Shown: positions 1-42,912 of the stretch, one piece after another
Layout of the letters: every line of letters starts with the position of its first letter
Position numbering within the stretch: position 1 is the first letter of the stretch
NCBI GenBank assembly: GCA_029907315.1
Contig: JARYME010000013.1
Coordinates: 1-42,912 of the forward strand
DNA length: 42,912 bases
From: Armatimonadota bacterium
GTDB taxonomy: Bacteria; Armatimonadota; UBA5829
Reading direction: 5' to 3'
Position numbers and translations under genes: made by a program
Notes under the pieces: generated by a model
Databases searched by the model: none
What the model saw: the letters and a program-made list of their open reading frames with translations, nothing else
Told to the model about the DNA's origin: nothing

Positions 1-940
1 CTTTGCGTTTCCCCACCTCACCAAGAATATCAACGGCTTTATCAAGTTCGAGTGTCAGTCGATTACCTTTTTTGATCTTTTCGGGGCTCGGTTCGGCCGG
101 CACGAAATCCGCAGGGGCAGCAGCGCAGATTAAAACGTCGGCGTTACCAACGACTTTGTCAACCGCCTCATACATCTCGCCAGCCGTTCGAACCTTAACC
201 ACTTCTACGCCTGCAGGAACTTCCAAATCGGTAGGCCCGCTTATCAATACGACCTTTGCACCACGCCGAGCAGCGCATTCGGCTATCGCGTATCCCATTT
301 TACCGGAGGAACGATTGCTTATAAACCTGACAGGATCAATGGGCTCCTGTGTGGGACCTGCCGTCACAACCACGGTCAGTCCTGCGTAGTCCCTGGTAAC
401 GCCTAACAGTATTTCTTCTACTGTTCGAATGATCTTATCGGGATCAGCAAGCCTGCCGCGGCCCTCTGCTCCACAAGCCAGACGACCCTCTTCAGGTTCA
501 ACGATCGTGCACCCACGCTGCCTAAGACGATCTATATTGGTCACTACAATGGGATTGCTGTACATGTTGGCATTCATGGCCGGTGCTATGACTATAGGGC
601 AGCGAACCGCCAACGCCATCGTAGTCAGCATATCGTCGGCAATCCCATTTGCGAGTTTGCCAATAACGTTGGCCGTAGCAGGTGCTATTAAAAGTAAGTC
701 TGCTCTTTCAGAAAGCGAAACGTGCTTTATCTCGGCGTCCACGGGCTCATCAAAAAGCCCCTTTATCACCGGATTCCGGGTAATGCCCCAGAAAGTCGCC
801 GGACCGACAAACATTGAGCCGTGCTCTGTCAAGACGACGTGCACGTCCGCTCCGCGCTGCGTCAAAGCGCTGGCTATGTACGCCGCCTTGTACGCAGCTA
901 TGCCGCCTGTGACACCAAGGATTATCCTTTTGCCGTGCAG
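1..940 (-). CDS. coaBC: Bifunctional phosphopantothenoylcysteine decarboxylase / phosphopantothenate-cysteine ligase (partial, C-terminus outside window)
   Basis: CoaBC catalyses two consecutive steps of coenzyme A synthesis in the cytoplasm: it joins phosphopantothenate to cysteine, then decarboxylates the product. About 313 residues are visible on the reverse strand. The N-terminus KRIILGVTGGIAAYKA is the flavoprotein start of the CoaC domain. The APAMNANMY segment carries the conserved Asn of the decarboxylase. From about residue 185 the ligase domain begins with TAGPTQEPIDPVRFISN, SSGKMG and later AAAPADF. The reading frame runs off the left edge, so the end is missing. The start is unusual: a CTG at 938-940 sits 7 nt after AAGGAAGG and gives the family-like beginning LHGKRIILGVTGGIAAYK. 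A TTG at 980-982 inside gmk is the alternative and would add 14 residues. The gene lies directly behind gmk; rpoZ, often found between them, is absent. Confidence 0.96.
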   Translation of the reverse strand, partial: MHGKRIILGVTGGIAAYKAAYIASALTQRGADVHVVLTEHGSMFVGPATFWGITRNPVIKGLFDEPVDAEIKHVSLSERADLLLIAPATANVIGKLANGIADDMLTTMALAVRCPIVIAPAMNANMYSNPIVVTNIDRLRQRGCTIVEPEEGRLACGAEGRGRLADPDKIIRTVEEILLGVTRDYAGLTVVVTAGPTQEPIDPVRFISNRSSGKMGYAIAECAARRGAKVVLISGPTDLEVPAGVEVVKVRTAGEMYEAVDKVVGNADVLICAAAPADFVPAEPSPEKIKKGNRLTLELDKAVDILGEVGKRK

Positions 941-953
941 GCCACTGCCTTCC

Positions 954-1550
954 TTATTTGTAGACTCTGCTGTGTTCTGCAACTACGATTGCCCTCAGTT
1001 TCTCAGCTGCACTCGTAACTGAGTCGTTCTCGATAAGGTAATCATATTCACCAATGAGTTCAAGTTCTCTCTGGGCATTAACCAAACGTCGCTGTATATC
1101 GGCCGCCGAATCTGTATTACGCGAGCGCAGTCTGCGCTCCAGCTCCGCCATCGAGGGAGGCACAACAAATACCATCACCGCGTCCGGCACAGAGCGCTTC
1201 ACCGCAATGCCTCCCTGAACATCGATTTTGAGTACTATATCGCGCCCCTCCGACATCGCCTGTTCCACCGGCTCCCGCGGCGTACCATAGAGATAACCGT
1301 GAACTTCAGCGTGTTCCAGGAACCGACCTTCTTCTACGCGCCTCTGGAACTCCTCCAGCGAGAGAAAATGATAATCCACGCCGTCGCGCTCTGTTGCGCG
1401 CGGCGGCCTAGTGGTAGCAGTTACACAGCGCTGCACCTCGGGACAGACCTTTTGGAACTCTGCCAACACAGCATCCTTGCCCACACCTGAGGGGCCAGAC
1501 AAAACAACAAGCAACCCGCCGCGCCGAATAAACTTATGCCAGATGTGCAT
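954..1550 (-). CDS. gmk: Guanylate kinase
   Basis: Phosphorylates GMP to GDP with ATP in the cytoplasm. The 198-residue product has the P-loop GPSGVGKD near the start, then the GMP-binding segment with TTRPPRATERDGVDYHFLS and the IDVQGG strand, as in the Gmk family; the length is normal. The ATG at 1550 is preferred because GAGGAA lies 5 nt upstream; an in-frame GTG at 1562 would add four residues. It is the first recognisable gene of a leftward transcript with coaBC and has its own strong promoter at 1711-1739. This leaves a leader of about 150 nt that holds a 33-codon ORF overlapping the gmk start. Confidence 0.97.
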   Translation of the reverse strand: MHIWHKFIRRGGLLVVLSGPSGVGKDAVLAEFQKVCPEVQRCVTATTRPPRATERDGVDYHFLSLEEFQRRVEEGRFLEHAEVHGYLYGTPREPVEQAMSEGRDIVLKIDVQGGIAVKRSVPDAVMVFVVPPSMAELERRLRSRNTDSAADIQRRLVNAQRELELIGEYDYLIENDSVTSAAEKLRAIVVAEHSRVYK

Positions 1551-1710
1551 GCGCTTCCTCACGCGAAACAGATTGCTTGTCGAAATCGTCTGAATTCACA
1601 GCTCTTGCGCGTAAACGCAAATCCACCATTGGCATGTCGAAATGAAGCCGGATAGCGCGGTGTCTCGAAGCATCAGTGCAGAATTGCGACTGGTGCCCTA
1701 AATCCGACAG

Positions 1711-1739
1711 AGTATATCACGCGCAACTGCACCTGTCAA
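1711..1739 (-). promoter_or_regulatory. Promoter of gmk-coaBC
   Basis: On the reverse strand TTGACA (1739-1734) is separated by exactly 17 bp from TATACT (1716-1711), with a TG one base before the -10 element. This is close to the sigma70 consensus and points at gmk. It stands back to back with the purM promoter. Confidence 0.8.
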
Positions 1740-1763
1740 TGAAAAGCTGACCCCGGCGCTTAC

Positions 1764-1792
1764 TTGACATAGGAAGTGCTCTGCGGTTTAAT
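1764..1792 (+). promoter_or_regulatory. Promoter of purM-purN
   Basis: TTGACA (1764-1769), a 17-bp spacer and TTTAAT (1787-1792). The expected transcription start, near 1799, is just upstream of the AGGGAGG ribosome binding site at 1804-1810. This argues that the true purM start is the TTG at 1818, not the GTG at 1776, which lies within the promoter. Confidence 0.8.
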
Positions 1793-1817
1793 AGCGTCGT
1801 TCCAGGGAGGCAAGGTC

Positions 1818-2855
1818 TTGGCAGAAGACGGTTCCACCTACAAAGATGCAGGTGTAGATATTGAAGCCGGCGAGGAAGCCGTTCGCCGGTTGAAGGAGTT
1901 TGTGCAATCCACTTACACGGCGGACGTGCTCACAGATGTAGGCTCGTTCGGCGGGATGCTCAGGCTCAATACAGCCGATATGACGGAGCCTGTGCTTGTT
2001 TCCTCGATTGACGGCGTAGGCACGAAAGTAAAAATAGCTGCTATGGCTAACCGGTTCGACACCATAGGTGTCGACCTGGTAAATCACTGTGTTAACGACA
2101 TACTTGTACAGGGCGCAAAGCCTCTTTTCTTCTTGGATTACTACGCAACGAGCAAACTCATACCCGAACAGGCAGCCGAAGTTGTAAAAGGTGCTGCCGA
2201 AGCGTGCAGAGAGGCGGGCTGTGCTTTGCTGGGAGGCGAAATCGCTGAGATGCCTGGAGTCTACCTGGATGGCGAATTCGATCTCGCCGGCTGTATAGTT
2301 GGGATCGTCGACCGGAGCAGAATAGTTGACGGGTCCAAGGTTCAGCACGGAGACGTCGTCATAGGATTAGCCTCTTCTGGACTGCACACAAACGGCTACT
2401 CGCTGGTTCGAAAGATCTTGTTTGAAGATCACGACTATAAGCTTGATCAATATGTGCCCGAACTTGGAGCTGTTCTTGGCGAGGTGCTCCTGGTTCCCCA
2501 CAAGTCATATCTAAAGCCTGTGAGTGCCGTTCTGGACAACTTCGATGTTCACGCGATGGCACATCTTACAGGCGGCGGTTTCTACGGAAACATCCCACGC
2601 GTTTTGCCTTCGGACTGCCAAGTGACCGTAGAGAGACGACACTGGACAGTACCTCCGATATTCCAGTTCATTCAAGAAAAAGGCAACATAGACCCGGTGG
2701 AAATGCACCGAACGTTCAATATGGGAATAGGAATGATTTTGATTGTGCCTAAGGAACACGCTTTGGCAATCGCAGATCTGCTGCAGTCGCAGGGCGAAAT
2801 AGCGTGGATTATAGGTGAAGTCCATAAGGGTGCGCGCGAGGTTACGGTCATATGA
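1818..2855 (+). CDS. purM: Phosphoribosylformylglycinamidine cyclo-ligase (AIR synthetase)
   Basis: Closes the imidazole ring in purine synthesis, converting FGAM to AIR with ATP. The 345-residue product begins with TYKDAGVDIEAG, has the GVGTKVKIA and DLVNHCVNDILVQGA motifs of the ATP-binding half, and LLGGEIAEMPG and LTGGGFYGNIPRVLP further on. These are diagnostic for PurM, and the length is normal. The TTG start at 1818 is chosen because a strong AGGGAGG lies 7 nt upstream and the promoter -10 element lies at 1787. The stop overlaps the ATG of purN by four bases, so the two purine genes are translationally coupled. Confidence 0.97.
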   Translation: MAEDGSTYKDAGVDIEAGEEAVRRLKEFVQSTYTADVLTDVGSFGGMLRLNTADMTEPVLVSSIDGVGTKVKIAAMANRFDTIGVDLVNHCVNDILVQGAKPLFFLDYYATSKLIPEQAAEVVKGAAEACREAGCALLGGEIAEMPGVYLDGEFDLAGCIVGIVDRSRIVDGSKVQHGDVVIGLASSGLHTNGYSLVRKILFEDHDYKLDQYVPELGAVLGEVLLVPHKSYLKPVSAVLDNFDVHAMAHLTGGGFYGNIPRVLPSDCQVTVERRHWTVPPIFQFIQEKGNIDPVEMHRTFNMGIGMILIVPKEHALAIADLLQSQGEIAWIIGEVHKGAREVTVI

Positions 2856-3502
2856 ACCGCAAACCGATACGAATTGCTGTGCTGGTTTCTGGACAGGGCA
2901 GAGGAACCAATATGCAGGCAATCATAGACGCGTGTCGCTCCGGCAGGATCAACGGAGAGGTCGTGCTGGTTATCGGTGTGCGTGACGACGCGCCAGCAAT
3001 GGAGCGAGCACGTGCCGCCGGCGTGAAAACACTTGCCATTTCACCCAAGAGCTTTGAGTCCGATGACGCCTATAACGAAGCGCTATTGGACGCTTTGCAG
3101 AAGCACGAGATAGATCTAGTTTGTTTGGCAGGGTATATGCGCCCGTTGGGAACGAATGTTGTCGATGCATATCGCGGCAGGATTATGAATGTCCACCCCG
3201 CTTTAATCCCTGCTTTCTGCGGCAAGGGCATGTACGGACACCACGTACATGAAGCAGTAATCGCCAGAGGAGTAAAGTACACTGGGGTCACCGTACACTT
3301 CGTGGACGAGGAGTACGACCATGGCCCGATAATTTTACAGACTGTCGTGCCTGTAGAAGACGACGATACACCCGAGACGCTTGCGGCCCGTGTACTGCAG
3401 CACGAACACGAAACCTATACGAAAGCGATCGCACTGTTTGCAGAAGGACGGCTTCGAATAGAAGGACAAAGAGTTCGTATCCTGCCGGAGAACAGCTCTT
3501 AA
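2852..3502 (+). CDS. purN: Phosphoribosylglycinamide formyltransferase
   Basis: Transfers a formyl group from 10-formyltetrahydrofolate to GAR in purine synthesis. The 216-residue protein has VSGQGRGTNMQAII near the start, LAGYMRPLG, the catalytic Asn-x-His of MNVHPALIPAF, and the later Asp in DEEYDHGPI, so the Asn-His-Asp triad is complete. HPALIPAFCGKGMYG is a slight variant of the usual LPKYxGL segment. It overlaps purM by ATGA. The diacylglycerol-kinase-like gene follows 32 nt later on the same strand. Confidence 0.96.
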   Translation: MNRKPIRIAVLVSGQGRGTNMQAIIDACRSGRINGEVVLVIGVRDDAPAMERARAAGVKTLAISPKSFESDDAYNEALLDALQKHEIDLVCLAGYMRPLGTNVVDAYRGRIMNVHPALIPAFCGKGMYGHHVHEAVIARGVKYTGVTVHFVDEEYDHGPIILQTVVPVEDDDTPETLAARVLQHEHETYTKAIALFAEGRLRIEGQRVRILPENSS

Positions 3503-3534
3503 ACCTTTCACGGTAATCATTCTCATGGGTTCGC

Positions 3535-4434
3535 TTGCAGAGAAACAAGGTGTACACGCTCCTCATCATAAACCCTCGAGCAGGACCCGCCCAATCTGAA
3601 CGCAAGCGAAAGGAACTCCTGGAACTTGTCTCCAACACGCCTGATATTCTGCCACGGTTCACAGATCACCCTGGCCAAGCAGAACAACTAGCAGCCTGGG
3701 CGTGCGATCAGGGCTTTGAGAGAATCATCGCAGCGGGTGGAGACGGTACGATAAATGAAGTGATAAATGGTATCGGCAGTAAGAAGATCCCTGTCGGCAT
3801 TATCCCGCTGGGGACCGGCAACGTACTGGCTCACGAACTCCGCATACCGATAAATCACGTTGCGCGGGCGCTCGAAATAATCGAGCACGGTAGGATTAAA
3901 GAAATCGATGTGGGTTATGCAGGAAGCCGTCGATTCCTACTGATGGCGGGGCTTGGCTTTGACGCAGCCGTCGTAGATGATGTCTTGCCCAAAATGAAGG
4001 ACCTGTTGGGCAAAACTGCATACGTGCCGGCGGTTGTAAGGAAACTCTTCACATATACTCCCAGCCGTTTTCGCATCGCTGCTGCCGGATGTGAGGAGGT
4101 CTACGAAACGATAGCGTACGCGGTTGTGATCGCAAACTGTGGAACATACGCGGGCAGCCTCAGGATTTCCGACGAAGCCGTTATGGACGACGGACTGCTG
4201 GACGTCATCATATTCGAAGCTAGTATGGGAGGCACAGCTCAATTCGTTGGTGCTTTGCTCAAGACACTGCTGCAAATCAAGACGGGGAAGCAATCAGTAA
4301 CGCACTTCAAGTGTACGAGGGTTCGAATAGATTCCGACCCTCCGGTAAAAATGCAGCTTGACGGCACCGTGAGCGGCTGGAGCGGAATGGAAATAACCGT
4401 AGAGCCTCGGGGAGTGCGACTTATAGTACCTTGA
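3535..4434 (+). CDS. YegS/DagK-type lipid kinase
   Basis: Predicted ATP-dependent kinase of diacylglycerol or a related lipid at the inner face of the membrane. The 299-residue protein has the kinase signature GGDGTINEVINGI around residue 67, preceded by LLIINPRAG, and PLGTGNVLAHEL, which is the nucleotide-binding loop of this family. The beta-sandwich end includes DGLLDVIIFE and QLDGTVSG. Length is typical. The start appears to be TTG at 3535, with no good ribosome binding site; an in-frame GTG at 3550 is possible. It probably belongs to the purMN transcript. The exact lipid substrate cannot be told from sequence. Confidence 0.88.
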   Translation: MQRNKVYTLLIINPRAGPAQSERKRKELLELVSNTPDILPRFTDHPGQAEQLAAWACDQGFERIIAAGGDGTINEVINGIGSKKIPVGIIPLGTGNVLAHELRIPINHVARALEIIEHGRIKEIDVGYAGSRRFLLMAGLGFDAAVVDDVLPKMKDLLGKTAYVPAVVRKLFTYTPSRFRIAAAGCEEVYETIAYAVVIANCGTYAGSLRISDEAVMDDGLLDVIIFEASMGGTAQFVGALLKTLLQIKTGKQSVTHFKCTRVRIDSDPPVKMQLDGTVSGWSGMEITVEPRGVRLIVP

Positions 4435-4457
4435 TGCCAACTCGAACCAAGATCGCA

Positions 4458-5444
4458 CTAGGTGTTTATTGTATAGGTGCGAATTCTCTTGACACTGCGC
4501 GGGATTCCATCCTGGACAGCCGGCTTGTATTTCATCCGCGACGCAGCAGTAACGATCGCGCTGTCAAGAGCTTTATACCCGGAAGACTTCACAATGCAGA
4601 TATCGGTTACGTCGCCTTCCGCAGTAATGGTGTATTGAATTTCTACTCGAAGCGTCAAACCCTCAGGTATAGAACTCGGAACGCTGACGCGCGAGTCTTG
4701 CACAAGCTGCGGCTCAGCCCGATCTGCCAATCGCGATGTGTGAGGCGGTTGGCACTTGTCGCATATTCTGCCGGGCTGACGTCCCTCTGGAAAACTGCGC
4801 GTTTCGATCGTCTTGCAGTATGGACCCGGCAAAAGTCCTGACTCCGAGCACACCCTTACCGATACAAAAGCCGGTTTGGGAGGTTCAGGATCACGAGGCG
4901 GCGGTTGGCTAGCCGCGCGATTGGGTTCTTCGCTGCGCACCGGCTCAGGCGTTCCCACTCCCGGATTATGCCCTGAACCCTTACCGCTTCCATCTGCCGG
5001 ATCAGGGACCCACCCTACTGGGGTCTTACCACCTCCCCAATTTCCCGGTAGATCTCCCGACGAGCTGGTAGATCCCATATCGAGTTTTCCGCCTGCGCTA
5101 TCGGACCCAGACAATGCTTGACGAGGCCGTTGGGTCTGAACACGTGTCGCAGCGACAGTTTCGGATCTAACAGCTTCTCCCTGAGGCACAGATTCATCGA
5201 CCGAACGAGCAGCAAAATTGCGGATTGGCGTGGGACTTGGAAGCGACACTTTTGGCGCCTCAGTGGGCTTCGGAGCAACCTTAGCCGGCAGGTCTATTAG
5301 ATCCACATTTATAAACTTCGGACCGTGGGACGGCTGACGCGGGGTCGAAAGTGCTCGTACAGAAATGTGTCCAATTACGGCGATTGCAAGCAAATGAACC
5401 GCTGCAGAGATTCCAAATGCCTTATGTACGCCCTTCTCTCCCAT
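4458..5444 (-). CDS. TonB family energy-transducing protein
   Basis: Predicted periplasm-spanning protein that passes energy from ExbB/ExbD to outer-membrane receptors. The 328 residues show one N-terminal membrane helix (about residues 10-28), a long Pro/Ser/Gly-rich linker with several Pro-Lys-Pro-type stretches, and a C-terminal TonB_C-like domain. That domain has LRVEIQYTITAEGDVTDICIV and SAIVTAASRMKYKPA before the end. A Cys-rich stretch precedes it (CSESGLLPGPYCK and CDKC), which is unusual for TonB and could be a small metal or disulfide module. It is last in a leftward exbB-exbD-tonB set, 55 nt after exbD, and ends 23 nt from the convergent lipid kinase gene. Confidence 0.85.
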   Translation of the reverse strand: MGEKGVHKAFGISAAVHLLAIAVIGHISVRALSTPRQPSHGPKFINVDLIDLPAKVAPKPTEAPKVSLPSPTPIRNFAARSVDESVPQGEAVRSETVAATRVQTQRPRQALSGSDSAGGKLDMGSTSSSGDLPGNWGGGKTPVGWVPDPADGSGKGSGHNPGVGTPEPVRSEEPNRAASQPPPRDPEPPKPAFVSVRVCSESGLLPGPYCKTIETRSFPEGRQPGRICDKCQPPHTSRLADRAEPQLVQDSRVSVPSSIPEGLTLRVEIQYTITAEGDVTDICIVKSSGYKALDSAIVTAASRMKYKPAVQDGIPRSVKRIRTYTINT

Positions 5445-5499
5445 GTCTTTATGACACCTGATTACCGAGGCAATCAGCTATACACCGAATGCAGGCCAG

Positions 5500-5922
5500 T
5501 TACATCGACGAAGCCACACTCGGCCTTCGCTCAGTAGCAATGGTTAGATAGCGAGCACCAGCGCGCTTCGCCTCGTCTGCAAGCTGGATACCCTTGTCCC
5601 ACTGCTGAAACTTGTCGCAGTTTATGACGACCACCGCTTTCGGATTGTCGCGCAATCGATCCTTCAACACGGCAAACAGTTGGTCGAAGCGGACAGGCTG
5701 CTTATCCACGTAGTACTGCCCTGATCTCGTCAGCGTAAGCACTATTTTGACCAGAGGACGCTGCGTAGATGTGGACGCTTTGGGCAGGTTCACAGGCATT
5801 CCCTTCGCCGTCGTCATAGCCAGCGACGCCATCATGAAAAACACCAACAAGAAGAAGATGGTGTCGATCATAGGGACGATTTCAATGCGCGCCTTCTTAG
5901 GCTGATAAGCGCTTATCCTCAT
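5500..5922 (-). CDS. exbD: Biopolymer transport protein ExbD/TolR family
   Basis: Small inner-membrane protein that couples the proton gradient, with ExbB, to TonB. The 140 residues contain one N-terminal helix, IVPMIDTIFFLLVFFMMAS, whose Asp matches the proton-path Asp of ExbD/TolR, and a periplasmic domain with VVVINCDKFQQW. The ATG at 5922 is preferred to the upstream in-frame start at 5949 because AGAGGG lies 6 nt before it. It overlaps the end of exbB by 26 bases. Confidence 0.92.
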   Translation of the reverse strand: MRISAYQPKKARIEIVPMIDTIFFLLVFFMMASLAMTTAKGMPVNLPKASTSTQRPLVKIVLTLTRSGQYYVDKQPVRFDQLFAVLKDRLRDNPKAVVVINCDKFQQWDKGIQLADEAKRAGARYLTIATERRPSVASSM

Positions 5923-6559
5923 GGCTGACCCTCTCACGAATATCAGCAAGTACGTTGATCATCGCAGTTCCACGGGCTTCAATTTCAGCAACTATGTGCT
6001 TTATGCGTTCTTGAAGGTAATTGTATCCGACAAGGGTAAATATCGCGATTGCGAGGCCGGTAGCAGTAGCAATTAAAGCCTCGGCGACACCGCCCGTGAT
6101 CGCCGTAGGCGTGCTTATGCCCTCCTTGCTGGCGATGACGTGAAACGCTGAGATCATGCCTGTCACTGTGCCGAACAAGCCGAGCAAAGGCGCAATGGTT
6201 ATGATTGTGTCAAGCGCACCGAGCCACCTGGTAAGCTGACGAACTTCTATGGTGCCCTGCTCTTCCATCGCTCTCTCGGCTCCCTTTTCGCCCAAATGCT
6301 TTGTCTGAATGCCGGCGATAAGGACTCGTGCCACAGGCGAATCATAAGCCGAAAGGATCTGCACAGCTCGGTTGGTGTCACCCTCATACAAAGCGTCTTC
6401 AGCACTGCGGACGGGTTCCGAGACGTCGACCTGGGCACGGCGAATAGCCATGAAACGCTCGATCAAGACGGCTACAGAAACGAACGAGCACACCAGTAGA
6501 GGAATCATCGCGTAGCCGCCTTTGCAGAGCAGGCGATAGGCATTGACAAACCAATCCAT
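5897..6559 (-). CDS. exbB: MotA/TolQ/ExbB proton channel family protein
   Basis: Inner-membrane channel subunit that works with ExbD and TonB. The 220 residues hold three predicted membrane helices: IPLLVCSFVSVAVLIERF near residue 20, then the pair around IAPLLGLFGTVTGMISAF and EALIATATGLAIAIFTLVGYNYL. The LGLFGTVTGMI and TATGLAIAI segments are family hallmarks. The start ATG at 6559 has GGAGGT 6 nt upstream; an open frame extends to 6622 but has no such signal. It is the first gene of the exbB-exbD-tonB set. Confidence 0.93.
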   Translation of the reverse strand: MDWFVNAYRLLCKGGYAMIPLLVCSFVSVAVLIERFMAIRRAQVDVSEPVRSAEDALYEGDTNRAVQILSAYDSPVARVLIAGIQTKHLGEKGAERAMEEQGTIEVRQLTRWLGALDTIITIAPLLGLFGTVTGMISAFHVIASKEGISTPTAITGGVAEALIATATGLAIAIFTLVGYNYLQERIKHIVAEIEARGTAMINVLADIRERVSHEDKRLSA

Positions 6560-6694
6560 TAAACAACCTCCGTTTCTCGGAAAACCTCCACGTGTTCCAA
6601 AACGCACGCAATGAATGAACAAGGCGTACGAAAATTCGGGGGTTCTCCGCCCCTGTCTTTCCGACCGGAATAATTACCGACGTTTACTATATCG

Positions 6695-6723
6695 TTGTGC
6701 CACCAATTTGTTTTTCGGCACAA
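6695..6723. repeat. Inverted repeat between queC and exbB
   Basis: Perfect 7-bp arms TTGTGCC and GGCACAA separated by 15 bases, downstream of queC and upstream of exbB. No U-run follows in either direction, so it is not a convincing terminator. It may be an operator or mRNA hairpin in front of exbB. Confidence 0.4.
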
Positions 6724-6741
6724 TAACATTTCTTCACGAGT

Positions 6742-7437
6742 CTACCGGACCTCATACTCTATGGGATCCTTCAGACCGGCTTTCTCGAATGCATCCAATC
6801 TAAGCCTGCAAGAATCACACCTTCCGCAAGCTCTCCTGCCACCCAGGTAGCAGCTCCATGTCAGACTATAGTCCACACCCAACTGCACTCCTAGGCAAAC
6901 TATCTGGGCCTTGCTCATGTTGATAAGCGGCGCTCGAATCCTGAACGGAGCACCCTCAACGGCTGACTTTGTTCCAGTGTTAGCCATTCGTTCGAAAGCT
7001 TCGATAAACGCAAGCCTGCAGTCGGGATAACCGCTGTAGTCGACCTGACTGACACCTATGAAGATGTCCGTGGACCCAATCGTTTCGGCGTACGCAAGGG
7101 CTAGGGAGAGAAAGACAATATTCCGCGCAGGCACATATGTCGCGGGTATCTGCAAACCTATCTCAGCATGCGGCCGGTCGAGAGGAACCTGAGACTGACC
7201 TGTAAGAGCACTTCGAGTAATCAACCGCATATCAAGTGGGAAGATAATATGATCTGCGAAACCCAAGCTGCGAGCGATAGCAGCTGAGCTCTCTATTTCG
7301 CGCCTATGCCTTTGGCCGTAGTCGAATGTCAGGCCGTAGGTGATGTAACCTTCCGACTTGGCTACCGCTGCAGCAGTCGCGCTATCCAACCCTCCCGACA
7401 AAAGCACGACTGCCTTCTTGGAATCACTTTCTTGCAA
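6742..7437 (-). CDS. queC: 7-cyano-7-deazaguanine synthase
   Basis: Makes preQ0 from 7-carboxy-7-deazaguanine, ammonia and ATP, on the way to queuosine in tRNA. The 231-residue protein has the PP-loop SGGLDSATA near the start, [10 protein letters not shown], the [17 protein letters not shown] segment, [13 protein letters not shown], and the C-terminal zinc site [17 protein letters not shown] with four cysteines. Length is typical. It starts with TTG at 7437; no good ribosome binding site is visible. No other queuosine gene is nearby. A good promoter lies at 7494-7522. The roughly 50-nt leader showed no preQ1 aptamer that I could fold by eye. Confidence 0.96.
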
Positions 7438-7493
7438 TTCTTAGGTACCCCTACTGATCCATGGTGCAGCTTAACGTCGGACTCGGCAGATTC

Positions 7494-7522
7494 AGTTTAT
7501 CCCGGGGCAAACGGTGTGTCAA
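7494..7522 (-). promoter_or_regulatory. Promoter of queC
   Basis: Reverse strand TTGACA (7522-7517), 17-bp spacer, TAAACT (7499-7494). The predicted transcript starts about 50 nt before the queC TTG codon. Confidence 0.65.
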
Positions 7523-7635
7523 TGTTAGTTGGATATTCTTGTGCATAATTCCTCCCAAGTCAACAAAAAATCTCGCCTGAGGTGTTTGCAGTAGAGGACT
7601 CATGCGTACACCACTGTAAGTTCGACCGCTCAGCG

Positions 7636-7644
7636 TGATATAAT
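7636..7644 (+). promoter_or_regulatory. Extended -10 promoter of the GH38 mannosidase gene
   Basis: TGATATAAT is a perfect -10 hexamer preceded by TGn. No good -35 match lies at 16-18 bp, as is common for extended -10 promoters. A tandem 10-bp duplication, CCATAGTAAC twice at 7668-7687, lies in the leader. Confidence 0.55.
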
Positions 7645-7714
7645 GTCAGCCGGCTTTATTGTTTGATCCATAGTAACCCATAGTAACCAAATGACGAGTG
7701 ATGAGAGGGAAGTA

Positions 7715-10360
7715 ATGCCTGGTTATACGATGCACGTTGTGTCACATACGCACTGGGACCGTGAATGGTATCTTCCGTTCCAACGATTCAGAATACGATT
7801 AGTTGACCTTATGGATCACCTACTCGAGATTTTCGAGAGGGATCCCGAGTATCGCTATTTCAACTTAGACGGTCAGACAATAATTCTAGAGGATTACCTG
7901 GAAATCAGACCCGAAAAACGCGTCGAAATTGAGAAACTCGTCCGCGAGGGCAAGCTCCTCATCGGCCCCTGGTATGTGCTCAATGACGAATTCCTTGTCA
8001 GTGGAGAAGCTACCGTTCGCAGTCTCTTGTTGGGCCACAGAACCGGTTCCGAATTCGGACCAGTGATGAAGGTGGGCTATTTGCCGGACCAATTCGGCAA
8101 CATTTCTCAAATGCCTCAAATACTGCAGGGTTTCGGCATCGACAACGCGATTTTCGGCCGTGGCCTTCAGATCGTCGGCGACCGCAAGATGGAGTTCTGG
8201 TGGGAGTCACCTGACGGCTCCAAGGTCCTGGCGTCACTTATGGCCTTTTGGTACAACAACGCGCAGCGCTTCCCGGAAGATCCGCAAGAGTGCAAGCAGT
8301 ACGTCTTGGGGATCAAAGAGTCAATGAGTCGTGTCTCTCACGTTGATCAACTGTTGCTTATGAACGGTGTTGACCATCTGGAACCGCAACCCAATCTTTC
8401 CGCAATACTCAAACGCGCAAATCAGCTCTTGGACAACGACACTCTCGTGCACTCAACGCTACCCAATTACGTGGACGCACTGAAGAGGTCGATTCGTGCT
8501 AAGAACGTGAAACTTGAAACAATTTCCGGCGAGCTCCGCGAGGATCGTGGAGGCAATGTGCTTGCGGGAACGCTGTCAAGCCGAATGTACATTAAACAGG
8601 CGAATGAAAGATGCCAAACTGCACTTGAGAAATACGCTGAACCGGCGGCAAGCATAGCCTATATGCTCGGTGGCGATTACCCTTCAGGGTTGCTCAGGTA
8701 CGCCTGGAAGCTTCTGCTGAAGAATCATCCTCACGACTCCATATGCGGGTGCAGTATTGATCAAGTTCATAGAGAAATGTTGCCCAGATTTGACCAAGTG
8801 GAGCAGATCGCCGACGAGATTACGCAGCGAGCACTCGCTACAATCGCGGATCAAGTAAATACCGAGACGGATTCGTTGGTAGTGTTCAACATGCTAAACT
8901 GGCCGCGCACTGATAAGGTTCAAGCGGTCATAGACTTTGAGGTAGGACCTCGCACACGCGGCACACCAACCGTTGATGAAAAGCTCTTGTTTGAATCGAT
9001 CAGACTCCGCGACGACAATGGCAATGCTGTTCCGATTTCCGTAATCGATTCCGGTATCGTCGCGAAACAGGTGCTAGATCCTCACGAACTCCCACACGTG
9101 GTAATGGTCAAGCGATTCGTCGTGGAGTTTGTTGCCGAGAACGTGCCTGCTATGGGTTACCGGACGTATTCGATCGAAAAGTCCGATGAAGAGCTTCGGC
9201 CAGTACACCGCAACGATCCGGTAACTGACGCTGCCTCTATAGACAACGAGTTCTTCACGGTCGACATCGTTTCGGGAACGCTGAACCTCAGATTAAAGAG
9301 CGCAGACGGCACTGCGTTTCCCGGTCTGAACGTTTTTGAGGACGGCGGAGACTCGGGCGACGAGTATCTTTACGTAAAGCCCTGCAATGATGTAGTTGTG
9401 AGAAGCGACTCTCGCCACAGTAACTGTAAGGCGAATTTAGTCCGCAACGATGAGGTTTCAACCACGGTGGAGCTAAAGACCCAGCTCGAGATTCCTGCCG
9501 GATTCGATGCTTCGTCGAACGGCAGAACTGAAGAAACCGTCGAATGCGAGATCATCTCTCACGCGACGGTGACGCGCGGTATACCAAGAATCGACATACG
9601 AACAGTTGTTGAGAACAAAGCAAAGGACCATAGATTGCGTGCACTTTTCCCAACGCGTTTAAACACCAAGTATTCTTGGGCTGAAGGGCAATTCGACGTG
9701 ATCAGACGGCCGATTGAACTCCCCGAAGACTGGCACAATGCGTCGACGTTTCATCCCATGCAAAGGTGGGTCGATGTTACCGATAGGCAACGCGGACTAT
9801 GCGTGGCAACTAAGGGACTGCCGGAATATGAACTTTACAACGACCCCGACCGCACACTTGCAGTGACACTCCTAAGGTGTGTAGGCAGACTCAGCGGTGG
9901 CCCAACCGCACCCGGGGCAGAAGAGACCCCGGAAGCGCAGTGCATTGGAACACACACATTCGAGTATTCAATCATCCCGCACGAGGGGAATTGGGAAGTG
10001 GCGCACGTCTGGAAGCAAGCTCACGCCTTCTGCATTCCGTTAATAGCCGTCCAAACGGAAGCACATTCGGGCAATCTGGCGACCAGCGGGAGCTTTTTGA
10101 GCACTACGCACGACGAGCTCATAGTTTCGGCCGTAAAGAAAGCCGAAGATTCGGAAATGCTTGTGGTAAGACTCTACAACACAACGGACCGTGAGCTGCA
10201 ACATGTTGGTGTAGAGGTCTATAACGCCGAGTCTGCCACGCTCTTGAATCTTAATGAGGAGCCTATCGAAGCTCTTCAGGTCGCTTCGGGCCGAATTGAG
10301 CTGTCGCGGGTTGGACCTAAGAGGATCATTACTCTCGGCATTACCGTCTCTCGAAAGTAG
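7715..10360 (+). CDS. Glycoside hydrolase family 38 alpha-mannosidase (MngB-like)
   Basis: Predicted retaining alpha-mannosidase or mannosylglycerate-type hydrolase; it has no signal peptide and should be cytoplasmic. The 881-residue protein begins with the zinc site HVVSHTHWDREWYLPF. It has the nucleophile region VGYLPDQFGN, whose Asp is residue 125, and NHPHDSICGCSIDQVH, a segment shared by the bacterial MngB-like branch; beta-sandwich domains make up the second half. The ATG at 7715 follows AGAGGG by 5 nt and is preferred to the ATG at 7691, which has no ribosome binding site. No transporter or mannose-processing gene is adjacent, so the physiological substrate is open. Confidence 0.92.
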   Translation: MPGYTMHVVSHTHWDREWYLPFQRFRIRLVDLMDHLLEIFERDPEYRYFNLDGQTIILEDYLEIRPEKRVEIEKLVREGKLLIGPWYVLNDEFLVSGEATVRSLLLGHRTGSEFGPVMKVGYLPDQFGNISQMPQILQGFGIDNAIFGRGLQIVGDRKMEFWWESPDGSKVLASLMAFWYNNAQRFPEDPQECKQYVLGIKESMSRVSHVDQLLLMNGVDHLEPQPNLSAILKRANQLLDNDTLVHSTLPNYVDALKRSIRAKNVKLETISGELREDRGGNVLAGTLSSRMYIKQANERCQTALEKYAEPAASIAYMLGGDYPSGLLRYAWKLLLKNHPHDSICGCSIDQVHREMLPRFDQVEQIADEITQRALATIADQVNTETDSLVVFNMLNWPRTDKVQAVIDFEVGPRTRGTPTVDEKLLFESIRLRDDNGNAVPISVIDSGIVAKQVLDPHELPHVVMVKRFVVEFVAENVPAMGYRTYSIEKSDEELRPVHRNDPVTDAASIDNEFFTVDIVSGTLNLRLKSADGTAFPGLNVFEDGGDSGDEYLYVKPCNDVVVRSDSRHSNCKANLVRNDEVSTTVELKTQLEIPAGFDASSNGRTEETVECEIISHATVTRGIPRIDIRTVVENKAKDHRLRALFPTRLNTKYSWAEGQFDVIRRPIELPEDWHNASTFHPMQRWVDVTDRQRGLCVATKGLPEYELYNDPDRTLAVTLLRCVGRLSGGPTAPGAEETPEAQCIGTHTFEYSIIPHEGNWEVAHVWKQAHAFCIPLIAVQTEAHSGNLATSGSFLSTTHDELIVSAVKKAEDSEMLVVRLYNTTDRELQHVGVEVYNAESATLLNLNEEPIEALQVASGRIELSRVGPKRIITLGITVSRK

Positions 10361-10394
10361 GAAGTAAAGAATCGCTGGTCACAGCGGGCTGTCC

Positions 10395-11045
10395 CTACTG
10401 CTCGGAGAATTCACAGGAACCAATAACACTCTCAATCGCCTCTCGGCTGATAGCGCCCAGCCGCAGAATACGCGCAGGCTGAACGGTGATATCAAGAACG
10501 GTTGAGGGCACGCTTATTTGACAGCGTCCAGCATCCAAAACGATAGCCACATGCTGCTTCAGCGGTTCAGCAGCCTGTTCAGCAGTAACCGCGGGCGGCT
10601 GTCCTGAAAGGTTGGCGCTTGTCGCGACAATCGGCCGAGCCACATTTCTCAGCAAAGTAAGCGCAACCGGGTGATTAGGAATTCTCACACCTATCTTGTC
10701 TGTTCCGCCGGTTACCAATCGGGATATGCGTTTGTTTTTGAACAAGACCAAGGTCAGTGGACCAGGCCAGAAACGCGCAGCCAAAGCAAACGCTGCTTCC
10801 GGGATCTGACGTGCTACCTCAGACAGTTCAGAAACATCGGGAATCTGGACAGGTAGGGGATTCCTTTCTTCTCGACCCTTGGCATCGAAGACTTTCTGAA
10901 CAGCGGTCTCACAAAGCGCGTCTGCAGCAAGGCCGTATACCGTCTCCGTAGGAAATATGACGAGATCGCCTCGTCGAATAGCATCTGCAGCAACGTTTAT
11001 CGATTCCTTGTCTGGCTTTTCCGGATTAACCCGCAAAATCAACAT
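10395..11045 (-). CDS. tsaC: Threonylcarbamoyl-AMP synthase (TsaC/YrdC/Sua5 family)
   Basis: Makes threonylcarbamoyl-AMP from threonine, bicarbonate and ATP for the t6A modification of ANN-decoding tRNAs. The 216 residues show FPTETVYGLAADA, the binding pocket KGREERNPLPVQI, WPGPLTLVL, GVRIPNHPVAL, ATSANLSGQPP and PSTVLDI, all diagnostic of the YrdC domain. The extra Sua5 C-terminal domain is absent, so this is the short TsaC form. It is last in the rpmE - yqhQ - prfA - prmC - tsaC run, and its ATG overlaps the end of prmC by 7 bases. It converges with the mannosidase gene. Confidence 0.95.
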   Translation of the reverse strand: MLILRVNPEKPDKESINVAADAIRRGDLVIFPTETVYGLAADALCETAVQKVFDAKGREERNPLPVQIPDVSELSEVARQIPEAAFALAARFWPGPLTLVLFKNKRISRLVTGGTDKIGVRIPNHPVALTLLRNVARPIVATSANLSGQPPAVTAEQAAEPLKQHVAIVLDAGRCQISVPSTVLDITVQPARILRLGAISREAIESVIGSCEFSEQ

Positions 11046-11905
11046 TTGCTACCAACTACGACGCGCTCAATGCCCGAAAGGTCTTTACGCTTTTCTACCT
11101 TAGTATAACCTGAGCGCTCAATAATCTGAACCACTGAGTCGGCTTGACCACTTCCAACTTCGACAGCAAGAAACCCTCCGGGCTTTATTACTCTGAACGC
11201 AGCCGGAACGAGCTCTTTGTATACATCTAACCCATCGACGCCGCCGTCGAGAGCCTGCCTAGGTTCGTAGACAGCAACTTCTGGTTGAAGCAGGGGGATG
11301 TCCCCAGTGGGCACATACGGAGGATTCGAAACCACTGCATCCAATGAATCTCCGCCAAACGACTCGAAAAGATTGCTCGAAACTACGAAAACACGATCCT
11401 GCAACCCGTGTCTATGAACATTCCGCTCAGCGGTTTTCACAGCAAGAGGACACACGTCGACTGCATAAACAGTGGATTTCGGCAGCGCTAAAGCCAACGC
11501 AACGGCGACAGCCCCAGTTCCGGTTCCAACGTCGGCGATTACACACTGTTTACCACGCAAGCGCGCCACGCACTCGTCCACCAGCAACTCAGTCTCCGGT
11601 CGGGGAACAAACACCCCGGCACATACCTCAATTTCCAATCCGTAGAACTCTTTGGTGCCGACGATGTAAGCCAGAGGTTCACGTGCAACACGCCGAGCCA
11701 AAAGTTCCTCAAAACGCTGCTCTTCCGGTTCAGAAACCTGTCGCTCTGGATGGGCCATTATCTCTAGCCTGGAACACGCCAGAACATACGCAAGTATGAG
11801 TTGGGCATCAAGAAGCGGCGTTTGTATTCCGGCTGAAGTGAGCCTTTGAGCCCCAGATGCACACAACTGAGCAACAGTAGTCGGTTGTCTGTGTGGGATC
11901 TGCAC
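11039..11905 (-). CDS. prmC: Peptide chain release factor N5-glutamine methyltransferase
   Basis: Methylates the Gln of the GGQ motif in release factors with S-adenosylmethionine. The 288-residue protein has the helical N-terminal domain, REPLAYIVGTKEFYGL, VPRPETELLV, the SAM-binding VADVGTGTGAVAVALA and the catalytic NPPY motif (SNPPYVPTGDI). Length is normal. It starts with GTG at 11905. It lies 12 nt behind its substrate gene prfA, a very common pairing that supports both assignments. Confidence 0.96.
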   Translation of the reverse strand: MQIPHRQPTTVAQLCASGAQRLTSAGIQTPLLDAQLILAYVLACSRLEIMAHPERQVSEPEEQRFEELLARRVAREPLAYIVGTKEFYGLEIEVCAGVFVPRPETELLVDECVARLRGKQCVIADVGTGTGAVAVALALALPKSTVYAVDVCPLAVKTAERNVHRHGLQDRVFVVSSNLFESFGGDSLDAVVSNPPYVPTGDIPLLQPEVAVYEPRQALDGGVDGLDVYKELVPAAFRVIKPGGFLAVEVGSGQADSVVQIIERSGYTKVEKRKDLSGIERVVVGSKC

Positions 11906-11917
11906 TTCCGCGCTGCT

Positions 11918-12997
11918 CTACTGTGTAGACGCCTGGAGTTTTTCCGCTTGGTCTGCTGCGATGAGTCTATCAAGCATATCGTCGATATCGCCGTCGAGGA
12001 ACGCCGACAGGTTGTATATGGTGTAGTCGATACGGTGGTCGGTTACCCGATTTTGGGGAAAGTTGTAAGTGCGCACCTTTTCGCTTCGGTCTCCGGACCG
12101 AACCATAGACCGCCTCATCGCATCCATTTCTTCTTGGCGGCTTCTTCGTTCGCGTTCGTACAGTTGTGCTCGAAGTATAGCCAAGGCTCTTTCTTTGTTT
12201 TGCAGCTGGCTGCGTTCGTCTTGACACGAGACTACAATCCCGGTCGGTTTGTGGGTGATTCTTATGGCAGTCTCGTTCTTCTGGACGTGCTGACCTCCTG
12301 CGCTGCCCGCCCGGAACGTATCGATCTCTATGTCCTCCGGATCAATGTGTACTTCGATCTCATCCGCCTCAGGAAGGACACTCACCGTTGCAGCCGATGT
12401 ATGAATTCGACCGCTCGATTCCGTAACTGGCACTCTCTGCACTCGATGCACGCCGCCTTCGTACTTTAGCCTTGAATAGGCGCCTTTGCCTTTTATCTCC
12501 AGAATAGCTTCTTTGTACCCGCCGATACCTGTCTCGACCGAACTCATGAGCTCAGCTTTCCAACCCTTGCGCTCGGCGTATCGCGTGTACATTCTGAGCA
12601 GATCACCTGCGAACAAAGCCGCTTCCTCGCCTCCAGTTCCGGCACGGATTTCCACGATTACATCCCGCTCGTCGTTCGGATCCTTGGGCAGGAGCATTAT
12701 CTTGAGTTCATTTTCGAGCACCGGAATCTTTGCCTTGAGCTCATCCAGCTCGATTCGCGCCAGCTCGCGGAGCTCGTCGTCGAGTTTTTCCTTTAGCAGC
12801 TCCTCAGTGTCTGCTATCTGGTTCTGCACGTGCTTATATTCGCGCCACTTGGCAACCAGATCTGAAAGATCTGCGTGTGCTTTGGCAACGCGTTGGTACT
12901 CCTCAGGATCCTTGATTATTTCCGGATCCGCGAGTTTTTGCTCAAGCTCTACGTATCTTTCTTCGACTTCGGCCAGTTTCTCAAACATTTGAATCAC
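11918..12997 (-). CDS. prfA: Peptide chain release factor 1
   Basis: Ends translation at UAA and UAG. The 359-residue protein has the coiled-coil N-terminal domain, the codon-recognition tripeptide PVT (in [10 protein letters not shown]), which marks RF1 rather than the SPF of RF2, and the peptidyl-tRNA hydrolysis motif in [19 protein letters not shown]. The Gln of GGQ is the target of PrmC, encoded next. The GTG at 12997 overlaps the TGA of the upstream yqhQ-like gene in GTGA; the internal ATG at 12988, giving [12 protein letters not shown], is an equally family-like start. Confidence 0.97.
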
Positions 12998-13992
12998 ACT
13001 GTAGTTTGTTCACCCTTAGCTTCGGCTTCTGCATCCAGAACGCATTGCAGCGACTTGATTGCCACTTCGACCATTTCCGGTTCAGGCTCTCGAGTAGTAA
13101 TCTTCTGCATCACCAGTCCCGGAAAAACAAGGAGTCCACTCAACCAGCAGTTCTTGTGCTTGCCGGCAAACCTGATGACTTCATAGGCTATCCCTGCAAC
13201 AACAGGCAAAAGCAAAAGTTTGTACACGAACCGCAAAAGGATACTTTTCCAGCTAATGAACATGAAAACTACAATGCTGGTAAGCAGTACCACAAGTATG
13301 AAGCTCGTTCCACACCGCACGTGCACCTTGCTGTAGCGTTGGACATTCTCGATTGTCAACTCTTCATTTGCCTCGTAGGCGTTGATCGTCTTGTGCTCTG
13401 CACCGTGGTACTGAAAAACCCTGCGAATGTCTTTTAGCAACGAAATTGCTGCCACGTAGATAACAAAGATAGCAATCTTTACAAGACCTTCCGACACAGC
13501 AGCTTGCCAACCGACCAAGCCGTAAGATGCTTTCAAAGGCTTCACTATCACAATCGGCACTAACATAAACAGTGCCAGGCCCACAACCAGCCCCAACACC
13601 ATTGTCGCCCCGACAGCAATATCACTCACCTTACTGGGTTCGGGACGGTCGTCGGAGCTTGCCGATTCAGCACGTAGGTTTTGAGCGTCTGCCGCGGATG
13701 CATCCTGCATTGCTATTTCAGCTGAATACCTAAGCGCCCTGATACCCAACACCAAAGCATCTATCAGTGCTAATGTACCCCGCAGGAAGGGTTTGTCCAG
13801 CCACTTGAACCGCCCTAGAGTCGAGTCTATACTTTCGCAGGTCGTTACAATCTCGCCCGACGCCCTGCGAACCGCCACGGCGAAATCCTTCGGACCCCGC
13901 ATCATGACACCTTCGATTACTGCTTGGCCGCCATAATGATAGGTCCGAGTGGGATCAGACGATTTCGGTGTGGACTGGAGTTTATCAGCCAT
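12994..13992 (-). CDS. DUF1385 family membrane protein (YqhQ-like)
   Basis: Conserved membrane protein of unknown biochemical role. The 332 residues start with the family signature [15 protein letters not shown]. They have predicted membrane helices around [33 protein letters not shown] and [17 protein letters not shown], and the conserved core [16 protein letters not shown] followed by RCGTSF. The order rpmE - DUF1385 - prfA - prmC is widespread, and this copy fits it. It overlaps prfA by four bases. A 10-bp inverted repeat lies between it and rpmE. Confidence 0.92.
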
Positions 13993-14004
13993 GTGTGCAA
14001 AAGT

Positions 14005-14050
14005 AACGGAAGCGCCGCGGCCTTGATAGTCCGCCGGGAACGCTTCCGTT
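14005..14050 (-). terminator. Inverted repeat between rpmE and the yqhQ-like gene
   Basis: Perfect 10-bp arms AACGGAAGCG (14005-14014) and CGCTTCCGTT (14041-14050) with a 26-base loop that can form a short inner GCGG/CCGC stem. Read leftward, the stem is followed by ACTTTT, a weak U-run. It may be a leaky terminator that lowers expression of the genes behind rpmE, or an mRNA processing hairpin. Confidence 0.5.
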
Positions 14051-14071
14051 CTCTGTACAGATTAGGCCGAG

Positions 14072-14287
14072 CTATTGCTCGTCCTTATTTTTCATGCCGT
14101 ACTTAGCCATAAACTTCTCCACGCGTCCTTCCGTATCCACTATCTTTTGCTTACCAGTGAAGAACGGATGACACGCGGAGCAGATCTCAGTACGGATTTC
14201 CTCTATTGTCGATCTTGTCTCAAACGTATTTCCACAAGCACAGGTCACTATGCACCTGACGTACTTTGGATGTATTCCTGTCTTCAT
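14072..14287 (-). CDS. rpmE: 50S ribosomal protein L31
   Basis: Component of the large ribosomal subunit at the inter-subunit bridge. The 71 residues have the zinc-binding cysteines of the C+ type: CxCG (CACGNTF) near residues 16-18 and [10 protein letters not shown] near residue 37. The start ATG at 14287 follows AAGGTA by 5 nt. It is the first gene of a leftward run into yqhQ, prfA, prmC and tsaC, and has its own promoter with a perfect TATAAT. Confidence 0.97.
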
Positions 14288-14333
14288 TGCGCTACCTTGT
14301 CCTATGTTGTGCTGGTCTTATTGGCCACTTGAG

Positions 14334-14342
14334 ATTATACCA
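14334..14342 (-). promoter_or_regulatory. Promoter of rpmE
   Basis: Reverse strand TGGTATAAT (14342-14334) is an extended -10 element with a perfect hexamer. A 13-bp perfect palindrome, TTGGGTTACCCAA (14347-14359), lies just upstream where a repressor could compete with polymerase. The -35 match is weak. Confidence 0.6.
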
Positions 14343-14346
14343 CACG

Positions 14347-14359
14347 TTGGGTTACCCAA
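14347..14359. promoter_or_regulatory. Palindromic operator candidate in the rpmE promoter
   Basis: TTGGGT-T-ACCCAA is a perfect odd palindrome between the -35 and -10 regions of rpmE, and about 25 bp upstream of the divergent sensor-gene promoter. No regulator can be named; the sequence does not resemble the Zur boxes I know. Confidence 0.3.
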
Positions 14360-14382
14360 ACAAGGCGCGAAGTCACCTACAG

Positions 14383-14411
14383 TTGCCCTGAAGCGAATGA
14401 AGTGGTATATT
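14383..14411 (+). promoter_or_regulatory. Promoter of the PAS-GAF-PAS ATPase gene
   Basis: TTGCCC (14383-14388), a 17-bp spacer and TATATT (14406-14411). The predicted start near 14418 lies upstream of the GTG at 14451 and excludes the open frame's earlier start codons. Confidence 0.6.
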
Positions 14412-14450
14412 CAAAACGCCAGTATAGTCTTGGCAGTAGGACACCAGCTC

Positions 14451-16325
14451 GTGGCTAAGCAAGAGCGAACAGACGTAGTTACCCAAGAGGACCCACTGAG
14501 CGAGCCGGTCTTCCGTCAAGCAGCCGATTGCGCGCCTGACGGTCTGGCTATTGTCGACCAGCAAGGATCGATTCTCTACGCGAACCACGCCCTCGAAAAC
14601 CTGTGCAGCTGCACCCGAGAAGCTCTGCAAAATTGCTCTTTGCCCGAACTGTTTGCACAGCCTGAGCTGTTGAAGTCGGCACTGTGCAATGCGCTTGAGG
14701 AGGGTAAGTGGCACGGAGAGGCAACCGGACTAAGAAAAGACAACTCTGCATTTCCGGCGGGCGTATCAATTACGCGGCTTACTCAATCGTGCGATCGAGA
14801 AAACGTGCTCCTGGTCGTGATCAGAGACTTGACCGACGAGAAGGCTTGGCAGTCACGCCTGGAACTCCGTACCAAGCAGCTCAGCGCTCTACTGGAAGCA
14901 AGCAGAGAGATTAACTCCGTCTTGGCTACACAAGATGTAATGCGCTTGCTGGTCCAGCACGCAATGGACCTGACCTCCGCAAGCGGCGGGTGCGCTGGAC
15001 TGCTGGTTGATGACATTATGGTATTTCGCGAGTGCAACATAGAAGGACAGGTAATCCCGATAGATTACGCTTTCCCAAGAGGCTGCGGTGTAGCCGGCTG
15101 GGTTATAGAACATAGGCAGCCTTACATCACCAATGATGTAGAACACGACCCGCTGGTCGAGCCAAAAATGTATCGCGAGATGGGGTTTTCGAAGTTGATC
15201 AACGTCCCCATTATAGCTAGTGACGGCCGGATCTTGGGATGTTTTGAGCTGCATAACCGAGCCCACGAACGATCCTTTACTGAGGAAGATGCCGAAGTTC
15301 TCGTAGGTCTGGCCAACCAAGCGGCCGTGGCTCTGACCAACGCCGCTCTGGCTGAAAGCCTTCGCGAGTCAGCAGAAACGATTAAGAGAAACGAAGAAAC
15401 ACTGAGACTCCTAGTAGAGGGAACACCCGACTTTTTCTTCTATATACACGACGCCAATGGCGTTTTCACTTATGTGTCGCCCTCAGTGGAATTAATCACG
15501 GGATATACCCCGGCAGAATGGATGACGCACTACACCAAGTATTTGACCGACAACCCAATCAACGAGAAAGTAGTGTACTATACTGAGCGCACCCTGAAAA
15601 CCGGCACGGGAGTGGGTTCGTACCCAGTAGAGATTTACCACAAGAATGGCTCACGCATTATGCTTGAAGTCTATGAGCAGCCGATTATCGAAAACGGCAA
15701 GGTGGTTGGTGTCCGAGGCGTTGCCCGAGATGTAACAGAGCTCTGCAGGGCTGAAATCGCTGAACGGGCTGCTCGCCAAGAAGCCGAAAACCGAATAAGA
15801 AGTTTCTACAAAGAGACGATATTTGCAGTAACCGATGGCAAGCTCGAGATAATGGAGCGTGAGGAAATCGAGCGCATGTGCATCGGTCCCGACCTGCCTG
15901 AAATGGAAATCCGCGACGCGCGAGATGTCGCAAAAGCGCGCAAAATGGTGAAGGAAGCCGCACAAGCCGCTGGGATGGAATCGGGCCAGATCGATGCTCT
16001 AATATTGTGTGTAGGCGAAGCGGCCACGAACGCTTACAAGCACGGAGGCGGCGGCAAGCTAACAATGTGCCACAAAGGAGACTCTATCAGAGTCAAGATA
16101 AGCGACTCCGGGCCGGGTATGGACTCGCTTGCGCTGCCGAAGATTGCATTTATGAAAGGCTTCTCGACAGTCAAGTCTTTGGGAATGGGCTACGCCAACA
16201 TCCTTGCCTGCGCAGATAAGGTATATCTCTCGACAGGCCCGGAAGGAACGACGGTGGTCATAGAGGTTTTCAAGCAACCGAAGCCTCTTGAAATGCAGTT
16301 GGCTAGTCTTCCGGATTTATGGTGA
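14451..16325 (+). CDS. PAS-GAF-PAS sensor protein with RsbW-like ATPase domain
   Basis: Predicted cytoplasmic signalling protein of 624 residues with no membrane helix. In order: a PAS domain (about 18-125, PDGLAIVDQQGSILYANHALE), a GAF domain (about 150-300, including FPRGCGVAGWVIEHRQP and INVPIIASDGRILGCFELHN), and a second PAS (about 315-435, GTPDFFFYIHDANGVFTYVSPS). It ends in an ATPase of the anti-sigma-factor kinase type with N-box CVGEAATNAYKHG and a DSGPGMD motif. No His-containing dimerisation box precedes the ATPase, so it is probably not a classical histidine kinase but an RsbW/RsbT-type switch protein. The GTG at 14451 follows AGTAGGA and a good promoter; an ATG at 14397 lies upstream of the likely transcript start. 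No sigma factor or anti-anti-sigma gene is nearby. Confidence 0.85.
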   Translation: MAKQERTDVVTQEDPLSEPVFRQAADCAPDGLAIVDQQGSILYANHALENLCSCTREALQNCSLPELFAQPELLKSALCNALEEGKWHGEATGLRKDNSAFPAGVSITRLTQSCDRENVLLVVIRDLTDEKAWQSRLELRTKQLSALLEASREINSVLATQDVMRLLVQHAMDLTSASGGCAGLLVDDIMVFRECNIEGQVIPIDYAFPRGCGVAGWVIEHRQPYITNDVEHDPLVEPKMYREMGFSKLINVPIIASDGRILGCFELHNRAHERSFTEEDAEVLVGLANQAAVALTNAALAESLRESAETIKRNEETLRLLVEGTPDFFFYIHDANGVFTYVSPSVELITGYTPAEWMTHYTKYLTDNPINEKVVYYTERTLKTGTGVGSYPVEIYHKNGSRIMLEVYEQPIIENGKVVGVRGVARDVTELCRAEIAERAARQEAENRIRSFYKETIFAVTDGKLEIMEREEIERMCIGPDLPEMEIRDARDVAKARKMVKEAAQAAGMESGQIDALILCVGEAATNAYKHGGGGKLTMCHKGDSIRVKISDSGPGMDSLALPKIAFMKGFSTVKSLGMGYANILACADKVYLSTGPEGTTVVIEVFKQPKPLEMQLASLPDLW

Positions 16326-16331
16326 TCGAAC

Positions 16332-17258
16332 ATGGCCAATGAGTCGGTTTTCAAACGGTATCACCGCAACCCAATAATAACCGCGGAGCACCTGCCAAGA
16401 GCCAACAGCATTCACAACAGCGCGATCGTACGTTTCCAGGACGGCTATGCGGGAGTTTTCAGAGTCGACGAAGTGGACATGCGCTATCGCTTGCATGTTG
16501 GGTTCAGCAATGATGGAATAAACTGGAACATTGATCCTGAACCGATCCGAATGAAAACCAACAATCCCGAAATCACGCTGAGTGATTGGAGCTATGACCC
16601 CCGGATAACCGAAATCGATGGTATTTACTATCTCACGTGGTGTAATTCAAAACCGCAGGGGCCGGCAATCGGTCTGGCGTTCACCAAAGACTTCCAGACA
16701 TTTGAACAGATGGAGGATCCGTTCCAGCCACCGAACCGAAACGCGGTATTGTTTCCAAGAAAGATCAACGGAAAATACGCAATGCTCCACAGACCCAGCG
16801 ACCGTGGGCATACGCCGTTCGGTGATATCTACTATTCAGAAAGCCCCGACTTAATTCATTGGGGGCACCACCGCCACGTATTCGGTCCGCATCCCGGATG
16901 GCAAGGGACAAAAGTTGGCGCAGGTCCGCCACCCATAGAAACCAGCGAGGGTTGGTTGCTCATATATCACGGAGTATGGGGCTCGTGCAACGGCTTCATC
17001 TATTATGCGGGAGCGGCACTCCTTGATTTGGATGTACCTTGGCGGGTTCTATACCGGACTCGGGACTACCTCCTGGCACCAACATTCCCCTACGAGCGAG
17101 TGGGCGACGTGCCCAACGTGGTCTTCCCAAGTGCGGCAGTTACCTACCCCGAAACAGGGATCATCCGATTGTATTATGGCTGCGCCGACACGTGCATTTC
17201 AATGGCGGAAGCAAAGTTGGACGAGGTTATTCAATTCGTCAAAGAACACTCAATCTAG
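16332..17258 (+). CDS. Glycoside hydrolase family 130 protein (beta-mannoside phosphorylase-like)
   Basis: Predicted cytoplasmic enzyme that phosphorolyses or hydrolyses beta-mannosides. The 308 residues form a five-bladed propeller-type sequence with NPIITAEHLPRANSIHNSAIV at the start and SYDPRITEIDGIYYLTW, whose Asp corresponds to the family's general acid. Further on come FPRKINGKYAMLHRPSD, HWGHHRHVFGP, KVGAGPPPIETSEGWLLIYHG and IRLYYGCADTCISMA. These are characteristic of GH130. It begins 6 nt behind the sensor gene with no visible ribosome binding site, suggesting coupling to it. It converges with the DUF4434 gene and overlaps it by four bases. The exact linkage cannot be assigned from sequence. 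Confidence 0.85.
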   Translation: MANESVFKRYHRNPIITAEHLPRANSIHNSAIVRFQDGYAGVFRVDEVDMRYRLHVGFSNDGINWNIDPEPIRMKTNNPEITLSDWSYDPRITEIDGIYYLTWCNSKPQGPAIGLAFTKDFQTFEQMEDPFQPPNRNAVLFPRKINGKYAMLHRPSDRGHTPFGDIYYSESPDLIHWGHHRHVFGPHPGWQGTKVGAGPPPIETSEGWLLIYHGVWGSCNGFIYYAGAALLDLDVPWRVLYRTRDYLLAPTFPYERVGDVPNVVFPSAAVTYPETGIIRLYYGCADTCISMAEAKLDEVIQFVKEHSI

Positions 17259-18367
17259 CGCGCCAACTGGATCGTGTTTCCACTGTTTGAAACGCTTCTA
17301 ACGTATGCTCGATACTGCTCATACCAAGCGCGCGCTAGCTCGCCAAGTGCCGGCCGACAGAACTCGCGATAGCCCCAAGTGACTATTTCCTCAGAATACT
17401 CAGCGGCAAGGTTAAGTTTCTCCTTGAGGCGCTCTATCGGAACCGGACGCCACGCAAGTCCTTTCGCCTGGGAATGATGGACTCGCCCATATCGCCTCAA
17501 AAAATCCTCTTTGCTCGGACAATCGTACTCAGCTGTTTCCACATTGCCCCAGAGCCGCACTCCGTTTGCTTTGCACGCCTCGTACATTGCTTCGAAGAAC
17601 GGCCGGCGCATTTCGTTGGTCACATACGCAAAGTGCTCGCCACTGTCCTGAAGCATGACAATGTCGAATCCGCTAATCCGAAGAAGCCGAGACCAGTAAC
17701 GTTGGTAATCCTCCGGCTCCACGTAGGCGAAATCTCCAAAAACCTTATCCTTATCCAAAATAAAAAACGGCGATACGGTCACAGGTTTATCAGCAGCTTT
17801 CTTGCATATCTGCACAAGCGCTGGATAGAGCTTCTCTATGTAAGTTTGACCGATCCCCTCAAAGACGTAGATTTCGTGCGGAATGTACCACCCGAAGAAG
17901 GCCGGATGGTCCGCAAAGCGCTCAGCAAGCCGCGCCACGTTGGATGAACAGAGCTCCAGCTCGCTAGCCAAGTCAAGGCGCGTATACCAAGACGGTGATG
18001 CTCCCGTATCGAGAATAACTCTAACCTTACGTCTCGCACACAGGTCCATGAGCGACTCAAGGATGGCCGCGTCTTCATCGGAGACCAGAGCCGAAGGCGC
18101 ATTGCAGAGCCAAAGCAAGTTAAATCGCAACCGGGACTGTTGGTCCAGTTCATCTCTCCATCCAGAAACGCCCCAAGTCTTAGACTCATAGCGATCGTAC
18201 CACCAAAGCGGACCTGAAATAAGAGGTCTGCACCGCTTTTTGCGACTCTCAGACCGCAGAGGCAGACGTTTACCACACGCCTGATCGCCTGCCCACGAAC
18301 TGTGATGCAAAGCACCGAAACTGGTGATACAAGCTGTCAGAAAAGCTCTCCTGGAAATCCTCACCAT
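17255..18367 (-). CDS. Tat-exported DUF4434-like TIM-barrel protein
   Basis: Predicted secreted protein of 370 residues. The N-terminus VRISRRAFLTACITSFGALH is a twin-arginine signal (SRRAFL) with a hydrophobic stretch and a cleavage site near residue 26. The rest looks like a (beta/alpha)8 glycosidase-like domain: GPLWWYDR, WLCNAPSA, VILDTGASPSWYTR, FFGWYIPHEIY with an acid/base-like Glu, FDIVMLQDSGEHF and LWGNVETAEYD. I place it with DUF4434 by these segments; the function is unknown but is probably glycan-related. The ATG at 18367 has AAGGTGG upstream. It is divergent from the sulfatase gene across about 95 bp. Confidence 0.7.
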   Translation of the reverse strand: MVRISRRAFLTACITSFGALHHSSWAGDQACGKRLPLRSESRKKRCRPLISGPLWWYDRYESKTWGVSGWRDELDQQSRLRFNLLWLCNAPSALVSDEDAAILESLMDLCARRKVRVILDTGASPSWYTRLDLASELELCSSNVARLAERFADHPAFFGWYIPHEIYVFEGIGQTYIEKLYPALVQICKKAADKPVTVSPFFILDKDKVFGDFAYVEPEDYQRYWSRLLRISGFDIVMLQDSGEHFAYVTNEMRRPFFEAMYEACKANGVRLWGNVETAEYDCPSKEDFLRRYGRVHHSQAKGLAWRPVPIERLKEKLNLAAEYSEEIVTWGYREFCRPALGELARAWYEQYRAYVRSVSNSGNTIQLAR

Positions 18368-18463
18368 ACAACCACCTTGCTAATATGATTCGAAAACCGT
18401 ATTGAGTTCTCAGCTCGGCAGGATTCTACTGCTCGCTGCGTTAAAGAGTCAAAGGGATGTAAG

Positions 18464-19999
18464 ATGAGACAGCTGAACAGACGAGAATTCCTCAAGGTGG
18501 GTCTTTCCGCAGGTGTTGCACTCCTCTCTTCAGGCTTTCCTTCTTGGTCCGCTGAGAAAGAGCACACGAGAAAGCTCAACGTGCTTTTTATCGCAGTGGA
18601 TGACTTAAGGCCTCAGGCAGGCTGCTATGGTCACCCGATAATGAAGACGCCTAATATCGACGCCTTGGCAGCAACTGGCACGCTCTTCAACCGCGCCTAC
18701 TGCCAGCAAGCCGTCTGCAGCCCGTCTAGAACTTCTCTGCTTACGGGGCGCCGACCCGATACGACCAGGATATACGACCTCCAAACGCATTTTCGGAAGA
18801 CAATACCAGATGTGATAACCCTTCCCGAGCACTTCAAAATGCATGGTTACCACACTCAAGCGCTGAGCAAGGTCTACCACAATGGATTGGACGACCCGCA
18901 ATCATGGTCGGTACCGCACTGGACGCCTCACGCGTCGGCCTATGCCAAACCTGAAACTTTGGAAGCTTTGAAAGCCGAAAAGGACCGACTGCGAGCTCTC
19001 GGCGTGCAGGTTGGTGTGCAAGAAGTCTTGGAGCGAGACCCCAGGACTGGCCTGGCGTTGAAGATAAAGCAGGGAACTAGAGTGAAAGGTCCCTCTTGGG
19101 AAGATCCTGACGTCCCGGATAATGCGCTGGCGGACGGAATGACAGCCGACAAAGCAATTGAACTCTTGCGAGAACTCAAAGATAGGCCTTTCTTCCTGGC
19201 AGTCGGCTTTCTCAAACCGCACCTACCTTTCGTAGCGCCGAAGAAGTACTTTGAGCTCTATGATCGATCGCAAATCCGGCCGGCACCCAACCCGTATCCA
19301 CCTATTTGGGTGCCTGACCTGGCAATGACTGAATGGGGCGAACTGAGAGCCTATTCGGACATCCCAAAGAGAGGCCCGCTGTCGCGGGATAAAGCTCGTG
19401 AGCTTATCCACGCGTATTACGCAGCCACGAGTTACGTCGACGCACAAATCGGCAGAGTTCTTACCGAGCTGGAAAGGCTCGGATTGGCAGATAAGACCGT
19501 AGTCGTACTATGGGGAGATCACGGATGGCATCTGGGAGAGCACGGTCTCTGGTGCAAGCATACGAACTTTGAAGAAGCGACGCGCTCTCTGCTGATAATG
19601 CGCGTTCCGGGACAAAGAAATAAAGGTGCAAAGACGGACGCACTCGTGGAGTTTGTCGACATATACCCCACCCTACGCGAAGTTTGTGGCCTACCGCTAC
19701 CCGAAGGGCTGGAAGGAACTAGTTTCCTGCCGGTTATTGAACAGCCTGATCGGAGATGGAAAAAAGCTGCATTCAGCCAGTATCCGCGCGGCAGCGTGAT
19801 GGGTTACTCGATTCGAACTGACCGCTACAGGTACACGGAATGGCTTGATCGATCAAAAACACCGGTTGGGATAGAGCTTTACGACCACGCAGTAGATCCG
19901 GGCGAGAACGTGAACTTGGCGAATCGAACAGACTACAGGCACATTGCCAAAGAGTTAGCCGAGATGCTTCGCCGAGGATGGAAATCAGCAAGACCATAG
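18464..19999 (+). CDS. Tat-exported sulfatase (iduronate-2-sulfatase-like)
   Basis: Predicted periplasmic sulfatase of 511 residues that removes sulfate esters from a glycan. The signal NRREFLKVGLSAGVALLSSG is of the twin-arginine type. The mature part has the metal-binding pair VDDLRP and the formylglycine signature CSPSRTSLLTG with Cys85 as the residue to be modified. Also present are DHGWHLGEHGLWCKHTNFEEATRSLL and FVDIYPTLREVCGLP, typical of the iduronate-2-sulfatase branch. The start follows AAGGG by 7 nt. The aldolase gene begins 10 nt after the stop. No sulfatase-maturating enzyme gene is in the window. Confidence 0.93.
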   Translation: MRQLNRREFLKVGLSAGVALLSSGFPSWSAEKEHTRKLNVLFIAVDDLRPQAGCYGHPIMKTPNIDALAATGTLFNRAYCQQAVCSPSRTSLLTGRRPDTTRIYDLQTHFRKTIPDVITLPEHFKMHGYHTQALSKVYHNGLDDPQSWSVPHWTPHASAYAKPETLEALKAEKDRLRALGVQVGVQEVLERDPRTGLALKIKQGTRVKGPSWEDPDVPDNALADGMTADKAIELLRELKDRPFFLAVGFLKPHLPFVAPKKYFELYDRSQIRPAPNPYPPIWVPDLAMTEWGELRAYSDIPKRGPLSRDKARELIHAYYAATSYVDAQIGRVLTELERLGLADKTVVVLWGDHGWHLGEHGLWCKHTNFEEATRSLLIMRVPGQRNKGAKTDALVEFVDIYPTLREVCGLPLPEGLEGTSFLPVIEQPDRRWKKAAFSQYPRGSVMGYSIRTDRYRYTEWLDRSKTPVGIELYDHAVDPGENVNLANRTDYRHIAKELAEMLRRGWKSARP

Positions 20000-20009
20000 G
20001 AGAAGTAAT

Positions 20010-20939
20010 GTGAAGCGTTCCGACAGACTTGCGCGACTAGTCCGTGCAGCCGCACGAAACGGCATTGTGATACCTGCGTTCAACGTGTTTTACATGCCTT
20101 TGATCAAACCTATCTGTGACGCCCTGAAGGCTCACGACACACTGGGTATGGTAGAAATATCCCGAATTGAGATCCAGAAATTCGAGGTGCCGAGTATAAG
20201 TGCTGCTGCAGAAGAGTATAGAAAGTACGCAGATCCAAAGGTCACAGCTCTACACCTGGATCATATTCCCGTGATTGATGAAGACGGGCTTGAAGTCAAT
20301 TGGCACCCGCTGATCGAGGAAGGTATTCAAAGCGGATACGACTCCGTGATGATTGATGCTTCCAGACTGCCATTCGAAGAAAACGTTGAAATAACGGCAG
20401 AAGTTGTGCGTATGGCACACACCGAGGGGGTATTGGTTGAGGCCGAACTGGGATCTGTGCTGGGCCACGAGACCGGTCCTCTGCCTCCGTATGAAGAACT
20501 CTTCGAATCGAAAGCAGGGTTTACCGATCCCGAGCAGGCTCGCGAGTTCGTAAAGCGCACAAATGTAGACTGGCTCTCGGTATCGGTTGGCTCAGTGCAC
20601 GGTGCAATCGCCGGGGCCGCCAAGAATGAAGCGAAGGTGGAAGCCAGACTGGACATAGAGCGCATTCGGCAGCTGCGAGACGCTACTGGCGTACCTCTAG
20701 TCCTTCACGGGGGATCCGGGATACGCCTGGAGTACGTGCGAGAGGCGATTGCAAACGGAATCGCCAAGATCAACATTGCCACCGATATTCGTCAACCGTA
20801 CGATCGGGTGCTCTCAAGCGGTGGAAGCATCGAAGAAGGGCAAAAGGTGGTCTTCGAGACTATCAGCGATATAATTGTCAACAGGTACGGCATTCAAGGA
20901 TCAGCCTCCAGACTCGAAAGACTTATAACCAGCCAGTAA
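20010..20939 (+). CDS. Class II fructose/tagatose-bisphosphate aldolase family protein
   Basis: Predicted zinc-dependent aldolase that splits a ketose phosphate in the cytoplasm. The 309 residues show VIPAFNV, the zinc-binding His of TALHLDHIP, DSVMIDASRLPFEENVE, VEAELGSVLGHE, the His of SVGSVHGA and LHGGSGI, then KINIATDIR. This is the expected set for class II aldolases, but the sequence differs from standard Fba, so a tagatose-type or other sugar-phosphate substrate is possible. The GTG at 20010 follows AGGAG by 7 nt, and that site overlaps the sulfatase stop, so the two genes form an operon. Confidence 0.88.
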   Translation: MKRSDRLARLVRAAARNGIVIPAFNVFYMPLIKPICDALKAHDTLGMVEISRIEIQKFEVPSISAAAEEYRKYADPKVTALHLDHIPVIDEDGLEVNWHPLIEEGIQSGYDSVMIDASRLPFEENVEITAEVVRMAHTEGVLVEAELGSVLGHETGPLPPYEELFESKAGFTDPEQAREFVKRTNVDWLSVSVGSVHGAIAGAAKNEAKVEARLDIERIRQLRDATGVPLVLHGGSGIRLEYVREAIANGIAKINIATDIRQPYDRVLSSGGSIEEGQKVVFETISDIIVNRYGIQGSASRLERLITSQ

Positions 20940-20968
20940 CTATCTCCTCGGCGTAGTAGAGCTCCTAA

Positions 20969-23137
20969 CTACCCCTCGCCGGGCAAGCCGAAGATTGACC
21001 GGAGTTGGAGGCGATGGTTAGCATATGTGTTTGGATGCCCCACGGTAGAAGGCGTTATGGAAACCGCAAAGTCGGCGCGCTGACCCAACCTAAAGTTCAA
21101 AGCTCCACGGATCTCTTCACATAAGCGGCGAGCACGTTCAAAGTCGACGACTTTCCGTAGATTCCACAAGCGTCTACCCTGCCAGACTTCTTCCGGCAGC
21201 TCCAAGGCCTTATCTATTTCCCGTTCACACTCGCAAAGGATGTCGAGAATACAGGGCCGAAGTTCGTCCTTCTCGCGCACACTCCAGGTGCGTTCCCAGC
21301 GCAGATAGGTAAAGAACGCCTCAGTCAGCTTGCGCATCACGGCGACAATTCGCTCAGTTCGCGTAAGGATAAACTGCAATTTGGCTGCGGTTTCTTCATC
21401 CAGACCCAAAACCGCTGTGCGGTACTCTGCAAGCATCTGTGCGCAAGCCGCGACCGCCTCTTCTTTCTCTGCGATGATAGCTTGTATGTTTTCCGAGGTA
21501 GGTTCCAACTGCTCCAAAGCTCCATCAATCATAAACGCACTGAGGTCAAACATCATATACTTTAGGCTATCTATGGTGTCGCAGAAAATGTAATAATGCC
21601 TGTTTGCGCAAGCTCGCCGCACATAAAGTGCCTTGCTCACGACATCGTCGGAAAGCTTGAGTAGTCTGATCATAGATTCAGCAGCACTCCCGAACCTTTC
21701 GCTTGCCCAGGTTTCCCAAAGCTGCTCGACATCAGTATCAACATCCCACGCCAGCCTAAAGAAAGCCAGATCGTTAATGTCCATAAACTGCTTGTTAGGC
21801 CACTGGGGTACTGCGTGCCGTGCAAGAAACTTCCTCACGCCCTTTGAATAGTACAGCCGCAATCTCTCAGCTATATACTCCGGGATGCAACAGATCATCG
21901 CACCAAGGCCGCAGCCGCAGTATTCGCCGCCGACGTCGAACTCCGCCACTTCTGCGCCATCTTGAATCCAACCCAACAAAGGATGCGGATCGTTGAGATA
22001 CGCCATGTCGCCCCACTGCGCTTTGCAGGAGATGTAGGTATCGTGCGGGATCTTGCCTTTCAGAGGAGCGAACCGCTCAACCTCGAGTGCTCCCTGAGAA
22101 GACTGAAACGTCTTTACGTAAAGCGTTATTCGCGGCGAGACTTCGTCAAGTGCAGCGCGCACCTCGCTTATGAGCCGCTCTATCCATTCGTGGCGCGGTT
22201 TGCTTCGACAAGCAGGGCAAGCGCATATGCCAAACTCGCTCGGGACCTCAGCCATCCAAAGTTCCAATCCGTCAAGCTCAGGCAAAGCTTCGGCAGTCTC
22301 CTTGATCTTCGCTCGCAGATATTGCCAAACAATATTCTTAGAAAGACACATGCAGCCGTGGACATAGTTGTGTCGGCCCTCGCTCCAGGTTTTCGGCAAG
22401 ACACCGTGCAACTCCGGGCAGCGCTCGTACACATCAGGGTCATGATTGAACTCTGACGTGTACAGGACTACCTTGATACCCCACGAATGCGCGTACGCGA
22501 TAAGATCGTTCATCATAGCGCGCCTCTTGGCAACCGCTTCGTCGCGGTTGGAATCCTGCAAAGGCTCGAAGTGCTTAAATGTCACAAGAGGCGTGAGGTC
22601 TCCGGGCCACCGCTTACCGGTTGCTTCCACGGTAATCATGTTGAGGCGATTCCGCGCGTAGTACCTGATCAGGGATTTCATCCCTTCGAGATCCGCGGGG
22701 TCCTCCATAAACCTCGGATGAGCATAGGTTGTAAACGTCGCTCCGCGGATTTCGCAGTCCGGACGATCAATCACCTCGTCAACAGGCTGAGTCGGTCTGC
22801 CCGCTTCGTCCCAGCGTATTGTGTCCAACAAATGATCGGCCGCATAAAGGACTCCGGAACCCGTGTTGCCAGCCAGCACGGCTCCTCCAGGAACCGGAGA
22901 TATGTGGAAGCCCTCAGAACCCTGGGGACACAACCGTAAAAGAACGTCCTTGGCTTTCTCGCACGAGAAGTTGTAGTCCCAGCCAAGTGCAAGCGCTTGG
23001 AACTTGCATCCGGAAATGTTCCAGTCTGCAACGCTGACCTCGCAGCCGAACCGCTGCTTAAGTTCGCCGCGTATCATGTGAGCAGCATTGCGTGTAATAG
23101 GTTCAGATTGAGACGGCACAAAAAGCGACAGACTCAA
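20969..23137 (-). CDS. Large glycoside hydrolase, alpha-glucuronidase/hexosaminidase-like
   Basis: Predicted cytoplasmic glycosidase of 722 residues without a signal peptide. The N-terminal part (about 1-110), with SEGFHISPVPGGAVLAGNTGSGVLYAADHLL, resembles the accessory domain shared by GH67 alpha-glucuronidases and GH20 hexosaminidases. A TIM barrel follows (about 125-460), with CEIRGATFTTYAHPRF, YYARNRLNMITVEATG and ELDGLELWMAEVPSEFGICACPACRS. The C-terminal third is helical with many cysteines. Family placement between GH67 and GH20 is uncertain. The TTG start at 23137 is supported by GGGAGGAG 5 nt upstream, and it overlaps the preceding small ORF in TTGA. It converges with the aldolase gene. 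Confidence 0.7.
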   Translation of the reverse strand: MSLSLFVPSQSEPITRNAAHMIRGELKQRFGCEVSVADWNISGCKFQALALGWDYNFSCEKAKDVLLRLCPQGSEGFHISPVPGGAVLAGNTGSGVLYAADHLLDTIRWDEAGRPTQPVDEVIDRPDCEIRGATFTTYAHPRFMEDPADLEGMKSLIRYYARNRLNMITVEATGKRWPGDLTPLVTFKHFEPLQDSNRDEAVAKRRAMMNDLIAYAHSWGIKVVLYTSEFNHDPDVYERCPELHGVLPKTWSEGRHNYVHGCMCLSKNIVWQYLRAKIKETAEALPELDGLELWMAEVPSEFGICACPACRSKPRHEWIERLISEVRAALDEVSPRITLYVKTFQSSQGALEVERFAPLKGKIPHDTYISCKAQWGDMAYLNDPHPLLGWIQDGAEVAEFDVGGEYCGCGLGAMICCIPEYIAERLRLYYSKGVRKFLARHAVPQWPNKQFMDINDLAFFRLAWDVDTDVEQLWETWASERFGSAAESMIRLLKLSDDVVSKALYVRRACANRHYYIFCDTIDSLKYMMFDLSAFMIDGALEQLEPTSENIQAIIAEKEEAVAACAQMLAEYRTAVLGLDEETAAKLQFILTRTERIVAVMRKLTEAFFTYLRWERTWSVREKDELRPCILDILCECEREIDKALELPEEVWQGRRLWNLRKVVDFERARRLCEEIRGALNFRLGQRADFAVSITPSTVGHPNTYANHRLQLRSIFGLPGEG

Positions 23138-23343
23138 CGATACTCCTCCCTAACGTCGTCAATGATAACACTCTCACCAATTGCACTGCCGAACGAACTC
23201 TCCGACCAGTTTCCCACACTGGTCTTGGACCAAACGACATCTATAGAGTGTAAAGACACTTCCTCAGCATCTGAGATATCGACAAGCGACCTAGGACCTG
23301 TCTTAATCTTCCTCAGTCTCACAACAAACTTGCAGTTCACCAT
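23134..23343 (-). CDS. Small hypothetical protein, possibly frameshifted
   Basis: I do not recognise this 69-residue ORF. It ends in TTGA overlapping the start of the large glycosidase, and its last codons carry that gene's ribosome binding site. It has no ribosome binding site of its own. Just upstream a consensus AAGGAGG (reverse strand, 23411-23405) serves a GTG at 23399 that opens a 20-codon frame, which ends at 23337 and overlaps this ORF by 7 bases. The two frames may be one roughly 90-residue gene split by a -1 frameshift, or a chain of coupled mini-ORFs. The end, GESVIIDDVREEY, looks like the tail of a larger surface-type domain, so a decayed gene is also possible. Confidence 0.3.
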   Translation of the reverse strand: MVNCKFVVRLRKIKTGPRSLVDISDAEEVSLHSIDVVWSKTSVGNWSESSFGSAIGESVIIDDVREEYR

Positions 23344-23711
23344 CTATGCAACGTCTCAGGATAACTCACCGGACGATGCACGCGGTTCGCCGCCGCCACT
23401 TTATCCTCCTTACCTCTTGTTACTGAGGCTTTGCTTCGAGCCAGTGAGTTGCCTGCTGTGGTATGCTGTGCCGCCAGCAGTACGAAAGCCAAACCACAGA
23501 TCAATAAATGAGGTCCAAAAACGCTGCAATGATACCGTCTGGATCCTTGGCTTTCGCGTAAGCATGTGATCTTAACGCTTTGATAGGCTACTGCAACTGG
23601 ATGCAGCAGTGCAAGCACTTACACTTGCCTCCGCGCATTTTCTTTACCTAAAGCAGACACGATCCTCGTGCCACAATGGGGATCTAAGCGGTAACCGCGC
23701 GGAAGCAACCG

Positions 23712-23740
23712 TGGAAATCTGCGGCCGATTTGTGTAGAAT
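23712..23740 (+). promoter_or_regulatory. Promoter of the aldo/keto reductase gene
   Basis: TGGAAA (23712-23717), a 17-bp spacer and TAGAAT (23735-23740). It is a moderate match placed about 100 bp upstream of the coding start, so that the transcript would contain the hairpins at 23751-23802. Confidence 0.45.
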
Positions 23741-23750
23741 AGCAGCGTGG

Positions 23751-23802
23751 GTGGCAAACCACATATTAGGGCTGTGCCCGCCTCATGCACCGGCGGGCTT
23801 TT
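23751..23802 (+). promoter_or_regulatory. Candidate transcription attenuator or riboswitch before the aldo/keto reductase
   Basis: The leader can form GTGG-CAAA-CCAC (23751-23762), then either GGGC-TGT-GCCC (23769-23779) or the stronger GCCCGCC/GGCGGGC hairpin (23776-23798) followed by TTTT. The last two share GCCC at 23776-23779 and exclude each other, the arrangement of antiterminator and terminator. No known riboswitch class was recognised. The terminator ends about 34 nt before the coding start. Confidence 0.5.
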
Positions 23803-23835
23803 ATGTTGTGCGCAAGCGATCAGGAGGTTGCAGGA

Positions 23836-24936
23836 GTGCAGTACAGAGAGTTCGGAAGAACAGGTGTGAAGCTCTCCGCGCTCGGATTCGGCGCTATGAG
23901 GCTGCCACAAGACGAAGATTATGCAGTGCGAGTAATCCATAGGGCTTTCGAACTAGGCGTCAACTACATAGACACAGCTCCGGGCTACGGCGAGAGCGAA
24001 CGAATTTGCGGCAAAGCTCTGAAAGGATGGAGAGACCGAGTTTACGTCTCGACGAAAAACCCATTGCACGACAACACGGTGGATGGTTGGTGGAGAAGGC
24101 TGGAAGCATCGCTAAAGGCTTTGGATGTGGAATGTATCGATTTCTATCAGGTTATACACTCCATCCGGTGGCAGAACTACGAAGAGTTTCTTCTGAACGC
24201 TGGCGGGATGAAGGCAGTTCGCCAGGCGCAGGAACAAGGGCTCATTAAACATGTCTGCTTCTCCTCGCACGATACTCCTGAGAACATTATCAAACTCATA
24301 GATACCGGCGAATTCGAGGGGATGACGGTTCAGTACAACTTGCTCGACCGTAAGAACGAAGTCGCTATAGCGCATGCTAACGCATCCGGAATGGGCGTGG
24401 TCATCATGGGACCGGTCGGCGGTGGAAGACTTGCCGCTCCGTCGGAGAAAATACGAAAGATGATTCCGACACCCGTAGCAAGCAATGCCGAGATAGCACT
24501 ACGGTTTGTGCTGGCAAACCCGAACGTTACGTGCGCTTTGTCTGGGATGAACACTATAGAGATGGTGGAGGAAAACGCCGCAGTAGCAAGCCGCGAAGAA
24601 GCCCTAACCTTGGAAGAGAAAAAGGCAATCGAGGCTGCGCTGGCCGAATTGCAAAAGCTGTCAGATCTTTATTGCACAGGATGCCGGTACTGTATGCCGT
24701 GCCCCTATGGGGTAAACATACCAGAAAACTTCCGAATCATGAATCTACACAGGCTTTATGGATTAACTGACTACGCCCGCCGAGTTTATAAGAGCTTGAG
24801 TAATCCAGAACGACCAAATAGAGGCAAGAGAGCGGAAGATTGTGTGCAGTGCGGTCAATGCGAACCCAAGTGCCCGCAGAACATTCCTATCCGACAACAG
24901 CTCAAGGAAGTAGCGCGAGAACTGGGTTCGCAGTGA
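23836..24936 (+). CDS. Aldo/keto reductase with C-terminal 4Fe-4S domain
   Basis: Predicted cytoplasmic NADPH-dependent oxidoreductase of 366 residues. The barrel begins QYREFGRTGVKLSALGFGAMRLP. Active-site residues are visible as Asp and Tyr in DTAPGYGESE, Lys in VSTKNPLHD and His in QVIHSIRW. The C-terminal extension has two cysteine groups, CTGCRYCMPCPYG and CVQCGQCEPKCPQN, the second a ferredoxin-like CxxCxxCxxxCP. This marks the iron-sulfur AKR subgroup, whose substrates are mostly unknown. The GTG at 23836 follows AGGAGG by 8 nt and gives the family-like start; an open frame to 23785 runs through the terminator hairpin and is unlikely. The Fe-S assembly operon converges on it. Confidence 0.92.
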   Translation: MQYREFGRTGVKLSALGFGAMRLPQDEDYAVRVIHRAFELGVNYIDTAPGYGESERICGKALKGWRDRVYVSTKNPLHDNTVDGWWRRLEASLKALDVECIDFYQVIHSIRWQNYEEFLLNAGGMKAVRQAQEQGLIKHVCFSSHDTPENIIKLIDTGEFEGMTVQYNLLDRKNEVAIAHANASGMGVVIMGPVGGGRLAAPSEKIRKMIPTPVASNAEIALRFVLANPNVTCALSGMNTIEMVEENAAVASREEALTLEEKKAIEAALAELQKLSDLYCTGCRYCMPCPYGVNIPENFRIMNLHRLYGLTDYARRVYKSLSNPERPNRGKRAEDCVQCGQCEPKCPQNIPIRQQLKEVARELGSQ

Positions 24937-24950
24937 CCGACGGGCCGGTG

Positions 24951-25199
24951 CTAATCAGCCACGTTTTCCACGCCCTGGATTTCCGGGACTTCCTTACGCA
25001 GAACCCTTTCAATACCCATCTGCAGCGTCATCGCGGCCATAGGACAGCCGTGGCATGCACCTTTCAGCCGCACTTTGACGACGCCGTCCACAACATCTAC
25101 CAGTTCGACATCTCCGCCATCGGCTTGTAAATGAGGTCGAATAGTGTCCAGCGTGGCCTTGACACGTTCCCGCAAGTTATTTTCTTCTTGGTTCGACAA
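24951..25199 (-). CDS. NifU C-terminal domain (Nfu-type) iron-sulfur carrier
   Basis: Small cytoplasmic carrier that receives and delivers Fe-S clusters. The 82 residues show TIRPHLQADGGDVELVDV and the cluster-binding CHGCPMAAMT (CxxC), followed by MGIERVLRKEVPEI, which is the complete Nfu domain. It starts with TTG at 25199 behind AAAGGAG. It lies 33 nt behind the IscU-type scaffold gene and is last in the marR-iscU-nfu operon. Confidence 0.94.
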   Translation of the reverse strand: MSNQEENNLRERVKATLDTIRPHLQADGGDVELVDVVDGVVKVRLKGACHGCPMAAMTLQMGIERVLRKEVPEIQGVENVAD

Positions 25200-25232
25200 C
25201 GCAATTGCTCCTTTCCATTCCAGTTTTACAAT

Positions 25233-25670
25233 CTATGTTTCTGCCATCTCGTGTTCGTGCAATTCCTCGTCCGACTTCATCTCTAGGCCCTTACCAGTAG
25301 TCCTTCTGAGGTAGTCGTCTATAGCACTTCGGACAGCCTGCTCTGCGAGAACTGAACAGTGCATTTTGACTTTCGGCAGGCCGCCAAGTGCCTCAGCAAC
25401 CGCCTCATTTGTCAGTTTGAGGGCCTCTTCGATCGTCTTTCCTTTTATCATTTCGGTAGCCATGCTTGACGTAGCTATGGCCGCACCGCACCCGAAGGTT
25501 TTGAACTTGGCATCAGTTATTACGCCGTCCTTGACCTTGATGTACATATTCATTATGTCTCCACATACGGGGTTACCCACTTTGCCTACCCCGTCTGCAT
25601 CTGGTATCTCGCCGACATTTCTCGGATTTGCGAAATGCTCCATTACCTTGCTGCTGTATCCGGTACTCAT
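25233..25670 (-). CDS. iscU: IscU/NifU-type iron-sulfur cluster assembly scaffold
   Basis: Scaffold on which Fe-S clusters are built. The 145 residues begin TGYSSKVMEHFANPRNVGE. They carry the three cluster cysteines in GNPVCGDIMN, FKTFGCGAAIATSSM and KVKMHCSVLAEQA. After about residue 128 there is a charged tail rich in Glu and His (ELHEHEMAET) that standard IscU lacks. The ATG at 25670 has AGGAG 8 nt upstream; a GTG at 25700 overlapping the MarR stop would add ten residues. No cysteine desulfurase gene is in the operon; the only class V aminotransferase in the window is broken and 2.4 kb away. Confidence 0.94.
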   Translation of the reverse strand: MSTGYSSKVMEHFANPRNVGEIPDADGVGKVGNPVCGDIMNMYIKVKDGVITDAKFKTFGCGAAIATSSMATEMIKGKTIEEALKLTNEAVAEALGGLPKVKMHCSVLAEQAVRSAIDDYLRRTTGKGLEMKSDEELHEHEMAET

Positions 25671-25696
25671 TTTCCCATCTCCTGCCGCCTTATGAC

Positions 25697-26224
25697 TCAC
25701 CTACTATCGCGCCAACCTGAGTCGCACTCCGAGGTGCGCTCGGCAGGGCATTTTACGCAAGGCGGACGTGTCGCGCCTCTGTCACCCAACGCCGCGCGAA
25801 CAAAGCTTTCCAAGCCTGCTATAAAGCCCTGTTTGTGCATCTCCGGCATCGCCTCTAGTATTGAGGCAAACCATCTCGCCCTTCGCTGCCGTGTTTCGCG
25901 GACTTGGTCCGCCCCGAGTGCCGTCAATGCTATCCGAGCCTTGCGTCTGTCGGCTTCACTTTCCGAACGCACAACGAGCCCCTTCTTGACCAGTCGGTCA
26001 ACAAGCTGACTGGCTCCCGGTATACTGATCCCCAGCCCAACTGCTATTTCACCTATCGAGGAAGAACCCTGAGAGTATAAAAGCTCCATACACTGCATCA
26101 GCGAAGGCGTTATTTCCTGCTTGCGCTCGTCGCAGCATATCGCCGCAGCCGTCGCTTGGCGCAAGACACCTGCGAAGACATCTGCTATCAACTCAGCGTA
26201 AGCTGTGGAACACTTGTCGTACAT
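25697..26224 (-). CDS. MarR family regulator with C-terminal cysteine cluster
   Basis: Predicted DNA-binding regulator of 175 residues. The winged helix runs through ITPSLMQCMELLYSQGSSSIGEIAVGLGISIPGASQLVDRLVKKGLVVRSESEADRRKARIALT, shown here as separate motifs: GLGISIPGASQLVDRLVKKG is the recognition region and ESEADRRKARIALT the wing. The C-terminus has Cys156-x2-Cys159-x7-Cys167, and a Cys-Cys pair lies near residue 30; these could bind a metal or Fe-S cluster. It is the first gene of an operon with iscU and nfu (GTGA junction), so it may sense Fe-S status and control the operon. An imperfect palindrome at 26255-26275 is a possible operator. Confidence 0.85.
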   Translation of the reverse strand: MYDKCSTAYAELIADVFAGVLRQATAAAICCDERKQEITPSLMQCMELLYSQGSSSIGEIAVGLGISIPGASQLVDRLVKKGLVVRSESEADRRKARIALTALGADQVRETRQRRARWFASILEAMPEMHKQGFIAGLESFVRAALGDRGATRPPCVKCPAERTSECDSGWRDSR

Positions 26225-26254
26225 TCGAGCCCACTGAGAAATCCTAACACGGTT

Positions 26255-26275
26255 AAATGATAAGCTACTTTATTT
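26255..26275. promoter_or_regulatory. Possible operator of the marR-iscU-nfu operon
   Basis: An AT-rich imperfect palindrome that begins AAAT and ends ATTT, centred near 26265, 31 bp upstream of the marR start. MarR proteins usually bind such sites and often repress themselves. The symmetry is only partial. Confidence 0.25.
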
Positions 26276-26434
26276 TACCACTGAACCAACTCCCGCAAAC
26301 GCGTAAAGTTGTAAGAGGTTGTAGAAAACCTAACAGGGATCTCCGCGCCACACGACCTATCACCTGTCGCCAAGCACTGTCGCACCAGGGTCGTCGAGGC
26401 TCCTGCAGAGATCTTAGAACGAATCAACTGAAGT

Positions 26435-27493
26435 CTATGCGTCAGCGATGAACTGGGCAACCATATCTCCCACTTCGCTCGTCGTATACCCCATCTTTCC
26501 TGCACTGAGGCTCTTGAGTTTCGTACCGGTTACAAAGGCTATAGCTTTGTCGACGAGCTCCGCCGCCTTTTCCTCACCTAGGTTTTCCAACATCATCTGG
26601 AGTGCACCTATGGCCGCGAGCGGGTTTATGATGTTCTTCCCGGTGTATTTGGGAGCCGAGCCGCCGATCGGCTCGAACATCGACACGCCTTGCGGATTGA
26701 TGTTGCCTCCTGCTGCAATGCCCATTCCGCCTTGTGTCATAGCGCCGAGGTCTGTAATGATGTCTCCAAACATGTTGTCGGTGACTATGACATCGAACCA
26801 CTCTGGATTTTTAACCATCCACATCGTGGTAGCATCAACATGAGCGTAATCGGTCTGAATGTCCGGATACTCCTGTGCAACCTCGTAGAAAGTTCGTTCC
26901 CAAAGGTCGAAGGCGTAAGTAAGGACATTTGTCTTGCCGACCAGGGTGAGTTTCTTTTTCTTGTTGCGCTTTCTGCAGTATTCAAAGGCGTAGCGTATAC
27001 ATCTTTCGACACCTTTGCGAGTATTGATTGACTCCTGCACAGCTACCTCATCGGGCGTGCCTTTTTTGAGCACGCCACCTGCTCCAGCATACAGTCCTTC
27101 CGTGTTCTCCCTAACCACAACATAGTCGATGTCTTCCGGACCCTTGTCTTTGAGAGGTGTATCTACGCCTGGGTATAGTTTCACAGGGCGCAGGTTGATG
27201 TACTGATCCAAGCCAAATCGAATAGCCAACAGGATTCCCTTTTCGAGGATACCCGGCTTGACATCTGGGTGCCCTATTGCTCCAAGGTAGATAGCGTCGA
27301 ACTTTTTCAGTTCATCAATGGCGCCTTCCGGAAGCACTTCGCCGGTACGAAGATACCTGTCGCCTCCCCAATCAAAAACCTGTGTCTCGTATTGGAATCC
27401 GACTTTCTCGCTCACGGCTTTGAGAACCTTGAGACCCTCACGTATAACTTCAGGTCCGGTGCCGTCACCTGGTATAACCGCAATCTTGTACAT
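26435..27493 (-). CDS. Isocitrate/isopropylmalate dehydrogenase family protein
   Basis: Predicted NAD(P)- and metal-dependent beta-decarboxylating dehydrogenase of 352 residues. It has IPGDGTGPEVIREGLKVL, the substrate loop INLRPVKLYPGV, VVRENTEGLYAGAGG, the catalytic Lys in GKTNVLTYAFDLWE, Asp residues in VDATTMWMV and TDNMFGDIITDLGA, and EPIGGSAPKYTG. It is usually annotated leuB. However, RENTEGLYAG and INLRPVKLYPG resemble the tartrate/homoisocitrate-type branch more than classical LeuB (RELTGGIYFG), so leucine synthesis is likely but not certain. No other leu gene is in the window. The ATG at 27493 lies 10 nt after AAGGAG. Confidence 0.85.
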   Translation of the reverse strand: MYKIAVIPGDGTGPEVIREGLKVLKAVSEKVGFQYETQVFDWGGDRYLRTGEVLPEGAIDELKKFDAIYLGAIGHPDVKPGILEKGILLAIRFGLDQYINLRPVKLYPGVDTPLKDKGPEDIDYVVVRENTEGLYAGAGGVLKKGTPDEVAVQESINTRKGVERCIRYAFEYCRKRNKKKKLTLVGKTNVLTYAFDLWERTFYEVAQEYPDIQTDYAHVDATTMWMVKNPEWFDVIVTDNMFGDIITDLGAMTQGGMGIAAGGNINPQGVSMFEPIGGSAPKYTGKNIINPLAAIGALQMMLENLGEEKAAELVDKAIAFVTGTKLKSLSAGKMGYTTSEVGDMVAQFIADA

Positions 27494-28080
27494 TCCAGCG
27501 TTACTCCTTGTTCAACACGGTAATGAAATGAAAAGCCGTATATTCTGGCTGGGACTTCTTCTACTTGAAATCTGGTAAAGTCCTTAGTTTCACTTCGATT
27601 TCGCCGCCGATTTGTCCTTCGGCCGAATCTGCAACAGCTCGCCGCAAATCAATAGCAGTGCGCCATATCTTATGTCGAGAACTGTAGTGTGTGGGCTTGC
27701 ACTCTCTTTTGTCCTCATATGTTGAGTCCCAATCAATGGCTCCAGCACACTGGGAACTCCGTAAAAACCCAAGGAGCAGATTTGCAAAGGCGTCAACGCG
27801 GAGCTGTCGGGTTTCAGTTATGAAACGAGGACTCAATCGAGAGAGTTCTGTCTACCTGGCTAAGTTCAGCAGAACCGGTTATTGGAACTCCTATGGAAGT
27901 TGCGCTTGGCGTATTCTGTGTGTTGTTTGGTGTGGCTGCGACTGCGCTCGCCGGGTTTATACAACGAATTTGGCATAACTGGGCTATCGGCATCGTTCCA
28001 TAAAAGCTGTCCGAGACGCCCTACACCTTCCGCGGCACAGGTGGTAGCATTATTCGTGCTAAAACAGCGGAGGACCTGAC
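27494..28080. other. Intergenic region without a convincing gene
   Basis: It separates the leftward dehydrogenase from the rightward broken aminotransferase. It holds a leftward 42-codon frame (ATG 27718 to 27590) with a cluster of leucine codons but no terminator behind it. It also holds a rightward 36-codon frame at 27893-28003 described separately, and an inverted repeat GGACTT/AAGTCC (27553-27584). No RNA gene is recognisable. Confidence 0.4.
27893..28003 (+). CDS. Possible small membrane protein
   Basis: A 36-residue frame beginning MEVALGVFCVLFGVAATALA with one predicted membrane helix, then a short tail with IQRIWHNW. It has no good ribosome binding site and no recognisable family. 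It lies 77 nt upstream of the aminotransferase pseudogene on the same strand. Confidence 0.22.
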   Translation: MEVALGVFCVLFGVAATALAGFIQRIWHNWAIGIVP

Positions 28081-28606
28081 ATGAACATAGACAACATTCG
28101 ATCTAATTTCCCTCATCTTAACCGGTTCATATTCTTGAACCATGCGGGGGTTTCGCCACTACCATCTCCAGTAGCGGATTCTATGCGCAGCTTGATCGCC
28201 GATCTCGAACAAAACGCTTCCATCAACGAAGAACAATGGTCGCAGCGGGAAAGCGACCTCAGACGGGGTCTGTCTGCTCTTCTGCACTGCGAACCGTCTG
28301 AAATAGCCATCACCAAGAATACCAGCGAAGGCCTAAGCTGCGTTGCCAACGGATTGAATTGGAAACCAGGCGATAACGTGGTCATATCCAACGTTGAGTT
28401 CCCTGCAAATGCTTATCCGTGGCTAGCTTTGGAAAACAAGGGCGTAGAGGTGCGTTTGGCAACCGAGCTTGACGACGGCCGAATACCACTGGAACACATA
28501 TGTCGATTGATTGATCACAATACTCGAGTCGTCGCACTGAGTTTGGTTCAATACGCCAGCGGCTATCGGATCCCGGCCGAAGAACTGGGAAAGTACTGTC
28601 GCAGCC

Positions 28607-28645
28607 GTGGCATACTGTTCGTTCTTGACGTATTCCAGGCAGCAG
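28607..28645 (+). repeat. 39-bp direct repeat, first copy
   Basis: Starts GTGGCATACTGTTCG and ends CCAGGCAGCAG; it encodes the GILFVLDVFQAA segment of the aminotransferase. It is identical to 28684-28722, with 38 bases between the copies. Confidence 0.95.
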
Positions 28646-28683
28646 CAAATCCTTTATTGAGCACTCGAGAGTCGCTGTACGCT

Positions 28684-28722
28684 GTGGCATACTGTTCGTT
28701 CTTGACGTATTCCAGGCAGCAG
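28684..28722 (+). repeat. 39-bp direct repeat, second copy
   Basis: Exact copy of 28607-28645. The offset of 77 bp is not a multiple of three, so the duplication shifts the frame. Recombination between the copies would restore the gene exactly. Confidence 0.95.
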
Positions 28723-29290
28723 GGGCAATCGATGTAGACCTAAGGAGGCTTAATGCCGACGCAGCTGCAGGTGCCTTTCACAAATGGCTCTTGGGACCAG
28801 AGGGCATTGGATTTCTCTTCGTCAGGAAAGAAGTTATGGAACACATCAAGGTATCGGAGTGGGGTTGGAAAAGCGTTACTGCACCTTACACGTCTCCAGT
28901 GTACCGACTCGAGCCCAAACCCGATGCCTCTCGCTACGAATGCGGAACACTGAACACTTGTGGGATCTACGGAGCGGCGGCATGTGTGGAGTTTTACCTT
29001 CAGGCTGGGAAGAAAAACGTAGAGCAACAGTTGCTCAAGCTGACTGACTGGTTCTGTAACGAGCTTACACACTTGGGCTGCAAGGTTTTCAGCCCGCGCG
29101 GCCCAGAAGAAAAATCAGGTATAGTGTCCTTTTATCACACCAATCGCTCAGCAACAGATATAGTGCAAGCCCTGGCTTCGGAACGCATAATAGTAGTTGA
29201 GCGCGCTGGCCGAATTCGAGTCGCGCCGCACTATTACAACACGCAGGCCGAACTTGAGCGTGTTCTTGATGTAGTTTCGATGTGCAGGCA

Positions 29291-31285
29291 CTAAGATGGG
29301 CCTGTTCGCACCAAGGAAGCTTGACCAGCAGCTACAGCTACCACACGCCTTTCAAGAAATACGCGGGTGCCGTCACTTGCCTCACCTCCGCTGTCGGTGT
29401 GTGTCAGCGTCACCACTGGCTTTTCGGCTCCGGCTTCGACGGCACGATCCAAAGCGCGACGGCGGACAATCTCCTGAGCTGCTGCAGTTGCGCTTTCCAG
29501 ATCAGAGAATTCAAAGCGCTCTTCCTCCCCATGCAGGGAGTATCCCCACTCACCATTAGGTCTGATAAGAATTTCGGCTCGCGCGCGGACCTGCGAAGCT
29601 ATTGCACCAACGGCGTTCGCAACATCAGCGTGCTCAGGAACAAGAACACGGCAGTGCAGGCGGTCCCCAACGGGAGGAGCAAAAACTGCGGCAGGAGCTC
29701 CAATTGCTATTACGGGCCGCTTTAGACGGATACTGACCTCCAGTCCCGTCGTATCATCTTTTCCAAAAGCTTTATCGAGAAGAAGCTGCCAGTTTGAGGG
29801 AATGTTCTGCACTTTGCCTTTAGTTTCATAGGAAATCTCTCGCCTTATGATCTCCTCAAACAGGCGACGCGTAAAGGTTTCCATCACGGAGTTGATTATG
29901 CAATCAGAGGACTCTCCGTATAAGACAGCAAATGCGTCCAGCGCTGCTTTAGCTGCACTGACGTTCCATCGCGTAAAAACGCCCGCGGCGTGCAGAACGT
30001 CGGTAGGAGTAAGACTGGATCGCCTAACAATACCGCTCTTTTCCAGTCCTGCTAAGGGCAGCAACCTGTGGGACGGTAGACCAAGCCGTTCTGCAACAAG
30101 GACGACCGGTAATGGCTCGCTCTCAAGCAAACCGACCAGTTTTCTCTCCAAGTCGGTGAGCTCATTCGACGCGCTTTGGACAAGAACCAAAATGTCCAGT
30201 GGAGAAGCGTCGGTCCACTGCTTATACCGACTCGCGTCGAAGTTCCGAAGAAACCGCTCCACAGACCCGTAGACAGCCGCCAAATGTGCAATGGGAATTG
30301 ATCTATTGGGACCTATGATGAGTTGTCTACTGGCGTTGAAGTCTATTCTCGAATCGCCTCCTAGGCCGACGGTGGATACATCTATCGCATCTACGCCAAT
30401 AGTCCACGCGCCAATTCTGGCACCGTCCTTAGAAACAGCCACCTGGGCATCGCTCAAGATTGCACAATCTGTAGTGGTGCCGCCGATATCAACAACAACA
30501 CCGCTGCGCTGCCTTGTCAGAACCCTCGCACCGTTCGCACTGGCAGCCGGACCGGACAGCACAGTTTCCACTGGGCGCTTGCATGCAACGCTGACATCCA
30601 CTAAAGACCCGTCGCCTTTAACCACCATTAACTGTCCGGTGACGCCATGTTCTTCAAGCGCGCGTTTTACGGAAATCATCAGCGCGCGTATAGTGGGAAG
30701 GAGCTGAGCATTGGCCACAGCAGTCTGGGCGCCGTGAATCGCATTTAGTCTTCTACTGACCTCGTGTGCACAGACAACCGGGACATCGTAGCTTTCTTCT
30801 ATTATGGCTCGGGCTCTGGTCTCCAATGTCGGATTGCGTACTGAGGCGTAACCTGCTACCGCGATAGCCTCGCAGCCGCAGTCCTCAACCAGCCTCCGAG
30901 CAGCATCCCTACATGCGTCCTCATCTAACGGCTGAATGACCTCCCCGCTTATGGAAACTGCACCAGGCACGTTGATGAGAGGCGCGTGACCAACCTGGTC
31001 CTCAGTCCAACCCCAAGGAGAAAGCACTACTAAGCCGACTTTGCTACCCCGCCCTTCTACTAACGCATTCGTTGCGAGAGTGGTTGAGAGTGCGGTCAGC
31101 TTAACTTTCTCCAGTAGTGATCTCGGCAGCATATCGAGCACGCTGCTTATACCTTGGACCAAGTCGTGGTAGGTAGTAAGCGACTTAGCTTTGGCTCGAA
31201 CCTTCCGGTCGTGGAAATCCCAAATCACGGCGTCAGTGTATGTGCCGCCAGCATCGATCCCAAGACCCAATTGATCCTCGGACAT
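29291..31285 (-). CDS. Hydantoinase/oxoprolinase family protein (HyuA-like)
   Basis: Predicted ATP-dependent amidohydrolase subunit of 664 residues. The N-terminal acetate/sugar-kinase-like fold shows LGLGIDAGGTYTDAVIWD and TTLATNALVEGRGSKVGLV. The central region has the second phosphate-binding motif SGVVVDIGGTTTDCAIL, preceded by VETVLSGPAASANGA. GLGGDSRIDF and the C-terminal domain follow. The family's partner HyuB (N-methylhydantoinase B) is not encoded nearby, so the substrate cannot be named. The ATG at 31285 follows AAGGGG by about 7 nt. It converges with the broken aminotransferase. Confidence 0.88.
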   Translation of the reverse strand: MSEDQLGLGIDAGGTYTDAVIWDFHDRKVRAKAKSLTTYHDLVQGISSVLDMLPRSLLEKVKLTALSTTLATNALVEGRGSKVGLVVLSPWGWTEDQVGHAPLINVPGAVSISGEVIQPLDEDACRDAARRLVEDCGCEAIAVAGYASVRNPTLETRARAIIEESYDVPVVCAHEVSRRLNAIHGAQTAVANAQLLPTIRALMISVKRALEEHGVTGQLMVVKGDGSLVDVSVACKRPVETVLSGPAASANGARVLTRQRSGVVVDIGGTTTDCAILSDAQVAVSKDGARIGAWTIGVDAIDVSTVGLGGDSRIDFNASRQLIIGPNRSIPIAHLAAVYGSVERFLRNFDASRYKQWTDASPLDILVLVQSASNELTDLERKLVGLLESEPLPVVLVAERLGLPSHRLLPLAGLEKSGIVRRSSLTPTDVLHAAGVFTRWNVSAAKAALDAFAVLYGESSDCIINSVMETFTRRLFEEIIRREISYETKGKVQNIPSNWQLLLDKAFGKDDTTGLEVSIRLKRPVIAIGAPAAVFAPPVGDRLHCRVLVPEHADVANAVGAIASQVRARAEILIRPNGEWGYSLHGEEERFEFSDLESATAAAQEIVRRRALDRAVEAGAEKPVVTLTHTDSGGEASDGTRVFLERRVVAVAAGQASLVRTGPS

Positions 31286-31473
31286 TTTGCTACCCCTTAT
31301 GAACTGGTCGAGTTCGCAGGCGGTCCTCGCATTATCGGGGGCGATTGGTCAAGTGTATGTCATTAGATGGCGCCGTAAACACAGAAAACCGCCTGGCCGA
31401 ACGTGGTGATTTATTGAGACGACGCGGGACGGCGGCAAGCGTCCGCAGACGGGCTCATTTACCCTGGTTTTCA

Positions 31474-31495
31474 CAGCGTCCAGTAGCAGACGCTG
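31474..31495. repeat. Inverted repeat upstream of hyuA-like gene
   Basis: Perfect 7-bp arms CAGCGTC and GACGCTG with an 8-base loop in the 280-bp gap between the xylose isomerase stop and the hyuA-like start. No U-run follows, so it may be an operator or a weak factor-independent terminator of xylA. Confidence 0.3.
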
Positions 31496-31565
31496 CCGCC
31501 GCGAAACATCGATTCGGAAGCATCACTCACCGCCCAAATGAAACAACGGCGCGTTCAGCAGAGCA

Positions 31566-32597
31566 CTACTTCCCCATCAACTTCTCGACGATGTAGAGTT
31601 CCAATGTCTCGTAATCGCGTTTCGCTCTTAGCTCCTCGATAAATGACGTGTCAAGAGACCTTGCAACTTCTAGCAGGTGCTCAAAGATGCGCTTTGAATT
31701 GATCAGATGCTGATAACGCTTTTCAGCCGTCGTTGTGCGCAACGCCTTGACATCGAAACCAATCATCTCACCATTTGTTCCGTAGCCGTACCTATCGAGA
31801 ACCCAAACTTGGTTGAAGGCACTTCGCAAATTTACCGAACCGAACGCTTTATCCTCGTCGAACTTGAGCCCATTCTGGTCATTCAGATGCACTGCCCATA
31901 ACTTCTTGTGCCAGAGTGCAAACGCCATTTCATCCGACGGATCAAGACCAGCCAGTATCACGTGAGCGCTTTCGATATTCACACCCACCCTAGCCGGGTC
32001 GATTGTCTTGTATGCCAAGGCGATGAAGTGGCCTGCCGTTGGATTATAAGCGTGATCCATAGGCTCGTTGGGCTTCATCTCACCAATTATGCGAATATCC
32101 TTGTCATAGTCTAGAAGCGCATTGATGTAGTCGACACAGCGTTGCGTAGCGGTTACAGGATCCTTTGCTTCTCGGATATACGTTCCTTCACGAGCGGGCC
32201 AAAGGACGATGTTCTTTGTGCCAATCATGTGAGCTATATCGATTGCCCGCTTGGATCTCTCCAAAGCGTATTTTCTCATTTCGGGGTCGTTGGAAGTGTA
32301 GCCGCCGTCTATTGTGTTCGGATGCTCCCAAAGCCTCGGAGCCACGAACTCGGCGACCATGCCGTGGTCGTCTAGAAGCTTTTTGATTTGAGAAGCAACT
32401 TTTTGGGTGGTTGCCGCGTCGGCATCAGCAGCCACCACGTCGTCATCGTGGAACTGAACCCCGTCGTAACCAATCTCTTTGAGCTTTGCCACTTTTTCAG
32501 CAAGCTCCAATTCGTCGCGGACCGGCGGTCCAAAGGGATCAGCGCCGGTATGTATGTTCCAAGGTCCCGCAGTGTACTTGTACTTATGACCTCCCAT
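31566..32597 (-). CDS. xylA: Xylose isomerase family protein
   Basis: Predicted metal-dependent interconversion of D-xylose and D-xylulose (or another aldose/ketose pair). The 343 residues follow class I xylose isomerase: DGVQFHDDDVV (catalytic His), GEMKPNEPMDHAY (metal Glu and catalytic Lys), GVNIESAHVILAG (Glu and His), FDEDKAFGSVNLRSAF (two Asp) and GFDVKALRTT (last Asp). The segment VHLNDQNGLKFDEDKAFG has His where family members usually have the metal-binding Asp of DLNGQ, so activity may be altered. The ATG at 32597 follows AGGAGG by 6 nt and is preferred to a frame opening at 32618. It is divergent from the trp operon, with overlapping -35 elements. No xylulokinase gene is in the window. 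Confidence 0.85.
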   Translation of the reverse strand: MGGHKYKYTAGPWNIHTGADPFGPPVRDELELAEKVAKLKEIGYDGVQFHDDDVVAADADAATTQKVASQIKKLLDDHGMVAEFVAPRLWEHPNTIDGGYTSNDPEMRKYALERSKRAIDIAHMIGTKNIVLWPAREGTYIREAKDPVTATQRCVDYINALLDYDKDIRIIGEMKPNEPMDHAYNPTAGHFIALAYKTIDPARVGVNIESAHVILAGLDPSDEMAFALWHKKLWAVHLNDQNGLKFDEDKAFGSVNLRSAFNQVWVLDRYGYGTNGEMIGFDVKALRTTTAEKRYQHLINSKRIFEHLLEVARSLDTSFIEELRAKRDYETLELYIVEKLMGK

Positions 32598-32642
32598 TTC
32601 CAACCTCCTGTAACACATCCAGAATGCGGTGTTAGAACCCGG

Positions 32643-32661
32643 TTCGGACAGACCGTCCGAA
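32643..32661. promoter_or_regulatory. Palindromic operator candidate upstream of xylA
   Basis: Perfect 7-bp arms TTCGGAC and GTCCGAA around AGACC. It lies about 45 bp upstream of the xylA start codon, just downstream of the predicted xylA transcription start, a typical repressor position. In RNA it would be a short hairpin in the leader. Confidence 0.45.
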
Positions 32662-32692
32662 ATACAGGTTCCGTATCGCTTTTTCGCTGATT

Positions 32693-32721
32693 ACTACAGT
32701 TGTCCCTTCAGCACTTGACAA
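32693..32721 (-). promoter_or_regulatory. Promoter of xylA
   Basis: Reverse strand TTGTCA (32721-32716), 17-bp spacer, TGTAGT (32698-32693). Its -35 element overlaps that of the trp promoter, so polymerases on the two strands should compete. Confidence 0.5.
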
Positions 32722-32743
32722 CGCGGCTGCTGTTGGGTACACT
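32715..32743 (+). promoter_or_regulatory. Promoter of the trp operon
   Basis: Perfect TTGACA (32715-32720), 17-bp spacer, TACACT (32738-32743). The predicted start near 32750 is only a few bases before the leader-peptide ATG at 32754 and about 300 nt before trpS. Confidence 0.75.
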
Positions 32744-32753
32744 TCAAAATAGA

Positions 32754-32822
32754 ATGAGAACGGCGAGAATCTTGAGCAACCAAAGAGAAAACCTCAAGTG
32801 GGTCTGGCGATGCTCCAATTGA
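32754..32822 (+). CDS. trpL: trp operon leader peptide
   Basis: A 22-codon frame ending KWVWRCSN: tryptophan codons at 32799-32801 and 32805-32807, with one Val between. The second Trp codon abuts the 5' arm of the hairpin at 32806-32834, and the UGA stop falls in that hairpin's loop, as expected for a ribosome-stalling leader peptide. No Shine-Dalgarno sequence precedes the ATG, and the predicted transcript begins only about four bases upstream, so it may be read as a nearly leaderless message. Two near-adjacent Trp codons in 22, directly before a terminator in front of trpS-trpE, are hard to explain by chance. The peptide itself probably has no function beyond stalling. Confidence 0.75.
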   Translation: MRTARILSNQRENLKWVWRCSN

Positions 32823-32913
32823 AGTGGAGTCGCCGGGCCGAGTTTGCACGCTAGTTATTCGACATAAGATAATATGGCCGCGGAGACTCCACCGGATGGC
32901 TCCGCGGCCTTTT
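32804..32913 (+). promoter_or_regulatory. Ribosome-mediated trp attenuator (1:2, 2:3 and 3:4 structures)
   Basis: Segment 1 (32806-32817) pairs with segment 2 (32825-32834): GGCGA with TCGCC and CTCCA with TGGAG. Segment 2 can instead pair with segment 3: 32824-32831 with 32885-32892 (GTGGAGTC with GACTCCAC), then 32833-32835 with 32881-32883, then 32837-32839 with 32877-32879. That is 14 pairs with two single mismatches. Segment 3 (32876-32885) otherwise pairs with segment 4 (32900-32909) to form the terminator. A ribosome stalled on the Trp codons at 32799-32807 would cover segment 1, free segment 2 and prevent termination. Rapid translation allows 1:2 and 3:4. This is the classical trp attenuation logic. 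Confidence 0.8.
32876..32913 (+). terminator. Attenuator terminator of the trp leader
   Basis: Perfect 10-bp stem GGCCGCGGAG/CTCCGCGGCC with a 14-base loop that can add an inner CCA/TGG stem, followed directly by TTTTGTT. A strong factor-independent terminator, about 140 nt before trpS. Confidence 0.88.
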
Positions 32914-32939
32914 GTTGATCCAGGATTCCTGGAAAACCA

Positions 32940-32978
32940 AAAGGCCAAGGATAAAATGTGCAACTATCCTTGGCCTTT
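32940..32978. terminator. Second strong hairpin between attenuator and trpS
   Basis: Perfect 14-bp arms AAAGGCCAAGGATA and TATCCTTGGCCTTT with an 11-base loop. Rightward it is followed by TTTAT only. Leftward its stem continues into TTTTGGTTTT, so it is a better terminator for the reverse strand, although no leftward gene ends here. A smaller TCCAGG-ATT-CCTGGA repeat (32919-32933) lies between it and the attenuator. Confidence 0.55.
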
Positions 32979-33050
32979 ATGCATAGTTGACCAGAATTAA
33001 TAATACCGCACAAGTTGCATAAGCATCCGGTATATTCTGGAGGGATTATT

Positions 33051-34061
33051 ATGGAGATGAAAAAGAGAATACTGACAGGAGACCGCCCAACCGGAAAACT
33101 GCATCTCGGGCATTACGTCGGCAGCCTGCGAAACAGAGTCAAGCTGCAGTATGACTATGATACTTTCCTCATCATAGCCGACGTGCAGGCACTCACGACA
33201 AACTGGGAGCACCCTGAGAGGCTGGCGCAGGACGTCCGCGACGTGGCCACAGACTACCTCGCGGCGGGCATTGACCCCGAGGTAGCCACCATATTCATAC
33301 AGTCAATGGTCCCTGCCATAGCAGAGCTCACGATTTTCTACTCGATGTTTGTGCCTGTAAACGTGCTGAGACACAACCCCACCATAAAGACAGAAGCAAA
33401 GCAGAAGGGCTACAGTGAACTGATGTACGGGTTCCTGGGATATCCGATCAGTCAGGCAGCGGACATTACATTCTGTAAAGCTCATTTGGTACCAGTCGGC
33501 AAGGACCAAGCGCCACATCTGGAGCTCACGCGCAAGATCGTGAGGAGATTCAATGAACTCTACGGTGAGGTACTTGTGGAGCCGGAAGGAATGTACGAGA
33601 AGCTACTGGTCGGTCTCGACGGCAACACAAAGATGTCGAAGAGCTTGGATAACGCGATATACCTTGCCGATCCGCCGGAGGAGGTTGTTCGGAAGGTGCG
33701 AATGGCGGTGACTGATCCAGCTCGAATTCACAAGAATGATCCAGGTCACCCGCATGTGTGCACAGTGTTCAAATATCACAGCGAGTTCAACCAAGAATTC
33801 GTACCCGAGTTGGAGCGCGCCTGCAAGAAGGGAGAAATCGGATGCGTGGAATGCAAAAACCGATTGGCGGCTCGCCTGAACGAGATGCTCGAACCAATCC
33901 GTGAGAGACGAGCTTACTATGAAGCGAGACAGGACTTGGTAGACGACATTTTGCAAGCTGGAACCGCCCGCGCTGTCGAGGTAGGAGAGCAGACGTTGGC
34001 CGAAGTCAAGGACGCTATGAAATGCAACTATTTCGCACGGGAGTCTGTCAGACGCGGATGA
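33051..34061 (+). CDS. trpS: Tryptophanyl-tRNA synthetase
   Basis: Charges tRNA-Trp with tryptophan. The 336-residue class I synthetase has the HIGH-equivalent in GDRPTGKLHLGHYVGSL, the KMSKS loop in GNTKMSKSLDNAIYL, and VGKDQAPHLELTR in between. The ATG at 33051 follows GGAGG by 7 nt; an upstream in-frame ATG at 33015 lacks a site. It is the first structural gene behind the attenuator, so the charging enzyme and the synthesis genes share one Trp-sensing leader. Its TGA overlaps the trpE start in ATGA. Confidence 0.96.
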   Translation: MEMKKRILTGDRPTGKLHLGHYVGSLRNRVKLQYDYDTFLIIADVQALTTNWEHPERLAQDVRDVATDYLAAGIDPEVATIFIQSMVPAIAELTIFYSMFVPVNVLRHNPTIKTEAKQKGYSELMYGFLGYPISQAADITFCKAHLVPVGKDQAPHLELTRKIVRRFNELYGEVLVEPEGMYEKLLVGLDGNTKMSKSLDNAIYLADPPEEVVRKVRMAVTDPARIHKNDPGHPHVCTVFKYHSEFNQEFVPELERACKKGEIGCVECKNRLAARLNEMLEPIRERRAYYEARQDLVDDILQAGTARAVEVGEQTLAEVKDAMKCNYFARESVRRG

Positions 34062-35599
34062 TGAACTACTATCCGGACAAAACTGAATTCAAGCGCCGCG
34101 CCAGACAAGGCGATCTGACGCCGGTGTACGCTGAGATACTTGCCGACATGGAAACGCCCGTCTCAGCGTTCAGGAAGATAACCAGAACCGGAAGAGGCGG
34201 CGGACAGGACAACAAAGGAAAGGGCTTGTACGAAGCGCCTAAGTACGCTTTTTTGTTGGAAAGCGTGGAAGGCGGAGAGCGCATAGCCAGATACTCATTC
34301 CTGGGCTGCGGCGCAGACCGGGTGATAAAGACCAAGAGCAACCTGATCGAACTGACGCGCGACGGCGAAACCCTGGTGCAAGAACTTCTGCCAGGGCAAG
34401 ACCCTCTAGATGTATTGAAATCTGAGCTGCACCGCCTGCGCTATGTTGCTGACCCTGATCTACCCAGATTCTGCGGTGGGGCAGTCGGCTTTATCGGATA
34501 CGATATGGTGCGTTTCTTCGAGAAACTTCCGGATAACGCCGTTGACGACCTAAACTTGCCGGACTGCTTTTTTGTTTTTACCGACACGCTGCTCATTTTC
34601 GACCACGTCAAACACAGGATACGTGTAGTTTGCAATGCCCGAGTTGGAAACGACCCCGACAAGTCGTACGATGAAGCCGTTGCAAAGATAGACTCGGTGG
34701 TGCAGTTACTTACAGAACCCATCGTGCCGTCAGAAAGCCGCTCGCAAGTAGCTGCCAGCCCCATCAGCAGCAACTTTACTAGACAAGACTTCGAGCGCGC
34801 GGTTCGCAAGTGCAAAGATTATATAGCTGCGGGCGACGCTATACAGATCGTTTTGTCGCAGCGATTCAAAACCGACGTGCTGGCCGACTCATTCGACGTT
34901 TACAGAGCACTCAGAAGCCTAAACCCGTCGCCCTATATGTACTATCTCAACTATGACAACATCACGCTGATCGGCTCGTCCCCCGAAATCCTTGTAACGG
35001 AAGAGCGGGGCAAGGTGACCGTTCGACCTATTGCCGGGACTCGCCGACGTGGACTCACTGAAGAAGAAGACAAACAGCTGGAACAAGAGCTGCTCAGAGA
35101 CGAAAAGGAACTGGCTGAACACATCATGCTGGTGGACCTTGGAAGAAACGATATCGGCAGAGTTTGCCAATATGGAAGCGTGCAGGTAACTGAGCTTATG
35201 ACCATTGAGCGCTACTCTCACGTGATGCACATAGTGTCGAACGTGGTCGGCCGACTGCGCGTTGACGCTGATCAATTCGACCTGCTTCGTGCCTGCTTTC
35301 CGGCTGGAACGGTCTCCGGTGCCCCCAAGGTGCGAGCGATGGAGATTATCGACGAACTTGAGCCCACCCGCCGAGGTGTGTATGCCGGATGTACAGGCTA
35401 CTTTAGCTACTCCGGCGACATGGACATGTGTATAACTATTAGGACAATTCTTATGCTGGGTAATACAGCTTACGTGCAGGCTGGTGCGGGTATAGTGGCC
35501 GATTCGGACCCGGCTCGAGAATACGATGAAACAGTAAACAAGGCAATGGCGTTGACAAAGGCTATAGAGTTAGCTCAACTAGGGCTCAGCTCACGCTAG
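34058..35599 (+). CDS. trpE: Anthranilate synthase component I
   Basis: With TrpG, makes anthranilate from chorismate, the first committed step to tryptophan. The 513 residues include YAFLLESVEGGERIARYSFLG, whose LLES is the tryptophan feedback-binding motif. They also include IQIVLSQRF, PSPYMYYLNYDNITLIGSSPEILV, PIAGTRRRG, LVDLGRNDIGRV, YSHVMHIVSNV and FPAGTVSGAPKVRAMEII, the chorismate site. Length is normal. The start ATG at 34058 overlaps the trpS stop. Confidence 0.97.
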   Translation: MMNYYPDKTEFKRRARQGDLTPVYAEILADMETPVSAFRKITRTGRGGGQDNKGKGLYEAPKYAFLLESVEGGERIARYSFLGCGADRVIKTKSNLIELTRDGETLVQELLPGQDPLDVLKSELHRLRYVADPDLPRFCGGAVGFIGYDMVRFFEKLPDNAVDDLNLPDCFFVFTDTLLIFDHVKHRIRVVCNARVGNDPDKSYDEAVAKIDSVVQLLTEPIVPSESRSQVAASPISSNFTRQDFERAVRKCKDYIAAGDAIQIVLSQRFKTDVLADSFDVYRALRSLNPSPYMYYLNYDNITLIGSSPEILVTEERGKVTVRPIAGTRRRGLTEEEDKQLEQELLRDEKELAEHIMLVDLGRNDIGRVCQYGSVQVTELMTIERYSHVMHIVSNVVGRLRVDADQFDLLRACFPAGTVSGAPKVRAMEIIDELEPTRRGVYAGCTGYFSYSGDMDMCITIRTILMLGNTAYVQAGAGIVADSDPAREYDETVNKAMALTKAIELAQLGLSSR

Positions 35600-35628
35600 A
35601 GACCAAAGGGCCAGAGGGATCTTAGACG

Positions 35629-36204
35629 ATGATAGTCGTAATCGACAACTACGACAGTTTTACCTACAACCTGGTGCAGTATTTAGGCGAGCTGGGAGAA
35701 GAAATCTCAGTATTCAGAAATGACAAGGTTGGCATATCAGACATAGAACAACTCAAGCCGAGTCACATAGTCATTTCCCCCGGGCCTTGTACTCCGAACG
35801 AAGCAGGCATATCAATCGAGGTAATCCGGCACTTTGCGGGAAAAATCCCTATACTCGGTGTATGTCTAGGACACCAATGTATTGGTCAAGCATTCGGTGG
35901 AGAAATCATCAGAGCTCCACGCCTGATGCACGGAAAGACATCACTTATCTACCACGACGGAAAAGGTATATTCCGAGGGCTTTCAAATCCATTCGAAGCT
36001 ACGCGCTACCATTCTCTCATTGTCCGAAGAGAAACACTTCCGGAATGTCTGAAGGTGACCGCGGAAACCGACCAGCGCGAGATCATGGGCTTGAGGCATC
36101 GGGATTACCCTATCGAAGGAGTGCAATTCCACCCGGAATCGATTCTCACGAGGGAGGGCAAGAGGCTACTGGCTAACTTCATCGGCAGGCCACTGGAGCC
36201 ATAA
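35629..36204 (+). CDS. trpG: Anthranilate synthase component II (glutamine amidotransferase)
   Basis: Supplies ammonia from glutamine to TrpE; in many bacteria the same protein also serves folate synthesis with PabB. The 191 residues begin [20 protein letters not shown]. They carry the oxyanion motif [12 protein letters not shown], the nucleophile Cys in [18 protein letters not shown], and the His-Glu pair in [13 protein letters not shown]. The catalytic triad is complete. It lies 29 nt behind trpE with GAGGG upstream. Confidence 0.97.
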
Positions 36205-36248
36205 ACCTATACGGCGATTCAGAGACTTCCAGAACACGGTGATCAAAA

Positions 36249-37271
36249 GTGATTCGTGAGGCCATCAAGAAGCTAGTCGAAAAAGAAAACCTAACGCAAA
36301 CCGAAGCAGCAGCCGTAATGAGGCAGATCATGGAAGGCGAAGCCACGGCGGCCCAGATCGCTTCGTTTCTCACTGCGCTGCGCATGAAGGGAGAAACGGT
36401 GGAAGAAATCATCGGTTTCGCAGAGGTAATGCGTGAAAAGGCCGTCAAAGTCCGGCCCAAGTCAAAAGATCTGTTGGATACTTGCGGCACAGGTGGCGAC
36501 AAGCTCAACACTTTCAACATATCAACCACGGCTATGTTCGTTGCTGCCGGCGCGGGGATAAACGTTGCCAAACATGGAAATAGGGCTGCATCAAGCACCT
36601 GCGGAAGCGCAGACGTCCTTGAAGCACTCGGGGTAAACCTAAACCTATCGCCGGAACAGGTAGCTATGTGCATCGATTCAATTGGTATCGGCTTTATGTT
36701 TGCACCAGCGATGCATCCCGCGATGAAGTATGCGATAGGTCCTCGCAAAGAGATCGGTATTCGCACTGTGTTCAATGTCCTTGGACCTCTAACCAATCCC
36801 GCTGGCGCCGAGAGACAAATTATCGGAGTATTTGCTCCGGAATGGACCGAACCGCTGGCAGAAGTGCTTGCACATCTGGGCTCAAAACGCGCGATGGTTT
36901 TCCACGGCATTGCGGGTCTGGACGAAATATCTACGCTGGGAGAAACAAAGGTGAGCGAGCTTGTTGACGGAACGGTTCGCACTTACACTCTGGTGCCAGA
37001 AGACGCTGGTTTAAGTAGAGCGGAGCCGGATTCGTTGGCTCCTGAGTCAGGACAAGTAAGCGGAAACGTGCAAGCTCTTCTCGAAGTACTAAATGGCAAG
37101 AAGGGACCCAAAAGGGATATAGTACTTATGAACGCGGCAGCCGCTCTGGTAGTAGCCGAAAAGGCTGAGAATCTGCGCGAAGGCGTGGAACTTGCTCTTC
37201 GCAGCATCGACTCAGGAGCGGCAAGACAAAAGCTAGAGGATCTCAGGGACTTTTCGCAGAGGCTTGGGTGA
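36249..37271 (+). CDS. trpD: Anthranilate phosphoribosyltransferase
   Basis: Joins anthranilate to PRPP. The 340 residues have the helical N-terminal bundle (LTQTEAAAVMRQIMEGEAT), the PRPP-binding DTCGTGGDKLNTFNIST, KHGNRAASSTCGSADVLEALG and GIGFMFAPAMHPAMKY, then RTVFNVLGPLTNPAGA; all are standard. It starts with GTG at 36249 behind a weak GGTGA, 44 nt after trpG. The stop overlaps or adjoins the trpC start. Confidence 0.97.
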   Translation: MIREAIKKLVEKENLTQTEAAAVMRQIMEGEATAAQIASFLTALRMKGETVEEIIGFAEVMREKAVKVRPKSKDLLDTCGTGGDKLNTFNISTTAMFVAAGAGINVAKHGNRAASSTCGSADVLEALGVNLNLSPEQVAMCIDSIGIGFMFAPAMHPAMKYAIGPRKEIGIRTVFNVLGPLTNPAGAERQIIGVFAPEWTEPLAEVLAHLGSKRAMVFHGIAGLDEISTLGETKVSELVDGTVRTYTLVPEDAGLSRAEPDSLAPESGQVSGNVQALLEVLNGKKGPKRDIVLMNAAAALVVAEKAENLREGVELALRSIDSGAARQKLEDLRDFSQRLG

Positions 37272-37272
37272 A

Positions 37273-38052
37273 TTGATTCTAGAAAGGATTCTGCAAGCAA
37301 AACGACGAGAGGTTGTATGTCGAAAATCGGAGATCGCGGTCGGCGAGCTGAAATCGCGAATGTGGGACGCGCCACCTCCGCTGGACTTTGCCAAACGCCT
37401 TGTGAGAGATTCTGGTGGCATCCCTGCTGTGATAGCGGAGATAAAGCGGGCATCGCCGTCGAAAGGATCTATTCGGCCCAACCTGGATCCGGCCCAGACC
37501 GCTATTAGCTACGAAGCATCGGGAGCAGCCGCAGTTTCAGTATTAACGGATGAGCAGTTCTTCCGTGGTTCGCTGCAAGATTTGAAAGCGATAAAAGAGT
37601 CCGTTCGGATCCCTGTGCTCCGGAAAGATTTCATCTTGGATGAATACCAGGTATATGAGTCGCGAGCTGCAGGAGCAGATGCTATTCTTCTAATAGCCGC
37701 AGCTCTTGATCAAGAGACGCTGAAGCGTCTTATGAACCTGGCCTCAGAGATTGGACTACAGTACATCGTGGAAGTTCACAACGAATCAGAACTTCAGACT
37801 GCAATTGAGGTTGGAGCACCGATTATAGGCATAAACAATCGTGACCTTCGCACGTTTGAAGTCTCGTTGGACGTGACAGCTCGCCTGCTGCCGATGATAC
37901 CCCGCGCAAGAAAGATCAGTGAAAGCGGTATTTCATCGCGCCACGATCTTGAGTATCTCGGAAGTCTAGGTGCGGATGCAGTATTGATAGGCGAAGCCCT
38001 AATGGTTCATGCAGACCCAGCGGAAAAGTTAAGGGAACTGTTGTCGCCATGA
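37273..38052 (+). CDS. trpC: Indole-3-glycerol phosphate synthase
   Basis: Closes the indole ring from CdRP. The 259 residues have AEIKRASPSKGSIRPNLDP, SVLTDEQFFRGSLQDLKAIK, PVLRKDFILDEYQVYESRAAGAD, INNRDLRTFEVSLD and SESGISSRHDL, all conserved in TrpC. The TTG at 37273 gives the family-like start ILERILQAKRREVV; another TTG at 37264 inside the trpD end is possible. It overlaps trpF in ATGA. Confidence 0.96.
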   Translation: MILERILQAKRREVVCRKSEIAVGELKSRMWDAPPPLDFAKRLVRDSGGIPAVIAEIKRASPSKGSIRPNLDPAQTAISYEASGAAAVSVLTDEQFFRGSLQDLKAIKESVRIPVLRKDFILDEYQVYESRAAGADAILLIAAALDQETLKRLMNLASEIGLQYIVEVHNESELQTAIEVGAPIIGINNRDLRTFEVSLDVTARLLPMIPRARKISESGISSRHDLEYLGSLGADAVLIGEALMVHADPAEKLRELLSP

Positions 38053-38675
38053 CCCTCATCAAAATCTGCGGCATAACAAACGTGCAGGACGCACTTGCGG
38101 CGGTCGAACTGGGTGCTCATTTTCTGGGTTTCGTCTTTTCGGAAAGTCCGCGAAGGGCCGAACCGTCGACCGTAAAACACATTCGACGCATAATCGGAGG
38201 CGACGCTAAGATTGTAGGCGTATTCACAGAAGAAGCAAACTGGGTGATTGAAACGATAGAATCTTGTGAGTTGGACTTCGCTCAGCTTCACGGGAACCAA
38301 AGTGAAGAGTTTGCACAGCGCATCGGGCCTGAACGTGTGATAAGAGCTGTGAGGGTGAAAAGTGAGCGGACGATTGCGAATCTCGAGCTCTTTCCGAATG
38401 CTGCATTTTACTTGCTTGACTCATATCGCGAGGGATTAGCGGGCGGCACGGGAGAGACGTTTGACTGGGATCTCGCAGTAAAGGCGAAGGTACACGGAAA
38501 ACCGATAGTGCTCTCAGGGGGATTAAACCCCGCTAACGTATACAAGGCGGTCATGCAGGTTCGACCGTTCGCAGTAGACGTTGCCAGCGGCGTAGAAGAA
38601 AGTCCCGGCAAGAAGGATCGCGACAAAATGAAGGAGTTCATCGACAATGTCAAGAGAGCAGACGCAAGTTCCTGA
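38049..38675 (+). CDS. trpF: Phosphoribosylanthranilate isomerase
   Basis: Isomerises PRA to CdRP, the substrate of TrpC. The 208 residues start [22 protein letters not shown] with the catalytic Cys in KICGIT. They continue with [44 protein letters not shown] and the catalytic Asp in [17 protein letters not shown]. It is a separate gene, not fused to trpC. It overlaps trpB by 29 bases. Confidence 0.97.
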
Positions 38676-39852
38676 CGCACTTGGGCATTTCGGCCTGTAC
38701 GGAGGCAGATACGTTCCGGAAACGCTGATACCCGCTCTAGAAGAGCTCACCACTGCCTACGAAAAGTACAAGAAAGATCCGGACTTCATCGCAGAGCTGG
38801 AATCCTACCTTCGGGACTATGTGGGTCGCCCCACCCCACTGTACTTTGCAAAACGTCTCACCGAAGAACTTGGTGGCGCAAAGGTCTACCTCAAACGTGA
38901 AGACTTGTGCCATACGGGTGCGCACAAGCTCAACAACGTTATGGGGCAAATACTGCTAGCTCGGCGAATGGGCAAGCCAAGGATAATCGCTGAAACTGGA
39001 GCCGGGCAGCATGGCGTTGCCACAGCCACAGCGTGTGCTTTGTTCGGTCTGAAGTGCTGCGTCTATATGGGCACCGAAGACATGGAAAGGCAAGCTCTGA
39101 ATGTGTTTCGTATGAGACTCCTGGGGGCGGAGGTGATACCCGTGGACTCCGGAACACGCACTTTGAAAGATGCGACCAGCGAAGCAATCCGAGACTGGGT
39201 AACGAACGTACGCGACACGCATTATATAATCGGTTCCGTGGTGGGCCCTCATCCATACCCGATGATGGTTCGCGACTTCCAGTCTGTGATTGGACGAGAG
39301 ACCAAAGAGCAAATTCTCAAGCGAGAAGGACGACTGCCGGACTACATTATCGCCTGCGTTGGAGGTGGCTCGAACGCGATGGGAATATTCTATCCGTTCA
39401 TTGATGAGCCGCAGGTGCGATTCATTGGCGTCGAAGCCGCTGGGGAAGGTATTGATACAAACAGACACTGCGCGACACTGGGCAAGGGCAGGCCGGGCGT
39501 ACTGCACGGTTCTATGAGCTACCTTTTGCAGAACGAAGATGGCCAGGTGCAGTTGACACACTCGATTTCGGCAGGCTTAGACTACCCCGGGGTAGGACCT
39601 GAACATAGCTTTCTCAAAGATACGGGGCGGGCAACATACGTAAGCGTTACAGACGCCGAAGCTCTGGACGCATTTTGCTTGCTCTCCAGAGTGGAGGGCA
39701 TTATACCCGCACTTGAACCGGCACATGCCATTGCCTACGCTGCAAAGTTTGTGCCTACGCTTGACAAGGACAAGATAGTAATCATATGCCTATCCGGTCG
39801 AGGAGACAAAGACGTACATACTGCAGCTAAACACTTGGGGGTGTCCTTGTGA
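38647..39852 (+). CDS. trpB: Tryptophan synthase beta chain
   Basis: Condenses indole and serine to tryptophan with PLP. The 401 residues are of the TrpB1 type: [44 protein letters not shown] with the PLP lysine, [17 protein letters not shown], the phosphate-binding [10 protein letters not shown] and [20 protein letters not shown]. The ATG at 38647 lies 10 nt after AAGGAG inside trpF. The stop overlaps the trpA start in GTGA, as usual for the two subunits. Confidence 0.98.
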
Positions 39853-40664
39853 GTTTGACCAGGTTAGAACGAGTTTTCGGTGCTGAAGCACCGTCCAATT
39901 GTCGAATTGGGCGTCCTGCATATCGAAAAGCCCTGATTTGCTTTCTTACTTGTGGCGACCCCGATTTGAACTGCACCATCGACCTTGTAAAAGCAGTCGC
40001 CGCTGCCGGTGCTGACATAGTTGAGTTGGGAATACCTTTTTCAGATCCTTTAGCGGACGGCCCTACCATCCAATCTTCGAGCTACCGAGCACTTCAAGCA
40101 GGAACAACGGTTTCTGATGTGATCAAGTGTGTCGAGGCGATACGAGAAGCTTCGGAAGTGCCGTTGGTATTGATGACATACTTTAACCCCGTATATAACT
40201 ACGGTCTCGAACGGTTTGCGAATGATGCAGCGTCTGCAGGCGCAGATGGGGTAATTATGACAGACCTACCCATAGAGGAAATTGCACAGTGGAAATCTGT
40301 TGCCGACACTGCAGAGCTGGCAACAGTACTGCTGGTTGCGCCAACCAGTACGAAGGAAAGGATAGAACGAATAGCTAAGATGGCGAGTGGGTTCATATAT
40401 TGTGTTTCTAGGACCGGCGTAACCGGGGCTGGAGACACGCTGCCTGGGGAGGTCGTTGAATTAGTAAACCGCACTAAATCGGTAACCGACCTGCCTGTTG
40501 TAGTCGGGTTCGGAATTTCCAAACCTGAACACGTGAATAAAGTTCTGCAGTATGCAGACGGTGCAGTGGTCGGCAGCGCTTTGGTAGACTTGATAGCACG
40601 GCATCATCATACAGGCGATGTGCTTGAACGAGTGTCGGAGTTCGTTCGGTCGCTCAAGGGGTAG
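39849..40664 (+). CDS. trpA: Tryptophan synthase alpha chain
   Basis: Releases indole from indole-glycerol phosphate and channels it to TrpB. The 271 residues include [14 protein letters not shown], the catalytic Glu in [36 protein letters not shown], the Asp in [25 protein letters not shown] and [13 protein letters not shown]. The N-terminus carries about 12 extra residues between the first helix and the first strand ([15 protein letters not shown]) compared with usual TrpA. It starts with GTG. Confidence 0.97.
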
Positions 40665-40670
40665 GTCTGG

Positions 40671-41393
40671 ATGTTCACCAAAGAACAATTCGCTAAGCTG
40701 ATGGATTCTACTCTGCTGAAGCCGACAGCAACAAAAGAAGACATCATAAGGCTGTGCGAAGAAGCAATACACTATCACTTTGCGACGGTAGTTGTATTTC
40801 CGTACTGGCTGCCCCTTGCGCGCCGCGTGCTGCAAGGATCAGATGTGAAGCCTGCGACTGTGGTTGGCTTTCCATTCGGTGCGAACTCTAAAGCGGTCAA
40901 ACTTTACGAGGCCCGGAACGCAGTCAGCAACGGAGCCAAGGAACTGGATGTCGTTATCAACATTTCGGCCCTTAAGTCCGGAGAGCGCGGGGTCGTCGAG
41001 AGCGAGGTTAGAGAGATCGTAGACACTGCCCGGCTTACAGGAATGACCCAGGACGCCAAGGGCACAGTGGTAAAGTTCATTATTGAGTGCTACTACCTCA
41101 CAGACGACGAAAAGAAGATAGCCTGCGAAATCATACGCGATGCGGGAGCCGACTTTGTAAAGACATCAACCGGCACTGCTCCCGGAGGAGCAACAGTAGA
41201 AGATATACGCCTTATAAGAAACATAGTAGGTCCTGATATGGGCGTGAAGGCCGCTGGAGGAATTCGAACTACAGAGCAGGCAATGGAGATGTTGGATGCC
41301 GGTGCCAGCAGGATAGGAACGTCCAGCGCGGCTGCCATTGTTGAGGGATACGTGCCGGAAGACTATCTTGAGAGTGCAGGCAGGCGCAAATAA
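40671..41393 (+). CDS. deoC: Deoxyribose-phosphate aldolase
   Basis: Splits 2-deoxyribose 5-phosphate to glyceraldehyde 3-phosphate and acetaldehyde in deoxynucleoside breakdown. The 240 residues have LMDSTLLKPTATKEDI, VVGFPFGANSKAVKLYEA, the Asp of AKELDVVINI, the Schiff-base Lys in ADFVKTSTGTAPGGAT and the second Lys in GVKAAGGIRT. It begins only 6 nt after trpA, so it is part of the trp transcript although its pathway is unrelated. Confidence 0.96.
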   Translation: MFTKEQFAKLMDSTLLKPTATKEDIIRLCEEAIHYHFATVVVFPYWLPLARRVLQGSDVKPATVVGFPFGANSKAVKLYEARNAVSNGAKELDVVINISALKSGERGVVESEVREIVDTARLTGMTQDAKGTVVKFIIECYYLTDDEKKIACEIIRDAGADFVKTSTGTAPGGATVEDIRLIRNIVGPDMGVKAAGGIRTTEQAMEMLDAGASRIGTSSAAAIVEGYVPEDYLESAGRRK

Positions 41394-41474
41394 CCCGATA
41401 GTTTTAGAAGGCGACTCCGGAATTGTCGTTCGAGTACCCCATAGTGCAGAATGCGATCGGTCTACTCAACCGCG

Positions 41475-42248
41475 ATGAAGACCTACGTTAACCCTGGCAT
41501 CGTTATCCGCAGAATCGACCTCGGCGAGAAGGATAGGATTCTCACCATATATACCAAGGACTATGGAAAGCTGTCAGCTGTAGCGAAAGGCTGCCGAAGA
41601 CCTGGTAGCAAACTGGCTGGACCCAGTGAACCATTCGTCTACAGCAAAATGATGTTCGCTTGCGGCAGAGACCTAGATATTCTAACCCAGGCAGACGTTC
41701 GCGAATCATTCCCCAATATCAGAAGCTGTATAACGACGACTGCGCACGCAATATACTTGCTGGAGCTTATCGATAAGTTCAGTGAAGATAGGCAACCGAA
41801 CGCAGAGCTTTTTGATATTCTCTTGAGTGGTCTGTATATGCTCGAAGGAGGAACCGACCCCGAACTCACGGCGCGTTACTTTGAGCTGCAACTTCTTAGA
41901 ACTCTCGGTTACGAACCTCACTTCGAAGCTTGTTTGCGTTGTGGGAACTTGCCACGATCGGGGCTGGTCGTCTTCAGTCCCTCACTCGGAGGGGTTCAAT
42001 GTCAGCTTTGCGGGGCTCTGCCGAGCGATGGTATGTTGGTACCGGTTGCGCTAATCTCGTACGTCAAAGCCCTCAAAACGGCGGAACCGAATCGCATTCG
42101 TGAACTGCAGTTCCCTGCAGGAGCGCGTCGGGATCTAGCGCGCGTCCTGAAATGGCACATCAGATACCGATTGGACAGCGATTTGAAAAGCACCGCATTC
42201 CTGCGGGAATCACAGTCCAACACAGCACCCCAAGTAAGCCCAAGATGA
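41475..42248 (+). CDS. recO: DNA repair protein RecO
   Basis: Loads RecA on gapped DNA together with RecR. The 257 residues have the N-terminal OB fold (TYVNPGIVIRRIDLGEKDRILTIYTKDYG, then LSAVAKGCRRPGSKLAG), a helical middle and the zinc site CLRCG ... CQLCG. The ATG at 41475 gives the family-like start; an in-frame ATG at 41451 would add eight residues and neither has a clear ribosome binding site. It follows deoC by 81 nt. Confidence 0.93.
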   Translation: MKTYVNPGIVIRRIDLGEKDRILTIYTKDYGKLSAVAKGCRRPGSKLAGPSEPFVYSKMMFACGRDLDILTQADVRESFPNIRSCITTTAHAIYLLELIDKFSEDRQPNAELFDILLSGLYMLEGGTDPELTARYFELQLLRTLGYEPHFEACLRCGNLPRSGLVVFSPSLGGVQCQLCGALPSDGMLVPVALISYVKALKTAEPNRIRELQFPAGARRDLARVLKWHIRYRLDSDLKSTAFLRESQSNTAPQVSPR

Positions 42249-42568
42249 ATCTGCAGGAAGCTCAAGCGAGGTTTGGGAACAACTCGTACTTATAAGGGGT
42301 CTAGTAAATGTGGGGCGAATGGGGATTTGCAGCACCGTGTTGACAGCCGATAGTCGCTGTGCTAGTATAGCCGTTAACTCGAGATGTACGACTTTCACTG
42401 AGACTCCCATTCAGGATTCAAGATACCGAGAATAATCTTCGGAAGAAGGGGTGGTGCAGCAGGTTAGTAAGTAGGGTTGCAGTTCGGTTTAGCTTCATTG
42501 TATGCTAATTCCATCTTTCCAAGACCCGCGATGCGGGAACGCAATCTCTTTGGCGAGGAGATGACTTT
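42249..42568. other. Intergenic region between recO and the prepilin gene
   Basis: No gene seen. It contains the promoter at 42340-42368, a leader of about 190 nt and a small hairpin CCCGC-GAT-GCGGG near 42524-42536. No terminator for the trp-deoC-recO transcript is recognisable. Confidence 0.5.
42340..42368 (+). promoter_or_regulatory. Promoter of the prepilin-like gene
   Basis: TTGACA (42340-42345), 17-bp spacer, TAGTAT (42363-42368), about 200 bp before the coding start. Confidence 0.6.
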
Positions 42569-42912
42569 ATGCGACGGACGAAGGGTTTCACACTGATTGA
42601 GCTATTGGTTGTTATAGCGATCATAGCTATTTTGGCGGCGATATTGTTTCCTGTATTTGCTCGTGCTCGGAAGGCGGCGATGGCGAGCACTTGTCAATCG
42701 AACTTGAAGCAGATAGGGAATGCGATGAAGATGTATTTGTCGGATTGGGACGACACTTATCCGACGAACCGTGCGAAGACGGGGAACACTTTAAGTGTTA
42801 TATTGCCGACTGTGATGCTTTCTCCGCCTGATCCGCTGCCTGGTCAGACGGAGCCTCCGAAGTTTTTGTATAGTATCAACTGGGTAGAGGGTCTTTACAG
42901 TTATGTTGAGCA
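42569..42912 (+). CDS. Prepilin-type N-terminal methylation domain protein (partial)
   Basis: Predicted pseudopilin or type IV pilin-like protein; 114 residues are visible and the frame runs off the right edge. The start [20 protein letters not shown] is the class III signal: cleavage before Phe, Glu at mature position 5, then a hydrophobic helix. It is followed by [12 protein letters not shown] and [22 protein letters not shown], which place it with the H-X9-DG/DUF1559-type proteins abundant in Armatimonadota and Planctomycetes. The ATG at 42569 has GAGGAG 8 nt upstream. The partner secretion genes are outside the window. Confidence 0.92.

Follow-up and report, generated by a model that had tools for sequence, protein, structure and literature searches.

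The window analysed here, positions 1 to 42,912 of contig JARYME010000013.1, contains a tryptophan operon, trpS-trpEGDCFBA (NCBIfam matches), followed by deoC and recO. The question it raises is how transcription of this operon is coupled to tryptophan. An earlier note on this DNA, which was right in guessing an Armatimonadota-like lineage since the window belongs to that phylum, had proposed a classical leader-peptide attenuator in front of trpS. The features on which the discussion relies are the following.

32715..32743, + strand: predicted promoter of sigma-70 type, with -35 box TTGACA (32715-32720), a spacer of 17 and -10 box TACACT (32738-32743)
32754..32822, + strand: leader peptide ORF of 22 codons, MRTARILSNQRENLKWVWRCSN (...WVWR...), from ATG at 32754 (predicted start) to TGA at 32820-32822
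32799..32807, + strand: control codons UGG GUC UGG (Trp-Val-Trp), read from the sequence, both TGG being invariant in alignment A5
32801..32817, + strand: segment 1 (fold)
32825..32839, + strand: segment 2, partner of 1 or of 3 (fold, duplex energy, register test)
32876..32892, + strand: segment 3, 5' arm of T1, partner of 2 or 4 (fold, comparison)
32900..32914, + strand: segment 4, 3' arm of T1 and its U-run, partner of 3 or 5 (fold, comparison)
32876..32913, + strand: T1, the first predicted intrinsic terminator, hairpin 3:4 plus UUUU (-24.1 kcal/mol; double-sided changes)
32938..32953, + strand: segment 5, A-run and 5' arm of T2 (fold, comparison)
32940..32978, + strand: T2, a second terminator-like hairpin, 5:6, of 14 pairs (-20.5 kcal/mol)
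33039..33044, + strand: Shine-Dalgarno sequence GGAGGG of trpS
33051..34061, + strand: trpS, first gene of the controlled operon (TIGR00233, 301 bits)
34022..40664, + strand: trpE, trpG, trpD, trpC, trpF, trpB and trpA (NCBIfam matches), trpE probably starting near 34058

Very probably, charged tRNA-Trp is sensed here by a ribosome-mediated transcription attenuator, which relays the signal from T1 to T2. When Trp-tRNA is ample, the ribosome would clear the W-x-W codons and cover segment 2, unless segment 1 already holds it; with segment 2 occupied, 3:4 (T1) and then 5:6 (T2) would form, and transcription would end before trpS. Under a shortage of Trp-tRNA, the ribosome would stall at W-x-W and mask segment 1, segment 2 would pair with segment 3, and T1 would be blocked; the freed segment 4 would then pair with segment 5, T2 would be blocked in turn, and RNA polymerase would read into trpS-trpEGDCFBA. 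Sequence and comparison support the conserved frame of the ORF, its Trp codons, the helices 1:2, 2:3 and 3:4, the hairpin T2 and the co-varying pairing 4:5; from these parts we infer that ribosomes stall, that T1 and T2 terminate, and that 4:5 acts as the antiterminator of T2.

The leader peptide and the pairing of segments 1 to 4

The promoter of the earlier note, TTGACA-17-TACACT, is indeed present: TTGACA is kept in all 14 leaders of the window's order, and TTGAC is found upstream of the 18 leaders of its class. In 11 of the 14 order leaders the -10 box lies only 9-10 bases from the ATG, giving a predicted 5' UTR of about 3-4 nt, and thus leaderless translation is predicted in most of the order; in the window, where the predicted 5' UTR is about 4 nt (32743-32754), the leader ORF would likewise be leaderless or nearly so. 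The same short spacing occurs in L003, L004, L005, L007, L114, L115, L117-L119 and L121.

The peptide of 22 codons with its Trp-Val-Trp run is confirmed in the window, and relatives retain the Trp codons. Over the 64 leaders described in the next section, every peptide has two or more Trp codons, and these lie in a frame that is open to an upstream ATG and whose translation is predicted, while the other two frames are open in only 7 and 12 leaders; the first codon of the motif, W1, is TGG in 63 leaders, and Trp accounts for 10.8% of all leader-peptide residues. Since the covariance models with which the leaders were found already encode the Trp codons in part, the independent evidence lies in the frame and in the linkage to trp genes.

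All the parts that had been named downstream of the promoter can be found. The 1:2 helix joins 32801-32817 to 32825-32839, with the UGA in its loop; the 2:3 pairing joins 32824-32840 to 32876-32892; and the T1 hairpin proper spans 32876-32909 and is followed by UUUUG. The minimum free energy of the leader fold has a z-score of -4.1, none of 200 shuffles being as good, and the 2:3 duplex reaches -30.6 kcal/mol against -14.4 +/- 2.8 for shuffled sequences (z = -5.7, 0/500). Pairings 2:3 and 3:4 are mutually exclusive alternatives, with segment 1 overlapping the control codons, as expected of a leader-peptide attenuator. Two details of the earlier description need amending: the 5' arm of 1:2 has its first base at the third position of the first Trp codon, not at the second Trp codon, and the stop codon, which is in the loop of 1:2 in the window's genus, is elsewhere in most relatives of the order, where the ORF extends through segment 2.

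Comparison of related leaders, which the earlier note named as a check and a possible refutation, comes out in favour of the attenuator. Hairpins 1:2 and 3:4 show double-sided changes among relatives. The 2:3 duplex is better than its shuffles in 17 of the 18 class leaders and is specific to its register, with 86% of pairs kept versus at most 52% when the arms are slid; letter shuffles of the 2:3 columns add no support, because these columns vary little. One leader, L010, has no significant 2:3 or 4:5 pairing.

As for the terminator with a U-run that the earlier note saw in 3:4, the hairpin and its UUUU are there. The U-runs of T1 and T2 are however short in the window (UUUUGUUG and UUUAUGCAU), and a simple consensus terminator scan of the region calls neither of the two. 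An intrinsic terminator with a U-run before the first gene is predicted to be provided by T1, by T2 or by both. This unremarkable scan, together with the fact that chance does produce short ORFs containing two Trp codons, is what could be said for fortuitous terminator-like hairpins next to a chance ORF. The shuffle z-scores, the conservation in 56 genomes, and a repeated linkage to trp genes, an information that is absent from the covariance models, all contradict such a coincidence, whose probability is next to nil: the comparative data already refute it.

Predicted leaders and other candidate tryptophan sensors across the phylum

Covariance model R1, then model R2, were applied to 291 genomes of the phylum, and the matches were inspected by reading. 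This procedure yields 64 accepted leaders in 56 of the 291 genomes, distributed over 14 families. The first 13 distant matches of R1 to be read, with E-values from 1e-10 to 1e-5, are all W-x-W leaders, and six of them lie directly before the trpS of another TrpS subfamily. Sixteen low-scoring matches proved false after reading: L203, L204, L208, L210-L213, L215, L217-L219, L247 and L251-L254.

Nearly all of the 64 leaders precede trpS, trpE, trpB or a trpB2-like gene, all of which act in the metabolism of tryptophan, the amino acid to be sensed; three leaders of one genus of family f45 may be exceptions. The trp gene is unseen, weak or distant for L184, L209, L232, L236, L257 and L258, in part because contigs end there. 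In the class, ten loci that begin with trpS and eight that begin with trpE share the same order of parts: TTGAC box, W-x-W-R ORF (FWWR in one), 1:2, T1 and T2. Leaders of the order stand in front of trpS-trpE or of trpE; genomes G254, G255 and G046 have separate leaders before trpS and before trpE; and in family f5 the leader stands before trpS, the trp operon having none.

Some placements are less usual. Four f45 leaders, L174, L175, L179 and L206, precede a trpB2-like gene rather than trpE or trpS, and the contig of L209 ends too early to tell. In genus g156 (L257 at 501-620, L258 and L236), peptides with FAWWW or FTWWW stand before oxidoreductase-like or unidentified genes, two oxidoreductase-like genes following L257. 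The idea that the leader arrived together with the Bacillota-like trpS of the operon was rejected: among 73 relatives of this TrpS outside Armatimonadota, none has a credible W-x-W leader, the three ORFs that passed that filter (L070, L077 and L107) being due to chance.

Could another sensor regulate the operon? No TrpR or TRAP gene is found in 21 genomes of the group, a search in which control genomes gave matches, and Rfam finds no T-box in the window; all three are thereby rejected as regulators of the operon. More generally, no Rfam family reaches its gathering score in the window, and the Trp_leader family has no match there, even among permissive matches. The nearest plausible match below threshold is the trpB motif, RF04312, a riboswitch candidate according to its authors, and it was discarded at 24.7 bits and an E-value of 0.33, against a gathering score of 59.

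This match, and the fact that the hairpins are strong and conserved, are the two arguments for a leader that acts on translation or RNA stability, or whose hairpins bind a protein or a small molecule as a riboswitch does, no ribosome stalling being involved. Such a leader would leave a Trp-codon frame conserved in 64 of 64 cases, and a segment 1 that begins on Trp codons, without a role; moreover the ribosome binding site of trpS lies outside both T1 and T2, and no Rfam family attains its gathering score. We consider it quite improbable, and retain attenuation by a translating ribosome.

T-boxes do occur in the window's own family: in two sister genera, g5 and g6, trpE is directly preceded by a T-box whose specifier is UGG (L261 at 102-353, + strand; L262 at 111-369, + strand; L263 at 269-520, - strand). 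This specifier was identified by eye in the alignment, and the three matches score below the Rfam curated cut-off. Models R1 and R2 detect no W-x-W leader in these two genera, so that the sensor before trpE differs within one family. The genome of the window itself has one T-box-like element on another contig (L264 at 101-434; 82.6 bits, below the curated cut-off), with an apparently non-Trp specifier.

The second hairpin and the proposed coupling of segments 4 and 5

The list of leader parts given as complete in the earlier note does hold every part that it named, but omits a second conserved hairpin, T2, which begins thirty bases past T1. The stretch CAAAAGGCC (32938-32946), within segment 5, is perfectly complementary to GGCCUUUUG (32906-32914), within segment 4. 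The T2 hairpin is found in 18 of 18 class leaders, and in 43 curated leaders from 11 families. All 43 have a 4:5 duplex, with energies from -13 to -33 kcal/mol, and the helix has 12-13 unbroken pairs in several f45 and f42 leaders. The second switch pair of a his-type attenuator, in which 4:5 couples the sensor to the last terminator, 5:6, is thus present as structure in these 43 leaders.

The fit between the two arms of 4:5 was compared with the fit to arms from other families. With one leader for each of the 11 families, partners from the same leader do fit better than cross-family ones, with a median p of 0.0005, which is the floor of this test, and z of about -4. The result was not significant on the first 11 representatives (p 0.07), and became so only once more distant families were added. 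In the order alone, 88% of the 4:5 cells pair, versus at most 56% when the arms are slid, and letter shuffles support the pairing weakly.

There is a rival account, in which the leader is a four-segment classical attenuator that works at T1 only, T2 is a back-up terminator or a hairpin that stabilises the 5' end of the mRNA, and 4:5 is a by-product of the copying of T1. Arms 3 and 5 are indeed alike, and part of the 4:5 complementarity could be a legacy of T2 originating as a duplicate of T1. T2 also appears dispensable: most trpS leaders outside the class lack it, as do the trpE leaders of f13 and f38. Finally, equilibrium favours T2 over 4:5, by a median of 4.8 kcal/mol, so that a relay needs kinetic commitment, or the order of synthesis, to work. 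In classical attenuators, the order of synthesis decides between 2:3 and 3:4.

However, a working terminator without an antiterminator, between the promoter and the operon, would keep the operon shut, and in many relatives only about 30-40 bases separate T2 from the start codon, which leaves no room for a further promoter. Covariation of arms 4 and 5 extends over 11 families, and lineages without a U-run at T1 have retained its hairpin as well as 4:5. Most f43 leaders, L255 (f18) and L007 have no proper U-run at T1 and mostly keep one at T2; this combination is seen in L007, L207, L226 and L255. There, T2 is the only plausible terminator, and 3:4 would only hold or release segment 4. It is thus natural to regard the four-segment account as the less likely one, at something like one chance in a few, and the relay through two terminators as a well-supported prediction. 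The gene adjoining the leader in the window (31566-32618) is divergent, which leaves no obvious role for T2 in dealing with upstream transcription.

The distribution of T2 follows, in part, the regulated gene. T2 was not found in the trpS leaders of f37, f42, f44, f45 and part of f13, and is present in the trpE leaders of f42 and f43. This is compatible with, though no proof of, biosynthesis being shut off more tightly than the synthetase. Exceptions to this rule are the order, f5 and f21, with T2 also before trpS.

A further helix, P0, pairs early codons of the ORF with the linker between segments 2 and 3. Examples are UAUUUGAUA:UAUCAAAUA in L119 and UACCUGA:UCAGGUA in L005; the helix is clearer in these two leaders, and in L180 and L185, than in the window, where it would join about 32759-32785 to 32835-32860 and is weak (z -0.5). 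Over the 64 leaders its shuffle z-score has a mean of -0.7, with a fair number of leaders scoring below -2, and own pairs beat cross-lineage ones (median p 0.0005, z -5.3, 24 groups). P0 is nested with 1:2 and crosses 2:3, and would thus bias the leader towards termination as long as no ribosome has opened the helix.

Taken together, these leaders may form a phylum-wide Trp regulon with a single undescribed RNA architecture: a leaderless or near-leaderless W-x-W leader, a P0 helix that brackets the sensor and that the ribosome would have to open, and a parity relay driving either two serial terminators or a terminator at the last hairpin. We put this forward tentatively, as a conjecture with slightly less than an even chance.

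Known attenuators and the genes of the window

The Armatimonadota leaders resemble trpL of E. coli and other proteobacteria in having a short ORF with clustered Trp codons, the alternatives 1:2, 2:3 and 3:4, and control over tryptophan biosynthesis. They differ in that they usually have W-x-W-R rather than plain WW, have no Rfam gathering match, include a coupled T2 and P0, also stand before trpS and trpB2, and often have an ORF that runs through segment 2. Their near-leaderless ORF, a prediction in the order, recalls the leaderless trpL of Sinorhizobium meliloti, whose ORF starts at the 5' end of the transcript (PMC7298713), although the peptide and the phylum are different. The T-box (RF00230) likewise senses tRNA charging, but by binding the tRNA directly and not through translation.

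A resemblance at the level of logic only links them to the his attenuator of enteric bacteria, with six segments A-F in which A:B, C:D and E:F terminate and B:C and D:E read through (PMC4046918, PMC10989985). The parity logic is the same, and in most f43 leaders, in f18 and in L007 it is likewise the last hairpin alone that carries a proper U-run. Here, however, it is Trp that is sensed, and in most lineages the middle hairpin, T1, also has a U-run, which makes two serial terminators. The word "classical" in the earlier note is only partly right: comparison supports leader-peptide attenuation, and the T2 coupled through 4:5 turns it into a six-segment, his-like device.

Most documented cases of leader-peptide attenuation are from Proteobacteria and Actinobacteria, and a 2010 survey knew of none outside these two phyla before its own Firmicutes cases. 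For Actinobacteria, a 2005 study describes attenuators whose leader peptides carry UGG codons, upstream of trp operons and, for Streptomyces, upstream of trpS2 (PMC1262725); these attenuators belong to a different phylum and differ in sequence, and the relevant passages mention no coupled second terminator. For Armatimonadota, searches of an open-access collection gave no description of trp attenuation, and the similar statement of the earlier note is uncontradicted there.

By occurring in 14 Armatimonadota families, and in front of trpS in addition to biosynthetic genes, these leaders widen the reach of leader-peptide attenuation. The set also contains natural experiments, with four versus six segments, T1 with or without a U-run, and a T-box swap inside one family: such variation makes the gain of a second terminator and the replacement of a sensor testable.

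In the window's genus, the only TrpS found is predicted to be controlled by a sensor of its own charging activity. A single TrpS, that of the operon, is found in the window's genome and likewise in G002, a second match in each being weak and resembling another synthetase. The operon-type TrpS (33051-34061) is 72% identical to the TrpS of Moorella in an alignment-based scan, about 48% identical to the second TrpS of related genomes, and the sole TrpS in genus g1, which suggests a gene transfer followed by replacement. At the other end of the operon, deoC and recO lie closely 3' of trpA on the same strand (40671-42248), and may be transcribed together with it.
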